Positions 1 to 64,000 of a DNA stretch of 64,000 nucleotides are shown one piece after another. The stretch covers positions 372,001 through 436,000 of the forward strand of contig CAKZKD010000002.1 of assembly GCA_937121175.1 (NCBI GenBank), written 5' to 3'. Position numbers and translations under genes: made by a program. Below the pieces are notes generated by a model. That model did no database searches. It was not told the DNA's origin and saw only the letters and a program-made list of their open reading frames with translations. Each line of letters begins with the position of its first letter. Position 1 is the stretch's first letter. This stretch comes from an uncultured Flavobacteriales bacterium. Its GTDB lineage: Bacteria; Bacteroidota; Bacteroidia; Flavobacteriales_G; Salibacteraceae.

Positions 1-978
1 TCAAAGTTTGGTAAAACCTACATCGGAGGAGAATACCGTCACGAATTGGTGTGGAGTAATAACCTAGGAGAGCCTTCAGATACTGTGGAAGATTATGGAA
101 ATGCGGTTTACACTAAAGCTGCTGATAGAGAAAATGCCAGTTTGTTTTTTGAGCATAATGTGCGTTTAAAAAAGTTTAGAATATCGGCTGGTTTACTGGC
201 TAACTTTCACTCGGATTATGGAAGCGATGTGTTTCCAGGTGCTGACGTAAGCTATGAATTGACCAACAAAATGGATGTGTTTGCCGGAGCTAATCGAAAT
301 ATGCGCTTCCCAACTTTCACAGACCTGTATTATAATTTGGGTGGAGCTGTTGGAAGTATTGATTTAGTACCAGAGCAATCTCAGAATTACCAATTGGGAT
401 TGAAATACAGAAACTCATGGTTCAGCGGAACAGTAACTGGATTTTACCGTCAAGGACAAAACCTAATTGATTGGGTACGATTGAATGGGTCAACAGTTAC
501 TGAAGCAGCTAACCTAACAGCAGTAAATTTTATTGGAGTTGAAACCGAAGGACGAATAAACTTGAAAGAATTGTACAAATCAAAAGATGCTTTTTTTAAT
601 GGATTAACGGTTCGTTATACCGGAATGTCAGCCGATCAATCTAGTGCAGGTTTTGAGTCGAATTATGTACTGGATTATTTAAAGCATAAACTATTTGTTG
701 GTGTTGACCATTCGTTAACAGGACGACTAAGTATGTCGTGGAATATAAAATATCAGTACAGAGAGGGTGGATACTTTAGTGGTACAACAGAAATTCCGTT
801 TGGTGGATATACATTGGTTGACGTTAGATTGTATCAGCAAACAAAATTGGCGTACTGGTTTATTGAAGTGGCGAACTTATTCAATCAACAATACGAAGAT
901 ATTGGGTTTGTGGTGCAGCCTGGCAGATGGTTGAGAGCGGGAGTGAAATACAATATCGGATTTAAGAAGAAGAGTTAG
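1..978 (+). CDS. TonB-dependent receptor, C-terminal beta-barrel part (5' end outside window)
   Basis: The reading frame is open from base 1, so the gene begins upstream and only about 325 residues of the C-terminal barrel are here. The sequence has the alternating aromatic/polar strands of an outer-membrane 22-strand barrel, a plug-distal segment reading 'NRNMRFPTFTDLYY' as in BtuB/Cir-type receptors, and a last strand ending 'VKYNIGF'. Receptors of this type take up vitamin B12, siderophores or similar ligands across the outer membrane using TonB energy; the ligand cannot be told from the barrel alone. The gene ends 3 bp before the convergent PKD lipoprotein gene. Confidence 0.85.
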   Translation, partial: SKFGKTYIGGEYRHELVWSNNLGEPSDTVEDYGNAVYTKAADRENASLFFEHNVRLKKFRISAGLLANFHSDYGSDVFPGADVSYELTNKMDVFAGANRNMRFPTFTDLYYNLGGAVGSIDLVPEQSQNYQLGLKYRNSWFSGTVTGFYRQGQNLIDWVRLNGSTVTEAANLTAVNFIGVETEGRINLKELYKSKDAFFNGLTVRYTGMSADQSSAGFESNYVLDYLKHKLFVGVDHSLTGRLSMSWNIKYQYREGGYFSGTTEIPFGGYTLVDVRLYQQTKLAYWFIEVANLFNQQYEDIGFVVQPGRWLRAGVKYNIGFKKKS

Positions 979-981
979 CCA

Positions 982-1632
982 TTACTTGGTACCGTTAAAA
1001 CGGATAGTCCAAGGAATGCTGTCGTTTATTGGGTCAATTCCTGAAAGTGTAAACGAAAGACTAGTTGATGTATGTACATAAGACCCTGTTAGCGTAGTTA
1101 AGCCCTTTATTCTATCGACGCTTTGATTCGTAAATTCCGAAAAAGTAAAGTTATTGTTAGTTCCAATTGGACGAGAGTCAAACCCACCTCTTGGCATCGT
1201 TACTCTCATTCTTTTATGGTCAATGGCATAAATATCGCAAACTCCTTCATAGATTAATCCGCGGTCCGGGTCTGTTGAGTACTGCTCCACATAAGTTCCT
1301 TTAAATTGGCCTTGTACCAAGTTTGTGGTGAAAATTTTGGTTACATTTAAAAACCGAACCAATTCATCGCTGCCATTTTCTCCATTTACTTTAAGGGTAA
1401 TCTTAAAGTCACTTTCGTAACCATAGGTATGTTCAGGGCTTGGTTGGTCCGAGAAATTTCCGTCTCCAAAATCCCACTCATACCCACTGGCTTTTTCTGA
1501 ACAGTCCTTAAATTTTACAGGCTCGTTTACCTCAACAATGTCCTCTGGTAGCACGAAACATGCCACAGGACGCTGTTTTCTACAACCAAAGGTTACTATG
1601 GTAAGTCCAAAAAGAAGTAAATAAATACGCAT
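982..1632 (-). CDS. PKD-domain lipoprotein
   Basis: About 216 residues. I start at the Met of 'MRIYLLLFG' because the longer form (ATG at 1653) would put seven charged/polar residues before the signal peptide and would run into a terminator palindrome. The signal peptide ends 'TIVTFGC', a plausible lipobox, followed by basic residues. Residues about 25-100 form a PKD (Ig-like) domain with the hallmark 'YEWDFGDG'. The remaining 110 residues are unrecognised. Probably a surface or periplasmic lipoprotein; no enzymatic motif seen. It lies downstream of ppiD but is separated from it by a strong terminator, so it may have its own promoter. Confidence 0.8.
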   Translation of the reverse strand: MRIYLLLFGLTIVTFGCRKQRPVACFVLPEDIVEVNEPVKFKDCSEKASGYEWDFGDGNFSDQPSPEHTYGYESDFKITLKVNGENGSDELVRFLNVTKIFTTNLVQGQFKGTYVEQYSTDPDRGLIYEGVCDIYAIDHKRMRVTMPRGGFDSRPIGTNNNFTFSEFTNQSVDRIKGLTTLTGSYVHTSTSLSFTLSGIDPINDSIPWTIRFNGTK

Positions 1633-1654
1633 TGTATCTGCAAAATTAGCCATA

Positions 1655-1682
1655 AAAAAAGGGAAGTTAACTTCCCTTTTTT
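1655..1682 (-). terminator. Intrinsic terminator after ppiD
   Basis: A perfect 28-bp palindrome, half-site AAAAAAGGGAAGTT, lies 22 bp past the ppiD stop codon on the minus strand. It gives a GGGAAG stem with A/T tracts on both sides, so it could also stop transcription in the plus direction. Confidence 0.85.
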
Positions 1683-1704
1683 GAAACTCTATTTAAAGGT
1701 GTTT

Positions 1705-3822
1705 TTAATAAAATTTTGAACGATTATCTACAATTCCAGCGTTTTCCTTTAATGCCTCAAAAACTTCCACATCAATTCTAGACTCGAAGCTTCTTGCCAT
1801 CTCATCTTGAATAAAGGTTAAGTCAGTAGCCTCTGGGACTTCTGTAATTTCATCTACACGAACTACATAAACACCATTTTCTCCAACGATAGCTTCTGAT
1901 ATTTGACCTTGTGGCAATCCAAAAAGAATTCCCATAACTTTAGATTCAGGTCCGATTCCTGCAACAGAGAACATGTTAAAGGAAATTTGATTGGCCGACT
2001 GAAATTCTTTACCAATATTGCTTGCAGCTTCTTCGATAGTTGAAAACGAACCCAATTTACCTAAAATAATTTCAGATTTTTTCTCATTAATAACTTTAGT
2101 TCTAACTAGGTCTTCAACTTCAGAAAGTGGAAGGATTCCTTCTTCTTTAATGTTAGTGATCGCTGATATCACGAATTGATTTCCAATTTCAAATGGTTCA
2201 GAAACATCACCAATATTATTATCGTAAATCCAACGAATAACCGTACGAGGGTTTTCAACGCTACCCAAAGTTTTGTCTCCTTCTTTAATAGTTGTGTAAT
2301 CGAAATTTTCGATTGTTTTGTCCTCTTCAAGAGCCGCAGAAAATTTCTCTAAATTATCGTTGTTGATAGAAAATGCACTTGCCTTATTATATACGTTATC
2401 ATACGTTTCGTTACTTGGTTCTACCGTTCTCGATACATTAGCGACTTCAATTTTTTCTATATCTTTTGTTCGGTCTGTTACTTCAATAATGTGAATCCCA
2501 AATTGAGTTGTAACAGAAACAATGTCACCAACTTTAGTTTCATTCGAAAAGCATATGTCATTGAATTCTGGAACCATTCTGCCTTGTGTAAACCAATCTA
2601 GGTCTCCACCTTTTTGAGCAGAGCCAAAATCTTCGGAGTATTCTGTTGCCATTGCCGCAAAATCCGCCTTTTTGTTCAATTCGGTTTTAATACTGTCAAC
2701 TAACGCTTGTGTAGCTGCTGTATCAGACTCTGGCTTCAGTGGAAGTAAAATGTGACGTGCTCTCACGGAATCAGAAACAGAGCGTGTTCCAGTTTTTTTA
2801 GTCAAAACATAGCTGCCATTTTGTAAGTACGGCCCATAAACGGTTCCAACTTCAGATCCGAAAAATGAAGAATCAACTTCAACAGGTATCTCCAGTTCAG
2901 CTAATAATTGAAATGCAGTTCTTGGTTCATCGGAGTTTTGAAAAACAAACAGAGTGTCATTGTCTATTGATGTAAACTCAGCTTTGGTTTCATTCATTTC
3001 AGAAAGCGTGTACTCAAAGTCTTTTTGCGAAGGCTCAACGGTAAAAATGGCAACTTTCGCGCCTCTCATAGTTTCTTCTTGCTTGTACTCTTTTTCGTTT
3101 TTGTGTGCAGAGTAATACGATTTTAAATCCGACTCATCAACGGTAACATCCTCATCAGGAATTTCATTGTAACTCATTCCAGCCCAAGTCAAATTGATTT
3201 TTTGATTGTCTTCCGCATTTTTGATTTTAGCATCTAATGAAGTACCGTGAATTCCTTCACCAATCAAAGTAGTGTATTTGTTTGAAATTGAACCCAGACT
3301 AATTGCTTCTTCAATTGGTAACCAAGATTCCTTTTGGTCACTTTGCATTACATTTTTAATGTAAAGCAAAACTTTATTATTGTCTAATCTACCAGTTTGT
3401 GGATTAACGAACTGTTCGTAAATCTGACCAGTTTGAGGGTTGGTGAAGTATTGCTTTAATACTGCATTATTCGGGTTGTTTTTAATTTGATCGAATAATT
3501 CTTCAGGGGCAACAGAAAGACCTAACGCCTTGTATTCCTTAAACAGAACTTTTTGTTGTATAAACTTATTCCAAGCCTGAATTCTTACACCTTCAAGTTG
3601 TTGTTGACTTAACGTTTGGTCTCCACTTAAGGATTGCACCATAGACTCAAACTCGGCGTATTCTACTTTATCACCGTCAATTACACCTACGGTCGTATCT
3701 TGTTTATTCAAAAGGTTAGTGTTTCCGCTCAACAGGTCACCACCAACGAACAAGACCATTGCAACACCAATGGTGCCTATTAGTAGTCCTGATCTCTTTC
3801 TAATGCTATTTATAACAGCCAT
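1705..3822 (-). CDS. PpiD/SurA-type peptidyl-prolyl cis-trans isomerase chaperone
   Basis: 705 residues. One N-terminal membrane anchor (about residues 12-29), then a SurA_N-like helical chaperone region (about 40-200) and a parvulin rotamase domain (about 353-450) containing 'RARHILLPL' and 'FGIHIIEV', with a second weaker rotamase-like region towards the C-terminus. The architecture is that of PpiD, an inner-membrane periplasmic foldase that assists outer-membrane and secreted proteins. It is the last major gene of the coaX-lptC-CNNM envelope cluster and is followed by a strong terminator. The 117 bp upstream, between it and the CNNM gene, could hold its own promoter. Confidence 0.9.
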   Translation of the reverse strand: MAVINSIRKRSGLLIGTIGVAMVLFVGGDLLSGNTNLLNKQDTTVGVIDGDKVEYAEFESMVQSLSGDQTLSQQQLEGVRIQAWNKFIQQKVLFKEYKALGLSVAPEELFDQIKNNPNNAVLKQYFTNPQTGQIYEQFVNPQTGRLDNNKVLLYIKNVMQSDQKESWLPIEEAISLGSISNKYTTLIGEGIHGTSLDAKIKNAEDNQKINLTWAGMSYNEIPDEDVTVDESDLKSYYSAHKNEKEYKQEETMRGAKVAIFTVEPSQKDFEYTLSEMNETKAEFTSIDNDTLFVFQNSDEPRTAFQLLAELEIPVEVDSSFFGSEVGTVYGPYLQNGSYVLTKKTGTRSVSDSVRARHILLPLKPESDTAATQALVDSIKTELNKKADFAAMATEYSEDFGSAQKGGDLDWFTQGRMVPEFNDICFSNETKVGDIVSVTTQFGIHIIEVTDRTKDIEKIEVANVSRTVEPSNETYDNVYNKASAFSINNDNLEKFSAALEEDKTIENFDYTTIKEGDKTLGSVENPRTVIRWIYDNNIGDVSEPFEIGNQFVISAITNIKEEGILPLSEVEDLVRTKVINEKKSEIILGKLGSFSTIEEAASNIGKEFQSANQISFNMFSVAGIGPESKVMGILFGLPQGQISEAIVGENGVYVVRVDEITEVPEATDLTFIQDEMARSFESRIDVEVFEALKENAGIVDNRSKFY

Positions 3823-3939
3823 TCTTTTATTTTCTTAAAATTGGGTTGCGAATATACAATCAATAATGGTTAATGAAAAATTCCAGAAATATTCGTAACA
3901 AATTAACAAACAGGTGATTAAGTCTTTAAATTAAACCCG

Positions 3940-5208
3940 CTAGATGTCAGATTCAATAATTCTGAGTTCAATCAGGTCAATTTTATTTTCTTCAACCATC
4001 AGAATCTCAAACTTATACGGAGAAATGTGAACAGATTCGCCTTTCTCAGGAATACGCTCTGATTCGTGAATTATAAGGCCGCCAAGGGTTTCGTACTCGT
4101 CGTTTAAAGGCAAGGAAAGATTGTATGTTTCGTTTAAATAATCAACCTCCAAACGGGCGCTAAACTGAAATCGGGTTTCGCTAATTATTTTCTCAATATG
4201 TTCGTCTTTGTCGTGCTCATCTTCAATTTCCCCGACTATTTCTTCAATTATATCTTCGGTGCTCAAAATACCTGCAGTACCACCAAATTCATCCAACACA
4301 ACTGCAATACTTCTTTTGTTTTTTATGAGTACAGACATCGCCTCATTCGCAGTCATGGCCTCTGGAATAAGTGAAACTGGTAAAAGAATGTTTTTAATTG
4401 TTTTTGGTTTTTTCAGCAATTCAAATGAATGAACGTAGCCAATAATATGGTCAACGTCATCTCTATAAATCAGGATTTTACTCAATCCTGTTTCAACAAA
4501 CATCTCGGTTAGTTTTTCTATGGATTCATTTTCTTCCAAAGCAATAACTTCTGTTCTAGGAACCATGCATTCACGAACTCTGAGGTCCGAAAAATCGAGT
4601 GCATTCTGAAAAATTTGAACCTCGGATTCTATTTCCTCTTTATTCATAACAGAATCGGTTGCCTCCTTTACAAGGTGGTCTAGGTCCACTTTTCCGAAAC
4701 TAACTTCCAGTTCACTGGTTTCTTGCTTCATTACATTTTTAAGTAACCAATTTGAACAAATTGTAATGAGCCTTACAGGCAAGTACAAAATGATGTAAAA
4801 CAATACAGTTGGAATAGCGAAAAAACTTAACGTTTTGTTTGGGTTTATTCTAAATAGCACTTTAGGAATAAATTCGGCAGTCACTAAGATTAGAAGAGTT
4901 GAAATAAGGGTTTGCATAATGAAAACACCAAAAGAGCTGCTAGTCATTGCGGATAGTGGCGGCTCGAGAATGAGGGCGATAAAAATCCCATATACGACTA
5001 ATGCAATGTTATTTCCAACCAGCATGGTAGAAATAAATGCGCCTTGATTTTTAAGGAAAAAAGAATAGACTCTTGCAGAAACAAGGCCTCGTTTTTTCTC
5101 CAACTCAATTCTTAGCTTGTTTGAAGAGACAAATGCGATTTCCATTCCAGAGAAAAACGCAGAAAAAAGGAGGGTTAACAGTACAATTAACCAGGGGCTA
5201 CTTTCCAT
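3940..5208 (-). CDS. CNNM/CBS-pair transporter-associated protein (hemolysin C / CorC family)
   Basis: 422 residues. An N-terminal DUF21/CNNM transmembrane region with about four helices (residues 1-160), two CBS domains (about 205-325; 'RVRECMVPRTEV', 'VVLDEFGGTAGI'), and a C-terminal CorC_HlyC domain (about 340-420). The family is linked to Mg2+/Co2+ homeostasis; the gliding protein GldE has the same architecture, but GldE genes usually lie beside ssb/mutY, and here the neighbours are lptC and ppiD. I therefore keep the general family name. Confidence 0.88.
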   Translation of the reverse strand: MESSPWLIVLLTLLFSAFFSGMEIAFVSSNKLRIELEKKRGLVSARVYSFFLKNQGAFISTMLVGNNIALVVYGIFIALILEPPLSAMTSSSFGVFIMQTLISTLLILVTAEFIPKVLFRINPNKTLSFFAIPTVLFYIILYLPVRLITICSNWLLKNVMKQETSELEVSFGKVDLDHLVKEATDSVMNKEEIESEVQIFQNALDFSDLRVRECMVPRTEVIALEENESIEKLTEMFVETGLSKILIYRDDVDHIIGYVHSFELLKKPKTIKNILLPVSLIPEAMTANEAMSVLIKNKRSIAVVLDEFGGTAGILSTEDIIEEIVGEIEDEHDKDEHIEKIISETRFQFSARLEVDYLNETYNLSLPLNDEYETLGGLIIHESERIPEKGESVHISPYKFEILMVEENKIDLIELRIIESDI

Positions 5209-5246
5209 TTTCAGATAAAACTGATTCGAAGATAAGAATTCAGCAA

Positions 5247-5465
5247 CTAATTTTCTGGATTGCTGTTTTGATTGTTCTTATACAATGCCGCGTTGTGACG
5301 TCTTCGCAAATAGAACAGAATGAGCGCTACTACTGGCAACATAAAAACCATGTATTCAGGCTCTTGATCTTCAGGCAAGATGGAAAAAGAGTAAAAAGCA
5401 AACGCTCCTCCAAGCACGGCAACTGTTAGCCATACGTATTGCATTATTTTATTGTATCGTTCCAT
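5247..5465 (-). CDS. Small two-helix inner-membrane protein
   Basis: 72 residues with two hydrophobic segments (about 10-28 and 38-52), a positively charged 'RRRHN' after the second, and a polar tail. Function unknown. It sits 5 bp after lptC and 38 bp before the CNNM gene in the same direction, so it is almost certainly co-transcribed with them. As far as I recall, a small membrane protein at this place is common in Bacteroidota, which argues that it is a real gene. Confidence 0.7.
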   Translation of the reverse strand: MERYNKIMQYVWLTVAVLGGAFAFYSFSILPEDQEPEYMVFMLPVVALILFYLRRRHNAALYKNNQNSNPEN

Positions 5466-5470
5466 AATGG

Positions 5471-6040
5471 TTATTGAAGGCTGTCTTCATCAACAGCAAT
5501 AGTTCCTTTAATATTTTTGATTCGGTATTTGGTAAATTGTTGGTTGGCTTCTAGGCCATCTCCATAGATAATCTCATCTGGAGTCGTGATTTTAACAAAT
5601 TCTTCAGTATATATTTTTTCTTCTGCTTGTAGCCAAATTAAGTGCTCGGTGTTCAGTGTTTCCTCATCTCCATTTACAACCTCTACGTTGTGTTTAACCT
5701 CAACTCTTTTTTCATCAGGATATTGAATGGCATAATCGGCCTTTAAGGTAGATTCTACATGACCTAAGCTGTCGTAAAAGAACAAGTTTAATCCTTTTGG
5801 AAACTCCATATATGGTTTTTCTGCATTGGTCCATCGTTGCAGTTCGGGTGTTACTATTTTTAATCGAAGTACTGCACTATCGCTGTACAAGATCTCCGTG
5901 TTAATAGAAATTTCAACTGGTTTTGGCACGGACTCAACCAATTCTGGTATTTCTTCTGTGGATTCTGAACAGCCGTAAAAAAACATAGTCGCAGCAATTG
6001 CTGCGACTATGTTTAAAATATTATGAAAGGGCTTATTCAA
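5471..6040 (-). CDS. lptC: LPS export protein LptC
   Basis: 189 residues. A lipoprotein-like signal peptide (lipobox 'MFFYGC', Cys 24) is followed by one LptC/OstA beta-jellyroll domain, with segments such as 'LKADYAIQYPDEKRVEVKHNVEVVN' split over strands and 'TEEFVKITTPDEIIYGDG', typical of LptC carrying LPS from LptBFG to LptA. The Bacteroidota form is often a predicted lipoprotein with the lptC domain, as here. The gene starts 3 bp after the TPR gene stop. Codons 9-20, coding for the hydrophobic core of the signal peptide, consist of a perfect palindrome followed by a T-run that looks like an intrinsic terminator (separate entry). Confidence 0.85.
   Translation of the reverse strand: MNKPFHNILNIVAAIAATMFFYGCSESTEEIPELVESVPKPVEISINTEILYSDSAVLRLKIVTPELQRWTNAEKPYMEFPKGLNLFFYDSLGHVESTLKADYAIQYPDEKRVEVKHNVEVVNGDEETLNTEHLIWLQAEEKIYTEEFVKITTPDEIIYGDGLEANQQFTKYRIKNIKGTIAVDEDSLQ
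5977..6014 (-). terminator. Perfect 34-bp palindrome plus T-run inside lptC codons 9-20
   Basis: Positions 5981-6014 are a perfect palindrome with half-site AAACATAGTCGCAGCAA. On the minus strand it is followed directly by more T, giving seven T in a row (5983-5977). It lies 30 bp after the stop codon of the upstream TPR gene, where an intrinsic terminator would be expected, yet it is also in-frame coding sequence for the LptC signal peptide. It may act as an attenuator between the TPR gene and lptC. Confidence 0.7.
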
Positions 6041-6043
6041 ATA

Positions 6044-7372
6044 CTAGTTGAATCTAACGGTAACAGTTTCATTTATCCAGCCGCCAATTTTCATGGTACT
6101 ACCTTCTTGTATGTTGTAAAAGAAACAATCTTTCTTTACCGGGTAACGACTTTTAGCTTTTGCGATTTTGTTATTCGCGCTCTGTCTTAGTTCGGAATCC
6201 TTAGTAGCTGCAACTTGGTACTTGTCAACAGCAGCCCAATACCCGCCTCTTTTTTCACAATCGTTTTCTCCCCATGAGCTAGCTCCACCTAAATAAGCAT
6301 CACCAATCATCATATAAGCAGCACCAGAATTTGGATCGATGGCCAATGCTTTTAATGCTTTGCTTTTTGCACTTGCGTACTGCGCAGAACTTAAGTGACA
6401 TAATCCAGCTCGTAAAGCAGCTTTTACTTTAAATGGTCCTCTTTCAGCCTCATCTTCCATTTCATCTGCTAATTTGTATGCTTCATCATAGTACTTAATA
6501 GCATTTGAGCAATCGCTTTTCTTTACATACCAGTTTGCTATACTCCACGCCGCTAGCGCAGAAGGTTCCTTTTCTTGTAGCTTTTTTGCTACGGTAATGT
6601 AAAAATCAGAATCTTCACATTCTTTTGTATTCAATAAAGAAAGGATTTCTTTCAATTGTTCTATGTTTTCCGGATCTTTTTCAAATCTTGGTTGGAACGC
6701 TTTAACTAAATCTTCACATTCAGCAACTTGTTTAAAGAATTCTAATAAGTTGTTACCAGATTTTTCATAATTCAATTTGGTTTTTTCCTTTTTACCGTTC
6801 TTCACATTGTAATCAGCAATCGCTTTTAACTTTGGATACAAGTTGATTACATCATCTTTTGTACAAAGTCCTTTTTTGAACATTTTGTATCGAGTTTGGT
6901 ACATATACACCAAAGCGCCTGCTTCCATATTATTGCCTTGTAATTCTAAAGACTCCTCAAACATTGAATAAGCTTCAGCCACAGCACTTGGTCTGTATTT
7001 AGCCAAATCTGCTGCCTTGCGACCTAAAACAAAACCACGCTCTCCAAAATTCTCAATACGTGCATCGTAAACCAACATTAAGGTGTCAACTAACTTGTCT
7101 TTTAACTCCTTGTTCGCCTTGTTTGCTTTAATTGTTTTTCCGTACAATTTTGCGCCTTTTACGTAGATAGACTTTGAGCAAGTAGGACAAATTTGAAATA
7201 CGTTTTTCCAGTATTTCAACGACTCATCAAATTGTTTTTGCTTGTAATAATCTTGATATAGAGACAAGTTTTTGATACACTCCAAGCTGTCTTCTGGAGT
7301 AGCTCCAAATTTTTGAGCTTTTGCAGCCGTTAAACTTGCCATCATCACTATTGCCAACATTAACTTTTTCAT
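6044..7372 (-). CDS. Secreted TPR-repeat protein
   Basis: 442 residues with a signal peptide ('MKKLMLAIVMMASLTAAKAQ' length 20). The body is helical with several tetratricopeptide-like repeats, for example 'SALAAWSIANWYVKKSDCSNAIKYYDEAY' split over two helices and 'SKALKALAIDPNSGAAYMMIGDAY'. Two conserved CxxC-like spots ('CPTC' near residue 60 and 'CEDSD') occur. It probably acts as a periplasmic scaffold; no enzyme motif. It lies between the porin-like gene (11 bp gap) and lptC (3 bp gap), so it belongs to the envelope operon. Confidence 0.8.
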   Translation of the reverse strand: MKKLMLAIVMMASLTAAKAQKFGATPEDSLECIKNLSLYQDYYKQKQFDESLKYWKNVFQICPTCSKSIYVKGAKLYGKTIKANKANKELKDKLVDTLMLVYDARIENFGERGFVLGRKAADLAKYRPSAVAEAYSMFEESLELQGNNMEAGALVYMYQTRYKMFKKGLCTKDDVINLYPKLKAIADYNVKNGKKEKTKLNYEKSGNNLLEFFKQVAECEDLVKAFQPRFEKDPENIEQLKEILSLLNTKECEDSDFYITVAKKLQEKEPSALAAWSIANWYVKKSDCSNAIKYYDEAYKLADEMEDEAERGPFKVKAALRAGLCHLSSAQYASAKSKALKALAIDPNSGAAYMMIGDAYLGGASSWGENDCEKRGGYWAAVDKYQVAATKDSELRQSANNKIAKAKSRYPVKKDCFFYNIQEGSTMKIGGWINETVTVRFN

Positions 7373-7383
7373 CTTCGTTTGTT

Positions 7384-8673
7384 TTAATTGTATTTGCTTC
7401 TCTTAAACCAGCCGTCAAATTTATGCGGGTTCATGGAGAGGCCTATATAAAGGTTTGTGAAATTTTCTTTAACTAAGGTTTTTCCATCCTGACCTCTAGA
7501 ACCAATTTCAATGCCAAAGTTAAACGTGGATTGCATTTTGGTTTTTTGAAGAGGAATACCTATTCCGGCTGTACCCGAAACTTGGGTGAGCTGATTTCCT
7601 CCAAAGTTGAGTCGGGTGTTTTCGTAGGCAAAACCACCACGATACCTTATACTTTGGAAGAATTTTGCTACAGCATCTGTGTTCGCAACATATTGAAAAC
7701 CAGCTGCGAACCTCGACATGTCGGATAAATCGACAGGAGTTGAAATTAACTCCAATTCCGTCCAAGCAGTGGAAGAATAATCAAAAGAAATTATCCAATT
7801 ATCGTCAAAATAGAAAGCTAAACCACCGTTCAGTGATGAAGGCATTTGTATTCCGCCATCTTCGGTTTTTTCGAGAACCGTATCAATTATTAAATCGGAC
7901 AAACCTGAAGGCCGATACGTGTAAGATAATTGCTGATTCGTAGCAAAAATGTTTGAAGATGGCGTGTAGTTGATGCCAGCAGAAATCCACGTTTCTTTGT
8001 ACAGTTTCCTTTTGTAAATGACACCAAAGTCAAATGCAACGTCCTTCATATTTGTTCGATTAATCATTTTTGAACTGGTAACATTTGCATTATCAACAAA
8101 ATTGGTTACCGCCCTAGAAGTTTGAGAAAAACCGAAATAGTAGGAAAGCTGCACTCCTAACATTAATTGATTTTTTTCGTTCATAATGGGCATACCGCCT
8201 ATACCTCCGGTGGCTCTGTTAAACCCTCCTTCACCCGTATAGGTAAAATCGTAATCTCCTAAAATAGGAGAGGTTTGAGGGGCCGTAATATCATATCCAA
8301 TCTTTGAATAAGGACCCATTGAGAATGCCGCGCCGAAGCGCTTTCCCATTGGAAAACCAAATGCTACGCCGTTAATGTATTGACTAGATACGTTTTGCGA
8401 AGAGCCAGGCGTTTCGACCTGTAGCCAATTAAAATTAAAATCTACTGCAAAAGTTGGGTGTCTAAGTCCAGCAAAGGAGGCCGAGTTTTTTAAGTTTAAA
8501 TAAGCAGGGTCAGACAAGGCTGTTTGTGATTCACTCATTGCCTTATAGTTGGCAAAACTATTGGAGTTGGGGTCGCCGATTCCATAAAAGGAGTACGGCG
8601 AACTGGTCGTGTTTTGCGCAAGGGCAATGAACGGCAGTGAAAAAGTAAGAAACGCTATAAGAAGCTTATTCAT
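7384..8673 (-). CDS. Outer-membrane beta-barrel protein, porin-like
   Basis: 429 residues. A signal peptide (cleaved after 'ALAQ') is followed by 'SPYSFYGIGD', a motif typical of the Bacteroidota outer-membrane protein family encoded next to coaX, and by long amphipathic strands with a Gly-rich early segment, similar in layout to FadL/OmpP1 barrels. Its start overlaps the coaX stop by 8 bp, so translation of the two is probably coupled. Transported substrate unknown. Confidence 0.8.
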   Translation of the reverse strand: MNKLLIAFLTFSLPFIALAQNTTSSPYSFYGIGDPNSNSFANYKAMSESQTALSDPAYLNLKNSASFAGLRHPTFAVDFNFNWLQVETPGSSQNVSSQYINGVAFGFPMGKRFGAAFSMGPYSKIGYDITAPQTSPILGDYDFTYTGEGGFNRATGGIGGMPIMNEKNQLMLGVQLSYYFGFSQTSRAVTNFVDNANVTSSKMINRTNMKDVAFDFGVIYKRKLYKETWISAGINYTPSSNIFATNQQLSYTYRPSGLSDLIIDTVLEKTEDGGIQMPSSLNGGLAFYFDDNWIISFDYSSTAWTELELISTPVDLSDMSRFAAGFQYVANTDAVAKFFQSIRYRGGFAYENTRLNFGGNQLTQVSGTAGIGIPLQKTKMQSTFNFGIEIGSRGQDGKTLVKENFTNLYIGLSMNPHKFDGWFKRSKYN

Positions 8674-9388
8674 TAAATAGTAGTACTTCGTTCAAACCCT
8701 CAAGGGTTAAGTTTGGGCGTGCAAAAATGCTATTTTTAAATGCCTCAGCAAAATAGTTGTGATCTCCTCCTGTTAAAACAACCTTTAATTCGGAATATTG
8801 CACGGAGTACCTTGAAATAATACCTTCTATTTCGCTTTGCATACCCAGTAAAACTCCACTGTGAATGGATTTTTGAGTGTTGGTGCCAATAAGCAATGGG
8901 TTTTCAATTGGGTTTAATTCAGGAAGTTTGGCTGTATAAAAACTCAGCGCCTGATAACGCATAAGCAACCCCAGACTTATACTTCCCCCAAGATAATGAC
9001 CTTTTTGCGAAACAAAATCAAATTTGATGCAAGTTCCAATATCAATAGACATAGCGTTTTGACGGGGAAATTGCTTTGATAGTGCTATTGCATTCGCCAA
9101 CCGGTCTAATCCTAGTGTTTTAGGTGTTAGGTATTTGTTTGTAATTGGGATTGGCGTTTTGTGATTGAAAATGAAAGATTTGGTTTTTGAAGCAAGCAAA
9201 AGTTCGATTTCTGGCAGTGAACCAACCACCGAACTTAAAATGGATGCGGTAATAGAGTGGTTAACTAGGATTTGCTCTAATTGAGTTTTTAGCTCTGGTG
9301 TTTCAACAAATTGGTGACTAATAAATGAGTTTTGTTCAAACAGGGCAATTTTAGTTTGCGTGTTTCCTATGTCTATGATTAAATGCAC
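8666..9388 (-). CDS. coaX: Type III pantothenate kinase
   Basis: 240 residues. It phosphorylates pantothenate, the first step of coenzyme A synthesis. The N-terminal phosphate-binding motif 'DIGNTQTKIALF' (Asp6) and the central 'SIDIGTCIKFDFV' and 'LGLDRLANA' segments are those of the CoaX (ASKHA) family, and the length is normal. It is the first gene of the minus-strand envelope cluster. A -7-like box TACCTTTG on the minus strand (9401-9394) lies only a few bases before the start codon, suggesting a very short leader or leaderless mRNA. Confidence 0.93.
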   Translation of the reverse strand: MHLIIDIGNTQTKIALFEQNSFISHQFVETPELKTQLEQILVNHSITASILSSVVGSLPEIELLLASKTKSFIFNHKTPIPITNKYLTPKTLGLDRLANAIALSKQFPRQNAMSIDIGTCIKFDFVSQKGHYLGGSISLGLLMRYQALSFYTAKLPELNPIENPLLIGTNTQKSIHSGVLLGMQSEIEGIISRYSVQYSELKVVLTGGDHNYFAEAFKNSIFARPNLTLEGLNEVLLFNE

Positions 9389-9445
9389 TGCTACAAAGGT
9401 ATGTTAAGCCTCTGTTTTGCGAAGATTTTCTAATTGTTTAAATAG

Positions 9446-9478
9446 TTGGAGTCTAATTTGGATTTTTATTTAAATTTG
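9446..9478 (+). promoter_or_regulatory. Promoter of tRNA-Phe
   Basis: A -7 box TAAATTTG at 9471-9478 matches the Bacteroidota consensus TAnnTTTG, with TTG at 9446-9448 as a candidate -33 element (22-bp spacing). Transcription would begin a few bases before the tRNA. Confidence 0.6.
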
Positions 9479-9491
9479 CCGCCCACAAAAC

Positions 9492-9564
9492 GGTGCCTTA
9501 GCTCAGTTGGTAGAGCACAGGACTGAAAATCCTGGTGTCCCTGGTTCGATTCCTGGAGGCACCA
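9492..9564 (+). tRNA. tRNA-Phe (anticodon GAA)
   Basis: A complete cloverleaf: acceptor stem GGTGCCT (9492-9498) pairs with AGGCACC (9557-9563); D arm GCTCAGTTGGTAGAGC; anticodon stem CAGGA/TCCTG with loop CTGAAAA giving anticodon GAA; T loop GGTTCGATTCC. The discriminator is A at 9564 and the genome continues CCG, so the final CCA is not fully encoded. It is a lone tRNA between divergently or convergently placed protein genes. Confidence 0.97.
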
Positions 9565-9568
9565 CCGC

Positions 9569-9598
9569 AAAAACCCTTCGATTTTCGAGGGGTTTTTT
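9569..9598 (+). terminator. Terminator of tRNA-Phe
   Basis: AAAAACCCTTCGA pairs with TCGAGGGGTTTTT through one G-T wobble and is followed by a T-run, a few bases after the tRNA 3' end. Confidence 0.85.
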
Positions 9599-9644
9599 GT
9601 TTTTCGTACTATTAACAATTTAAATAAACTACGAAGTCATGGCA

Positions 9645-9690
9645 CCTGGAGGCTCCACCACAAAAACCCTTCGATTTTCGAGAGTTTTTT
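9645..9690 (+). repeat. Second copy of tRNA 3' end plus terminator
   Basis: This stretch repeats 9552-9598 with only a few changes: CCTGGAGGC(T/A)CCACC(A/G)C followed by the same AAAAACCCTTCGATTTTCGA hairpin and T-run. Unlike the tRNA copy it carries a full CCACCA end. The rest of a tRNA (D and anticodon arms) is absent in the 50 bp before it. It is either the relic of a second tRNA gene lost by deletion or an att-like scar of an element that once used the tRNA 3' end. Read in the minus direction its hairpin may also stop transcripts of the OmpA-family gene that ends at 9717. Confidence 0.75.
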
Positions 9691-9716
9691 TATTTTTTGG
9701 AAAAGTATAAATGTTC

Positions 9717-11642
9717 TTATTGAACTTCTAACACAGTAAATTCAACTCTGCGATTTTCTTTCCTGCCAGCCGTTGTTTTGTTGTCTGCAATGGGTTTAGA
9801 CGCTCCATAGCCTTTTCCCACCATGTTTTTTGCTGGAATCCCCTTTTTAGCAAGGTACGCAATAACAGAATTCACTCTAGCTAGTGAGAGTTTATTGTTC
9901 AACTCGTCGCTTCCAACGTTGTCGGTGTGGCCACCAAGTTCTATTTTCATCGTAGGATTTGTTTTCATAAGTTGATAAAGTTTATTCAGCTCAACTCTAG
10001 ATTTATTCAACAATTCGGACTTTCCCGTTTCAAAATAAACGTTGTTTAGTTGAACAGTTACTCCCTTGATAATTGGGTCAAGATAAATATCCATTTTAAT
10101 AGGTTCAATGTTGGTAGCCTCACTGTATTCAAAAGAAACGCTTTTGAATAAATACCCTCTAGTTTCAGCGTAGAATGCGTAATCTGAACCTTCTGCAAGC
10201 ATTACCAAGTATTTTCCATCTGTTTTGTTTGATGTAACAAGAGCGGTAGTTTCTTCGGTTTCTAAATTGATGAGTTTCATAGTTGCTTCAATAGGCTTTT
10301 TGGTAATGTTGTCAAACACAAAGCCCTTAATGTAATTGCTCCGGTGGCCAAGTTTAAATTCAGGAGGAACACTGAATGTCCAAATTTTGCTGGTATTTGC
10401 CATAATGGAGGAGAGGTTAAACTCTTCTTTGCTGAAATAACCTGTTTTACCATTTGGTGAAACACACATAGAGAGCTGATTATTTTGGTCGTTTATTGGG
10501 TACCCTAAATTTCTTGGTGTTTGCCATTTTCCATTTTCAACATCAGATGCGTACAAATCGTATCCACCAAAACCCGGATGGCCCTTGCTTGCAAAAAACA
10601 AGGTTTGACCATTTGCGTGTAAGAATGGACTACCCTCATTATCGGCTGTGTTGATGGTTGCGCTAAGGTTTCTTGGCTCAGACCAATCTCCATTTTCATT
10701 CAAAATAGAAGTATAAATGTCTAAACCACCTACTCCACCAGGCCTATCCGACACAAAAAACAAAACCCGCCCATCGGAACTTAGAGTAGGTTGTGCCTCG
10801 TAATGCTTTGAGTTTAAAGTTGTACCCATATTTTTTAATTGAGTCCACGAACCATTTTCGAAGTTTGAAGAATAAAGGTCACAATTACCCATATTTTCTC
10901 TACTATCGCCGCAATAGCTGCAAATAATTGTGTTGCCGTTTGCCGAAATGGTGGCGGTTCCTTCACCTTCGGGTCCATTAATAGAACCTTCCAATTTTTT
11001 AGCTGAACTCCAATTTCCAGCAAGCCTTTTGGCAATGAAAATATCTTCGTTCTGGCTGCCTTTATAGCGCCTTGTAAAGATCATTTGGTTTTCATCTCCA
11101 GTAATTACGGGAAAGTATTGAAGAGCGGATTCGTCGTTAATACTCGAATTCAAGGAAACGGGATGAAACCTTAAGGGGTTTTTATAACCCGAAGCTGCAA
11201 ACTCAACGTTTGCTTTTTCTTTTTTTATATTAAGAAGTTGTCTTTCTGACGCTTCTTGATGTTTAATTGCTTTGGAATAATGAACAGCAACAGAATCAAA
11301 CTTACCTTGATTTTGATAAATACTTTTTAGACCTAAATGTGCAGCTAGGGCAGTTTTAGAAGTTGAATCTGATTTTAAAATAGTTGTGTAGGCATGTTTT
11401 TGAAGTTCGACCTCCTGGCCACTTTTGCTTAGTGAACGAGCTAATTGTAACCATGCCGAATTGTAGGTTGGGTCTGTTTTAGTTGCCTTTTTATACAATT
11501 TGATTGCGGATTCGTTGTCCATATTTGAAGAGGCCATCATGGCGTCTTTTAAGTAGGTTACTGCTTTTTGTCTTTTTTTAGATTGACCATTCAAAAGGAA
11601 TGAGACGGATAAAAGTAAAGACAGTACGAGGACATTTTTCAT
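9717..11642 (-). CDS. OmpA-family protein with TPR, PD40 propeller and carboxypeptidase-like domain (PorE-like architecture)
   Basis: About 641 residues starting at 'MKNVLVLSLLLS', which gives a clean signal peptide; an in-frame upstream start would add nine residues before it. Order: TPR-like helices (about 25-150), WD40/PD40 beta-propeller blades ('RVLFFVSDRPGGVGGLDIY', 'QTLFFASKGHPGFGGYDLY'), a carboxypeptidase regulatory-like beta-sandwich (about 430-500), and a C-terminal OmpA peptidoglycan-binding domain ('LGGHTDNVGSDELNNKLS', 'GRKENRRVEF'). This is the architecture described for PorE of the Porphyromonas type IX secretion system. T9SS clients exist in this window, but many Bacteroidota have several such proteins, so assignment to T9SS is inference. 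The mature N-terminus has no lipobox Cys. Confidence 0.88.
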   Translation of the reverse strand: MKNVLVLSLLLSVSFLLNGQSKKRQKAVTYLKDAMMASSNMDNESAIKLYKKATKTDPTYNSAWLQLARSLSKSGQEVELQKHAYTTILKSDSTSKTALAAHLGLKSIYQNQGKFDSVAVHYSKAIKHQEASERQLLNIKKEKANVEFAASGYKNPLRFHPVSLNSSINDESALQYFPVITGDENQMIFTRRYKGSQNEDIFIAKRLAGNWSSAKKLEGSINGPEGEGTATISANGNTIICSYCGDSRENMGNCDLYSSNFENGSWTQLKNMGTTLNSKHYEAQPTLSSDGRVLFFVSDRPGGVGGLDIYTSILNENGDWSEPRNLSATINTADNEGSPFLHANGQTLFFASKGHPGFGGYDLYASDVENGKWQTPRNLGYPINDQNNQLSMCVSPNGKTGYFSKEEFNLSSIMANTSKIWTFSVPPEFKLGHRSNYIKGFVFDNITKKPIEATMKLINLETEETTALVTSNKTDGKYLVMLAEGSDYAFYAETRGYLFKSVSFEYSEATNIEPIKMDIYLDPIIKGVTVQLNNVYFETGKSELLNKSRVELNKLYQLMKTNPTMKIELGGHTDNVGSDELNNKLSLARVNSVIAYLAKKGIPAKNMVGKGYGASKPIADNKTTAGRKENRRVEFTVLEVQ

Positions 11643-11768
11643 GACTTGTATTTTGACCGAAATTATCACCTTGAATTGACGAAAACACGTACGGTTTAAT
11701 TAGTCATTAGTCGCTGAATGTTAATATTTCTTCGACGAACAACCAGATAAGGATGTTGAAATTACTTA

Positions 11769-12518
11769 TTAAAGTAGGCGGTATAGTACTGGCTTACTTG
11801 GGCTTGCGTCATTATTAATGCTTGCAAAACCGAGGTTGAGCAAGTAGGTGTCGTCTTGTATTTCTGTTGGCACGTAAATAAGTTCAGTAATTGAGCAATC
11901 AAATCTTGGGCTTTCGGGCACATTCCAAAATGCATGATGTGCCAATAATTTGCCACCGTCAACTTCTTTGTCCACGCTTGGTGTATCTATTAGCAAGTGC
12001 TTAATACCGCGACTTCGAACCTCCAAAGCTGCATCTTCAGTAAGATATGGTGGATTGCTGTTGCTGTATTGACGATTGATTTTTGAGTCGTAGTTCGGTA
12101 AGGTGCGAATTACAATAGCTTCGGGATTAGGGTTCGACTTTAATGCAGATACAATCTGATCTTGGGTAATTATTTCATCGCCATCAATTTTTTCCGGAAC
12201 AATGCTTACTACTTCTGCTGTAAAGAAGAAGGTTGTGATGTGTTCGTTAACATTATGAACTTCAGGAGTGATATGACCTAAGCATTCGGTGTGGGTACTA
12301 TGCCCATGAGGATTAAAACTGATATTTCTAAAATTAACCGAGCCACCTTCTTTCACCGCGCCTACAAATCCTTCACCTTTAACAGGTTCTATGTTCATAG
12401 GGTCAAGGTACCACGCTGATACACTTTTTGGAGTAGCGGAAATTTCAATGGAAATGTCAATTGGCTTCAGTAAATCTACTTTAAACTTAGTGCCGTTATG
12501 TTCAATTTTGGCAATCAT
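11769..12518 (-). CDS. Cyclase-family protein (kynurenine formamidase-like metal hydrolase)
   Basis: 249 residues, cytoplasmic. The metal-binding motif of the cyclase family (usually HxGTHxDxxxH) appears as 'NPHGHSTHTECLGH', with Glu replacing Asp. The C-terminal half ('HLLIDTPSVDKEVDGGKLLAHHAFW') has the second conserved His pair. Family members hydrolyse N-formylkynurenine, isatin or other amides/lactones; substrate unknown here. Its ATG overlaps the nfu stop by 4 bp, so the two are translationally coupled. Confidence 0.82.
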   Translation of the reverse strand: MIAKIEHNGTKFKVDLLKPIDISIEISATPKSVSAWYLDPMNIEPVKGEGFVGAVKEGGSVNFRNISFNPHGHSTHTECLGHITPEVHNVNEHITTFFFTAEVVSIVPEKIDGDEIITQDQIVSALKSNPNPEAIVIRTLPNYDSKINRQYSNSNPPYLTEDAALEVRSRGIKHLLIDTPSVDKEVDGGKLLAHHAFWNVPESPRFDCSITELIYVPTEIQDDTYLLNLGFASINNDASPSKPVLYRLL

Positions 12519-13144
12519 GCCTCCAAAGCAACAACCTCTGTAATCTCAGGCATCATTTGGTTAAACAATCCTTGAATTCCATTTTTTAGTGTTACGCTAG
12601 AAGAAGGACAACCACTGCATGAACCTTTGAGAATTACGGTTACAGTTCCTTTTCCATCGTAAGAATGGTAATCGATTGCACCGCCGTCGCTTTCAACCGC
12701 AGGCCTTACATACTCTTCTAGAATCTCAACAATTCTTTTTTCTGTTTCTGTTTCAGGGGTTTTTGCTAGCAGAATATCTGTGTTTTCTGCTTTTTTTACC
12801 TCTTTTTCTGTGGTAATCGTTTTTGGGCTTTCCGTAAAAATATCTTGTCCAGCAGCTAAGAAGTTCTGAATGTATTCTCGAACTTCTCCAAATATATCTT
12901 GCCAATCAACCAAATCGTTTTTGGTGATGGTAATAAAGTCATTAGAAAAGAAAACTCCGGTGACGAACGGAAATGAAAACAATCGGGCAGCTAACGGAGC
13001 TTTTGTTGTTTCAGAAACATCGTGAAACTCCACACTTGAACCTGATTCTGTAAAAGCAACGCTACAAACAAATTTCATTGTTGCAGGATTCGGAGTGCTT
13101 TCTGCATAAACTGAAACCGGTATTTTTTTCTCTGTGGTATCCAT
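12515..13144 (-). CDS. NifU-like iron-sulfur scaffold/carrier (Nfu)
   Basis: About 209 residues from 'MDTTEKKIPV'; an ATG 39 bp upstream would add a non-conserved extension, since homologues usually start close to 'IPVxVYAESTPNP'. Residues about 5-95 form the Nfu N-terminal domain ('YAESTPNPATMKF', twice-used 'FSFPFVTGVFF'), a charged linker follows, and the C-terminal NifU domain carries the CxxC cluster-binding motif 'GSCSGCPSSS' (Cys176, Cys179). It delivers [4Fe-4S] clusters to target enzymes. Confidence 0.92.
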   Translation of the reverse strand: MDTTEKKIPVSVYAESTPNPATMKFVCSVAFTESGSSVEFHDVSETTKAPLAARLFSFPFVTGVFFSNDFITITKNDLVDWQDIFGEVREYIQNFLAAGQDIFTESPKTITTEKEVKKAENTDILLAKTPETETEKRIVEILEEYVRPAVESDGGAIDYHSYDGKGTVTVILKGSCSGCPSSSVTLKNGIQGLFNQMMPEITEVVALEA

Positions 13145-13220
13145 ATCTATTCGTAAATCAATTTGTACAAAATTAGGATGCATCGTAGTGAATTGATTTT
13201 ATATACCAGTATTAATGTTA

Positions 13221-13228
13221 TAAATTTG
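13221..13228 (+). promoter_or_regulatory. Candidate -7 box of the Cys-rich protein/TonB receptor pair
   Basis: TAAATTTG matches TAnnTTTG and lies 8 bp before the start codon at 13236, implying a very short leader. The nearest TTG upstream (13193) is 25 bp away, longer than usual, so the -33 element is uncertain. Confidence 0.45.
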
Positions 13229-13235
13229 TAACCTT

Positions 13236-13619
13236 ATGATTGCTAGACAAATATTTGTTTCTGTACTTACGATGTTGATGCTCCTTGCATCTACAAGAGC
13301 TTCGGTACACCAAATGATTTGTCTGCATTCGGGAAATGCAGAATATTCATTAACTGAAATAGACTGTTGTAAGAAAGATGCAGATTCCGAATCTTTAAAA
13401 AGAACCTGCTGCGAATTTTTTTCTTTCCAATACCAAACCGATGATGTTCTTCCGACCGCTGCAGAGAAGTCTTTTGACATAAAATTTACTTCAATACCAT
13501 TCGTTGCTCACCATGATTTTAAATTGCACCTTACCAAAGAATATGAACGAAAAAACCACCAACTTCCTCCGCCAGATGAACTGAGTTTATACATTCAGTT
13601 CCAACGTTTTTTATGCTAG
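13236..13619 (+). CDS. Small secreted Cys-rich protein (HYC_CC_PP-like)
   Basis: 127 residues with a signal peptide (about residues 1-23). The mature part has a lone 'MICLHSGN', then 'DCCKKDAD' and 'TCCEFF', and a 'PPPDEL' segment near the C-terminus, the order of conserved features in the Bacteroidota HYC_CC_PP family (here the HYC is replaced by ICLH). Such genes usually precede a TonB receptor, as here (55 bp gap). The paired cysteines suggest metal (copper-type) binding or sensing, but this is inferred. Confidence 0.7.
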   Translation: MIARQIFVSVLTMLMLLASTRASVHQMICLHSGNAEYSLTEIDCCKKDADSESLKRTCCEFFSFQYQTDDVLPTAAEKSFDIKFTSIPFVAHHDFKLHLTKEYERKNHQLPPPDELSLYIQFQRFLC

Positions 13620-13674
13620 AATTTGTTTGACCAATAGTTACTGGCCAAACATTTTTAAACGCATAAATTAACAC

Positions 13675-15888
13675 ATGAAAAACGTACTATTAATAATCAT
13701 TTGTAGCCTTTTGGCTTTTGTTTCTAATGCTCAAATTAGTGGGGAGGTATTTCCGGAAGGAAGTCACGAACACGGAAAAGGATTGCCTGGTGCAACCATT
13801 TATTGGGAAAAATCGCCAAGCGATGGAACTTCCACAGATGAAACAGGAGCATTTGTAATTCAGTCTCCAGCTAAACTACCGGCTAAATTGGTGGTTTCAT
13901 ATATCGGCTTCAAACCAGATACTATTTTAATTGAAACCGCTCAAAACGAGTTGCATATCGGACTCAAACCCAGTTTAAACATGGATGAGGTAGTTGTACA
14001 AGAGCGCAAAAAATCCACTTCTTATGATATGATGGACGCTAAGCACGTGGAGAATATCGGAGCTGGAGAATTGACCCGTGCGGCATGTTGTAATATTTCT
14101 GAAGCCTTCGAAACTAACGCCTCGGTTGATGTCGTTTCGAGCGATGGGGTTACAGGAGCCAAAAAAATTCAGATGCTGGGTTTAGATGGTATTTATACCA
14201 GTTTGCAGTTCGAGAACATTCCTATGGTTCGTGGTTTGGCGAACTTAGATGGCTTGTCGCATATTCCAGGAACTTGGGTCGAATCTATTCAAATATCGAA
14301 GGGAAGTGGTTCTGTAAGAAATGGTTATGAAGGAATGACAGGACAAATAAACATGGAGTTCTTAAAGCCAGATGATTTAAAAGAGAAGGTGTTTGTGAAT
14401 TTGTACGGCAATATTATGGGCAGGTCTGAGGTGAATATTCACGTTGGCGATAAGCTGAATAAAAAATGGAGCACGTTGCTTTTGGCACATGGCAATATGA
14501 ACCAGATTCCATTGGACAATAACAACGATGGATTTATGGATATAACCTTAAAACGTCAAATCAATATTTTTAACCGTTGGAAATACAAAGGAGAAAAATT
14601 TCGATGCCAATTTGGTGTGCGAGGAATAGTAGAAGAAAAGACTGGTGGCGAACTGGATTTTAATCCCGATAGTGATTTTGGAACTACCAATAAATATGGA
14701 GTAGGAGCTGTCGGAAATCACATTGAAGGGTTTTATAAAAATGGTATTCTATTCGACAAGCGTCCTTGGCGCAGTGTTGCGGTAATTACACGCGGAAGTT
14801 ATCACCAACAAACCTTATTTGCTGGCCTTATGGATTACAAAGGTTCGGAAACCTATTTTTATTCGAATGTGATTTTTTCAGACATTATAAAAACGACTGA
14901 CCATAAATACACTCTTGGGGCGAGTTATGTTTTCGACGATTACAATGAGGTTTTTAATGGAAAAGAGTACCTAAGAACTGAGCATGTACCTGGGGTTTAT
15001 GGCGAATACACCTATACTCGAGAAAAGATTACTACAATTGCAGGTTTACGCTCCGATTTTCACAATTTGTATGGCACTCAAACCAGTCCAAAATTCAATT
15101 TTAAGTACAATTACGCTAAACGAGGATCCGCTCGATTTTCGTTTGGGAGAGGGTTTCGTGTTGCTAATATTTTTGTCGATAATAATTCAACTTTTGTAAG
15201 TCAACGCATCATTTCAATACAGCAAAACTTACAACCAGAAATAGCTTGGAATACAGGAGTTAGTGGAACTCAGATAGTAGAAGTTGCCGAACGAGATTTG
15301 ACCTTACATGCGGAGTATTTTTATACAAATTTTGAAAATCAAGTTGTGGTGGATAGAGAAACTCCTGGAGCATTGAAATTTTATAATCTACAAGGAAACA
15401 GCTATTCTAATGCGGTGCAAGTAGAAGTGTCTTACGAACCATGGAGGGTTTTTGAAATACGAACCGCTGCCAAGTATTTGGATGTGCAAAGCACTTATGA
15501 AGGAGTACAAAAACAAGCTCCGTTAGTCCCGAATTGGCGAGGAATGGTAAGTCTAGGTTACCAAACCTTAAATAAGAAATGGCAGGTAGATTTTACGACT
15601 CAATTTGTTGGTATTAGTCGTATTCCAAGTACTATGGGTAATTCTGTTGAAAATAGCAGAGAAGAAACTAGCAATGCATATATGCTTATGAATACTCAAG
15701 TTACGCGTAGGTTTAAGCACATTGAGTTTTATGTGGGTTCAGAAAACTTGGGTAATTATAGACAACCAAACGCCATCATTTCTGCAGATAAACCTTTTGA
15801 CTCAGAATTTGATGCTTCCATGATTTGGGGACCGATATTCGGTAGAAGTGTATATGCTGGGCTAAGAATGATGTTGTTTAAGTCATAA
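13675..15888 (+). CDS. TonB-dependent receptor (metal-type, with carboxypeptidase-like N-domain)
   Basis: 737 residues. Signal peptide (1-19), CarboxypepD_reg-like domain (about 20-105), plug (about 110-235) and a 22-strand barrel. The plug contains 'TRAACCNISEAFETN', 'GAKKIQMLGLDG' and 'ISKGSGSVRNGYEGMTGQIN', the signature of the receptor subgroup linked to HYC_CC_PP and HMA proteins in Bacteroidota. An unusual Cys-Cys pair sits in the plug. It probably imports a metal or metal chelate across the outer membrane. The gene follows the Cys-rich gene in the same direction and is likely in the same operon. Confidence 0.9.
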   Translation: MKNVLLIIICSLLAFVSNAQISGEVFPEGSHEHGKGLPGATIYWEKSPSDGTSTDETGAFVIQSPAKLPAKLVVSYIGFKPDTILIETAQNELHIGLKPSLNMDEVVVQERKKSTSYDMMDAKHVENIGAGELTRAACCNISEAFETNASVDVVSSDGVTGAKKIQMLGLDGIYTSLQFENIPMVRGLANLDGLSHIPGTWVESIQISKGSGSVRNGYEGMTGQINMEFLKPDDLKEKVFVNLYGNIMGRSEVNIHVGDKLNKKWSTLLLAHGNMNQIPLDNNNDGFMDITLKRQINIFNRWKYKGEKFRCQFGVRGIVEEKTGGELDFNPDSDFGTTNKYGVGAVGNHIEGFYKNGILFDKRPWRSVAVITRGSYHQQTLFAGLMDYKGSETYFYSNVIFSDIIKTTDHKYTLGASYVFDDYNEVFNGKEYLRTEHVPGVYGEYTYTREKITTIAGLRSDFHNLYGTQTSPKFNFKYNYAKRGSARFSFGRGFRVANIFVDNNSTFVSQRIISIQQNLQPEIAWNTGVSGTQIVEVAERDLTLHAEYFYTNFENQVVVDRETPGALKFYNLQGNSYSNAVQVEVSYEPWRVFEIRTAAKYLDVQSTYEGVQKQAPLVPNWRGMVSLGYQTLNKKWQVDFTTQFVGISRIPSTMGNSVENSREETSNAYMLMNTQVTRRFKHIEFYVGSENLGNYRQPNAIISADKPFDSEFDASMIWGPIFGRSVYAGLRMMLFKS

Positions 15889-16023
15889 TGTCTGTAAATC
15901 AATCCTTTAACCGCCATAATTACAGTCAATAAAAGTTAATTCGGTCATAATTTCAGTAGTTTTTGTGTTGGCAGTGGTGTTGTTCTAATCGAGCCAAACA
16001 GAAACTTTTAAAACTTAAATATT

Positions 16024-16452
16024 ATGACACTTATTAGAAGAAAACCATTTGCAGTAAATTCAATTTTTGACGAATTATTCGACAACCCTGTTGCTAGGGT
16101 AAATAGTTGGGGCGGATCTACTTTTCCGGCAGTAAACATTAAAAAAGACGATGGAAAGTTTGAAATAGAACTCGCTGCACCTGGGATGAAAAAATCGAAC
16201 TTTAACATTGAGTTAAATGAGGGTAGGTTAACAATTTCGACGGAGAAAAAAACAGAAAAAGAAGAAAAGAATGAGGAAGGAAATTATACCAGAAGGGAGT
16301 TTTCATATACCTCTTTTTCAAAAAGCTTTACATTACCTAACGAAGTGGATGAAGAAAAAATAAATGCGAAGTATGAAGACGGAGTTTTGGTGGTTGAGAT
16401 TCCTCAAACCAAAGCAGAAATTAAAAAACCGAAACTTATTGATATTTCATAA
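16024..16452 (+). CDS. Hsp20/alpha-crystallin small heat-shock protein
   Basis: 142 residues. A short N-terminal arm, then the alpha-crystallin domain (about 38-130) with 'FPAVNIKKDDGKFEIELAAPG' spread over the first strands, 'SFTLPNEVDEEKINAKYEDGVL' near the end, and a C-terminal 'VVEIP' in place of the I-x-I anchor. It is an ATP-independent holdase that prevents aggregation. The 135 bp upstream contain TAGTTTTTG (15957-15965), a near match to the -7 box, so a promoter there is likely. A strong terminator follows. Confidence 0.93.
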   Translation: MTLIRRKPFAVNSIFDELFDNPVARVNSWGGSTFPAVNIKKDDGKFEIELAAPGMKKSNFNIELNEGRLTISTEKKTEKEEKNEEGNYTRREFSYTSFSKSFTLPNEVDEEKINAKYEDGVLVVEIPQTKAEIKKPKLIDIS

Positions 16453-16474
16453 TTGGATTTTAATAGGTTAGAAC

Positions 16475-16508
16475 AAAAAAAGGGGCTGCAATTGCAGCCC
16501 CTTTTTTT
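16475..16508. terminator. Bidirectional terminator between hsp20 and the convergent gene
   Basis: A nearly perfect palindrome centred at 16491 with half-site AAAAAAAGGGGCTGCAA; T-runs occur in both directions, so it can serve hsp20 (+) and the gene ending at 16528 (-). Confidence 0.9.
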
Positions 16509-16527
16509 GTTAGAATATTTTTTTAAC

Positions 16528-18300
16528 CTATTCCTGTATCTCTAGTCGGTTGAGCTGCACTTTTTGATAGTATGATTTTGGACTAACAATAATCGCATAA
16601 GGAACATAAATGGTAGGTATGGTTAGAATTGCCGTAATAATCCGACTAAGCCTCATTTTTCTCTCTATTCCGTATGAATACAAGTTGCCATTGCTTTCGA
16701 TAATATTATCGATGAGTGTTCCGTAATTCTTTTTATCCTTTTTGTCGTAAACCTGAGGATAGTTTAAATCAAAGTTTCCTGTTTTGTTGCTTACAGAAGC
16801 AATAACAAAATCTCGTTTAGCTTTTTTCCATTTTGCTTTTTCACCTCTTAGGTCAGCTTTATCTCTTTCGTTATATATCCTTTGGGTGGCAAACATTACA
16901 TAATCTTTTAGGCCGTCATGTGCTCTATGAATAAAGACTGATTCGCGATACCAAATAGCAGAACTACCACTAGACCACTTTGTTTTTTTTCTAATAGAAT
17001 TAAAATATTCGAATTCACCATTTTCTGAAATCTTGAAATAAAATAGACTTCCTCTATCTGAGTGGTAAGTAGTTTGGGTGTTTCCATTTTGGTCGGTTGT
17101 TGTCACTACGTAATTGTGTATTGGTTCGCAGTAAACTGTTATTTCTTTGGTTGCTGAATTAGAGATAACCTTGCTAATTTGAAACACCTCGTTAATGCTT
17201 TCATTGTCTGTTTCCTTCTTTCTTCTACGCTTACTAATCAATGTGTTTTGACTATTAATTCTGTAAAGAAAATCTTCAGGAAATTTGGTGGTTTTCACCA
17301 ATTCAGTTTTTGCTTTAGGCACGTTTACTCGCATGTAGAAAACACCATGCAATTCGTTACCTCTTTTTTCCAAATCTCTATCGGCGTAAAAACCAGTAAC
17401 CAAAACATCGTTTCCATCAGCGTACCAATTAAAATCACCAACATTTTTTCTATCGTCAAGTTTAACTGGAACTTCTAGTATTTTTTCATTCTTGGGTTCG
17501 ATCACGATTATCGATTTGTAAGAAGCATCCGCAAAACGATCTTTTTTTCGTTTGCCACTTTTTTTAGTCGTCATTACCTCTTCAGCTTCAATATTTATAC
17601 TGGTAACAATTTGACCTGCATCAGATAGATATAATCTATTTGCAAAGGCTTGTTTGTTGCTGCCGAATAATTTTTTCTTTCCGAAGGTTGGTTTAAACGG
17701 CATATCAACTTTCCCTGACTTCACCAGTTTAAAGTCTTTATCAAGCTCCTTGTATTCAATGAATAGTTTTTCGCCTTCTGAAGCGTAATTCATTGTGGTT
17801 AATAGGATGTTTGGGTATGTGCCATTGGCAAGCCCTACAAACTTTCTTTCTCTCGAATTATAACTTAGCACTTTGGTAAACGTTTTTTTCTGATTTAAGT
17901 TGAGGTCGTATGTGCCAAGGTAAATTGTACGAGCCCCCTTTTTTCCAATATCTTTAAAAAAGAAAAGTATTTTTTTCTTGGTTATGACATAATCATACAG
18001 CGTAAAATCCTTGTATTTTTTTTGAAGATTTGGGTTGTCTGGAATTAGCTCCTTTGACTTTATTAAATGCATGTCTTCTTTGTCATACATTTTAATTGTT
18101 AGACTTGGTAATGTTGAAGCTTTAACGGGCATGGTCGAGTAGAGCATATAAACTATATTGTCAACCTCTCCTAGCATTTCCTCCATGTATATCCGGGGTT
18201 TTTTATGCTTGTAAATTGGTGAGGTTACCACTTTTGGATCCACCTGTGCATTGGTAAAAAGGAAAGAAGAGCAAAAGAGTACTACTAAAAAATGTTTCAT
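16528..18300 (-). CDS. Secreted protein of unknown function
   Basis: 590 residues with a signal peptide (about 1-18). The body is rich in beta strands with many Lys-rich turns ('KKSGKRKKDRF', 'SKRRRKKETDNE') and repeated patterns like 'xxVVTGFYxDxD' that suggest a beta-propeller, but I recognise no family. Near the C-terminus there is a hydrophobic segment 'IITAILTIPTIYVPYAIIV' that could be a membrane helix. It is the last of three minus-strand genes (protease, beta-barrel, this one), with 30 bp between it and the barrel gene. Confidence 0.7.
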   Translation of the reverse strand: MKHFLVVLFCSSFLFTNAQVDPKVVTSPIYKHKKPRIYMEEMLGEVDNIVYMLYSTMPVKASTLPSLTIKMYDKEDMHLIKSKELIPDNPNLQKKYKDFTLYDYVITKKKILFFFKDIGKKGARTIYLGTYDLNLNQKKTFTKVLSYNSRERKFVGLANGTYPNILLTTMNYASEGEKLFIEYKELDKDFKLVKSGKVDMPFKPTFGKKKLFGSNKQAFANRLYLSDAGQIVTSINIEAEEVMTTKKSGKRKKDRFADASYKSIIVIEPKNEKILEVPVKLDDRKNVGDFNWYADGNDVLVTGFYADRDLEKRGNELHGVFYMRVNVPKAKTELVKTTKFPEDFLYRINSQNTLISKRRRKKETDNESINEVFQISKVISNSATKEITVYCEPIHNYVVTTTDQNGNTQTTYHSDRGSLFYFKISENGEFEYFNSIRKKTKWSSGSSAIWYRESVFIHRAHDGLKDYVMFATQRIYNERDKADLRGEKAKWKKAKRDFVIASVSNKTGNFDLNYPQVYDKKDKKNYGTLIDNIIESNGNLYSYGIERKMRLSRIITAILTIPTIYVPYAIIVSPKSYYQKVQLNRLEIQE

Positions 18301-18330
18301 AAATGTGAATTATTGAATCTGAGAATGAGA

Positions 18331-19137
18331 TTAATTACCAAAGCCAAAACCTAATTTAAACGTCATTAGGATAGCAGGAAGAATAGCCCTGTATTCGGTC
18401 TGCACCAGTTGGGTTGCATATTGAGTATCGCTATAGATTGATGAGGTATTCTGAAACTGAACAGTTTCTATTTCGAAGCTAGATGATTTGGTACTTCTTA
18501 GGCCTATAGAAAAACTAAACTCTGCAATCAAATTAGCTGAAAGAATATAAGATGAACCATAGCCAATAAAAAAATCTAGATTAGATTCTTTAAAATTGGT
18601 GTTGAACCTTTCGTAAATGGGATCAGATGCTAAGCTAGAAAAGTTTCCTTGACCAGGTTTGTAAATCAAATTATACCGAAAGTTTCGTAAACCAAAGGTT
18701 ACAAAATCGCTGTCGTAGGCACCGTTAAAATAGACCTGAGCTTCTCCCTTCCAAAATAGTCCAAGCCCATCAGAAAAAACATCCTCACTAATAAATGGGT
18801 CTTCACCGTATAAATTTAGCCCTACCTGTTTAATGTAATCATGGAATATAGTAACCCCACCAGCACCAGTGAGTACAAAATTGTTGGATAATATTCTGCC
18901 GTATTCCAAGGCAATTGCCCCACGTGTTACCGGGGTAATATTAATCATTATCGTATTTTTAAAATCAGACCCACCACCTCGGTTGCTTTTGGATTTTTCT
19001 TTGGTTTCGAAAATAGAGCCCTCTGGAGGGGTGTATTTGGCATCGACAGAATTGTCAACATCAAAAACCTGGGCTTCTGCTGCTACTGTTATTGTCATAG
19101 AGACAATAAGGATAGATATGATTTTTAAATTTCTCAT
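18331..19137 (-). CDS. Predicted outer-membrane beta-barrel protein
   Basis: About 268 residues from 'MRNLKIIS'; this start is chosen because its ATG overlaps the upstream protease stop as ATGA and opens a clean signal peptide. After the signal a short linker with 'KSKSNRGGGSDFKNT' precedes about ten amphipathic strands ('VTRGAIALEYGRIL', 'FIGYGSSYILSANLIAEF') ending 'MTFKLGFGFGN' with aromatic/aliphatic alternation, typical of a small outer-membrane barrel. Function unknown. The 4-bp overlap indicates coupled translation with the serine protease. Confidence 0.72.
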   Translation of the reverse strand: MRNLKIISILIVSMTITVAAEAQVFDVDNSVDAKYTPPEGSIFETKEKSKSNRGGGSDFKNTIMINITPVTRGAIALEYGRILSNNFVLTGAGGVTIFHDYIKQVGLNLYGEDPFISEDVFSDGLGLFWKGEAQVYFNGAYDSDFVTFGLRNFRYNLIYKPGQGNFSSLASDPIYERFNTNFKESNLDFFIGYGSSYILSANLIAEFSFSIGLRSTKSSSFEIETVQFQNTSSIYSDTQYATQLVQTEYRAILPAILMTFKLGFGFGN

Positions 19138-20795
19138 AACACCTTTACGATACAAATATGATTGGACACTTTTTTAATTTGTTCTGTCAAATCCAAGCCC
19201 TTGAGTTTGTTTTCTGTAGGCAGAATAATTTCTTCAGAAGAGCTTTGAACAAACGTTCGAATAAAATTCGATTTGATACTATAACTTACATTGTCGGCTT
19301 CTTTAATAATGGCATTCATACAGCCAACAACATCACCCGAATCATCAAACATTGGGCTACCGCTATTTCCAGGTTGCACAGGAACGGTGGTTTGATAACC
19401 AAAAATGTCGTTATCGTATCCTGTTTTCGAGCTTACCTTTCCATCGGCAAACTTTACTTCTTTACCCATGCCAGAATACACCAGAGGATAGCCTAACGCA
19501 AAAACAGATGAGCCAACATCTTTTACCGATGAAGACAAAACATACGGAACTGGCGTTTCAGAATTGTAAGTACTGTCTTCAATTTTTAACAGTGCAAGGT
19601 CGCTGGTTTTATTTTTAATCACCAAACGTGTAGCGTAGGTTTTATTTAAAGCAGGAAATTCAATAAAAATTTTGTTGGCATCCTCAATCACATGATGATT
19701 GGTAATAATATACCCGTCATCCGAAATCAAAAACCCAGTACCTGAACCTTTTATGTCTTCGTCTTCAACTTCAATGGAACCATCAAAGCCATCACTTTCA
19801 AATTCCTTAACGCTAAGTTGATTAAAACGAGCAAAGCCATTTCCACCGACAATCATTCCAAGTCGGTCAAACTTTATTTTTTGAGGGGATGACTTATGTA
19901 CTAATTCATCATTGATAAAATAATAAGAAGCATCATACTCGTTTTTTATTTTCAGCACATTCGAAGCATCTTTTTCTGTATTAATTCTAATTGTACTTAG
20001 CAAGTCTGCGGAAATTCTGTGAGAACCATCGACCATTTTTCCAACCGAAAAGTAAATGTCTTGTATGATGAAGTACGAGTAATTATCCCAGCTACTGTAA
20101 TCGTAAATAAGTCCTTTAATTGGTGCATTTTTTTTATCTGAAGCCGGAGCAATTTCTAGTTCAATTTCATAAGAATTAGACTTTATTGGAGCTTCGATAT
20201 ATCTACTGGTTCCTCTACCAGAAAGGCTATTCAAGACAAATTTATTGTCCTCAATGTAAGCCTCATTCAACTCTGATTTATAGACTTCCCAATCGTTAGC
20301 ATTTGAAGTAAAGTCTTCTTGGAACAAAGTGTATGAATTTCCAGACTCTGTTTTGAACGTCATTTTTTTAGTAGTACGGATGCCGTTCTTGTATTTCGCC
20401 TTAGTTTTTAAATCACCGTTTTCGTGGTACGAAGCCACTTCTCCATCCATTTTTCCATCGGCATTGAAATGCGCATTCTGCTGTAAGTTGCCATTTTTAT
20501 AGTACCACCTACACGACCCTATATACTTTCTTTCTTTTCCTGCCGTGTAAATGCTGTTTAATAAGCAGCCTTCAAAAAATGTATTTCCGTTGTTGAAGGT
20601 TATCTTGATGCAATGTGCACCAGCGGAATCTTTTACAAATTCTTGGGTATAGTATGCAAACTTTTCTTCAGTAACTTCTTGATTCACATTAAGAAACACC
20701 TTTTCTTGCGAAAATGAATTGAAACCTAAAAGAGTGAATGAAATCGTAAAAAAAACGTGAGCCAGTACAGAAATGGTTTTGTGCAAAATAATCAT
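19134..20795 (-). CDS. Secreted trypsin-like serine protease with YwqK/MORN-type repeats and a concanavalin-like middle domain
   Basis: 553 residues. Signal peptide (about 1-30); two or three short toxR/YwqK-type repeats ('WYYKNGNLQQNAHF', 'ASYHENGDLKTKAKYKNG', 92-140); a beta-sandwich of LamG/concanavalin type (about 155-335); and an HtrA-like S1 protease domain (about 348-530). The triad is complete: His368 in 'TNHHVI', Asp399 in 'SDLALLK' and Ser478 in 'QPGNSGSP'. No PDZ domain is seen. It likely acts in the periplasm or outside the cell. Its last 4 bp overlap the beta-barrel gene, which may be its partner. Confidence 0.85.
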   Translation of the reverse strand: MIILHKTISVLAHVFFTISFTLLGFNSFSQEKVFLNVNQEVTEEKFAYYTQEFVKDSAGAHCIKITFNNGNTFFEGCLLNSIYTAGKERKYIGSCRWYYKNGNLQQNAHFNADGKMDGEVASYHENGDLKTKAKYKNGIRTTKKMTFKTESGNSYTLFQEDFTSNANDWEVYKSELNEAYIEDNKFVLNSLSGRGTSRYIEAPIKSNSYEIELEIAPASDKKNAPIKGLIYDYSSWDNYSYFIIQDIYFSVGKMVDGSHRISADLLSTIRINTEKDASNVLKIKNEYDASYYFINDELVHKSSPQKIKFDRLGMIVGGNGFARFNQLSVKEFESDGFDGSIEVEDEDIKGSGTGFLISDDGYIITNHHVIEDANKIFIEFPALNKTYATRLVIKNKTSDLALLKIEDSTYNSETPVPYVLSSSVKDVGSSVFALGYPLVYSGMGKEVKFADGKVSSKTGYDNDIFGYQTTVPVQPGNSGSPMFDDSGDVVGCMNAIIKEADNVSYSIKSNFIRTFVQSSSEEIILPTENKLKGLDLTEQIKKVSNHICIVKVL

Positions 20796-20935
20796 GTTTA
20801 TTGTTCTGCAATGTTAATGTTTAAAGCATTAGACAGCAAGTAATTGAATGGATTTGTTCTGGAGCAGGCTTAGTGCTAACATTTTGTTTTTAGCAAGCTT
20901 TAATGCGTTCAATCTCTACCCCTTTTTTATTACTC

Positions 20936-20943
20936 TATTTTTG
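20936..20943 (+). promoter_or_regulatory. Candidate -7 box before the nucleotidyltransferase operon
   Basis: TATTTTTG fits TAnnTTTG and ends 20 bp before the ATG at 20964. No clear -33 TTG at the right distance. The region 20796-20963 is the divergent gap between the protease and this operon. Confidence 0.4.
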
Positions 20944-20963
20944 CCAACTTAAATTACGTTCAA

Positions 20964-21968
20964 ATGAATATTATTGTGCCTATGGCGGGTATGGGTAAGC
21001 GAATGCGACCACATACCCTTACAGTTCCCAAACCACTCATTCCCGTTGCTGGAAAACCAATAGTTCAGAGACTTGTAGAAGATATTGCGCGAGTTGCAGA
21101 CTCAACTATTGATGAAATTGGTTTTATCATAGGAGATTTTGGCGATGCCGTGGAACAACAATTATTAGAAATAGCTTCTAGCTTGGGCGCAAAAGGCAAA
21201 ATTTATTATCAGACCGAAGCACTTGGAACCGCACATGCTATTCTTTGTGCGAAAGAAAGTTTGTCGGGACCAGTAATCGTTGCTTTTGCAGATACTTTGT
21301 TCAGAGCAGATTTTTCAATGAATACTAATTCTGACGGGGTGCTGTGGGTTTCTCAAATTGATGACCCGAGCGCTTTTGGTGTTGTAAAGGTGAACGGCGA
21401 AAACGTAATTACCGATTTTGTAGAGAAACCAACAGAGTTTGTCTCAGACTTGGCTATGATAGGGATTTATTATTTCAATTCAGGAGGAACGCTTAGGGAC
21501 GAATGTCAATTTTTAATTGATAATAACATTATAAACGATGGTGAGTTCCAATTGCCTGATGCGCTCCGTAATATGACAGACAAGGGGATGCAATTTAACC
21601 CTGGTAAAGTTCAAGATTGGTTAGACTGTGGTAACAAAAACGCAACTGTTGATAGCAATAAGCGAGTATTAGGTTTTATTGAAAAGGAATTGAGTGTTCC
21701 CACTTCTCTACAAACTGAAAATGCACAAATCATTCAACCTTGTTTTATTGGTGAAAATGTGAAAATTGTCAATTCAATAGTTGGTCCGCATGTTAGTATT
21801 GGTGATGGAACAATTATTGAAAATTCAGTCGTAAAAAACTCAATAGTGCAGTCAAATTCAGTAATTAAGCAAGCCGTAATGGATAATTCGATGATTGGTC
21901 ATTTTGTGAAATACGAAAAGCCATTTGACGATTTAAGTATTGGTGATTACAGCACTTCAAATTGCTAA
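20964..21968 (+). CDS. Sugar-phosphate nucleotidyltransferase
   Basis: 334 residues. The N-terminal NTP-transferase fold has the signature 'GMGKRMRPHTLTVPKPLIPV' (residues 9-28), 'ALGTAHAI' and 'VEKP'; from about 245 there are left-handed beta-helix hexapeptide repeats ('IVGPHVSIGDGTIIENSVV'). It makes an NDP-sugar (dTDP-glucose, UDP- or GDP-sugar; nucleotide not clear) for cell-surface polysaccharides. It heads a plus-strand operon: the next gene starts immediately after its stop. Confidence 0.88.
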   Translation: MNIIVPMAGMGKRMRPHTLTVPKPLIPVAGKPIVQRLVEDIARVADSTIDEIGFIIGDFGDAVEQQLLEIASSLGAKGKIYYQTEALGTAHAILCAKESLSGPVIVAFADTLFRADFSMNTNSDGVLWVSQIDDPSAFGVVKVNGENVITDFVEKPTEFVSDLAMIGIYYFNSGGTLRDECQFLIDNNIINDGEFQLPDALRNMTDKGMQFNPGKVQDWLDCGNKNATVDSNKRVLGFIEKELSVPTSLQTENAQIIQPCFIGENVKIVNSIVGPHVSIGDGTIIENSVVKNSIVQSNSVIKQAVMDNSMIGHFVKYEKPFDDLSIGDYSTSNC

Positions 21969-23729
21969 GTGAAAAATCGAGACGCAATATTTGGTCGCTT
22001 AGTTTTGGGTTTGTTTCTGCTGATCTTGGTGGGTTGTTCACCATCAAAGAAGTTGGCAAAACAACAAGCTGCAGCTAATAAGAACCGAGCCGAGCTTACT
22101 GAAAAACAAGAAGTACAACTAAAAAACTACTTTTTTGAGGCCAGCAGAGAAAAGGCATTAAGCAACTTTGCGGCAGCGCAGAAATATTATGAGCAATGTC
22201 TAGCAATTGACCCAAACCACAGCGCCAGTATTTTCGAGTTAGCGAATATTTATCAAGCTCAAAAACGAAATGCAGATGCAGTGCTCTACTTAGAGAGAGC
22301 AGTGGTAATAGAGCCGGAAAATAAATGGTATTTGCAGTCTTTGGCCATTATGTATGAGCAAACCAAACAATACCAAAAAGGGTCTAAAACCTACAACAGG
22401 TTGAGCACTCTTTATCCGCTAGAGTTAGCTTATTATGAAGGGGAAGCCCGTATGTTTCTATTTCAAAATGACTTGAAAAAAGCATTAAAAGTTTACGACA
22501 AAACAGAAGCTCAGTTTGGAGTATTGGAGCCAATGAGCATGCAAAAACAGCAGGTTTTGTTAAGTGTAAAAAAATACGATTTGGCAATTGAAGAGGCACA
22601 AAAACTGTTAGAATCTGCGCCTGGCACACCAAAATATTACAATAACTTGGCTGATGTTTACAGAAAAGCTGGTCAAAAAGAAAAGGCTAGCGACACGTAT
22701 AAAAAGTTGTTGGAAATAGACCCTGAAAATGCTTTTGTTCAGCTGTCTATGGCTACTTATTACATGGAGGCTGGAGAAAAAGAAAAAGGAGAGCAGTTGC
22801 TCAGAACCGCTTTCAGAAACCCAAATTTAGATTTTGAGAGTAAGACTCGGATTTTGTTGAATAGCGTTCTGAAGCAAAGTGAAGAAACCGGAAAAATCGA
22901 CGATTTAGCGTTTCAACTTATGGATTCTATGAAACTGGCGCACCCAACCAACGCTCAGATTTATGCAATTGAAGCAGACTTGCTTTACGAAGCAAAACAG
23001 ACCGATAAAAGTTTAATCGCTTACAAGAAAAGTTTAGAATTGGATTCCAATCAGTTTTTGGTTTGGAATCGAGTGTTGTTCATTCATTCTGAGCAACAAA
23101 ATTGGGAAGGGATGTACCGAGACGGTAAGGCAGCAGTGGATCTATTTCCGAATCAAGGTACGCTCTATTATTTAGCTGGTGTAGGTGCAAACCAGCTAAA
23201 GGATTACCAAGAGGCTATCGAGATTTTAGAAACAGGAAAGGACTTTATTATTGACAATAACGACTTGCTTATTCAAGTGTATTCGACCCTTGGTGAAGCC
23301 TATCACAATTTAAAAGATTTCAACAACTCTGATGCCAATTTTGACAAATGCCTTGAAATGGATGCGGAGAATATTCTGGTGCTTAATAACTACAGTTATT
23401 ACTTATCGTTGAGAGGTGAGAAGCTGGAACAGGCGAAAAGAATGTCGAAAAAGACGATAGAGCAAGAACCAGAATCGGCTATTTATCTCGATACTTATGC
23501 ATGGATATTATTTATGAATAAGGAATATGCTGAGGCTAAAAAATACATGGAGTTGGCGTTAAATAATGGAGGCAATAAACAAGGTGTATTGGTAGAACAT
23601 TATGGCGATATTCTTTTTAAATTAAATGACATTGAAGGTGCGTTGAAACACTGGAATATGGCCAGAGATATGGGCGATGCGTCAGAAAAAATTGACGAAA
23701 AGATAAAAACTAAAATGTACATCCCTTAG
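21969..23729 (+). CDS. TPR-repeat lipoprotein
   Basis: 586 residues with a GTG start placed directly after the upstream stop codon. The lipobox 'LILVGC' (Cys23) is followed by about 12-14 tandem tetratricopeptide repeats covering the rest, e.g. 'AQKYYEQCLAIDPNHSASIF' and 'ASDTYKKLLEIDPENAFV'. It probably acts as a scaffold at the inner face of the outer membrane. The neighbours (DUF4292 and EnvC) suggest a role in envelope assembly. Confidence 0.85.
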   Translation: MKNRDAIFGRLVLGLFLLILVGCSPSKKLAKQQAAANKNRAELTEKQEVQLKNYFFEASREKALSNFAAAQKYYEQCLAIDPNHSASIFELANIYQAQKRNADAVLYLERAVVIEPENKWYLQSLAIMYEQTKQYQKGSKTYNRLSTLYPLELAYYEGEARMFLFQNDLKKALKVYDKTEAQFGVLEPMSMQKQQVLLSVKKYDLAIEEAQKLLESAPGTPKYYNNLADVYRKAGQKEKASDTYKKLLEIDPENAFVQLSMATYYMEAGEKEKGEQLLRTAFRNPNLDFESKTRILLNSVLKQSEETGKIDDLAFQLMDSMKLAHPTNAQIYAIEADLLYEAKQTDKSLIAYKKSLELDSNQFLVWNRVLFIHSEQQNWEGMYRDGKAAVDLFPNQGTLYYLAGVGANQLKDYQEAIEILETGKDFIIDNNDLLIQVYSTLGEAYHNLKDFNNSDANFDKCLEMDAENILVLNNYSYYLSLRGEKLEQAKRMSKKTIEQEPESAIYLDTYAWILFMNKEYAEAKKYMELALNNGGNKQGVLVEHYGDILFKLNDIEGALKHWNMARDMGDASEKIDEKIKTKMYIP

Positions 23730-23733
23730 TAAA

Positions 23734-24540
23734 ATGAGACGTTCGGAACTGCTTCTAATTTTGGGTTTTTCTTTTTTTATTTTGAGCTGTAAAACCACTC
23801 AAGAAATTGAACGAACGCGTAATAATTTGACCAAACTAACTCCAGAAGAAATTGTACTAAAAAACCAACAAAACCCCAGATTAGAGAAAAACTTAGCCGT
23901 AAAATCTAAGGTTTACTTTAAAACACCAAAACTTTCTGATTCGTTTAAAATGCACATTAGAATGAAGCGCGATAGTATCATTTGGATTTCAGCAACTTAT
24001 TATAAGGTAGAAGTAGCTCGGTTCCTTTTTACACAGGATAGTGTGAAAATGATAGATCGTAAAAATGAAAAGTACTTTAAAGGAGGATATACTTTTATTC
24101 AAAATTTGTACAACGTGCCTTTCGATTTTTCTTCACTTCAAGCAACTATTTTGGGTGAGCCGTATAACCACGACAATTATAAAAAAGTGCGATCTTATAC
24201 CAGTAAAGGAAATTATATAGTTGCTGGGCTAAGTGAGACAAACTACCAAAAACCTAGTGGAGAAACCAAGACCCAACAACAAGTATTTACTGAATGGTTT
24301 AATGAAGAGAGTTTCTTGGTAGTAAAAAGTAAAATCTCGGAGTCGAAAACAAAGAAAAGCTTCACTGCCGAGGTAGAAGAAAGAGAGAAACTTGAGAATA
24401 TTACGGTTCCTAAAAAGTCGAGCTACTTAGTAATCGGAAAAGACACCATGGAATTTAAGTCCGAAACAATGAAAATTACCCTTCCAGAAACACAATCTTA
24501 TCCACTTAAAATTTCTTCGAAGTATGAGCCACTTTTTTAG
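23734..24540 (+). CDS. DUF4292 lipoprotein
   Basis: 268 residues. Lipobox 'FFILSC' (Cys19). The body reads as a LolA/LolB-like half-barrel ('VKSKVYFKTPKLSDSFKMHI', 'IWISATYYKVEVARFLFTQDSV') typical of DUF4292, a Bacteroidota family thought by fold to bind lipid or lipoprotein acyl chains. The gene lies 4 bp after the TPR gene, and its end overlaps the EnvC gene by 17 bp. Confidence 0.85.
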   Translation: MRRSELLLILGFSFFILSCKTTQEIERTRNNLTKLTPEEIVLKNQQNPRLEKNLAVKSKVYFKTPKLSDSFKMHIRMKRDSIIWISATYYKVEVARFLFTQDSVKMIDRKNEKYFKGGYTFIQNLYNVPFDFSSLQATILGEPYNHDNYKKVRSYTSKGNYIVAGLSETNYQKPSGETKTQQQVFTEWFNEESFLVVKSKISESKTKKSFTAEVEEREKLENITVPKKSSYLVIGKDTMEFKSETMKITLPETQSYPLKISSKYEPLF

Positions 24541-25732
24541 GCTAATCTTCATATTGATTGTTGCATTTAGTTGCAATTCAGTTGTTTATGCTCAAAAGTC
24601 TAGAACAGCTCTGGAAAAGCAGAAGTCTAAGATTAAAAAGGAAATTCAGTACAAGAATCAACTCCTTAAAGAAACCAAAAAAACCAAGAAAAAGAGCTTA
24701 AACCAACTGGTATTGATTCGTAAAAAAATTAAGAATAGAGAGAACCTTATTAGCACCTTACGTTCTGAACAAGAATTGACTGACGGAGAAATTAGTGGTA
24801 TTAAGAGTGAAATTGAGCGGAAAGAATTGGAGTTAGTCGCCCTGAAAGATGAATACGCCAAAATGATTTATCACGCCTACAAAACGCGCAGTTCTTACGA
24901 TAAAATCATGTTTGTTTTTGCGAGTGAAGATTTTAACCAAGCCTACAAAAGACTAAAATATTTGCAGCAATACAGTCAGTTTAGGCAGGCACAAGCTGAG
25001 CAAATTTCTATCACCAAATCGCAGCTGGATAGCCAGATAACAATGTTAGAAGAAAAGAAAGTAGCCAAAGAATTGTTGATTAATAACAAACAAGAAGAGC
25101 GGAACACTTTGGCTGAAGACATAGGCGAAAAACAAAAGATTTTTAATGAACTTAATTCTAAAGAGAAGGAGTTAAAATCTGAAATAAAGAATAACGAGAA
25201 GGAAGCTCGAAAACTCCAAAAAGCTATTCAGCGTATAATAGACGAGGAAATAAAAAAGCAAAATAAAGGTGGAAAAGGTGGATATGTACTAACACCAGAA
25301 GCCAAAGCTCTGTCTAGTAATTTTGAAAACAATAAAGGGAAATTACCTTGGCCAACTGCCAAAGGTGTTGTAACAGCCTACTATGGAGAGCACTGGCACC
25401 CGGTTTTAAAAGGAATTAAAATCAAAAACAACGGAGTTGACATAAGTACTGACTCAGGTGGTAAAGCACGTGCAGTATTCGACGGGGAAGTATCTGGAGT
25501 TATTGTGCTGCCAGGTAGTGGAAAAGCCGTTATGGTGCGTCACGGAGCCTATATTAGTGTATATGCAAACTTAGTTGACGTATTCGTGCAGAAAGGCGAT
25601 AAGATTGAAACCAAACAACCCATAGGAAAAGCTAAAACCAACCCTCAGAAAGGACAAACTCATGTGCATTTTGAACTTTGGAAAGGACAAACCACTATGA
25701 ACCCAGCAAGCTGGTTGTATCAGTTTAAGTAA
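24524..25732 (+). CDS. EnvC-like murein hydrolase activator (LytM/M23 domain)
   Basis: 402 residues. Signal peptide (about 1-23), long Lys/Glu-rich coiled coils (about 25-245) and a C-terminal LytM/peptidase M23 domain (about 275-400). In active M23 enzymes the first zinc ligand is the His of HxxxD; here the equivalent segment reads 'IKNNGVDIST' with Asn, while 'HVHFELW' (about residue 380) is kept. That loss and the coiled coil fit EnvC, which does not cut peptidoglycan but activates amidases at the division septum. Confidence 0.88.
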   Translation: MSHFFRLIFILIVAFSCNSVVYAQKSRTALEKQKSKIKKEIQYKNQLLKETKKTKKKSLNQLVLIRKKIKNRENLISTLRSEQELTDGEISGIKSEIERKELELVALKDEYAKMIYHAYKTRSSYDKIMFVFASEDFNQAYKRLKYLQQYSQFRQAQAEQISITKSQLDSQITMLEEKKVAKELLINNKQEERNTLAEDIGEKQKIFNELNSKEKELKSEIKNNEKEARKLQKAIQRIIDEEIKKQNKGGKGGYVLTPEAKALSSNFENNKGKLPWPTAKGVVTAYYGEHWHPVLKGIKIKNNGVDISTDSGGKARAVFDGEVSGVIVLPGSGKAVMVRHGAYISVYANLVDVFVQKGDKIETKQPIGKAKTNPQKGQTHVHFELWKGQTTMNPASWLYQFK

Positions 25733-25815
25733 TTTATTGTTTCAATTCCGCAATTATTGAATTGAAAAATTGATAATTGAGACATTGGAAATCGATGATT
25801 AACCAATTGAATATC

Positions 25816-25823
25816 TAACTTTG
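25816..25823 (+). promoter_or_regulatory. Candidate -7 box of the PurF-like gene
   Basis: TAACTTTG matches TAnnTTTG, 38 bp before the ATG at 25862. The -33 element is not clear. Confidence 0.4.
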
Positions 25824-25861
25824 TACGGCAACAATTTTATGGACATTGCCACACAAATTTT

Positions 25862-27763
25862 ATGAGTGATTTTATCAAACACGAATGCGGTATCGCTCTC
25901 ATTCGATTACTCAAACCACTAGACTATTACCAGAAAAAATACGGAACAGCACATTATGGCCTCAATAAGCTTTATCTGCTCATGGAAAAGCAGCACAATA
26001 GAGGCCAAGACGGGGTTGGGGTAGCCAACATTAAGCTCGATGTAGCACCGGGGAAACGATATATTTCGAGGCAACGTTCGGTAAGCAACAAACCAATTCA
26101 AGATGTTTTTGAGCACATTTACAAGCGCTTTGAAGAACGCATCGGAGACAACCACGAAAAAGCAAAAGACCCGTATTGGTTAAAGGAAAACGCACCGTTT
26201 AGCGGAGAGCTTTTCTTAGGTCATTTACGATACGGAACTTACGGAAAGAACGCCATTGAATCGTGCCATCCGTTTTTGCGACAAAACAATTGGATGACCA
26301 GAAATCTAGTGGTCGCTGGTAACTTCAACATGACTAATGTTGATGAGCAATTTGACTTACTGGTTAAGCTGGGTCAACACCCAAAAGAAAAAGCAGATAC
26401 GGTTACTGTGCTCGAAAAAATCGGTCATTTCTTAGACGTAGAAAATGAAGAGTTGTTTTCTAAATACAAAGCTCTAGGTTACAGCAATCAAGAGATTACA
26501 GAGAAAATTTCGGAGCAATTGAACTTGGTTCAAATTCTGAAAAATGCGGCTGAAGATTTTGATGGCGGATACGCAATGGCTGGAATGGTTGGTCATGGAG
26601 ATGCGTTTGTGTTTAGGGATCCTAATGGAATTAGACCGGCATTTTATTATCAAGATGATGAAATAGCTGTGGTAGCTTCTGAACGTCCGGCAATTCAAAC
26701 GGCCTTGAATGTAAAGGCAGAAACCGTGAAAGAACTGGGCCCGGGGAATGCTCTTATATTAAAGAAAAACGGTGAAATTTCTGAAGAGAACATCATCAAA
26801 AGCCATGCAAAAACGTCTTGTACGTTTGAGCGTATTTATTTCTCAAGGGGAAGTGATTTAGATATTTATAAAGAGCGAAAAAATTTAGGACGTTCTTTGG
26901 TTCCTCAGGTGATGAAAGCTATTGGCAATGATCACAAGAATGCTGTTTTCTCCTTTATTCCGAACACAGCAGAAACCTCGTTTCTAGGTTTAGTAGAAGG
27001 CATGAATACCCTACTAAATGAGCAAAAGGCGAAGAAATTAGTGAAGTTAGGTAACACGATTTCTCAAAAGGAAATTGAGAAAATATTGAATCAGCAGATT
27101 CGAACTGAAAAGGTGGCAATAAAGGATGCTAAACTTCGAACATTTATTACCCAAGATGACGGTAGAGATGATTTAGTAGCACACGTTTACGATATTACCT
27201 ACGGTTCTATTGTGCCTAAGAAAGATGCGTTAGTAATGATTGACGATTCTATAGTTCGAGGAACTACGCTTAAGAAAAGTATAATTCGAATGTTAGACCG
27301 GTTGGAGCCACGTAAAATTGTAATCGTCTCTTCGGCACCTCAAATCAGATATCCAGACTGTTACGGAATTGATATGGCGCGTATGGGTGATTTCATTGCA
27401 TTTAGAGCGGCTGTGGAGTTGCACAAAGAACGGGGTAACGAGAAAATTCTGAAGAAGGTTTACAAAAAAGCCAAAGAGCAACTCAAGTTACCGATGAATC
27501 AGCAAGTAAATGTGGTGAAAGAAATATATTCCGCCTTTAAAATGGAAGAAATTTCTGCAAAGGTTGCTGAACTAGTAACTCCAGAAGGTTGTAAAGCTGA
27601 GGTTGAAATTATTTTTCAATCGATAGAAGGGTTGCACATTGCCTGTCCAAATCATTCAGGTGATTGGTATTTTTCTGGCAATTACCCCACTCCGGGCGGA
27701 AATCGTGTGGTCAATAAATCGTACCAATACTATTTTGAAGGAAATGACGCTAGGGCGTATTAA
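25862..27763 (+). CDS. Amidophosphoribosyltransferase-like protein (PurF family, long Bacteroidota form)
   Basis: 633 residues against about 470-510 for standard PurF. The N-terminal Ntn glutaminase has the nucleophile Cys9 in 'HECGIA' after an 8-residue propeptide and 'NRGQDGVGVAN' (canonical HRGQ(E/D)SAG). The phosphoribosyltransferase half has the PRPP loop 'VMIDDSIVRGTTLK' (about residues 457-470) and 'YGIDMARMGD'. Extra length lies in insertions in both halves. PurF makes phosphoribosylamine in purine synthesis; this long form may be a paralogue with another role, since Bacteroidota often also carry a standard PurF. It stands alone and is convergent, with its stop overlapping the dehydratase stop. 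Confidence 0.85.
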   Translation: MSDFIKHECGIALIRLLKPLDYYQKKYGTAHYGLNKLYLLMEKQHNRGQDGVGVANIKLDVAPGKRYISRQRSVSNKPIQDVFEHIYKRFEERIGDNHEKAKDPYWLKENAPFSGELFLGHLRYGTYGKNAIESCHPFLRQNNWMTRNLVVAGNFNMTNVDEQFDLLVKLGQHPKEKADTVTVLEKIGHFLDVENEELFSKYKALGYSNQEITEKISEQLNLVQILKNAAEDFDGGYAMAGMVGHGDAFVFRDPNGIRPAFYYQDDEIAVVASERPAIQTALNVKAETVKELGPGNALILKKNGEISEENIIKSHAKTSCTFERIYFSRGSDLDIYKERKNLGRSLVPQVMKAIGNDHKNAVFSFIPNTAETSFLGLVEGMNTLLNEQKAKKLVKLGNTISQKEIEKILNQQIRTEKVAIKDAKLRTFITQDDGRDDLVAHVYDITYGSIVPKKDALVMIDDSIVRGTTLKKSIIRMLDRLEPRKIVIVSSAPQIRYPDCYGIDMARMGDFIAFRAAVELHKERGNEKILKKVYKKAKEQLKLPMNQQVNVVKEIYSAFKMEEISAKVAELVTPEGCKAEVEIIFQSIEGLHIACPNHSGDWYFSGNYPTPGGNRVVNKSYQYYFEGNDARAY

Positions 27764-28698
27764 AAAGGCAACTTAGCCAAATCTACATTTCCCCCGCTAA
27801 GAATCAAGGCAACTCGTTTCCCTTTGAATTGCTCTGGGTGCTTTAAAACCAAAGCCAAAACTGTCGCAGAACTTGGTTCGACCACTATTTTAAGGTATTG
27901 GTAAATCAGTTTCATACCTGAAATTATTTCTTCGTCAGTCACCAATTTTATAGATGTTACGTGTTCTTTTATGATTTCAAAGTTTATTGGACCAAGCGAG
28001 GTGAGCAAACCATCTGCAATAGTGTTTGGGCTTTCTGAGGGAAATAGTTTTCCAGCTTCAAACGACCTAAAAACGTCATCAGCACCTGATGGCTCTGCTG
28101 CTATTACGGTAGTTTTTGGAGAAAAATAGCTAGCCGCTAAAGCACAACCAGCCAAAAGTCCGCCACCACCAACGGGAGTAATTAAGAAATCAACGGACTT
28201 TAATTCTTCAAAAATTTCTTTCCCTACAGTTGCCTGACCTGCAATGATGTCTTCGTGGTTGTATGGAGGAATAAACACGGCTCCAGTTTCTTTTTGAATA
28301 GTGGCCAAGGTCTCTTCTCTGGCCTTTAAATTAGGAGCGCAAAAGGTCACTTCCGCCCCATATCCTTGTGTTGCTTTTACTTTTACTTCTGGTGCTGTAT
28401 TTGGCATTACGATAAATGCCTTGGTATTGGTCAATTGGGCCGCAAGTGCCACAGCCTGTGCATGATTTCCACTGGAATGTGTACACAATCCATTCGACAA
28501 CTCTTGTTCATTTAATTGAAGTACAAAGTTTAGAGCGCCACGTGGCTTAAACGCTCCGACTTTCTGAAAGTTTTCGCATTTAAAGTACAGTTCCGCTCCA
28601 GAAAGGTCGTTTAGTTTTTGACTGGTTAAAATAGGTGTCTGGTGGATGTATTGTTCTATTCTTCTGGCAGCCTTTTCTACTTCAACTTTTATGAGCAT
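27760..28698 (-). CDS. PLP-dependent threonine/serine dehydratase (fold type II)
   Basis: 312 residues. Lys51 in 'GAFKPRGALN' is the PLP Schiff-base Lys; 'SSGNHAQAVALAA' binds the substrate carboxylate and 'TPVGGGGLLAG' the PLP phosphate. The length fits the short single-domain class (catabolic threonine dehydratase or serine racemase) without an ACT regulatory domain. It converts threonine or serine to the 2-oxo acid plus ammonia, or racemises serine; the two cannot be told apart here. The start lies 1 bp from the end of the upstream lipoprotein gene. Confidence 0.9.
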   Translation of the reverse strand: MLIKVEVEKAARRIEQYIHQTPILTSQKLNDLSGAELYFKCENFQKVGAFKPRGALNFVLQLNEQELSNGLCTHSSGNHAQAVALAAQLTNTKAFIVMPNTAPEVKVKATQGYGAEVTFCAPNLKAREETLATIQKETGAVFIPPYNHEDIIAGQATVGKEIFEELKSVDFLITPVGGGGLLAGCALAASYFSPKTTVIAAEPSGADDVFRSFEAGKLFPSESPNTIADGLLTSLGPINFEIIKEHVTSIKLVTDEEIISGMKLIYQYLKIVVEPSSATVLALVLKHPEQFKGKRVALILSGGNVDLAKLPF

Positions 28699-29229
28699 TT
28701 ATTTTGTGCCAATAAAATTTAATGAAATGGACGGAAATTGAGGGAAATCATCCAAGCTAATATTTATGTTACTAGTAACAGTATTGTCCAATACCGAACC
28801 ACTGCTGCTACTGAGAATTGTTATACTGCCAAACCCTTCTGCAGACATTTTTTGTTCATTTAATTCAAATTTATCTTCTTCTGTGATTTGTCCTGTTAAC
28901 TCATACTTGGTATTGAAAAAAGTAAAATTTATTCCAATATCGGAAGGCGAAGAGCCTCTAGTTGTGACGTTAACGGTCAATGGACTTTCTTCAGAAGCAA
29001 ATGGGTTATCGGGGTTCGGGTATGAAATTGACCCTTCATAAGTACCTACATACGATTCACGAACTTCATTTTCGCATTGTTCTCCCTCATACAAAAATGT
29101 GCATTTACAAATGCCTTCGCGTTTTTCGCACGAAGCATCATTTTGGCAATCTGCCTTGTTGCATTTATTACATGAAGAAAATAGAGCTGTTAATGCAATA
29201 ATTAATGAAAGATAAAGTGTTTTTTTCAT
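28699..29229 (-). CDS. Lipoprotein with an EGF-like domain
   Basis: 176 residues. The signal peptide ends in the lipobox 'LFSSC' (Cys20). Right after it comes a Cys-rich segment with the spacing of an EGF-like fold: CxxxxC, then 'CEKREGICKC' and 'YEGEQC'. The remaining 120 residues are beta-rich with 'SYPNPDNPF' and 'ISLNFIGTK' and resemble the small beta-barrel domains of other Bacteroidota lipoproteins. Function unknown; probably exposed at the cell surface. It sits between dut and the dehydratase in one operon (3 bp and 0 bp gaps). Confidence 0.78.
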   Translation of the reverse strand: MKKTLYLSLIIALTALFSSCNKCNKADCQNDASCEKREGICKCTFLYEGEQCENEVRESYVGTYEGSISYPNPDNPFASEESPLTVNVTTRGSSPSDIGINFTFFNTKYELTGQITEEDKFELNEQKMSAEGFGSITILSSSSGSVLDNTVTSNINISLDDFPQFPSISLNFIGTK

Positions 29230-29232
29230 AGT

Positions 29233-29667
29233 TTATTTTTTTCCGGTGTGTCCAAAACCTCCGGCGCCTCTTTCAGTATCAGACAAGACTTCAACTGGTT
29301 TCCAGCCAACTGTTTCGTGTTTAGCGATTACCAATTGTGCAATTCGCTCTCCGTCTTCAACCACAAATTCGTTGTTCGAACAGTTGCATAAAATTACACC
29401 AATATCTCCTCGATAGTCCGCATCGATTGTTCCGGGAGAATTTAAAACCGTAACGCCATGTTTTGCGGCCAAACCACTGCGAGGTCTTACTTGAGCTTCG
29501 TAACCGGGTTCCAGCGCAATGTGCAAGCCGGTGGGAATAATGGCTCTTTCTAATGGCTTTAGGGTAATACTTGTATCGATATTTGCCCGTAGGTCCATTC
29601 CGGCAGATTGTTCCGTTGCGTACTTCGGTAATTCGTGTTTACTGTTGTTTATTATTTCAATAGTCAT
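29233..29667 (-). CDS. dut: Deoxyuridine 5'-triphosphate nucleotidohydrolase
   Basis: 144 residues, the usual size of trimeric dUTPase. All five motifs are visible: 'AGMDLRA', 'RSGLAAKHG', '[13 protein letters not shown]', 'RIAQLV' and the C-terminal 'GAGGFGHTG'. It hydrolyses dUTP to dUMP, keeping uracil out of DNA and feeding dTMP synthesis. It overlaps the flippase gene by 11 bp. Confidence 0.97.
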
Positions 29668-31153
29668 TGTTCTGTTTTTTCTTGCCTAAAATCAATTCGG
29701 ACCAATACACTGTGCTTGCAAAGATTAAAATTGCTGCGGTAGCTACTATAAAATTATACCCGAATGTACCTTGAATATGGGTTCCTGTAAAAAACAACCC
29801 TAAGGCCAGGGCCAAGTATCCTCCAACTTTATACAAATTGTAAGGTATTGGAAAGTGTTTTTGACCAAGCAAATAAGAGCTTATTACCATTAAGACATAC
29901 ACGGTAAGGGTTGCCCATGCAGAGCCCATGTAACCCATTGTAGGAATAAGAATTAGGTTGAGTGTAATGGTTACAATTGCTCCTCCAATAGCTATGTAGG
30001 CACCATATTTTGTTTTATCGGTCATTTTGTACCAAATCGATTGGTTGAAGTATATGCCCAAACAAATATTAGCGAGCAACAGTATAGGAACTACCTTTAA
30101 TCCCACCCAATATTCTTCGTTAGGAATAAAATACTTGATGATGTCCAGGTAAAGCGTTACGAATAAGAATATTAGACCACAAACCGCCACGAAATAGTTC
30201 ATTACTGAAGCGTAAACTTCAGGAGCATCTTTGTTTTTCGCCTGTGAAAAAAAGAAGGGTTCTGCTGCGTACCTAAAAGCTTGAATAAAGAGCGTAATTA
30301 TGATGGATAATTTGTAACAAGCACCGTAGATTCCTAACTGACTCATTGCAGCAATCTCGCCCAGTTCGTCAAACAATAAATGCTTGAGTAAAATGCGGTC
30401 AAGTGTCTCGTTAACAATGCCAGCTAACCCTGCTAATAGTAACGGAGAACCATAGATCAACAATTGTTTTAGCAATGCTAAATCAAACGTTGTTTTAACC
30501 TTGTAAAAGGTTGGTAGGCTAACTAAAATCTTCCAAATGCTCGCGGCAAGATTTGCAATAAATACGTATCCCACCCCAATTTCTGGATTGTACAAGGTGT
30601 CTATTAGTACATTGGTGTTGCCGGACTTATAACTCGTCATACAATACCCCAAAAAGAACACGTTTAGTCCGATATTAACCAAAACAGAACTGATATTAAT
30701 TGCGGCAAATTTCAGCGGTTTGTTGTGCGATCGTAGTCGTGCGAGTGGAATTGCCGAAATTGCATCTAGCCCAATTATTATGGCAAACCAAACCACATAT
30801 TCAGAGTGATTTGGGTATTTGAGCCAATTCGCAATTTCTTGCTGAAAGAATATGGCCGTTGATATAAAAATAAGACTTGAGGAAGATATCGAGCGTAAAA
30901 CGGTTCCAAAAACAGTTCCTTCATTAGCACCTTCCTTATTCGTAAACCGGAAATAGGCTGTTTCCATTCCGTACGTCAATAGAATCACCAAAAAGGCAAC
31001 ATACGCGTACATTTCAGTAATTATTCCGTACTGATTGGTAGAGTATAAGGCCGTGTGGAGAGGAACGAGGGCATAATTTAGAAAACGGGGCAGAATACTG
31101 CTAAGACCGTAAAGAACGGTTTGCCCTGCTAGTTTTTTTATTATCCCTGTCAA
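29657..31153 (-). CDS. Oligosaccharide flippase / polysaccharide biosynthesis protein (Wzx-like, MOP superfamily)
   Basis: 498 residues with about 14 hydrophobic helices spread over the whole length and the N-terminal '[18 protein letters not shown]' type segment of the Polysacc_synt family. It likely flips lipid-linked sugars across the inner membrane. In related genomes, as I recall, this gene and dut stand next to the sugar nucleotidyltransferase-TPR-DUF4292-EnvC set found at 21-25.7 kb here. Confidence 0.88.
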
Positions 31154-31160
31154 ACGTGTA

Positions 31161-31184
31161 GTTTTCTTATGCTGTTAAGAAAAC
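31161..31184. promoter_or_regulatory. Inverted repeat upstream of the flippase gene
   Basis: GTTTTCTTA and TAAGAAAAC separated by 6 bp form a perfect 9-bp stem, 8 bp upstream of the flippase start. No T-run follows on either strand, so it looks more like an operator or mRNA 5' hairpin than a terminator. Confidence 0.35.
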
Positions 31185-31300
31185 CAAAGGTGTAAAACTA
31201 GTTCGGCGGTTTTTGTTGTGTGTTCGTATTTTTTTAACAGAGCAAACTTTGAACTATTCAGTGAAAGAAGTTGGGAGAGTTTTCAATTTTGATTTTCGAG

Positions 31301-31798
31301 TTATTTTCCAATAGCCTTATTCAATGCCAGTGCTAACTCCTCTTGCTTTTGGGTACCAATAAGGTAGATTAGTCCGTCTTTATCCACCAATTCAACGGCC
31401 TTTCGTCCACTACAATAAAAGCGAATAGTTCCTTTACGATGCAAATTGTAAACGGGCCGGTTCAAGAAAAAACGACTGTAGCGCACAGGTTTGATAGAAA
31501 CGATGTTGCTTAAATCAAGTTTTACTTTTCTTGATGTCCACAAACCATCGAGTACAAGTGAGCCATTAGAAACCTCAGTTTTTAAAAATAGCACCAACAT
31601 TAAAACTGCCGATAAAATGAGAACAAACAAACCCATAATAAAGAGATAATTGGCAGTTTTCCCAATTCCAATTTCCGGGTTTTGCTCAGAAAAAAAATAC
31701 ATTAGAAAGCAAAATATGGCTAACACCAAACGACGGTTAAGTGAGTATTTGTTACTTCCTAAATATTGTGTTTCGGTATATAAAAGTTCGCTTGACAT
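31301..31798 (-). CDS. Membrane protein of unknown function (PH-like)
   Basis: 165 residues with two adjacent transmembrane helices (about 26-42 and 50-72) followed by a soluble beta-rich C-terminal domain ('LDLSNIVSIKPVRYSRFF', 'KAVELVDKDGLIYLIGTQK') that resembles bacterial PH-like membrane proteins. The start codon overlaps the tilS stop as TAATG, so it is translated with tilS. Function unknown. Confidence 0.72.
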   Translation of the reverse strand: MSSELLYTETQYLGSNKYSLNRRLVLAIFCFLMYFFSEQNPEIGIGKTANYLFIMGLFVLILSAVLMLVLFLKTEVSNGSLVLDGLWTSRKVKLDLSNIVSIKPVRYSRFFLNRPVYNLHRKGTIRFYCSGRKAVELVDKDGLIYLIGTQKQEELALALNKAIGK

Positions 31799-33174
31799 TA
31801 GTCGTTCAATTGCTCAACAAAATAAATCTTTTTGGTGGATTCCTTCACCGCAAATCGGTTGTCAATCCTTCGACCAATTACCCAAACAATTTCGGAATTT
31901 GATAGTAGAACAAATTGTTTATTTTTTTCAGGTAAGGATACCTTTTCATCGATTAAAAAATCACTCACTTTCTTCTTTCTTTTCATTCCAAAGGGTTGAA
32001 ATCGGTCACCGTTCTCCCATTTACGTAATGTGAGCGGAAAGTTAAGTTTATCGATGTCTAAATATGCTTTTTTAGGGCTAGAATCTACGTCCGTTTCAGC
32101 ATCTAAAAAGCTAAAGTTCAATTCTATCGGTCTCTTGATTTTAGAATCGCCTAACGAAATTTTCCGAGTGGTTTCAATGTTCGTTTTGTCGGTTTCATTG
32201 GTCACAAGAATCAAATAGTTTCGGTCGATGGTCAGTACATAGGATGGGCTAAAAAACTGTTTTCCAACAGAAGAAAAATCTGTGTTGCAAATGTCATTAA
32301 CCGTGGCCGAGTTGAACTGAAAAGGCCTCAATGCTTCGAATAAATAATAGTTCAATGGCTGCAATTCTTTCAATAATGGTTTGCTAATGAGCCATTTATC
32401 ACCTTGCTGAATGATGAGGTGTTTCCGGAGTCGTTCAATTTCACGAACCACTAATTGTTCTGAGAAATGCAGATTTCCAATGCTCGTTTTTATGGCATTG
32501 TCGAAATGAGGATACAACTCTTTTATTTGAGGAATAATGACATTACGCCATTGATTACGTTCGTATTTACTAGATGCATTAGTACTGTCTTCTCTATACT
32601 CAAGGTTATTTTCAGTTATGTAACTGTCTATTTCTATTCTAGAAGTCTCTATTAAGGGCCTCAATACCTTTCCACGAACAGGAAGAATTCCACGCAAACC
32701 TTTTATGCCGCTCCCACGCATTAAATTCATGAAAAGGGTTTCGGCAGAGTCATTGAGGTGAGAACCAATACAGATATAATCCAGTTGGTGCTCTTTTAAT
32801 ACATCAGAAAACCAATTGTAGCGCAATTGACGAGCTACTTCTTGCAGGTTTCCTCCATCTGTGTCCAGTATTTTTTGGGTTTCAAAATGAGTAACATGGT
32901 AGGGAACATTCAGTTTATTGCCAAATAAGCGAACGAATTGTTCGTCGGCATCAGACTCTGTGCCTCTCAATTTATAATTACAGTGTGCAATGCTAATTTG
33001 GACTCCGAGCGATTTTAGTACTGTGGCTAAAACTACTGAGTCTCGACCACCACTGACTGCAACTAAAAAATGCAGCTCTTTCCAATTTGGAACGTAGTTG
33101 TCGAGCCATTTTTCAATTGCATTTTTCACTCGGTAAAAATACTTATTGATACAATTCACTCTTTTAGAAATCAT
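31798..33174 (-). CDS. tilS: tRNA(Ile)-lysidine synthase
   Basis: 458 residues. The N-terminal PP-loop 'VAVSGGRDSVVL' (41-46 SGGRDS) and 'GSHLNDSAETLFMNLMRGSG' define the ATP-pyrophosphatase domain; 'YREDSTNAS' and the C-terminal substrate-binding region ('ENGDRFQPFGM', 'KVSDFLID') are typical of TilS. It modifies C34 of tRNA-Ile(CAU) to lysidine and is essential. The first 20 or so residues are poorly conserved, so the true start may be further in. It diverges from the DUF3109 gene by 34 bp. Confidence 0.95.
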   Translation of the reverse strand: MISKRVNCINKYFYRVKNAIEKWLDNYVPNWKELHFLVAVSGGRDSVVLATVLKSLGVQISIAHCNYKLRGTESDADEQFVRLFGNKLNVPYHVTHFETQKILDTDGGNLQEVARQLRYNWFSDVLKEHQLDYICIGSHLNDSAETLFMNLMRGSGIKGLRGILPVRGKVLRPLIETSRIEIDSYITENNLEYREDSTNASSKYERNQWRNVIIPQIKELYPHFDNAIKTSIGNLHFSEQLVVREIERLRKHLIIQQGDKWLISKPLLKELQPLNYYLFEALRPFQFNSATVNDICNTDFSSVGKQFFSPSYVLTIDRNYLILVTNETDKTNIETTRKISLGDSKIKRPIELNFSFLDAETDVDSSPKKAYLDIDKLNFPLTLRKWENGDRFQPFGMKRKKKVSDFLIDEKVSLPEKNKQFVLLSNSEIVWVIGRRIDNRFAVKESTKKIYFVEQLND

Positions 33175-33208
33175 CTAAACTTAAGGTGTAGAATTGAAGG
33201 AGAGGATA

Positions 33209-33814
33209 ATGCGAAAGGCAGCGTACTTTTGTGACATGTTTCAGGTCGGAAAAGCACTACTCTCAAAAGAAGTATTAGAAGAAGAATTTGTCTGCAATCT
33301 CTCGGCATGTCGAGGAGCGTGCTGTATAGAAGGTGATGGTGGAGCACCATTGGACGATGATGAAGTGCAAATTATTGAAGATAACCTCGATCAAATGAAA
33401 CCCTATCTGAGAAAAGAAGGGTTAGATGTTATTGAAAAAGAAGGTTTTTGGTACACCGATACCGACGGTGATAAGCTAACCAGCTTAGTTAATGACAAAG
33501 AATGTGTGTTTGTAACCTTTGATGAACGAGGTATTACAAAATGCGGAATGGAGCAAGCTCAGTTAGATGGGAAAACAGACTTTAAGAAACCTATTTCTTG
33601 CCATTTATACCCAATACGATTAAAACAATACCAAAATTTTGTAGCGGTAAATTACCACAGTTGGGAAATTTGTGAAGCAGCATGTTTCAATGGTAAAGAA
33701 TTGAACGTTGAGGTCTATAAATTTTTAAAAGAACCACTCATTCGAAAATTTGGGGAAGATTGGTACAGCGAATTGGCAGAAGTTGCGGAGAATTGGAAGG
33801 CGAGGGAAAGCTGA
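33209..33814 (+). CDS. DUF3109 family protein (Cys-rich, metal-binding)
   Basis: 201 residues from the ATG at 33209; an in-frame TTG at 33194 is possible but AAGGAG at 33199-33204 is correctly placed for the ATG and is one of the few clear Shine-Dalgarno sequences here. The protein has 'ICNLSACRGACCIEGDGGAPL' like segments split as 'CNLSACRGACC', 'ECVFVTFDERGITKCGMEQ', 'ISCHLYPIR' and a late 'CEAAC', a Cys pattern as in YkgJ/DUF3109 Fe-S or Zn proteins. Function unknown. Confidence 0.88.
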   Translation: MRKAAYFCDMFQVGKALLSKEVLEEEFVCNLSACRGACCIEGDGGAPLDDDEVQIIEDNLDQMKPYLRKEGLDVIEKEGFWYTDTDGDKLTSLVNDKECVFVTFDERGITKCGMEQAQLDGKTDFKKPISCHLYPIRLKQYQNFVAVNYHSWEICEAACFNGKELNVEVYKFLKEPLIRKFGEDWYSELAEVAENWKARES

Positions 33815-34622
33815 ATTTCGCCGATTTTACCTTGTATGCATTCTGATTAATTTGACTCCCACAATTTTCGCATAGAATATGCAGGTTTTAGTTGTCGAAC
33901 TGAGTGATTCCGCCAAAGCGAAATTGTATCGAAGCAGTCAACGGGTCATTTTGCAGATGTTCTTTTGTGAATACTTAGTTTTCTATTGTCGTTTTTACCT
34001 CCGCGGATTTTGGTCGTGAAAAACTGAAAACGGTTGGTTTTTATAAAACTTTATAGTTCAGTGAATTAATTCTGGAATTCCAACATTGAAAAATTAAGAA
34101 TAACGACTTATAAATTTTGGTCTAAATGCTTTTTTAAGCATCTCTCTGAAATTCAATCAATTAAGCTTGAGTTAAAGTTCCAGATTCTTACTGTGCGATT
34201 TTGGGGAACTTTGTACGTGTCTTTATGCAATTGGGTTTGTTGGAGTTATTGACAAGTAATTAACATCGCTTTGCCTTCAAAATAATCAAAACCCAAGATT
34301 GAGCAAGGGAAAATTGAGAAAAAAGATACTAATAGCAAGCCGCCGAAAATAAATCGTGCTATACTGCGGCATCCGCATTTTTTACTCCCTTCTATCAACA
34401 CCCTATTGTTAATTGCCAATGTTGAAAACTCCCGTCAATTGTGAATTGTTTAAGCTTTTTGTGCCCCGGTTTATTAGACAAATTTGGAGGGTCAGGATGT
34501 GAAGACTGTTTTTGATTTCTCAAAGACATTCACGAATTACGAAACAAACGAATAAATGAATTTAGCAAACATCGACTCAGGTCGGGCTAAATTTTAGGCA
34601 TTAATAAATAGGAGAAGACACA
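33815..34622 (+). other. 808-bp gene-free region upstream of nrdBA
   Basis: No credible protein gene is seen. It begins with a copy of a dispersed hairpin repeat (33894-33938). At 34365-34383 TGCGG-CAT-CCGCA is followed by T6, a short terminator-like hairpin that could end a leader RNA or small RNA. I found no NrdR-box pair by eye and no known riboswitch pattern. A purine-rich AGGAG at 34609-34613 serves as ribosome binding site for nrdB. Confidence 0.5.
33894..33938 (+). repeat. Dispersed hairpin repeat, copy 1
   Basis: GTCGAACTGAGTG, a short hairpin (TTCCGC-CAAA-GCGAAA) and TTGTATCGAAGCAGTC. It shares its ends with two copies at 53679-53723 and 53747-53800: GTC..TT.GAGTG at the left and TATCGA.AAC at the right, with variable hairpins between. 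Confidence 0.65.
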
Positions 34623-35687
34623 ATGGAAGAAAAGAAAGTGACAGAAGTAGATCCAGCCATTACAGGAGTTTTACCGAGTGAAGTAAACGAAGTAAAAACC
34701 GTACAAGAATTAGAAAAAGAGGAGCCTATCCTCAAAGAAAACGGAGGCAGATTTGTTTTGTTTCCAATCCAACACAACGATATTTGGGAAATGTACAAGA
34801 AATCGGAAGCAAGTTTTTGGACTGCTGAAGAAATTGATTTGGCTACAGACATTACCGATTGGGAAAATAAATTAAACGAAAACGAGCAATATTTCATTAA
34901 GAATGTATTGGCATTCTTCGCTGCTTCTGACGGCATCGTAAATGAAAACTTAGCTGAGAATTTTGTTTCTGAAGTACAATATACAGAAGCAAAGTTTTTT
35001 TACGGATTCCAAATCGCTATGGAAAACGTACACTCCGAAACGTATTCGTTGTTGATTGACACCCTAATAAAAGACGCTAACGAAAAAGACAAGCTTTTTA
35101 ACGCTATCGAAACTATGGATTGCGTTAAGAAAAAAGCAGATTGGGCTTTAGATTGGATTGACAATGGAAGTTACGCTGAACGTTTAGTTGCTTTTGCAGC
35201 TGTAGAAGGTATTTTCTTCTCCGGTTCTTTCTGTTCTATTTTCTGGTTGAAGAAAAGAGGCCTTATGCCAGGACTGTCTTTCTCAAACGAATTAATTTCA
35301 AGAGACGAAGGATTGCATTGCGATTTTGCTTGCTTATTGTACAATAATCACTTGGTAAACAAACTGCCTAAGTCTAGAGTAACTAAGATTATTGCTGACG
35401 CAGTAGAGATTGAAAAAGAATTTGTAACCGATTCATTGCCAGTTTCTCTAATTGGAATGAACGCTAAGTTGATGCAACAATATATCGAGTTTGTTGCTGA
35501 TCGTTTACTATCTGAATTAGGATGCGATAAGATTTACAACGCTTCAAATCCATTCGATTTTATGGAAATGATTTCCCTTCAAGGAAAAACAAACTTCTTT
35601 GAGAAAAGAGTTGCTGAATACCAAAAAGCTGGAGTAGCTAACAACGATAAGGACGCACACACCTTTAGCATGGACGCTGATTTTTAA
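34623..35687 (+). CDS. nrdB: Ribonucleotide reductase class Ia, small (radical) subunit
   Basis: 354 residues. Metal ligands Asp103, Glu134, His137, Glu195, Glu229 and His232 and the radical Tyr141 ('[11 protein letters not shown]') all present by alignment to the known R2 pattern. The sequence is strikingly like the eukaryotic R2 ('[15 protein letters not shown]', '[13 protein letters not shown]', 'YGFQIAMEN', '[13 protein letters not shown]'), as in other Bacteroidota. The C-terminal 'FSMDADF' is the peptide that docks on the large subunit. It forms an operon with nrdA, 24 bp downstream. Confidence 0.96.
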
Positions 35688-35711
35688 AAACATTTTTGAG
35701 CCTATAACACA

Positions 35712-38108
35712 ATGGAAGTACTAAAAAGAGACGGCAGAAAAGAAATCGTAATGTTCGACAAGATTACGGCAAGGATTAAAAAACTTTGCTACGGTCTTTC
35801 TGAACACGTAGATCCAGTTAAAATTTCGATGAAAGTAATCGAAGGGTTATACGACGGAGTAACTACTTCTGAGTTAGATAACCTTGCGGCAGAACAAGCT
35901 GCTTCGATGACGGTTTCTCATCCAGATTATGCACTGCTAGCATCAAGAATTGTTGTATCGAACTTACACAAGCAAACTAAAAAGTCGTTCTCTGAAACGA
36001 TGTCAGATTTGTACAATTACGTGGATCCAAAAACGGGAGAAAAGGCTCCTTTATTGGCTGACGATGTGTACGAAATTGTTCAAGAACACGCAGACAGAAT
36101 TGATTCGCACATCATTTACGATAGAGACTTTGGTTACGATTTCTTTGGGGTAAAAACATTAGAACGTTCTTACCTGTTGAAGCTGAACGGTGAAGTAGCT
36201 GAGCGCCCTCAACAAATGTTGATGCGTGTTTCTTTAGGGATTCACAAGTCGGATATCGATAGTGCACTTAAGACGTATGATTTGATGAGTGAGCGTTGGT
36301 TTACACACGCTACGCCTACATTATTTAATGCAGGTACTCCAAAACCACAGATGTCTTCATGTTTCTTGTTAACGACAAAAGAAGACAGTATTTCAGGTAT
36401 TTACGATACACTTAAAAACTGTGCTCAAATTTCACAGTCCGCCGGTGGTATTGGTCTTTCTATTCACGATATTAGAGCCACAGGGTCTTACATTAAAGGC
36501 ACCAATGGAGCGTCTAACGGAATTGTACCAATGTTACGTGTGTTCAACGACACAGCTCGTTATGTAGATCAAGGTGGTGGAAAACGTAAAGGGTCTTTCG
36601 CAATTTACATGGAGCCATGGCATGCCGATATTTTCGATTTCTTGGATTTGAAAAAGAATCACGGAAAAGAAGAGCAAAGAGCAAGAGATTTATTCTACGC
36701 TATGTGGACACCAGATTTGTTCATGAAGCGCGTAAAAGAAAACGGCGATTGGACACTTATGTGCCCTCATGAATGCCCAGGATTATCCGATACTCATGGA
36801 GCAGAATTTGAAGCTTTATACACCAAATACGAGTCGGAAGGAAAAGGCAGAAAAACAATTAAGGCACAAGACCTTTGGTTTAAGATTTTAGAATCTCAAA
36901 TCGAAACCGGTACGCCTTACATGTTGTACAAGGATGCTGCAAACGGAAAATCGAATCAAAAGAATTTAGGTACCATCAAGTCTTCGAACTTATGTACGGA
37001 AATTATTGAATACACGGCACCAGACGAAGTTGCGGTATGTAACCTAGCTTCAGTGGCGTTGCCAAAGTACGTTCGCAACGGTGAATTCGATCACGATAAA
37101 TTATTCGAAGTAACGTATCAAGTAACTAAAAACTTGAACCGTATCATCGATCAAAACTTCTACCCTGTAGAAGAAGCTAGAAACAGTAATATGCGTCACC
37201 GACCAATTGGTATTGGTGTGCAAGGATTAGCAGATGCATTTATCATGTTGCGTTTGCCTTTCAGTTCTGATCAAGCTAAAAAATTGAACAAAGAAATCTT
37301 CGAAACCATTTACTACGCGGCAATGACTGCCTCTAAGGATTTGGCTGTAGAAGAAGGAGCCTATGAAACCATCGAAGGTTCTCCAGTATCAAAAGGAGAA
37401 TTCCAGTTCGATATGTGGGGTGTAACGCCTTCAGATCGTTGGGAATGGGATGTATTGAAAGAAGAAGTAAAAAAGCACGGTGTGCGTAACTCGTTGTTAT
37501 TAGCGCCAATGCCTACTGCTTCTACTGCACAGATTTTAGGAAACAACGAAGCGTTTGAGCCATATACCTCTAACATGTTTACCAGAAGAACTTTATCTGG
37601 TGAGTTTGTGGTAGTAAACAAACACTTATTGCGCGACTTAAACGACCTGGGAATTTGGAACGATAACCTGAAAAACAAGCTAATTGCAGCGAATGGTTCA
37701 GTACAAAACATCGACGAAATTCCAGAGAATTTAAAAGAACTGTATCGTACGGCTTGGGAAATTTCTCAGAAAGACATTATTGAAATGGCAGCCGATAGAG
37801 GTGCATACATTGACCAGTCTCAATCGTTGAACATCTTTATGGAGAACGCCAACTTTGCTAAGTTGACTTCTATGCACTTCTACGGATGGGAAAAAGGATT
37901 GAAAACAGGTATGTATTACCTAAGAACTAAAGCAGCGAGAGATGCCATTCAGTTTACGGTGGACAAAACTACATTGGAGCAGCCAAAAGCTGAAGAAGTT
38001 CAAATGGAGGCACCACCGACTTCAAATGCAGAGGAATACGCAGCTTATTTGCGTGCACAACGCGAAAAAGTAGAAGAAGGTGATGACTGTGAAATGTGCA
38101 GCGGTTGA
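35712..38108 (+). CDS. nrdA: Ribonucleotide reductase class Ia, large (catalytic) subunit
   Basis: 798 residues. N-terminal ATP-cone (about 1-90) for allosteric activity control; the catalytic ten-stranded barrel has 'MSSCFLL' (substrate-site Cys), 'NLCTEI' (radical Cys) and 'CNLASVALP', and a C-terminal 'DCEMC' pair for electron delivery from thioredoxin. Together with NrdB it reduces NDPs to dNDPs. Followed by a repeat and a terminator. Confidence 0.97.
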
Positions 38109-38133
38109 TTCGGTTGCATTGACCTTTCAGTAG

Positions 38134-38160
38134 CGTCATGCTGAACTTGTTTCAGCATCT
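38134..38160. repeat. Bacteroidota intergenic repeat with hairpin
   Basis: A 27-bp unit containing the inverted repeat TGCTGAA-CTTGT-TTCAGCA. As I recall, this 'CGTCATGCTGAACTTG' type sequence is found between genes in very many Bacteroidota genomes. Only one copy is visible here. Confidence 0.6.
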
Positions 38161-38185
38161 CAATTAAATTAAAACCATTTTATTG

Positions 38186-38225
38186 AAACCCCCGCTGATG
38201 AAAATCGGTGGGAGTTTTTATTTTA
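38186..38225 (+). terminator. Terminator of nrdBA
   Basis: AAACCCCCGCTGAT and ATCGGTGGGAGTTT pair with two wobbles and one mismatch around a GAAA tetraloop and are followed by T-rich sequence, about 80 bp past the nrdA stop. Confidence 0.7.
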
Positions 38226-38247
38226 CTTTAGACTAAACTTAATTAAC

Positions 38248-39471
38248 ATGAAATTACTATACACTTTTGGGCTTTTTGTTTGTTTAAACCTTGCGGCAAT
38301 CAAAAGTTATTCTCAATTAACTAAGCTTAATGTTGGGGTTAATAAGACGTTGAATTCGGTAGAGTTTATTGACGATAATATTGGTTTTGTAGGAGGAATA
38401 GGAGTAGTAGGTAAAACAACACTATTGCGAACAACGGATGGAGGAACTACTTGGAATGACGCCAACATTAATACAGTTAACGATATTGAACAAATAAGTT
38501 TTTTAGATGACTCGATTGGCGCGGTCACAACGGCTGTCGGCGAGCTGTTTACTTCTAGGAATGCTGGAGTAACTTGGCAGAATACTTCAGCAACATTAGG
38601 AGCGAATCGCGTGGTTTTACATACCGAAAAAATTTGGTTGGCATATAATTCGAATGTAAGCCAAACGTTGAAGAGAACAACAGATGGAGGAGTTCGGTGG
38701 AATTCCGTAATTGGCCTACTTGGTATTATTACTTCGATGTACTTTCATGATTCTAGCTCTGCAATTGGGTTCGCAGGAACCTCTGATGGCAATTTTTATA
38801 AATCTATTGACCACGGTAGAACATGGAACAAATTAAATCAACCAATTAACTCTGCTATAGAAACGATTTTCTTTATTAATGAGGCTCACGGATTCCTATC
38901 CGGTAAGCGTACAAGTGGCCAATTCACGGTAGAAACACTGGACAGTGGAAAAACGTGGACATCCACAGTGGCTGATACTGGTAACGCCGTAATACACCAT
39001 ATAGACAATGGAGGAACAGGATTTTCAGTCTCAAAATTTGGATTGTATATGTCTTATGATTATTGGAGAACAAGAATTGAGATTCCCGGAAGGGAAGATG
39101 TTGGCGGCGCGAATAGGTTTCTACTTGATTTGGATTTCCCCTCAAACAATGTTGGCTATGCTTGCGGATTTGAGGGTTTACTGTACAAAATAGATACAAG
39201 GGCATTAGGTGTTCGAAAACAAAGCAATGAGAAAAAAGAATTTAAAGTTTATCCTAACCCTTCTTCTGGAGTGGTAAAAATTGAAATTCCTGAAAACGTC
39301 ATTATTGAAAAATTTTTAATTAGAAGTTTTGATGGAAGCTATTGCGCCGAATGTGATGTTAAAATACCCCAAACGCAAATTAATTTATCGGGACTGCCAG
39401 GAGGAATGTATTTCTTGTCTTTTAAAACTGAAAATGATGAATTTACAAGCACCTTGTTGCTCAAAGATTGA
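38248..39471 (+). CDS. Ycf48-like beta-propeller protein with T9SS sorting domain
   Basis: 407 residues. Signal peptide (about 1-22), then BNR/Ycf48-type repeats each with an Asp-box-like 'TTDGGTTW' / 'SIDHGRTWNK' / 'TLDSGKTWTS' motif (about 30-315), and a C-terminal type IX secretion sorting domain (about 330-407; 'YPNPSSGVVKIEIP', 'GMYFLSF'). It is expected to be exported by T9SS and displayed or released. In plastids Ycf48 helps photosystem II assembly, but here only the propeller fold is relevant. Confidence 0.85.
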   Translation: MKLLYTFGLFVCLNLAAIKSYSQLTKLNVGVNKTLNSVEFIDDNIGFVGGIGVVGKTTLLRTTDGGTTWNDANINTVNDIEQISFLDDSIGAVTTAVGELFTSRNAGVTWQNTSATLGANRVVLHTEKIWLAYNSNVSQTLKRTTDGGVRWNSVIGLLGIITSMYFHDSSSAIGFAGTSDGNFYKSIDHGRTWNKLNQPINSAIETIFFINEAHGFLSGKRTSGQFTVETLDSGKTWTSTVADTGNAVIHHIDNGGTGFSVSKFGLYMSYDYWRTRIEIPGREDVGGANRFLLDLDFPSNNVGYACGFEGLLYKIDTRALGVRKQSNEKKEFKVYPNPSSGVVKIEIPENVIIEKFLIRSFDGSYCAECDVKIPQTQINLSGLPGGMYFLSFKTENDEFTSTLLLKD

Positions 39472-39490
39472 TTGCACATTCAAATTTCCC

Positions 39491-40639
39491 ATGAAAAATT
39501 ATACATCACTCCTTCTCATCCTATTCATCACTTTACTCGCCTGTAAAAAAGACGAACCGGAAGTTGTTGTAACACCGCCACCTGCAGAAAGTAGTACCGA
39601 AGCAGATCTTAGAACCTATTTGTCGAGCGTTAAATCTGCCCAAAACGTGCCCGCCATGGCAACTATGGTTTTTAAAGAAGATAAAGTCTTGTTTGAGAAC
39701 TACGAAGGGCAATCGGATATTGAGAAGGAAATAGACCTAACCGCTGAGCACGTTTTTTTATTGGCCTCGGTTTCTAAAACCATAACAGCAACAGCATTGC
39801 TACAATTGTACGATGACGGTAAGTTTAAGCTAGACGATTACATTAACGATTACCTGAGTTTTAAGGTTGAAATACCAAATCACCCAAAAAACATAACCTT
39901 TAAAATGTTGCTTACCCATACTTCTGGTATTGCAGACGGAAAAGCATTGGATGACGAATATTACTATGGAAAAGACAGTCCTGTAAATCTAGCGAAGTTT
40001 ATTGAGGGTTATTTAAACGTAGATGGCGATTTGTACAACGAACGGCAAAACTTCCATGATTTTGAACCCGGTACACAACACGAATACACTAATGTTGGAA
40101 ATGCGTTGATGGCAGTTTTGGTTGAGCAAATTTCGGGTGAGGGTTTCAACGCCTATTGCAAGAAAAATATTTTTGAACCTTTAAAAATGACGAGCACTTT
40201 TTGGCGTCTGGATGAAGTGAACAAAACCATTGTTCAGCCATATAATTATGTAAAAGGAGACTACGACCCAATAGGACATTACACCTTTACAGATTACCCA
40301 AATGGTGGACTTCGGTCGAACGTAAAAGACATGTCAAGATTTTTGATGACCTTGGCTAATGGAGGTAGTTTTGATGGCGCGGAGCTGTTAAAAGCAGCCA
40401 CCGTTGAGCAAATGATAACTCCACAGATACCGAGTTTGGACGCTACTATGGGTTTACATTTATTTTTAATGGATAAAACCAATAACATTTGGGGGCACGA
40501 TGGAGGCGAACAAGGAGTTGCAACCATAATGGGGTATAACCCAAGTACTAAAATTGGAGTATTGATTTTTACCAACCAAGGCGATGCCGATTTGGATGCG
40601 GTTTTAGTGGAAACCTACAAAGTCGGATTGAATCTTTAA
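39491..40639 (+). CDS. Serine hydrolase of the beta-lactamase/penicillin-binding family, lipoprotein
   Basis: 382 residues from 'MKNYTSLLLILF'; an in-frame upstream extension overlaps the preceding gene and lacks a signal peptide. Lipobox 'ITLLAC' (Cys18). SxxK motif S93-V-S-K96 in 'LLASVSKTITA', Tyr of 'YTNVGNAL' as the YxN motif, and 'GHDGGEQG' as the third motif (class C beta-lactamase/DD-peptidase family, PF00144). It could be an esterase, a D-amino-acid peptidase or a beta-lactamase-like enzyme; the substrate is unknown. Its stop overlaps ogt as TAATG. Confidence 0.87.
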   Translation: MKNYTSLLLILFITLLACKKDEPEVVVTPPPAESSTEADLRTYLSSVKSAQNVPAMATMVFKEDKVLFENYEGQSDIEKEIDLTAEHVFLLASVSKTITATALLQLYDDGKFKLDDYINDYLSFKVEIPNHPKNITFKMLLTHTSGIADGKALDDEYYYGKDSPVNLAKFIEGYLNVDGDLYNERQNFHDFEPGTQHEYTNVGNALMAVLVEQISGEGFNAYCKKNIFEPLKMTSTFWRLDEVNKTIVQPYNYVKGDYDPIGHYTFTDYPNGGLRSNVKDMSRFLMTLANGGSFDGAELLKAATVEQMITPQIPSLDATMGLHLFLMDKTNNIWGHDGGEQGVATIMGYNPSTKIGVLIFTNQGDADLDAVLVETYKVGLNL

Positions 40640-41202
40640 TGCGCGTTCAAGTTCTTACCGAAGATTTCAAAACCCCTTTCGGGGAACTCGTATTAGCCTC
40701 ATTTAATGGCGAATTAGTTCTCTGCGACTGGAAGTACAGAAAAATGCGTACTTCCATTGACAACCGTATTAAAAAAGGTATTGAAGCTATGGTAAGAGCC
40801 AGTGGTTTTGAGAAAAATCAAACTCAGAACATTGATTCGTTAATTCTTGAACAAACCAGAACACAACTCAACGAGTACTTCGAAGGCAATCGCACCGATT
40901 TTAATATTCCCGTTCGGGCAATTGCTACAGATTTTCAAGAGCGAGTTTGGGATGCTTTGTGTGAAATTCCTTTTGGTGAAACCAGAACCTATCTGCAACT
41001 GTCCGAAATACTTGGCGATACAAAAGCCATTCGTGCGGTAGCTTCTGCAAATGGCGCTAATGCACATTCGATAATTATTCCATGTCATAGGGTCATTGGC
41101 AGCAATGGAGAACTAACAGGTTATGCAGGAGGACTACCCGCTAAACAGAAGTTGCTGGAATTGGAAAATCCAAATAGAAAAAGCCAATTGGATTTGTTTT
41201 AA
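40639..41202 (+). CDS. Methylated-DNA-[protein]-cysteine S-methyltransferase
   Basis: 187 residues. The active-site Cys149 in 'IIPCHRVIG' accepts alkyl groups from O6-alkylguanine. The helix-turn-helix ('IPFGETRTYLQLSEILG') and 'AIRAVASANGANA' are standard, as is 'GYAGGLPAKQKLLELE'. Length and start are as in Ogt/MGMT. The start codon overlaps the serine hydrolase stop. Confidence 0.95.
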   Translation: MRVQVLTEDFKTPFGELVLASFNGELVLCDWKYRKMRTSIDNRIKKGIEAMVRASGFEKNQTQNIDSLILEQTRTQLNEYFEGNRTDFNIPVRAIATDFQERVWDALCEIPFGETRTYLQLSEILGDTKAIRAVASANGANAHSIIIPCHRVIGSNGELTGYAGGLPAKQKLLELENPNRKSQLDLF

Positions 41203-41271
41203 GCCAACTCTTATTTTCACCTTTCGTTTCATTGTAACAATAACAGAGTTTAACCCGTAATTCATTTTGGG

Positions 41272-41305
41272 TTTGCAATAAGTTAACCTCAACTATATAC
41301 GTTTG
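41272..41305 (+). promoter_or_regulatory. Promoter of the beta-helix T9SS gene
   Basis: TTTG (41272-41275) and TACGTTTG (41298-41305) with 22-bp spacing fit the Bacteroidota -33/-7 pattern. The start codon at 41322 would leave a leader of about 10 bases. Confidence 0.6.
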
Positions 41306-41321
41306 TATTTAAATTGAATTT

Positions 41322-43094
41322 TTGAAAACAACAATTTTTTATTTCTTATGCTCAATGCTACTGGTATTGAATGTAAGCGCAACTAACTATTCAACTTCTT
41401 CCGGAGGTTCGTTTGCTGGTGCGGCAAATTGGGTGTCTAACAGCAAGCCAGGTAATTTTTGGAGTGCTGGAGATACCGTGTTCGTAAACCACGCAATGAC
41501 TTTAAACAGTAACTTGGGTTTTGCGGGGGGTCTAATTGTAAACTCGGGAGGTTCTATAACTGGAACGAACAGAAACATTCAGTTGAATAACGGAGCTAGT
41601 GCCTTTTTTGATGGTCCAATTGATATTCAGAATTTGAGCTTAAATTCTACCTCATCTGTTGATGCAACAGCGACTATCGAAGCTCAGGATTTAAGCATTC
41701 AAAACAATTCAACCTTTAGTACAAATTCTCCGATAGATCTTTCGGATGATTTCACAAATAACGGGGGGAGTTTTACTTCAACTTCAACCATGAACGTTAA
41801 TGATCAATTTCAACTCAATAACAGTGGTTCATTTTCAATTACCGGTGCAATTACTGTTGGAGACGATATGGTGCTTAATTCTGGAACTACTGCAACGTTC
41901 GGAAGTACTGTAAATGTAACTGATAAGATAACGCTAAGTGGTGGCACGGCAACATTTAATGGAGCTACAAGTGCTGGAGGAGACGTCACTTTTAACAGTA
42001 ATAGCACAGCCAATATTAATTCAACTTTTACGGGCGGAAACAACATTACCCTCAACGGCGGAGCTGTGAATGTTGCTGCTACCGGTACCTTAGAAGCCAA
42101 TGCAGATATTACCGTAAATGGAAGTTCCACCTTGTCGAATGCAGGAACTGTTGACGCGGGCGATGATTTTGTACTGAATGGAGGCTCGGTGGCTAACACA
42201 GGGAATATTTTTGCGGCTGACGATATTACCCAAAACGGTGGTTCTACATTAGTAAACGATGCTCCAGGAAGAATTGAAGCAGGTGACGACTATACACATA
42301 ACGGAGGCACGCTGACTAACAACCATCACATGGTAGTAGGGGATCGGCTGACCGTAAATGGGGGAGCTACACACAATGGAAATGGGCTGTTACAGGTTGA
42401 ACGTATTCAAAACAATGGAAATATTGGCGGTAGCTTGGATATTTGCTCAAATGATGGTAATAACCCTACTTTTTCAGGAAGCGGTAATTATTCAGGTTCG
42501 GTTACGTTTTGTGAAAACGCAGCGGCATTTCCTTTACCCGTTGAACTCATACTTTTTGAAGCAACAATTATAGAAAATGAAGAGGTTCAAGTACAATGGG
42601 AAACGGCCTCTGAACTGAACAACGATTATTTTGTGTTGAGTAAATCCTTAGATGGTGGAAAGAGCTTTATTGAACTGCCAATCATTTATGGAGCGGGTAC
42701 AACTAATGAAAAACAGCAGTACGAATTTCTTGATTTGAATATTGAGTCTGGGACGATATACTATCAATTGAAGCAAGTAGATTTTAATGGCGAAGAAACA
42801 ACGTTGGATATCATACAACTGGAGAATGAAGAATTGTCGGATACTGAGACGGAAGTAAAAACAAAAATTTATCCTAACCCTTTTACTTCTGATATAGAAG
42901 TCGTTACGTCTAAGATTACTAGCCGAGTTAAACTTCTTCAATTGGACGGCTCTGAGGTATTGAGTTTTGAAAATGAAACACCATTGTTCAACCAGATTTA
43001 TTCTATTCCTTCCGATGTTCCAAGGGGGCTTTACCTTCTCGTAGTTGTTTCTTTGGATGGGCAAACGGAAATACACAAAGTTTCGAAGCAGTAG
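41322..43094 (+). CDS. Repeat-rich beta-helix-like secreted protein with T9SS sorting domain
   Basis: 590 residues with a TTG start, chosen because it gives a complete signal peptide (about 1-20) and lies just after a good promoter. Residues about 85-360 are imperfect repeats of about 20-24 residues with a 'DDxxxNGGSxxNxGxxxA' rhythm ('GDDFVLNGGSVANTGNIFA', 'GDDYTHNGGTLTNNHHMVVG'), suggesting a right-handed parallel beta-helix. A fibronectin-like part (about 400-500; 'VQWETASELNNDYFVLSKS') and a type IX sorting domain (about 515-590; 'YPNPFTSDIEVV') follow. A surface adhesin or matrix protein is likely but unproven. Confidence 0.85.
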   Translation: MKTTIFYFLCSMLLVLNVSATNYSTSSGGSFAGAANWVSNSKPGNFWSAGDTVFVNHAMTLNSNLGFAGGLIVNSGGSITGTNRNIQLNNGASAFFDGPIDIQNLSLNSTSSVDATATIEAQDLSIQNNSTFSTNSPIDLSDDFTNNGGSFTSTSTMNVNDQFQLNNSGSFSITGAITVGDDMVLNSGTTATFGSTVNVTDKITLSGGTATFNGATSAGGDVTFNSNSTANINSTFTGGNNITLNGGAVNVAATGTLEANADITVNGSSTLSNAGTVDAGDDFVLNGGSVANTGNIFAADDITQNGGSTLVNDAPGRIEAGDDYTHNGGTLTNNHHMVVGDRLTVNGGATHNGNGLLQVERIQNNGNIGGSLDICSNDGNNPTFSGSGNYSGSVTFCENAAAFPLPVELILFEATIIENEEVQVQWETASELNNDYFVLSKSLDGGKSFIELPIIYGAGTTNEKQQYEFLDLNIESGTIYYQLKQVDFNGEETTLDIIQLENEELSDTETEVKTKIYPNPFTSDIEVVTSKITSRVKLLQLDGSEVLSFENETPLFNQIYSIPSDVPRGLYLLVVVSLDGQTEIHKVSKQ

Positions 43095-44036
43095 TCAGCT
43101 AGAGATTAAGTAGGCAAATAATTCCATACAGCCAGCCAGTGCAGTATGAATAAGAACACCTCCCCAAATATTGCGTGAGTAAAAAGCGATAATCCCCAAC
43201 AAGTAACCACCGAATACTGAGCTAATGGTTTCGCCAATAGGTTTGCCAAAATGTAAAACGGCATAAGTCGCAACCATTGGCAGAATGGTATCTTTTCCTA
43301 GAAATTTTCCAACCCCAATTACCAAAAACCCTCTAAAAAGTAATTCCGTATTTAAAAAATCGGTGAGGTAAAAGAACTCGTAAATAACCACCGAAACCCA
43401 CTCCGGGATATTATTGAGTGCCGAGAATGCAAAACCACCACAACGTTGATATACAGGATAAAAAGAACCAATTTCTGAGATTGTTGCTCCAATGGCTGAA
43501 ATGGGAATAACGGCTGCTAGAATCCATAGATAGAGGCGTTCGTTTCCACCATTAAGCCGAAGGCCATAAAATCCAGCATTATCGCCTTTGTCCAAGAACA
43601 CTTTAAAGAAGTACAATGCAAGAAAAATGGTAACCCAACCATAAGAATTGTACAGTAATTTGTAGTAAAACAAAAACTCTTGTTGATGTACATTTCCCAG
43701 CAGAGGGTCAATCAAGTATGAAAAAACAGAGCGGTCAACCGAGAGCAATAGCAGACCAAAAAATGCGAATAAGAGGCCTTTGTAGTTTAGATGAGTTGAG
43801 TTCGATTTGAATCGACTTACAATGAATAAAGTGCCAAAATAAGCCACCACATTCAGCCCCAGAAACAAAGGGATTCTCTTAACTGCTGGTCGAACTGAGT
43901 CGATGAAGGCATTTTCTAGGTCGAAATAATAATTGACTCCAATAAGAGCGGTTATGAAAATGAGAACTCTCAGATACTTCTTTACTGAGAAATATCCATG
44001 GTGAAAATTGCCGATATATTGGACTATTGCTTTCAT
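43095..44036 (-). CDS. CPBP family intramembrane metalloprotease
   Basis: 313 residues with about eight hydrophobic segments. The C-terminal half has the CPBP (CAAX protease/Abi) motifs 'NTELLFRGFLVIGVGKFLG' (motif 1, Glu and Arg), 'ATYAVLHFGKP' (motif 2, His) and 'ISSVFGGYLLGIIAF' (motif 3). The double Glu of motif 1 is a single Glu here. Such proteins are often glutamic intramembrane proteases; the substrate is unknown. The gene is convergent with the beta-helix gene. Confidence 0.8.
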   Translation of the reverse strand: MKAIVQYIGNFHHGYFSVKKYLRVLIFITALIGVNYYFDLENAFIDSVRPAVKRIPLFLGLNVVAYFGTLFIVSRFKSNSTHLNYKGLLFAFFGLLLLSVDRSVFSYLIDPLLGNVHQQEFLFYYKLLYNSYGWVTIFLALYFFKVFLDKGDNAGFYGLRLNGGNERLYLWILAAVIPISAIGATISEIGSFYPVYQRCGGFAFSALNNIPEWVSVVIYEFFYLTDFLNTELLFRGFLVIGVGKFLGKDTILPMVATYAVLHFGKPIGETISSVFGGYLLGIIAFYSRNIWGGVLIHTALAGCMELFAYLISS

Positions 44037-44190
44037 CGTTTTAGAATTGCGAAATAACTCAAAACATAGACTTGAAAGGTTACCTATTGAAACCTAATAA
44101 TGGTATTCGTCAAAAAAAATGAGTGGTTCACAAAGATTTTTGACCAGTACAGGTTTGAAAGGCGTATTTTTCCTGTTAAACTACTATTTC

Positions 44191-46077
44191 ATGATCCGCG
44201 CTTTAGTATCTCTCGTAATTTTCTTTTCACCTTTTATTTCCACATTTGCCCAATCCCCAGACCTTTTTAGCTACCAAGCCGTAGTTCGCGATAATGCTGG
44301 AAATGTGTTAGCTAGCAGCTCTGTGTCGCTTCGATTTAGCATTCTACAAACTACCGCAACAGGTAGTGCCCAATATGTGGAAACCCACAACCCCACCACA
44401 GATGCCAATGGGTTGGTTTCTCTTATGATTGGTGGCGGAACGGTTTCTTCCGGAACTTTTGCAGCAATTGATTGGGCAAACGATAAGTTCTTTTTAAAGG
44501 TAGAACTGGACCCAGCAGGTGGAAGTTCATACTCCAGCATGGGAACTACGCAATTGATTTCTGTACCGTATGCGAAACATGCGGAGACGGCGATGAGAGC
44601 AATAAACGACTCAGTGAAAGATGCAGATGCAGATTCTACCAACGAGTTGCAGACGTTGAGTATTTCCAACGATACCATTTTCTTGAGCAACGGTGGATTT
44701 GCAGTGATTCCAGATAGTAGTTTGTTGGGGGTAAAAAAAGGTGGAAGTGGCATTGGTGCAGGAGGGTCGGCAGATTTGAAAGATTTTGATAATAACTTTC
44801 AAGAAGTAAGCCGAATTGGTTCTGGATTTAAAATAACGTCCATTGAAGCCGACCTTAATAATAACTTGTTTGTCTTTGGTAGTTTCAAATCGAGTATGGT
44901 TATTGGAGGACAAACAATTACGGGGCAAAATGCTGATGGTTACAATGTTTTTATTGCAAAATTTGATAGCAGTTTAAACATGCAATGGGTAAAAAATTCG
45001 CAGTCAACTAATGTGGTTGAGCAGGGTTATTTCGATTCTTTTACAATAGATGGACTAGGAAATTCTTATTTGATTTTTAACGTATACGGGGCAAGCTTTA
45101 ATTGGGATGGATCAAGCATTCCAATTTCGACTAATAAGAGAACGGCATTCATATTAAAAATTTCAGCAACTGGCTCTTTAGTCTGGAATGTAGAGTTCAA
45201 AGCCCTTAATAGTAGTGTACCTAAAAGAAAACATTTGACAGTCAATTCGAGTTTTGACGTTTTTGTTACAGGGGCTTTTTCTTCAGTTAAAGTGTTAAAT
45301 GATTCTCTTATAGTTTCTGGATACCCTAATATTCGATATGGCCTGTTCAAAATAGCCGCCAACGGACAATCGGCTCAACTGTTAGATTCCGCCATTAATG
45401 TTGAAGGAAAAGGGCTGGCATTTGACAATTCAGGAAATTTACTAGTTCTGACATCTAGTAATACAAGTATAGCTAGGTTTACTTCTAGCTCAATAACTAC
45501 GTCTAGAAATGGTTTATTGTTAAAGTATAATTCATCAAATTCGATTGTTTCGTCAAACAATGATTTTGATGTTAATAACAGAGGAAACTCAAATACAGCA
45601 CCGACCGTCCTAAAGGTATTTGGTAATGAAATTTTTATTGGTAATTCTAATTATGATTTCTGGATAGACTCTGATTTTTATTCATCCGGTCAAACGTCTT
45701 ACTTCATTCAATTGAATTCTTCAATGAGTCTTGTTAACCATAGTGTTACTAAAGTATCTGGTTCAGCAATTTTTTTAGGAATGATGAAAAAGCAAAATGG
45801 TGAATTTCGAACCGGGCTAGGTTTGAACGGAAGTATTGTGATTAATGATAAAAATCGAACCCCTCTTTGTGGTCAAGCCACTGGTGCCAGTGCTATTTTG
45901 AGTTACGACAATACCTTAGTACAAACTAGCGGTAAAATTCTAGACCTCTTTGAACTCACTCGCGGAATGCACGTAACAGGTCAAGTCAATACTGTTTTTG
46001 GAGCATCTGAAATCACAGGTAACTTCTACAACAAAGGAACAAAGTACACGCCAGGCGTTTATCTATTTAAAGAATAA
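44191..46077 (+). CDS. Array protein A: conserved N-module, repeat linker, beta-propeller-like body
   Basis: 628 residues from 'MIRALVSLVIFF', which gives a proper signal peptide; an in-frame ATG at 44119 is less likely. After the signal comes the shared module (about 22-145; 'SPDLFSYQAVVRDNAGNVL', 'ISVPYAKHAETAMRA'), as in Bacteroidota tail-fibre-like and FISUMP proteins. A linker has one 'NELQTLSISNDTIFLSNGG' unit and 'IPDSSLLGVKKGGSG'. The body has SBBP-like propeller repeats ('FIAKFDSSLNMQWVKN') and the shared end 'FYNKGTKYTPGVYLFKE'. Probably a surface adhesin. TTGACC at 44140 and TATTTTTC at 44165 could be its promoter. Confidence 0.82.
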   Translation: MIRALVSLVIFFSPFISTFAQSPDLFSYQAVVRDNAGNVLASSSVSLRFSILQTTATGSAQYVETHNPTTDANGLVSLMIGGGTVSSGTFAAIDWANDKFFLKVELDPAGGSSYSSMGTTQLISVPYAKHAETAMRAINDSVKDADADSTNELQTLSISNDTIFLSNGGFAVIPDSSLLGVKKGGSGIGAGGSADLKDFDNNFQEVSRIGSGFKITSIEADLNNNLFVFGSFKSSMVIGGQTITGQNADGYNVFIAKFDSSLNMQWVKNSQSTNVVEQGYFDSFTIDGLGNSYLIFNVYGASFNWDGSSIPISTNKRTAFILKISATGSLVWNVEFKALNSSVPKRKHLTVNSSFDVFVTGAFSSVKVLNDSLIVSGYPNIRYGLFKIAANGQSAQLLDSAINVEGKGLAFDNSGNLLVLTSSNTSIARFTSSSITTSRNGLLLKYNSSNSIVSSNNDFDVNNRGNSNTAPTVLKVFGNEIFIGNSNYDFWIDSDFYSSGQTSYFIQLNSSMSLVNHSVTKVSGSAIFLGMMKKQNGEFRTGLGLNGSIVINDKNRTPLCGQATGASAILSYDNTLVQTSGKILDLFELTRGMHVTGQVNTVFGASEITGNFYNKGTKYTPGVYLFKE

Positions 46078-46083
46078 AGAATT

Positions 46084-47991
46084 ATGAAAAACATACTACT
46101 TCTAGCGATAGTATCGCTGCTCACTTTTAACACATTCGCCCAATCACCTGACCTCTTTAGCTACCAGGCTGTGGTAAGAGATAATGCAGGAAATGTGGTT
46201 GTAAACCAAGTAGTTTCTGTAAGATTTAGCATTCTGCAAACTACCGCAACAGGCTCGGCTCAATACGTTGAAACACACAGCCCAACAACAGACGCCAACG
46301 GGTTGGTTTCCTTAATGATTGGCGGTGGAACAGTTACCTCAGGAACCTTTTTAGGTATCGATTGGGCAACCGATAAGTACTTTCTTAAAGTAGAATTAGA
46401 CCCAGCAGGTGGTAGTTCGTATTCGAATATGGGGACTACTCAATTGATTTCGGTGCCGTATGCGAAGCATGCTGAGACAGCGATGCGTTCGATAAATGAC
46501 TTCGACACTGATTCAACAAACGAGCTTCAGGCTTTGAGAAAGTCAGGTGATACCATTTTCCTATCAAATGGAGGTTTTGTGGAACTACCAAACAACCTAG
46601 ATAATGATTCCGCTAACGAACTACAAACTCTCAGCATTTCTAACGATACCATTTTCTTGAGTAATGGTGGATTCGCCATAATTCCAGATAGTAGTTTGTT
46701 GGGGGTTAGAAAAGGCGGAAGTGGCCTTGGCTTGGGGGGGTCATTAAAATTGAATCAATTTGATAATGACTTTGATGGCCTTGTTCGTATTGGCGACCAA
46801 GTTGATATTTATGAGACCCATGCTGATGGTCAGAAAAATGTTTTTATTTCTGGTTATGCCAATGCAGGACAAAAAATAGGAACAACAGTAGTTACTAATA
46901 CAAGAGGACCCTTTTTAGCCAAATTGGATAGCAATGGAGCCCTTCAATGGGTTCAGTCTTCATCGCTTTCTTATGCTAGAATATCTTTTGTGGTTGACAA
47001 TTCTGGAAATAGTTACATGGCATTAACTGGAGCCGCTAGTTCGGTAGATTGGAATGGAACAACGTACAACTTTACAATTACAGATCAGAAAGGGGTCATT
47101 TTAAAACTAAGCCCAACTGGAAGTGTACTTTGGAATTCAGGTTGGGGAGTTGGCGGCTTTCTAAATGATAGGATACAATTAGCGGTCACAAACTCTTCAG
47201 AGCTATTATTTTCGACCGCATTTTCAGGTGTAAGTGCAGTAGGAAATACGACCGTTACCTTTAAAAACGGAAGAAACTTTGGCCTTTTCAAGATTTCATC
47301 TTCCGGTGCCAGCGCTTCACTTGTTGACAGTTGTGAAAATGCTGTTCCAAGAGAAATTGCAGTTGATAATTCAGGAAATTACTATGCTTTAACCTTCATG
47401 TTCGGAGGAACATCAAGTAGCAGACAATTCAAGACAAGAAATATAACCACATCCGGTAGAACCATTTTGTTGAAATACAACAGTTCCGCCTCGATAACTA
47501 ATTTCAGTTCCGATATTCCATTTCAGGACAGGAACGGGACAAATAGTTTACTCAAGCATGATGGAACTAGTCTGTATGTTGGTGGTGTCGGTTTTGGAAG
47601 CGGAGGTTACCCATTCGTGCTTAAAATGAACAGTACGTTGAACATAACAGATACGGCAATTTTAGAAACTGTCAGTGACGGGTTTATGTGGTCTCTTGCC
47701 CTTAAATCTAATGGCGAGGTGGTTACTGGTAATCAAACCGAAGGTCCTTATTTAGTGAACGATGAAAGTTTTGCACCGTTATCCTCAACTGGTAAATATG
47801 CTGCATTGATGGCAAAATATTCAAACGCACTTCAGATAACAGACCATAAACTGCTCAAATTATTCAACCAAGTAGAAGGGTTTCGCGTTACCAGCTCTGG
47901 GAACACAGCATTTTGTTTTGCAACGATTCCGGGAAATTTCTACAACAAAGGCACCAAATACACTCCAGGTGTTTATCTATTTAAAGAATAA
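46084..47991 (+). CDS. Array protein B: same N-module, two linker units, diverged body
   Basis: 635 residues. Signal peptide to about 19, then the shared module and two linker units ('NELQALRKSGDTIFLSNGG', 'NELQTLSISNDTIFLSNGG') before 'IPDSSLLGVRKGGSG'. The body is SBBP-like ('FLAKLDSNGALQWVQ'), clearly diverged from protein A, and ends with the same 'FYNKGTKYTPGVYLFKE'. It starts 6 bp (AGAATT) after gene A. Confidence 0.82.
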   Translation: MKNILLLAIVSLLTFNTFAQSPDLFSYQAVVRDNAGNVVVNQVVSVRFSILQTTATGSAQYVETHSPTTDANGLVSLMIGGGTVTSGTFLGIDWATDKYFLKVELDPAGGSSYSNMGTTQLISVPYAKHAETAMRSINDFDTDSTNELQALRKSGDTIFLSNGGFVELPNNLDNDSANELQTLSISNDTIFLSNGGFAIIPDSSLLGVRKGGSGLGLGGSLKLNQFDNDFDGLVRIGDQVDIYETHADGQKNVFISGYANAGQKIGTTVVTNTRGPFLAKLDSNGALQWVQSSSLSYARISFVVDNSGNSYMALTGAASSVDWNGTTYNFTITDQKGVILKLSPTGSVLWNSGWGVGGFLNDRIQLAVTNSSELLFSTAFSGVSAVGNTTVTFKNGRNFGLFKISSSGASASLVDSCENAVPREIAVDNSGNYYALTFMFGGTSSSRQFKTRNITTSGRTILLKYNSSASITNFSSDIPFQDRNGTNSLLKHDGTSLYVGGVGFGSGGYPFVLKMNSTLNITDTAILETVSDGFMWSLALKSNGEVVTGNQTEGPYLVNDESFAPLSSTGKYAALMAKYSNALQITDHKLLKLFNQVEGFRVTSSGNTAFCFATIPGNFYNKGTKYTPGVYLFKE

Positions 47992-48318
47992 AGAATTATG
48001 AAAAACACATTACTACTCACGATAATATCGCTGCTCACTTTTAGCACTTTCGCTCAATCCCCAGACCTCTTCAGCTACCAAGCTGTGGTAAGGGATAATG
48101 CAGGAAATGTTGTAGCAAGCAGTGCAGTTTCGTTGCGGTTTAGCATTCTGCAAACCACAGCTACTGGAACAGCTCAGTACGTAGAAACTCACAATCCAAC
48201 TACCGATGCCAACGGACTGGTTTCTATTATGATTGGTGGCGGAACAGTTTCTTCAGGAACATTTGCCAGTATTGATTGGGCAAATGATAAGTACTTTCTG
48301 AAAGTAGAATTGGACCCA
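47971..48318 (+). repeat. 348-bp exact direct repeat, copy 1 (start of array gene C)
   Basis: Identical base for base to 51085-51432. It begins in the last codons of gene B, includes the AGAATT spacer and the ATG at 47998, and ends inside the shared N-module. The start codon is at the same offset (27 bp) in both copies, so recombination would keep the frame. Confidence 0.97.
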
Positions 48319-49041
48319 ACTGGTGGAAGTTCATTTTCCAATATGGGTATAACCCAGTTGATTTCTGTGCCTTATGCTAAGCATGCGCAAACTGCGGATA
48401 CAATCAATAAGCCAATTGCCGAAAAAGACCCAATATTTTTGGGGTCGATTGCCAGTAAAATTTCTTCAGCGGATACTACTCTTTGGAACAATAAACAAGA
48501 TCAATTAGTTGCAGGAAATAATATCAGCATTGTAGGGAACACAATAAACGCGTCAAATGCTTCTTGGGGTAGTTCTACAAATAAATTCTACTTAGGGCAG
48601 GATACTTTAGGGGGAATTGTTTTTTACACCTATTTGGATAAAAATGGAAACCAGCACGGTCTTGTTGTAAACAAAACTGACAGTAGCGCACAATGGCAGT
48701 CTATTGGGTCAATAACTAATGCAAAACGTAGTTGGGATGGAACTTATAACACAAGCCTAATGACGGGCAGCCCAGCGGCAAATTATGTGAAAGGTTTAAC
48801 CGATGGGGGATTCACCGATTGGTATTTACCCTCAATTGATGAACTAGCTATTTTATGGCACAATTTCTTTCACGTAAACAAAGCTTTGTATTTAAGTAAT
48901 TCCAAGGAGTTATCTCATGCAGATCCATACTGGAGTAGCTCGGAACACAACGCAACGAATGCTTGGTTCTTCGCTACAGGAGTAGCTAACCTTAGGGGAA
49001 AAACAAGTACCAATCGAGTGCGGGCAGTTCGTGCTTTTTAA
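47998..49041 (+). CDS. Array protein C: shared N-module joined to a FISUMP/DUF1566-type C-domain
   Basis: 347 residues. Signal peptide and N-module are as in the neighbours (the N-terminus is identical to that of protein E). The middle and tail are unrelated: a C-terminal domain with 'LGGIVFYTYLDKNGNQHGLVV', 'GFTDWYLPSIDELAILW', 'YWSSSE' and 'RVRAVRAF', the pattern of the DUF1566/Lcl or FISUMP fold, a ligand-binding lectin-like domain. The 'TPGVYLFKE' end is missing. So the array contains two body types behind one leader. Likely surface-exposed. Confidence 0.82.
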   Translation: MKNTLLLTIISLLTFSTFAQSPDLFSYQAVVRDNAGNVVASSAVSLRFSILQTTATGTAQYVETHNPTTDANGLVSIMIGGGTVSSGTFASIDWANDKYFLKVELDPTGGSSFSNMGITQLISVPYAKHAQTADTINKPIAEKDPIFLGSIASKISSADTTLWNNKQDQLVAGNNISIVGNTINASNASWGSSTNKFYLGQDTLGGIVFYTYLDKNGNQHGLVVNKTDSSAQWQSIGSITNAKRSWDGTYNTSLMTGSPAANYVKGLTDGGFTDWYLPSIDELAILWHNFFHVNKALYLSNSKELSHADPYWSSSEHNATNAWFFATGVANLRGKTSTNRVRAVRAF

Positions 49042-49107
49042 CTACAACTAAATTATTATTAAAAACATATTTAATTCATCAAAATAAAAATTTCAAAATC
49101 ACTAACA

Positions 49108-51105
49108 TTGAAAAAGTTAATCACAACATGTGTTGCGTTCGTAATTGTTTCATTCACATTTGCCCAATCACCTGACCTCTTCAGCTACCAAGCCGTAGTT
49201 CGAGACAATGCCGGAAATGCAGTAGCTAGTAGCTCTGTGTCGCTTCGGTTTAGCATTCTGCAAACAACAGCTACTGGAATAGCTCAGTACGTAGAAACTC
49301 ACAACCCCACCACAGATGCCAATGGATTGGTTTCTTTAATGATTGGCGGTGGAACAGTTACCTCAGGAACGTTTGCCAGTATTGATTGGGCAAACGATAA
49401 GTTCTTCTTAAAAGTAGAACTAGACCCAGCAGGTGGTAGTTCGTATTCCAATATGGGAACGACGCAGTTGATTTCGGTGCCTTATGCGAAGCATGCAGAG
49501 ACTTCGATGAGGGCTATCAATGATTCAATTTATGATGGAGACTCTAGTCGTACCAATGAATTACAAGCCTTATCAAAATCTGGTGACACTATATTCTTAT
49601 CAAACGGTGGTTTTGTTCAAATTCCACCAAATTGGGATAGTGATTCCACCAATGAATTGCAGCAGTTGAGCATATCGAACGATACTATCTACCTAAGTAA
49701 GGGTGGTTTTGCGGTAATCCCAGACAGTAGTTTGTTAGGGGTAAAAAAAGGGGGCAGTGGAGCAGGTGCAGGCGGAAGCGCCGACTTATCAGACTTTTCA
49801 AGTAGTTTTAAGGAGGTATATAAGCTTGGGGAAGACTTTAGCGTCATCGAAATCAAGGTTGACCAGAATAAAAATGTTTTTGTATTCGGATACTTTTCTG
49901 GAGAAAGTACCATTGGAGCGACCACAGTAACAACTAATAACTCTGGTACAGACGTCTTACTTGCAAAATTTGATAGCAGCGGTGTTTTATTGTGGGAAAA
50001 GCACAGTACGAATGGAGATGCAAATGTGAACGAATTTGTATCCCGACTTGAGCTTAGTGGAAGTGATGCTTATGTATCATACTGGCGTTGGAATCGTCAG
50101 CAAACTGCGTTGAATTTTGGAGGCATTAATCATACAAATACTGATTCTAATAATGTGCAGATAATAAAAGTAAATGGTTCAGGAACAGTGCAATGGGCGA
50201 CAGGTATGTACTGTCTATTGGTTGGTACAAATGGAAGTATAAACACTTTTGGTTCTAATTTAAGGGGAATAGGCGCCAATGCCGCAGGTGAGGTGTTTTA
50301 TTCGGGGACTTTTAAGGAAATTCTGGTTTCAGGAAATACATCTCTGCAATTGGGTAGCGGCTCAAATTATTTAGTTTTCGGTAAGATTTCAAGTAATGGA
50401 CAAACTCACACTATTATAGATACTGCAAAAAGTTGTAATGGAGGGGATTTAATCGTTGATCAATCTGGAAATCCAATCCTTATTGGCTCTGGAGCAAGTA
50501 ATGTGAATATAGGCAATACAAATCGAACACTAACTTTTAGGGGTTTTCTAGTCAGGTATAGTCCTAGCGGAACCGTTCTCAACTTTTCGAACGAACTTGA
50601 TTATTCGCCAATCAATGGGATAATTTACCAAGGTCAGTTAGAAGCTAATTCAACTAACGTGTATTTAACTGGTGTAATGGATGGAGGACGTATTGGTAAT
50701 CTATATAGTATTCCTGGAGCACCTTATTCACTTGTTTCTTTTCTAGTTCAGTTTAATAACTCCCTTGCCCTGCAGAGAATAACTGATATCAGATATAACG
50801 AAGCTCAAAGCGCGAATGTGAGCGTGGATGGAACAGGAGGAGTATTATGGGGTGTTACTGAGAAAGACTCGTACATATTAAATGATAAAATTTATTATAC
50901 CGTTGGTGGAAGCTCCGGAACAGCAGCAAGCATGAATTCCTCGTTGACCACTACCGAGGTTAAGAGTTTAAATACGTTTGGATTTGCAGAGGGACTTTAT
51001 GTTGGCTCTTCAGGTGGAACTAATTTTTTCGTCGGAACGTGTAATGCCAATTTCTACAATAAAGGCGCAAAATATACCTCGGGAGTTTATCTATTTAAAG
51101 AATAA
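49108..51105 (+). CDS. Array protein D: mosaic N-module, two linker units, propeller-like body
   Basis: 665 residues with a TTG start ('MKKLITTCVAFVIVSFTFAQ'), the only sensible signal-peptide start in frame; it follows a 66-bp AT-rich gap. The signal peptide differs from B, C and E, but the N-module is shared and its DNA is a patchwork of the A, B and C/E versions. Two linker units ('NELQALSKSGDTIFLSNGG', 'NELQQLSISNDTIYLSKGG') and the 'IPDSSLLGVKKGGSG' hinge precede an SBBP-like body ('LLAKFDSSGVLLWEKHS'). The end is a variant of the shared tail ('FYNKGAKYTSGVYLFKE'). Confidence 0.82.
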   Translation: MKKLITTCVAFVIVSFTFAQSPDLFSYQAVVRDNAGNAVASSSVSLRFSILQTTATGIAQYVETHNPTTDANGLVSLMIGGGTVTSGTFASIDWANDKFFLKVELDPAGGSSYSNMGTTQLISVPYAKHAETSMRAINDSIYDGDSSRTNELQALSKSGDTIFLSNGGFVQIPPNWDSDSTNELQQLSISNDTIYLSKGGFAVIPDSSLLGVKKGGSGAGAGGSADLSDFSSSFKEVYKLGEDFSVIEIKVDQNKNVFVFGYFSGESTIGATTVTTNNSGTDVLLAKFDSSGVLLWEKHSTNGDANVNEFVSRLELSGSDAYVSYWRWNRQQTALNFGGINHTNTDSNNVQIIKVNGSGTVQWATGMYCLLVGTNGSINTFGSNLRGIGANAAGEVFYSGTFKEILVSGNTSLQLGSGSNYLVFGKISSNGQTHTIIDTAKSCNGGDLIVDQSGNPILIGSGASNVNIGNTNRTLTFRGFLVRYSPSGTVLNFSNELDYSPINGIIYQGQLEANSTNVYLTGVMDGGRIGNLYSIPGAPYSLVSFLVQFNNSLALQRITDIRYNEAQSANVSVDGTGGVLWGVTEKDSYILNDKIYYTVGGSSGTAASMNSSLTTTEVKSLNTFGFAEGLYVGSSGGTNFFVGTCNANFYNKGAKYTSGVYLFKE

Positions 51106-51432
51106 AGAATTATGAAAAACACATTACTACTCACGATAATATCGCTGCTCACTTTTAGCACTTTCGCTCAATCCCCAGACCTCTTCAGCTACCAAGCTGT
51201 GGTAAGGGATAATGCAGGAAATGTTGTAGCAAGCAGTGCAGTTTCGTTGCGGTTTAGCATTCTGCAAACCACAGCTACTGGAACAGCTCAGTACGTAGAA
51301 ACTCACAATCCAACTACCGATGCCAACGGACTGGTTTCTATTATGATTGGTGGCGGAACAGTTTCTTCAGGAACATTTGCCAGTATTGATTGGGCAAATG
51401 ATAAGTACTTTCTGAAAGTAGAATTGGACCCA
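51085..51432 (+). repeat. 348-bp exact direct repeat, copy 2 (start of array gene E)
   Basis: Identical to 47971-48318; see that entry. The 3114-bp distance between the copies contains most of gene C and all of gene D. Confidence 0.97.
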
Positions 51433-52959
51433 GCAGGTGGAAGTTCGTATTCTAATATGGGAACAACTCAGCTGATCTCCGTGCCGTATGCGAAGCATGC
51501 TCAAACCGCCGATAGTGCCATTACTGAAAAACAAGTACTTCGAATATCAAACGACACAATTTACCTTTCGAGAGGCGGAGGGTTTGTAGTAATTCCAGAT
51601 AGTAGTTTGTTGGGGGTAAAAAAAGGTGGAAGTGGAGTTGGTGCAGGAGGTTCAGCAGATTTGAAAGATTTTGATAACAATTGTAGGGCGCTCGCACGCC
51701 TGGGTTCAGGCTTTGATATCAAGGGATTTGATTCGGACGGTAGCGGAAACATGTACATTTTGGGGACATTTACTACGGCATTTGAATTTGGAGGAACAAA
51801 TTATCAAGCGACAACCCTTCGACAAAACAACGTTTTCTTAGCAAAGGTGGATAGTAATTTTAGCACGCAATGGGTAAAACATTCGAATGATGGATATGCA
51901 TCAAGTGCAAATTCAGTTCATTCCATTGTTGTAGATCAATTGGGTAATATCGTTTTGAGTATAAGAATCCAAAGTGGAAAGAGTACTTTTAATTGGGATG
52001 GAAATGTAATCAGTTTAAATGGGAGTTCCAGTGCTTTGCATGGATTGTTACTTCGAATTAACTCAAATGGTAGCTATATCTGGAATAAAGCGATTTATCC
52101 AGCTAGTGGGTATAAGTATTTAACGGAATTTACACCTAGTCAAGAAGTATTAGTCACTGGTAACTTTTTTGGCAAAACATTTATTGGAACAGATTCTGTT
52201 CAGTTTGGTAATAGCAACAAGCATTATGGCTTATTCAAAATATCGAGCAATGGTTCAAGCGCACAATTACTTGATTCAGCTACTGGAACAATTAGCTCTG
52301 GTATTGCGGTAGATGCTTCCGGCAATACTTTCGTTTCTTTATTTAATGCTTTTGGTACGCTGAACTTCATTTCAAAAAGTATAACACCCAGTAAATCAGG
52401 TTTAATTTTAAAATATAATTCATCAAATTCTATCGTAAATGAAATCAGTGATTTTGAGGAAGAAGGTGATTCAAGACTTGGTGGAAGAAAATTGGAATTC
52501 GAAAGAGGCACTCTAGTTTACGCATCTCGAAATTATCGATTTTTTATTGGTAACACATTCTATTCAAGCGGAGGAAGTCCGTTCGTAATAAAATACAACA
52601 GTTCTCTAATACAACAGAATCATTTTGTCCTTGGAATTACCAATGGAGGGGTTGCTCTGGGTGTGCACATAAAACCAAATGGAGAATTAGTTTTGGGTAG
52701 CGGTATTTCTGGAAATTACATAATTGACGATGTGAGTTATACCCCACTAGGCGGCAGTAGTGCTTCAGCTAGTTTGCTATTGACTTTGGATAATAATTTG
52801 AAAGTCGTCAATCGTGTTCCTCTACAACAGTTTTTAGATGCATCTGGTTTTTATGTTTCGGGCTCTGGAATCACTACTTTTTTCGCGAGTGATGTAGCTG
52901 GCTCATTCTACAACAAAAGCACAAAATACACTCCTGGAGTTTACCTATTTAAAGATTAA
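51112..52959 (+). CDS. Array protein E: N-module identical to C, propeller-like body
   Basis: 615 residues, starting 6 bp after gene D. The first about 107 codons are identical in DNA to gene C. One shortened linker unit ('LRISNDTIYLSRGGGFVVI') and 'IPDSSLLGVKKGGSG' lead to the SBBP-like body ('FLAKVDSNFSTQWVKHS'), with 'ADLKDFDNN' also found in protein A. It ends 'FYNKSTKYTPGVYLFKD'. Probably a secreted surface protein; it lacks a T9SS sorting domain. Confidence 0.82.
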   Translation: MKNTLLLTIISLLTFSTFAQSPDLFSYQAVVRDNAGNVVASSAVSLRFSILQTTATGTAQYVETHNPTTDANGLVSIMIGGGTVSSGTFASIDWANDKYFLKVELDPAGGSSYSNMGTTQLISVPYAKHAQTADSAITEKQVLRISNDTIYLSRGGGFVVIPDSSLLGVKKGGSGVGAGGSADLKDFDNNCRALARLGSGFDIKGFDSDGSGNMYILGTFTTAFEFGGTNYQATTLRQNNVFLAKVDSNFSTQWVKHSNDGYASSANSVHSIVVDQLGNIVLSIRIQSGKSTFNWDGNVISLNGSSSALHGLLLRINSNGSYIWNKAIYPASGYKYLTEFTPSQEVLVTGNFFGKTFIGTDSVQFGNSNKHYGLFKISSNGSSAQLLDSATGTISSGIAVDASGNTFVSLFNAFGTLNFISKSITPSKSGLILKYNSSNSIVNEISDFEEEGDSRLGGRKLEFERGTLVYASRNYRFFIGNTFYSSGGSPFVIKYNSSLIQQNHFVLGITNGGVALGVHIKPNGELVLGSGISGNYIIDDVSYTPLGGSSASASLLLTLDNNLKVVNRVPLQQFLDASGFYVSGSGITTFFASDVAGSFYNKSTKYTPGVYLFKD

Positions 52960-52964
52960 AAATT

Positions 52965-53450
52965 ATGAAAAAGACAATAATAATCGTTACTGCTTGTGTT
53001 CTAGGAACATTGGTCAATGCACAATCATTATCACCCGTTGCCATAGGAAGTGGGTACGTAAACGGAAGTTCTTCAGACGCTGAAATTAGTTCCACAGTTG
53101 GGCAAACAGCCTATGGAGTTAAAGAAGATGGAACCAGCCAATTAACCGAAGGCGTTCATCAACCCAAAGTTGAAATATTAAACGTGGAGGATAATGCCCC
53201 TGAAATAGGAATGGCTATTTATCCAAACCCGAACTCCGGTCGGTTTTATTTTGAACTTACCAATTTGGAAGGTAAGGTCTATAATGGTGAATTGTTTGAT
53301 GTAAATGGAGTTTCAATAGAAAAAACGCAGGTTTCGGAAGAAACCAAATCCATAGATATTTCTGGTTTGCCTAGAGGTTCGTATTTCTTGCACGTTTATG
53401 GAGATGATGGCGTTTCTATGAAGCAATACAAGGTGATGAAGGTGCATTAA
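52965..53450 (+). CDS. Small T9SS-sorted protein closing the array (F)
   Basis: 161 residues. Signal peptide (1-19), a short domain ('SPVAIGSGYVNGSSSDAEIS', 'VGQTAYGV', 'LTEGVHQPK') of a type common in Bacteroidota T9SS proteins, and a type IX sorting domain (about 85-161; 'YPNPNSGRFYFEL', 'GSYFLHVYGDDG'). It starts 5 bp after gene E with a variant of the array junction, so it is co-transcribed. It might be a secreted partner of the array proteins. Confidence 0.82.
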   Translation: MKKTIIIVTACVLGTLVNAQSLSPVAIGSGYVNGSSSDAEISSTVGQTAYGVKEDGTSQLTEGVHQPKVEILNVEDNAPEIGMAIYPNPNSGRFYFELTNLEGKVYNGELFDVNGVSIEKTQVSEETKSIDISGLPRGSYFLHVYGDDGVSMKQYKVMKVH

Positions 53451-53469
53451 AACACTTTGTTTTCTTCCT

Positions 53470-53633
53470 GTCATTCCGGAATCGAAAAAGAACAAAACGA
53501 GGTAGGAGTTTTTGTGAATTAGATATCCGGAATCTAGATAAATCAGTTGCTTTCGAATCTGGAACGAGATTCCGTATAGAAGTTTCACTTCAACCTCCTT
53601 CGTCGGCTGGCTCAACTAATATTACGGAATGAC
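53470..53633. mobile_element. MITE-like element with inverted ends
   Basis: A 164-bp stretch begins GTCATTCCGGAAT and ends ATTACGGAATGAC, which are inverted repeats with one mismatch. Inside are further palindromic pieces around TCCGGAATCTAG. No coding capacity. Such elements occur between genes in many Bacteroidota; without other copies in view I cannot show mobility. Confidence 0.5.
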
Positions 53634-53678
53634 GATTGGGGTCGAGTAAAGAATTCTCTCTAGTTATTCACGTAGCCT

Positions 53679-53723
53679 GTCCGTTAGAGTGCTGCGAGGA
53701 ACGAGCGGTATATCGAGAACTAC
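53679..53723 (+). repeat. Dispersed hairpin repeat, copy 2
   Basis: GTCCGTTAGAGTGCTGCGAG..GAGCGGTATATCGAGAACTAC. Its ends match copies 1 and 3 (GTC..TT.GAGTG and TATCGA.AAC). Same orientation as the other copies. Confidence 0.6.
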
Positions 53724-53746
53724 AACTTTTAACTACCCAGAATGCT

Positions 53747-53800
53747 GTCAGTTTGAGTGATTCAATTTCCGGAAAAGGAAATTGAATTGTATCGAAAACA
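53747..53800 (+). repeat. Dispersed hairpin repeat, copy 3
   Basis: GTCAGTTTGAGTG, then a perfect 11-bp stem ATTCAATTTCC (53760-53770) / GGAAATTGAAT (53777-53787), then TGTATCGAAAACA. It lies just after copy 2; the stem could also end transcription from the array. Confidence 0.65.
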
Positions 53801-53806
53801 AGGCAT

Positions 53807-55267
53807 TCAACCAACAAAAAGCCGTTGAATCAGCCAATACATAACCGCGCTCAACACTAGAATGGTAGCAACATTAAGCACAAAACCAACCCGCATCATT
53901 TGTTTTACTTTAATCTGGCCGCTACTATAAACAACAGCATTAGGCGGAGTAGAAATGGGCATCATAAAAGCACAGCTCGCCGCCAGCGTAACCGGAATTG
54001 CTAATTCAAAAGCAGGAATCCCCATTTGGTCGCTGATGCCAAGCACAACAGGTAACAAAACTGTTACTAAAGCAACATTGCTCATGATTTCGGTAGCAAA
54101 TAGACTGATGGCCGCTAGTCCTAAAACTATGACCCAAACGCTAGTGTTTAAATTTTCTGCTGCAAAGGTTCCAACCAATTCAATAGCCCCAACCGTTTCT
54201 AATCCTCCTGCAAGACTCAAACCGCCTCCGAACAAGAGTAAAATACCCCAAGGAAGGTCTTTCATAGCCTGCCAGTCCAATAAAAATTCTTTTTTTGATA
54301 GGTTTACCGGAATGCAAAAAAGTAAAATCCCACCAAACATAGCGATGGTAGTATTACTTAAAATTGAATCTTGAAAAACAATTTGATTTACTTGACTTTT
54401 AAACATCCACAACAAAGCAGTAACAATAAATATTATCAGCACTCCTTTTTCTGCGAATTGCATTCGCCCCAATTTCTTGAGTTCAGTTGAAATTAGTTCC
54501 GATGCTCCTTTTACGTTTGGTAATTTAATTTGAATGATGCTTTTGGTTAGTACCACATACGACAAGGAAAGCATAATAAGTCCAAACGGAACGCCAATCA
54601 ACATCCATTGTCCAAAACCGATTTCAATACCATAACGATTTTCAATAAATCCGGCTAAAACAACATTTGGCGGAGTGCCAATGAGTGTCATCGTGCCTCC
54701 AATGTTGGCCGAGTACGCAATACTCAGCATTAGGGCTAAACCAAATTTTTTGTATTCAAATTGATTGTCATTTTGCGACAGTAGATGTAATACTGATAGG
54801 GCAATAGGAAGCATCATGACTGTTGTAGCCGTATTGGAAATCCACATACTTAAAAATGCGGTTGCAAGGCTAAATCCAAGTATGATTCCGGTTGGTTTTG
54901 TGCCTGTAAGTTTAATGAGGTTCAACGCAATGCGTAAATGCAATTTTCGTTTTTCCATTGCCAAGGCTATGATAAATCCGCCCATAAACAAGAAGATTAT
55001 TGGATGAGCATAAGGGGCGAAGGTTTCTTTTATTGAAAATAATCCTGAAGTTGGAAAAAGAAGCATTGGCAGTAATGCCGTTACAAAAATGGGAACTACT
55101 TCACTTATCCACCATAACATCATCCAAGTAGCAATGCCTAGCATTTGAATCAATTCAGGCTGCTCAAAATTCGAATCGAAAATTGCAGTCCCACACCAAC
55201 ATAACGGGCCAAGGACAAAAGCCATTTTTTGGAATAGATTCACAATACGAATATAGAATTGTAGCAC
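53807..55267 (-). CDS. DASS/SLC13 family anion transporter
   Basis: 486 residues with about 11-12 hydrophobic segments. Two SNT-like signature regions, 'SNTATTVMMLPI' and 'FMMPISTPPNAVVYSSG', are those of the divalent anion:Na+ symporter family, which move sulfate or C4-dicarboxylates into the cell. The substrate is not decided by sequence. It is separated from the upstream lipoprotein gene by a strong terminator. Confidence 0.9.
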   Translation of the reverse strand: MLQFYIRIVNLFQKMAFVLGPLCWCGTAIFDSNFEQPELIQMLGIATWMMLWWISEVVPIFVTALLPMLLFPTSGLFSIKETFAPYAHPIIFLFMGGFIIALAMEKRKLHLRIALNLIKLTGTKPTGIILGFSLATAFLSMWISNTATTVMMLPIALSVLHLLSQNDNQFEYKKFGLALMLSIAYSANIGGTMTLIGTPPNVVLAGFIENRYGIEIGFGQWMLIGVPFGLIMLSLSYVVLTKSIIQIKLPNVKGASELISTELKKLGRMQFAEKGVLIIFIVTALLWMFKSQVNQIVFQDSILSNTTIAMFGGILLFCIPVNLSKKEFLLDWQAMKDLPWGILLLFGGGLSLAGGLETVGAIELVGTFAAENLNTSVWVIVLGLAAISLFATEIMSNVALVTVLLPVVLGISDQMGIPAFELAIPVTLAASCAFMMPISTPPNAVVYSSGQIKVKQMMRVGFVLNVATILVLSAVMYWLIQRLFVG

Positions 55268-55304
55268 ACAAAAAAAACCGCAACGGATAGTTCCATTGCG
55301 GTTT
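55268..55304 (-). terminator. Terminator of the lipoprotein gene
   Basis: AAACCGCAA (55275-55283) pairs with TTGCGGTTT (55296-55304); read on the minus strand a T-run follows immediately, 26 bp past the stop codon of the gene ending at 55330. Confidence 0.85.
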
Positions 55305-55329
55305 CAGTTTATTGATTATTAAATTGCTA

Positions 55330-56142
55330 CTAATCTACGGCAACAATTTTGGTCGTGACCGATTCGTTGATCAGGACATATTTTTTAGCACCTTGTTCCG
55401 TATCTGAAAAATTCACCAAAGCCACTTGCAAAAAACCGCCAGTTTCACCAACAGCAAGGTCTTTGGTATCATCTGCTGTAAACGTAATGGAGTTTGTACC
55501 GTTAACCGGCTTCATTCCTTTTAAAATAGAAACAGAACCTGAATATAATCCACAAAGAACAGTATCTGCTGCTGAAGCTTCAAATTCCATGGTGTAAGCC
55601 GTTCCTTTTTTGATGCCAGCTGTTGAGGTTATGGAAGGAGTAGCAGGAAAGTCAGAGAAAGAGGCGGTAAAAGCAGGAGTTCCACCTTTTCCAGCAATAG
55701 TCCATGAAGCACCACTTGAAAAACTAATTCCAGTGGGGTCCAATACTCCAGGGATAAATACGTAAGACATATTTTCTTGAATTTCGAGTTCCTTTGAATT
55801 CAGTTCTACTTTTCCTGCGTCGGCAAAACTTCCAAAATTCCCTGAAGTTTCTGTAAAATAGGCTACTCCAGTACCAATAGAAGTTTCGATAGTTTGGCCG
55901 CCTGCCTCTGTAGTTGAAATTGTTTTTATGGCAATCAAAGCACCATCAGATTTTTCAGTTTTCTTTCCAAATTGAGCTGGACTTGGATTAGGCGCGCCTT
56001 GTGGCTCAGGTTCTGGCTCTGGTGTGGGTGTTGGAGTTGTCGTTTCATGAGTAGGTTCGGGTTCGTCTTTTTTACAGCTCTGGAATGTAAAACCAATAAT
56101 TAGTATAGGAATGAAGAGTAACTTGAATGAAAATGTACGCAT
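55330..56142 (-). CDS. Lipoprotein of unknown function with Pro-Glu-Thr linker
   Basis: 270 residues. Lipobox 'TFQSC' (Cys23) is followed by a Pro/Glu/Thr linker ('TPTPTPEPEPEP') and a beta-rich domain (about 60-270) with no recognisable enzyme motif. The linker suggests a domain held away from the membrane, possibly exposed. It has its own terminator and 90 bp upstream of gene-free sequence, so it is probably a single-gene unit. Confidence 0.75.
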   Translation of the reverse strand: MRTFSFKLLFIPILIIGFTFQSCKKDEPEPTHETTTPTPTPEPEPEPQGAPNPSPAQFGKKTEKSDGALIAIKTISTTEAGGQTIETSIGTGVAYFTETSGNFGSFADAGKVELNSKELEIQENMSYVFIPGVLDPTGISFSSGASWTIAGKGGTPAFTASFSDFPATPSITSTAGIKKGTAYTMEFEASAADTVLCGLYSGSVSILKGMKPVNGTNSITFTADDTKDLAVGETGGFLQVALVNFSDTEQGAKKYVLINESVTTKIVAVD

Positions 56143-56232
56143 GACGTTTAATTTTTAAATTATTCATCAAATGTACCGGCAAATTAGTCAGGCAACTTAA
56201 GGTAACAGGCTCATTTTAATAGGGTATTTCCC

Positions 56233-56841
56233 TTATTTGTAGAAGTTCATTTCATCGATGTACTTAAATACGGGTTCAGTAAGTAAGTACCGAACATCAT
56301 GACCATCTTTTATTGAGCGACGAATAAAACTGGCCGAAACTTTCATGATGGGAGCATCGGTTAATTTTACGTTTTTGTGTTCAGCAATTTCAGGTTTTGT
56401 GATTGATTTTTGAGCATCATCATTAATTTCCTGCTCGGTCAGTATTCTTGGATAAACAAACAGTTCGTGCTGGTCAAGAATCGATTTATAATTGCGCCAT
56501 TTGTGAAAAGTACGCAGGTTGTCTTCTCCCATAATTAAAGAGAAATCGTGCATCGGATACTTTTCTCTCAAATAGGCCAATGTTATCCCAGTGTAGGAAG
56601 GTTTTTCAAGGTTAAATTCAATATCGGAAGCTCGCAATGCAGGGTTATCATATATAGCTCGACTAACGAGTTCTAATCGGTGATAATCTGCAAGTAAACT
56701 TTCTTTTTTCTTTAACGGATTTTGCGGAGAAACCACTAGCCAAACTTGGTCTAAATCGGTATAGCTAACCATGTGATTTGCAATGATTAAGTGCCCCACA
56801 TGAATAGGATTAAACGTACCGAAATAAAGCCCGATTTTCAT
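56233..56841 (-). CDS. nadD: Nicotinate-nucleotide adenylyltransferase
   Basis: 202 residues. 'GTFNPIHVGHLIIANHM' carries the HxGH motif (His14, His17) and 'SASFIRRSIKDG' the second nucleotide-binding motif of the family. It makes nicotinate adenine dinucleotide in NAD synthesis. It follows gmk with a 4-bp overlap in the operon yicC-gmk-nadD. Confidence 0.95.
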   Translation of the reverse strand: MKIGLYFGTFNPIHVGHLIIANHMVSYTDLDQVWLVVSPQNPLKKKESLLADYHRLELVSRAIYDNPALRASDIEFNLEKPSYTGITLAYLREKYPMHDFSLIMGEDNLRTFHKWRNYKSILDQHELFVYPRILTEQEINDDAQKSITKPEIAEHKNVKLTDAPIMKVSASFIRRSIKDGHDVRYLLTEPVFKYIDEMNFYK

Positions 56842-57401
56842 TTGATGTAGTTTCTGATAAGTGCTTCTGCTTTATCAACAGCGGTTTCCAGTACTTTGTT
56901 TTCTAAAATAACGTCAAATCGTTTGGAGTAACTTAACTCTTCGGTTGATTTTTTGAGTCGCATTTGAATTTTTTCTTCGCTTTCTGTTTTCCGTCCTCGC
57001 AGTCTTCGTTCCAATTCTTCTGGACTTGGCGGCATTACAAAAATGGCCATTGCGTCGTCTTCAAAATATTTCTTCAAGTTCAAACCTCCAATAACGTCCA
57101 CGTCGAATATGACGGTTTTTCCTTCAGCCCAAATTCCGTCTATTTCAGATTTTAAGGTTCCATAAAATTGGTCGGGATAAACTTCTTCATGCTCAATAAA
57201 ATCGCCTTTAGAAATGCGATTTCTGAACTCATCTGGAGATAAAAACCAATAATCTTCACCGTGAATTTCTTCGCCCCTCTTAGCTCTGCTGGTTGCGGAA
57301 ACAGAAAAGGAAAGTGCATCCATTCTTTCCAGCAGTGCATGCACTATTGAGGTTTTGCCAGCACCAGAAGGAGCAGAGAATATGATGGCTTTATTTGACA
57401 T
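56838..57401 (-). CDS. gmk: Guanylate kinase
   Basis: 187 residues. P-loop 'SAPSGAGKTSIV' (10-17), GMP-binding 'SRAKRGEEIHGEDYWF' and 'IFDVDVIGG' are typical. It converts GMP to GDP. It follows the YicC gene by 3 bp and overlaps nadD by 4 bp. Confidence 0.97.
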   Translation of the reverse strand: MSNKAIIFSAPSGAGKTSIVHALLERMDALSFSVSATSRAKRGEEIHGEDYWFLSPDEFRNRISKGDFIEHEEVYPDQFYGTLKSEIDGIWAEGKTVIFDVDVIGGLNLKKYFEDDAMAIFVMPPSPEELERRLRGRKTESEEKIQMRLKKSTEELSYSKRFDVILENKVLETAVDKAEALIRNYIK

Positions 57402-57404
57402 GAA

Positions 57405-58280
57405 TTACAGTACGTTTAATACTTGCTCTTTTATCTTTTCGAGTTCGTCTTTCATTTCAACTACGCAACGTTGCATTTCTGCATGGTTTGCCTTTGAGCC
57501 AATGGTGTTGATTTCACGACCCATTTCTTGCCCGATAAAGCCAAGTTTTTTCCCTTGACCCGTTTTACCATTCATGGTATTAGTGAAATACTCAAGGTGA
57601 GCATCCAGTCGAACTTGTTCTTCTGTAATGTCTAATTTTTCTAGATAGTAAATCAGTTCTTGTTCAAATCGGTTAGAATCGAAAACGTCGTTATCTGTTT
57701 TCATATCCTCAAACTTGGCCAGCAATTTTTCTTTTTTATTGTCAATTCTAGTTGGGGCAATTTCCATCACCTTTTTCAATCGGTCGCCAATAATATCTAT
57801 TCGTTTAGTTAGGTCTTTTTCAAGCTGAGCGCCTTCGTCTTTTCTAAATTCAACACAAGCATCCAAAGCAACATCAATAACTTCTGATATGGCTTTATAT
57901 TCATTTTCGTCAAACTCATTTTTTTCAGTTTCCATAATGTTGGGTAACCGCATGAGCATACCCAAATAATCGTCAGAAGACTTGCCAATTTCACCTTCAA
58001 TAGCTTGTAATTGTTGGTGGTATTCTACAACCAATTCTGTATTGATTTTAGCTGGGTTTTGTTTTTCTGAAGATTCTAAACTCAGTGCGAAGTCAATTTT
58101 ACCACGTTCTAGTTTAGCAGCAATTTTGTTGCGAATTTCCAATTCTTTTTCGCGATAAGAGCCTGGAACTCGCATTTTGGTATCGTTCATTTTAGAGTTC
58201 AAGGTTTTTACTTCAACAGAGATTTTAGTTCCGTTAAACTCTTTGCTCGCCTTACCAAATCCAGTCATGGATAAAATCAT
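57405..58280 (-). CDS. YicC family endoribonuclease-related protein
   Basis: About 291 residues from 'MILSMTGFG'; the family starts with MIxSMTGFG, so an ATG 18 bp upstream is not used. The C-terminal DUF1732 region ends 'GQEMGREINTIGSKANHAEM', nearly invariant in the family. YicC proteins are reported to affect RNA turnover and stationary phase. First gene of the gmk-nadD operon. Confidence 0.93.
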   Translation of the reverse strand: MILSMTGFGKASKEFNGTKISVEVKTLNSKMNDTKMRVPGSYREKELEIRNKIAAKLERGKIDFALSLESSEKQNPAKINTELVVEYHQQLQAIEGEIGKSSDDYLGMLMRLPNIMETEKNEFDENEYKAISEVIDVALDACVEFRKDEGAQLEKDLTKRIDIIGDRLKKVMEIAPTRIDNKKEKLLAKFEDMKTDNDVFDSNRFEQELIYYLEKLDITEEQVRLDAHLEYFTNTMNGKTGQGKKLGFIGQEMGREINTIGSKANHAEMQRCVVEMKDELEKIKEQVLNVL

Positions 58281-58317
58281 ACAGAAAAATTTTGGCAAAT
58301 GTAATAAAGCCTAGTGC

Positions 58318-59202
58318 TTAGCTAAATCGTTTGCTTACAATATACACCCCAGAAAAGATGAGGACAGTTCCCACCACCTTTACCAATGTAATTTCGTCTT
58401 TGCCCATTAATATTGCGAAAAGTGCAGCCAGCACAGGTTGGGTATATATGTAGGTGCTAACCGTTGATGGTTGCAAATTTTTAAGAGCAAAAATGTTGAG
58501 CAGGTATGCAAAAAAGGTCGTAAAAACGACTACAAAACCGGTTTCGAGCCAAATGGTGCTTGAAAATGTTGACCATTCTATCTCAGAAAACTGGTTGAAA
58601 CCAAAGGGCAAAACGTAAATTAATCCAAAAGTGAAGGCCCATTTTATTACCGTAAGGGGTTGGTATTTCGACATTAAAGGCTTCACCAATACCAAGTAAA
58701 TACCATAGGATAGTGCGTTTATAAATACCATTACATCACCAGGCCACGTTGAGGCATCAAATGTAAAGTCGGCCTTAAAAACAATGATGAGTAATGCACC
58801 GATGATGCCTAAAGTAAGTCCTATTAATTTGTATTTCGTTATTGCTTCATGAAGAATAATTGAAGCTGCAATAATTACCAGTATTGGATTTGAGGTCATA
58901 ATGATGGCAGCATTTATGGGAGTGGTTATACTTAGCCCGCTAAAAAACAGCAATTGATTAATGGCAACGCCAAAAAGTCCACAAAGTGCAATTCTAGGCC
59001 AATCTTTTCGGTCGATTTTTTCGTTGCTAACCAAACTATGCACTAACCAAAAAAGTAAAAAAGCTCCGAGTACACGTAAAAGAATGAAACCAAGAGGTTT
59101 TATAAATTCAGGCATCACATCCTTGGCTACAGAGTAATTAATTCCATAAATGAGGTTGGCTCCAAATAAAGCCAAATGAGCTTTTATATTTGCATTCTTC
59201 AC
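58318..59202 (-). CDS. EamA-type DMT family transporter
   Basis: 294 residues with ten hydrophobic helices arranged as two EamA repeats of five; the second repeat ends 'YIYTQPVLAALFAILMGKDE', a typical motif. It probably exports amino acids or other metabolites; substrate unknown. Divergent from the HMA gene with 66 bp between them. Confidence 0.88.
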   Translation of the reverse strand: MKNANIKAHLALFGANLIYGINYSVAKDVMPEFIKPLGFILLRVLGAFLLFWLVHSLVSNEKIDRKDWPRIALCGLFGVAINQLLFFSGLSITTPINAAIIMTSNPILVIIAASIILHEAITKYKLIGLTLGIIGALLIIVFKADFTFDASTWPGDVMVFINALSYGIYLVLVKPLMSKYQPLTVIKWAFTFGLIYVLPFGFNQFSEIEWSTFSSTIWLETGFVVVFTTFFAYLLNIFALKNLQPSTVSTYIYTQPVLAALFAILMGKDEITLVKVVGTVLIFSGVYIVSKRFS

Positions 59203-59268
59203 AATTGCGAAGTTGTAATTTTATTGCACGCTTTTTGTTTAGAGAGGTTGAACTTTTAAATAAAATAA

Positions 59269-59613
59269 ATGAAACTAGTTGTAGCATTAATCGGAACAAT
59301 CCTTATTTCTACCTTAACCTTTGGTCAGAAAAAAGGAACGGTGGAAACCAAAATGCATGTCGAGGGTATTTGTGGAATGTGCGAAACCCGAATCGAAGAG
59401 ACCGTAAATTTCTCAAAAGGAATTAAGTCTGCTGAATGGGATAAAGAAACAGGAACACTTACGGTCGTTTATAAAGAAGGTAAGACAACTCCTCAGAAAA
59501 TTGGCGAACTATTGGCGAAAGCAGGGCATGACAATGAGTATGCTAAAGCAACCGATAAGGAATACGAGAAATTATCGAATTGTTGTCGTTACAAAACGCA
59601 GGAAAAACACTAA
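59269..59613 (+). CDS. Secreted heavy-metal-associated (HMA) domain protein
   Basis: 114 residues. Signal peptide (about 1-19), then one HMA domain with the metal site 'GICGMCETRIE' (Cys35 and Cys38) and a Cys-Cys near the C-terminus ('SNCCRYK'). It is a periplasmic copper-type carrier by family. In many Bacteroidota this kind of gene stands next to HYC_CC_PP and its TonB receptor; here those are 45 kb away at 13.2-15.9 kb. Confidence 0.88.
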   Translation: MKLVVALIGTILISTLTFGQKKGTVETKMHVEGICGMCETRIEETVNFSKGIKSAEWDKETGTLTVVYKEGKTTPQKIGELLAKAGHDNEYAKATDKEYEKLSNCCRYKTQEKH

Positions 59614-59646
59614 TTAAAGAGCAGCCTTGAGCTGCTCTAAATTTTT
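59614..59646 (+). terminator. Terminator of the HMA gene, inside the 3' end of the convergent gene
   Basis: AGAGCAGC (59618-59625) / GCTGCTCT (59631-59638) with loop CTTGA, followed by T5. It lies directly after the HMA stop and codes, on the other strand, for the last residues of the ArsC/Spx-like protein. Confidence 0.8.
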
Positions 59647-59964
59647 CTTAGCGTTTCCAATAAATATGTTGGTGTCTAATAAAACGACTGGCCTTTTCAA
59701 AAATGTGTATTCATCCAAAATCAATTCTTTATAATCTCTTTCGGTAAGTGTTTTTTCTCCAAGATTCCTAGCTTTAAATTGCATAGATCTTCTTGAAAAA
59801 AGTTCCTCATAGTTTCCAGCCAAATCGTGCATTTGCTCCAATTGCTCCCTCGTTATTTTATTAGTTTTGATGTCTTGAAATTCAAAATTTTTTGATTTCA
59901 AATCAAGGTCGTTAATTATTCGTTTGCACGTGCTGCAGGTAGATAAATAGTACACTTTGTTCAT
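59614..59964 (-). CDS. ArsC/Spx-like glutaredoxin-fold protein
   Basis: 116 residues. The N-terminal 'YYLSTCSTCKRIINDL' has the CxxC pair (Cys10, Cys13), and 'LFSRRSMQFKA' and 'LKRPVVLL' match the arsenate reductase/Spx fold. It may be an arsenate reductase-like reductase (YffB type) rather than a Spx transcription regulator; the sequence alone does not decide. Its last codons contain the terminator of the convergent HMA gene. Confidence 0.85.
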   Translation of the reverse strand: MNKVYYLSTCSTCKRIINDLDLKSKNFEFQDIKTNKITREQLEQMHDLAGNYEELFSRRSMQFKARNLGEKTLTERDYKELILDEYTFLKRPVVLLDTNIFIGNAKKNLEQLKAAL

Positions 59965-59993
59965 AGCATCAAAAATACAATTAGAAGTTTAGT

Positions 59994-61079
59994 TTGGCTA
60001 ATTCGAAACGTAAATCCCCAGTAAGACAACTACTCAGCCCACAGCGGATTTTTATCCCCGTGGTTATTGGATTGGCAGTGGCGGTTTGGCTACTCTGGGA
60101 CGAGTTCGATATAGACACCATTAGTCAAATATCTTGGGGATGGTCGTCCGCTTTTTGGCTTTTTTGCGCGTTAATAATGGTTGCCACTCGTGACTTGGGA
60201 TACATGTATCGAATTCGTGTACTAACCGATAAGGAAATTAAGTGGCGCAATAGTTTTGATGTGATTATGCTTTGGGAATTTGCCTCCGCCATTAGCCCCA
60301 GTGTTGTTGGGGGTTCCGCAATTGCCTTGTTCATTGTAAACCGCGAAGGAATTAGCCTTGGCAGAAGTACGGCTGTGGTTATGGTCACTGCATTTTTGGA
60401 TGAGCTGTTCTATATTCTTATGGTGCCTTTGGTGCTTTTTATGGTTGGTACAAGTGATTTGTTTCCCACCAACCTCCAAAAGGAACTATTTGGAATGAGT
60501 TTGGGCGCAAAACAAATCTTCTATGTAGGTTACGGTTTTATTGTTGTACTGACTACATTAATCCTAACAGCAATATTTTTCGCTCCAAATGCCACCAAAA
60601 AGGTGTTGGTAAAAGTTACGTTCTTGAACTTCTTAAAATTTTGGAGGGCAGATGCCATTCAAACCGGAAACGACATTATTACTACCAGCCGCGAATTGAG
60701 GGATAAACCTTGGCCTTTTTGGGCTAAAGCATTTGGCGCAACTTTATTCAGTTGGACTGCACGGTTTTGGGTGGTCAATTTTTTAATTCTAGCAGTAGGC
60801 GCGCTGACCTTCAATGAACATATGATGGTTTATGCAAGGCAATTGGTAATGTGGGTAATAATGCTCATAAGTCCAACACCTGGAGGAACAGGTGTAGCCG
60901 AATACATGTTTGGTGAGTTTTTAGGGCTTTATATTAGAGACGGCTTCGCAGGCGTAATTGCGTTGCTTTGGCGCCTATTTACTTATTACCCATACCTGTT
61001 TATTGGCATAATTGTATTGCCAGGATGGATTCGAAGGGTTTACCTGAAAAGGAAACTCATTACGTTCAAAAAAGTGTAG
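59994..61079 (+). CDS. YbhN/UPF0104 family membrane protein (lysylphosphatidylglycerol synthase transmembrane type)
   Basis: 361 residues with a TTG start, the first start in frame after the upstream gene; the basic N-terminus 'ANSKRKSPVRQ' precedes about eight transmembrane helices. 'ATRDLGYMYRIR', 'ISPSVVGGSAIALFIV' and 'SPTPGGTGVAEY' are hallmarks of the family. Proposed role: lipid flippase or transfer; no catalytic synthase domain is present. Confidence 0.85.
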   Translation: MANSKRKSPVRQLLSPQRIFIPVVIGLAVAVWLLWDEFDIDTISQISWGWSSAFWLFCALIMVATRDLGYMYRIRVLTDKEIKWRNSFDVIMLWEFASAISPSVVGGSAIALFIVNREGISLGRSTAVVMVTAFLDELFYILMVPLVLFMVGTSDLFPTNLQKELFGMSLGAKQIFYVGYGFIVVLTTLILTAIFFAPNATKKVLVKVTFLNFLKFWRADAIQTGNDIITTSRELRDKPWPFWAKAFGATLFSWTARFWVVNFLILAVGALTFNEHMMVYARQLVMWVIMLISPTPGGTGVAEYMFGEFLGLYIRDGFAGVIALLWRLFTYYPYLFIGIIVLPGWIRRVYLKRKLITFKKV

Positions 61080-61083
61080 CGAG

Positions 61084-62901
61084 CTATTTCTTCGTAAGGT
61101 GCTCTAATGCTGCATTATAATCAATCCGCTCACCATCTGCTATTCCGATCAAAAAAGCACCTTCTATACCTTTAGACTTTACTAAAGACAAGGTCTGTTC
61201 TGCTTCTGATTGAGAGATTGTTTCACCAGTATAATATCGAACCGGAGTTCCTTGAATAACTTTTATATCCAATTGTAATTTATGTTCATACTTCGCCAAC
61301 TCATAAATTGGATCGGCTGCTGTAAGGTTTGCGCCTACTTGCACACCAAGAAATACTTGGCTTTTATTTTTTAATCGCGGTGATTTAGTTTTAGCGACAA
61401 CAACTGTCGCAGGTGCACCGTTTCCTACTCCGCCAGACGAAGCCGTACCGTTTTCAATTTTGCGTGCTTCCCCAATACCCACTTTTTTTCCATTTGCATA
61501 GGCTACAATAAATGCATCAGTAACCCCTTTTTTGAATACTCGGTTTTTGGTGTTGATAGCTTCGTTTAAGCTGCTAAACCTACCTACTCTAAACTTGTTC
61601 AGTCCACCTTCTTCATAAATGTAAAAGTCTTCATTTAAAGTTGATAGAGTTGAAGGAGGTATCGCAGTTGAACCAGCAGCAACTTGAACAGCGTAGTACA
61701 ATTCTTTTGGCTCTAGTTTTATTTTGGGCGCAGGCAATACTGCCGGCGCAGTAGGAGGGCTAACCTCTAATTCTGGGTCTGGTAATGGTATTTGCTCAAC
61801 AATTGGTTCAGGTTCAACTTTAGAGCTATCCACCTTAGTTTCTGCTACAACTTTTGGTTCAACTTCTGCTACAACAGGAATAGTATCAGGTACTTCTATT
61901 GTCACCATAGTGTCTATAATTACAGGCTGAGGTTTTTCTGTAGTAACAATGGTATCCATAACGGGTTCTGGTACTTCTACTGATACTACAGTATCCATAA
62001 TTACCGGTACGGGCTTTTCCAAAGTAACAACAGTGTCCAAAGCGGGTGCTGGTACTTCTACGGTCACTACTGTGTCCATAACAACTGGTTCTGAGGTCGG
62101 TTCGGGGGTTGGTTCGGGGGTTGGTTCCGGTATCGTGTCCTCAATAATTACAGCTGCAGTTTGAGCTATTAACTCAGGTTTCGGAAGCTCATTTGTCGCT
62201 ACTTGAGCAACCGTATCAATGGACTCTTCGACTGCAACAGTAGTAACGCTCGATACCGTATCCATAATTTCAGAGACTGCTGGCGCGGGCTCCTCAACGG
62301 GTTCAATTACTTCTGCAACGGTATCTTCCTTTGTAACAAGAACTGGAACTACTTCAGCAACAACCGAATCTTTTGGTTCTTTCTTTTCTTCTTTTTTCTC
62401 TTCTTCTTTCTCAACAGGTTTTGGTTTTGCCGCCTTGCACGGGTCGTAAATGTATTTTGAAAAATCACTGATTAAGCTATGCAGTTTGTCCACATTGGTT
62501 TGTAACGAAGCATATTGGTCGGCCTTCTGCTTACTTATGTCAACGCTTTCCGCGCGCTTAATCCAATATTTTAGTTCAATAATTTTTTGATTCACCAGGT
62601 TAAAATCAAATGCTTCGCACGCACATTCTTTTCTCAATGAAAGTTGAGTAATGCTATGACTCATGAGGTCAGATTGTTTGTGTGCTGATTTTATCAAACG
62701 AAAAATTTTATCATCGGTGCTTTTGTTTTTTTCATCAGCAGCGGTTGCGGTCAAAGCTTTACATGCATCAATGTCCTCAACAATACTTTTCATTTGATCT
62801 TGAACAATGCTCAATTCGGCATCAAACATGTCGCAAGCCTCAGCATTGAATCCAATGGAAACCAAACATGCCATTATGAAAGGGGTAATTATCTTACGCA
62901 T
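61084..62901 (-). CDS. SPOR-type protein with Pro-rich tandem repeats
   Basis: 605 residues. Signal peptide (about 1-22); a helical N-domain with conserved Cys (about 23-170, 'CACEAFDF'); a long acidic Pro/Val-rich region (about 175-395) with 'EPTPEPTPEP' and near-perfect 14-16-residue repeats 'MDTVVTVEVPxP'; and two SPOR-like domains at the C-terminus (about 400-475 and 520-600; 'YYAVQVAAG', 'FLGVQVGAN', each followed by 'FRVGRFSSLNEA' or 'VRYYTGETISQSEA'). SPOR domains bind denuded peptidoglycan at division sites. A tethered protein for septum or cell-wall work is the best guess. Confidence 0.82.
   Translation of the reverse strand: MRKIITPFIMACLVSIGFNAEACDMFDAELSIVQDQMKSIVEDIDACKALTATAADEKNKSTDDKIFRLIKSAHKQSDLMSHSITQLSLRKECACEAFDFNLVNQKIIELKYWIKRAESVDISKQKADQYASLQTNVDKLHSLISDFSKYIYDPCKAAKPKPVEKEEEKKEEKKEPKDSVVAEVVPVLVTKEDTVAEVIEPVEEPAPAVSEIMDTVSSVTTVAVEESIDTVAQVATNELPKPELIAQTAAVIIEDTIPEPTPEPTPEPTSEPVVMDTVVTVEVPAPALDTVVTLEKPVPVIMDTVVSVEVPEPVMDTIVTTEKPQPVIIDTMVTIEVPDTIPVVAEVEPKVVAETKVDSSKVEPEPIVEQIPLPDPELEVSPPTAPAVLPAPKIKLEPKELYYAVQVAAGSTAIPPSTLSTLNEDFYIYEEGGLNKFRVGRFSSLNEAINTKNRVFKKGVTDAFIVAYANGKKVGIGEARKIENGTASSGGVGNGAPATVVVAKTKSPRLKNKSQVFLGVQVGANLTAADPIYELAKYEHKLQLDIKVIQGTPVRYYTGETISQSEAEQTLSLVKSKGIEGAFLIGIADGERIDYNAALEHLTKK
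61889..62086 (-). repeat. Tandem repeats coding for MDTVVxVEVP units
   Basis: About six units of 42-48 bp within the SPOR gene, alternating two types: VEVP-ending and EKP-ending. The DNA repeats are similar enough to allow slipped-strand changes in unit number. Confidence 0.75.
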
Positions 62902-63068
62902 AAATTATTCATTGATTTATTCAAATGTATTTAATTCTTTAAGTCCAGCATTAATGCCAACAGTCAAGTTAGGGTAGATGGTGTATTCAACAACACTTAT
63001 TGAATAAGTCTCTTCATCAATACAATTAGCCCAAACCTATTGAACCACATTTGTACAAAACAAATACT

Positions 63069-63485
63069 ATGCGTGCTTTAGCCTTACTTCTTTTTATTCT
63101 AGTTTCAAATTCTAGTGTAGCCCAAGATTGTTACTCAAAATATCGAAAAGCGTTTTCGGAAAGAGGCGCTCTTGAAGTCACTGATAGCACTTATGAGGGT
63201 GTAATTATTGCCATTAGAGAGGGTAATGAAACGAGTTGCTATTTAGGCAAGGTTTCAGTGAAATCTGGAAAAGTAGTCTTGGACAATTTCTATATTTCCT
63301 TGGAGGATGATACTCATGAAAACTTAGGTCCAAGGTTCAAAAACTTGAAACCAGTAGAAATAAAGGATGGAATTTCTCAGATAATAATTGACAAGAGAGA
63401 CAATTTATACAACGTAATTTTTCTAGATCACTTAAAACCAAAGAAAAAAGGGTTTAAAAAGGCCCCAGATTTCGATTTAAATTAA
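63069..63485 (+). CDS. Small secreted protein of unknown function
   Basis: About 138 residues from 'MRALALLLFIL', which opens the signal peptide; an in-frame TTG upstream adds six residues before it. The signal ends 'SSVAQ'. The mature part is mixed alpha/beta with 'YSKYRKAFSERGALEVTDSTY' spread over the first 25 residues and a Lys-rich end; no known motif. It converges on the gene leaving the window, overlapping it by 4 bp. Confidence 0.65.
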   Translation: MRALALLLFILVSNSSVAQDCYSKYRKAFSERGALEVTDSTYEGVIIAIREGNETSCYLGKVSVKSGKVVLDNFYISLEDDTHENLGPRFKNLKPVEIKDGISQIIIDKRDNLYNVIFLDHLKPKKKGFKKAPDFDLN

Positions 63486-64000
63486 CGTTCCGAAAGTCGG
63501 TCAATGACCACTTGGTTGGTCTCCTTTTTCAGTACTTCCTCAATATTTGCGTTGATTGCATCTAAACGCATTTGGTACTCCTCTAGCATTGCAGTTTGCT
63601 CGGCAGTTGCTGTTTCGGTTTGTTGTATTTGTTTTTCTTTCAACTCAACGTCTTCTTTCGCTGATTTATAAAAATCTACAAGACTCTTTGAAGCTGAATA
63701 TTTTATCCAGTTTGAGCGAGAATTCAGTAATTCTGTTTTGAAGGTTGAATAGCTATCGATGAGCAATGAAGTGACATCATGTCTAATGACAAACTCGCTA
63801 TAGTTATAAAGGAAGTTTGCTTTTTTGTATGCGCCTATCTTGTTTAAATTCTTTTTAAAGAAGGCGATTTGGTCAATGGAACCGAAAGTTGAATACGCTT
63901 TAGAAATGGCTAAAATTAGCTCTTCATTTTGATCAGTTTCATGATCCGAGCAGAGCTTAAGAACTTCAGTCGTATCTTTTGCTTCTACACCCGTTTTTAT
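63482..64000 (-). CDS. 3' part of a gene that leaves the window (helical protein)
   Basis: The frame is open from 63482 to the window edge (about 172 residues read), so the gene begins beyond 64000; an internal TTG at 63766 is not the true start. The fragment is helical throughout and ends in a coiled-coil-like 'KEKQIQQTETATAEQTAMLE' stretch. The 'LYNYSEFVIRH' and 'WIKYSASKSLVDFYKSAKED' segments resemble HEAT-like C-terminal regions of M1-type aminopeptidases in Bacteroidota, but this is a weak impression only. Confidence 0.6.
   Translation of the reverse strand: MKTGVEAKDTTEVLKLCSDHETDQNEELILAISKAYSTFGSIDQIAFFKKNLNKIGAYKKANFLYNYSEFVIRHDVTSLLIDSYSTFKTELLNSRSNWIKYSASKSLVDFYKSAKEDVELKEKQIQQTETATAEQTAMLEEYQMRLDAINANIEEVLKKETNQVVIDRLSER

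Follow-up and report, generated by a model that had tools for sequence, protein, structure and literature searches.

Gene content and setting of the array

The window analysed here is a stretch of 64,000 nucleotides from an uncultured Flavobacteriales bacterium. Five consecutive genes, A to E, occupy positions 44191–52959 on the + strand, which bears out the number and order given in a preliminary description of this DNA. The stretch that description had drawn as far as 53450, however, also takes in a sixth + strand gene, F (52965–53450), which follows directly and lacks the N-terminal module (N-module) of the other five. Gene A (44191–46077) encodes a signal peptide, an N-module resembling the Bdello_MAT_N domain, one stalk unit and a beta-propeller body. 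Gene B (46084–47991) has the N-module, two stalk units and a propeller, while gene C (47998–49041) joins the N-module to an Lcl_C tip. Gene D (49108–51105) starts at a TTG codon and encodes its own signal peptide, the N-module, two stalk units and a divergent propeller. Gene E (51112–52959) consists of the N-module and a propeller. The 161-amino acid product of gene F comprises a signal peptide, a head of about 50 residues and a T9SS type A C-terminal sorting domain, the T9SS being a system specific to Bacteroidota. This sorting domain scores 47.3 bits (cut-off 27) and 42.2 bits (cut-off 23) in F with PF18962/TIGR04183, and no match to it was found in A to E.

The N-module spans about 110 residues and is 85–97% identical at the amino acid level among the five proteins. 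The earlier view that the whole leader is almost unchanged applies to this module and not to the signal peptide, which is present in each of A to E and differs in A and D. The joints A/B (46051–46083; the end of A, its stop codon and AGAATT), B/C (47965–47997) and D/E (51079–51111) are repeated as had been described, being identical from GTTTATCTATTTAAAGAATAAAGAATT into ATGAAAAACA. Because the signal peptides of A and D are different and neither gene is preceded by a joint, the array can be read as two blocks, A-B-C and D-E-F, with a gap of 66 nt between C and D. The Bacteroidota promoter motif TTG...TANNTTTG had no match at A or D. The last 17 residues had been held to be common to four of the genes; these are A, B, D and E (76–100%), with full identity in A/B only. 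Gene C does not have them because they form the last propeller strands. The conserved joint is thus also explained as a last propeller strand together with the start region of the following gene.

The bodies are less disparate than first supposed. That of C is unrelated to the others, whereas those of A, B, D and E are homologous propellers, with 24–36% identity in the propeller parts and 33–43% when the stalk is included. The body of C had been assigned to a FISUMP/DUF1566-type domain, of which the former DUF1566, now Lcl_C (PF07603), is upheld at 40.8 bits against a cut-off of 34.9, and FISUMP (PF09603) has no match anywhere in the genome. Lcl_C is also found in the Legionella collagen-like adhesin Lcl. 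Gene C resembles that adhesin in carrying the domain above the Pfam cut-off; it differs in having no collagen-like stalk and in falling far below the cut-off of the Lcl model NF046116. Collagen-like stalks are frequent in relatives sharing the base type of the array. The stalk unit of the array measures 32 residues (96 nt) and occurs twice in B (46510–46675) and twice in D (49546–49711). Such tandem units are a possible way to vary stalk length.

An AlphaFold2 model of the gene E product as a monomer places a confident N-module at residues 21–122, a low-confidence stalk at 124–184 and a confident propeller at 188–615. Residues 193–615 of this model superpose on the propeller of CylK (PDB 7ron) with a Z score of 33.3 and an rmsd of 3.1 over 358 residues, at 16% sequence identity. 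The likeness to the CylK, SBBP and NHL-type beta-propellers lies in the predicted fold and implies no enzymatic role for E. The SBBP propeller lipoprotein model NF047494 scores 37–47 bits in A, B and E, below its full-length cut-off of 400; the predicted fold of these bodies is nonetheless that of a propeller. Among the nearest free-standing propeller relatives checked, none carries an N-module, and a T9SS sorting domain is present in six of eight.

The array is missing at the syntenic site in all three congeners, where the flanking genes are conserved; in G002, the SLC13 transporter and the CAAX protease that flank it in the window lie less than 20 nt apart. It was either gained in its own lineage or lost in the congeners, and its GC content does not mark it as foreign. 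Upstream, another T9SS-tailed surface-type gene (41322–43094) is without a match at the corresponding site of the three congeners. Its flanks, a DNA methyltransferase and the CAAX protease, are adjacent in G001 and G003, so the stretch may be an insertion hotspot. The intergenic region after F (53452–53763) contains interspersed repeats of about 65–70 nt, with copies 78–88% identical at eight further sites in the genome.

Selection and recombination in base and body

Across nine of the ten gene pairs, the N-module shows a dN of 0.03–0.10 at a dS of about 1–2, with synonymous sites near saturation. The propellers reach a dN of 0.74–1.0 at a dS similar to that of the N-module or higher. With synonymous sites so worn, the conserved ends are mostly attributable to selection on the protein, and these nine pairs point to an old duplication followed by purifying selection on the N-module. 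Taken over the whole array, both recombination and selection appear to have shaped the conserved ends.

The tenth pair is C and E. These genes share an exact match of 348 nt that begins 27 nt ahead of the start codon and ends at nucleotide 320 of the gene, covering the joint and most of the N-module. Neither this tract nor the 96-nt stalk repeat had been noticed in the preliminary description. One copy (47971–48318, + strand) runs from the end of B through the joint into the first 320 nt of C, and the other (51085–51432, + strand) from the end of D through the joint into the first 320 nt of E. Outside the tract the identity drops to about 80%, as in other pairs, and then vanishes at the end of the N-module, with no detectable similarity between the two bodies. 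In 20,000 simulated trials at 82% identity, the longest identical run was 72 nt, which places the tract far beyond chance. It is best read as the trace of a recent exchange, by conversion or crossover. If the assembly was made from short reads, the tract could be slightly idealised.

The tip of C has its closest relative in a gene of G006, a member of another genus, with 59% amino acid identity against 42% for the next best. The two tips fall in one clade (support 96/94). The G006 gene carries an N-module that shares only 53% identity with that of C and belongs to another supported group, outside the clade formed by the N-modules of the array (100/97). Since the G006 tip is close and the G006 base lies elsewhere, the tip and base of C have different histories, and C is a chimera. 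The trees of A, B, D and E also disagree, with A joining D in the base and E in the body. As the AU values are borderline (0.036–0.076), this conflict is only suggestive.

The pattern recurs in other Bacteroidota. A set of 79 N-module loci from public genomes, together with regions of relatives, contained 22 other loci with at least two N-module genes, and N-module genes were present in 38 of the 41 relatives searched. The tandem array had been thought to look new; tandem N-module genes are evidently not peculiar to this locus. At five loci, the base shows far less synonymous divergence at identical residues than the body does (Fisher p of 4e-12 for L071, 1e-12 for L060, 2e-8 for L069, 2e-6 for L090 and 5e-6 for L110; these values are uncorrected, all five pass a Bonferroni threshold for about 30 tests, and L069 and L071 come from the same MAG). 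A further locus, L089, repeats the C/E pattern, with bases 94% identical (pS 0.14) and bodies without similarity. A general synonymous constraint at the 5′ end is an unlikely cause, because about a dozen older control pairs show equal synonymous divergence in base and body. The signature of recombination between base and body is present in at least six other tandem loci of Bacteroidota.

Exchange is episodic and not frequent everywhere, as the body evolves with the base at three syntenic single-gene N-module loci of the congeners, where one C-terminus differs. In two close congeners, the N-module genes at syntenic positions (L145:5362–6906 and L146:4777–7113) have different C-terminal ends and lengths of 515 and 779 codons, which may reflect a frameshift, a truncation or a change of tip. 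In the genus of the window, G001 and G002 share a 913-nt block made up of an F-like gene and an N-module (L143:12523–13435, L144:12391–13303). The two copies are 95.4% identical, above the background identity of 72–88% at the nadD locus, and stand at non-syntenic sites with unrelated surroundings and different bodies. The base may have been transferred here as one unit.

The candidate partner gene and related systems

Proteins resembling F are about 165 amino acids long and share a head of about 50 residues with the pattern GG..GS.SYS.GQV.Y...GS..QGVQQ..EI. In F itself, the head (residues 19–63) is modelled with a pLDDT below 50, and no fold is claimed for it. What is new here is the position of these genes as near-constant neighbours of N-module genes. 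Among the matches listed for 41 genomes, 68 of the 75 short full-length F-like genes adjoin an N-module gene, found with a query that is a consensus of F-like genes drawn from N-module loci. Within the same matches, 62 lie directly upstream of the N-module gene, six lie downstream and seven have none nearby. Fewer than one such neighbour would be expected by chance, as estimated from 115 N-modules spread over about 150 Mb. In the genome of the window, an F-like neighbour is present at all six N-module loci. This near-constant association singles out F as a possible partner or anchor of the base, and F may accordingly act as its partner at the cell surface. No paper on the pairing of the N-module with F was found in the freely accessible literature, and a PHROGs search gave weak or nameless matches only.

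The Bdello_MAT_N model (NF053851) matches all 27 N-modules tested, with a best E value of 2e-12; the proteins of the window score 35–43 bits, below the NCBI cut-off of 60. In Bdellovibrio bacteriovorus, the mosaic adhesive trimer (MAT) fibres have a conserved base and varied tips, among them a C-type-lectin tip, and their authors have proposed “tip swapping” (PMC10769870). The main text of that paper gives no genetic trace of such swapping and leaves open which surface element holds the base (PMC10769870). The genes of the array resemble the MAT fibres in having a Sec signal, a conserved N-terminal base domain, a stalk and varied tips (PMC10769870). Several tips are likewise found on one base type in this genome: the array itself has propeller and Lcl_C tips, and five further N-module genes, whose bases are at most 53% identical, have other bodies. 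The array differs in its MAT_N score below the family cut-off, its tandem, operon-like layout, its link to a T9SS protein and its propeller tips, which are unmentioned in the main text on MAT fibres (PMC10769870). It also differs in offering a direct sequence trace of recombination between base and tip.

A precedent within Bacteroidota is Porphyromonas gingivalis, in which surface-protein domains are rearranged and alleles exchanged by homologous recombination and gene conversion (PMC5266723). The organism of the window would likewise be a member of this phylum that diversifies surface proteins by recombination, although the proteins differ and the exchange is described between strains in P. 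gingivalis and lies within one tandem array here (PMC5266723).

Origin and significance of the array

The locus is probably a tandem array of MAT-like surface fibre genes, with a docked base, diverging tips and occasional recombination of the base. Each of the five genes would provide a common base, a stalk of modest length and a tip open to exchange, and the small gene for the T9SS-sorted putative partner F would complete the row. The array probably grew by tandem duplication, with the base held near-fixed by selection, presumably because it docks on the same cell-surface partner, and the tips left free to diverge. Occasional homologous recombination between bases, by gene conversion or unequal crossing over, would then set one base before another tip. 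The 348-nt C/E tract would be the latest such event, and C the product of a reassortment of base and tip. The homology of the genes, the pattern of selection, the C/E tract, the chimeric nature of C, the recurrence at other loci and the linkage of F are directly shown. We infer a location at the cell surface, the formation of trimers, a part in adhesion and docking on F; a direction for the C/E exchange would have the same standing.

A history of tandem duplication alone, with the base under strong purifying selection, the tips under relaxed or diversifying selection and no further recombination, is unlikely as a complete account. It does explain A, B, D and E, whose pattern by itself requires no recombination, with base and body both close to synonymous saturation and a body dN about ten times that of the base. 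It cannot give 348 identical nucleotides on unrelated bodies, and is already contradicted for C/E; nor can it place the tip of C with a gene of a different base, or produce a low pS in the base beside a higher pS in the body at other loci. That the C/E tract is instead a collapsed repeat of a draft assembly is extremely improbable, even though the assembly comprises 39 contigs and a typical short read is shorter than 348 nt. A collapse requires near-identity beforehand, and the alternative linear pairing of the flanks would close C-D into a circle of its own. The comparable pairs at L071, L089 and L090 are inexact, with a pS of 0.12–0.14; they are therefore not collapses, and the idealisation that short reads could introduce does not explain them.

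The preliminary description went further and proposed a cassette system in which bodies are exchanged to vary the cell surface. Recombination between base and body is retained from this proposal, on the evidence of the C/E tract, the chimeric C and the other arrays; a dedicated switching system is not. Programmed switching, in which the joints serve as homology arms and the displayed body changes at appreciable frequency within a culture, would agree with the conserved ends and the recent exchange, and recombination between the two 348-nt direct repeats, which lie 3114 nt from each other, could remove C and D to leave A-B-E-F in frame. It is very unlikely all the same. No silent copies of the base, the tract, the propeller or the Lcl_C tip occur elsewhere in the genome as assembled, and a Pfam scan of 20 neighbouring proteins (21–63 kb, small ORFs left out) revealed no recombinase or invertase. 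Neither a dedicated recombination site nor a promoter-switch layout was seen, and most bases of the array are down to about 80% nucleotide identity. Since all the genes are intact and close together, nothing needs to be moved for expression. With neither silent cassettes nor a nearby recombinase nor a dedicated site, the tips would be shuffled slowly, over evolutionary time, rather than by a programmed switch.

Under the preferred reading of MAT-like fibre genes with occasionally recombining bases, this locus and at least six others of its kind hold genetic traces of tip swapping, in the form of near-identical bases on divergent or unrelated tips. A broader proposal, which we hold tentatively and rate as less likely than not, is that F-type proteins serve across Bacteroidota as surface anchors, delivered by the T9SS, for fibres of the MAT_N type, and that F and the N-module together make up a portable base that acquires unrelated tips through homologous recombination. 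If true, the F-type anchor would supply, in a different phylum, the surface partner left open by the work on Bdellovibrio MAT fibres. N-module genes are widespread in Bacteroidota, and for this phylum gene F offers a concrete candidate, open to testing, for the partner of the base.
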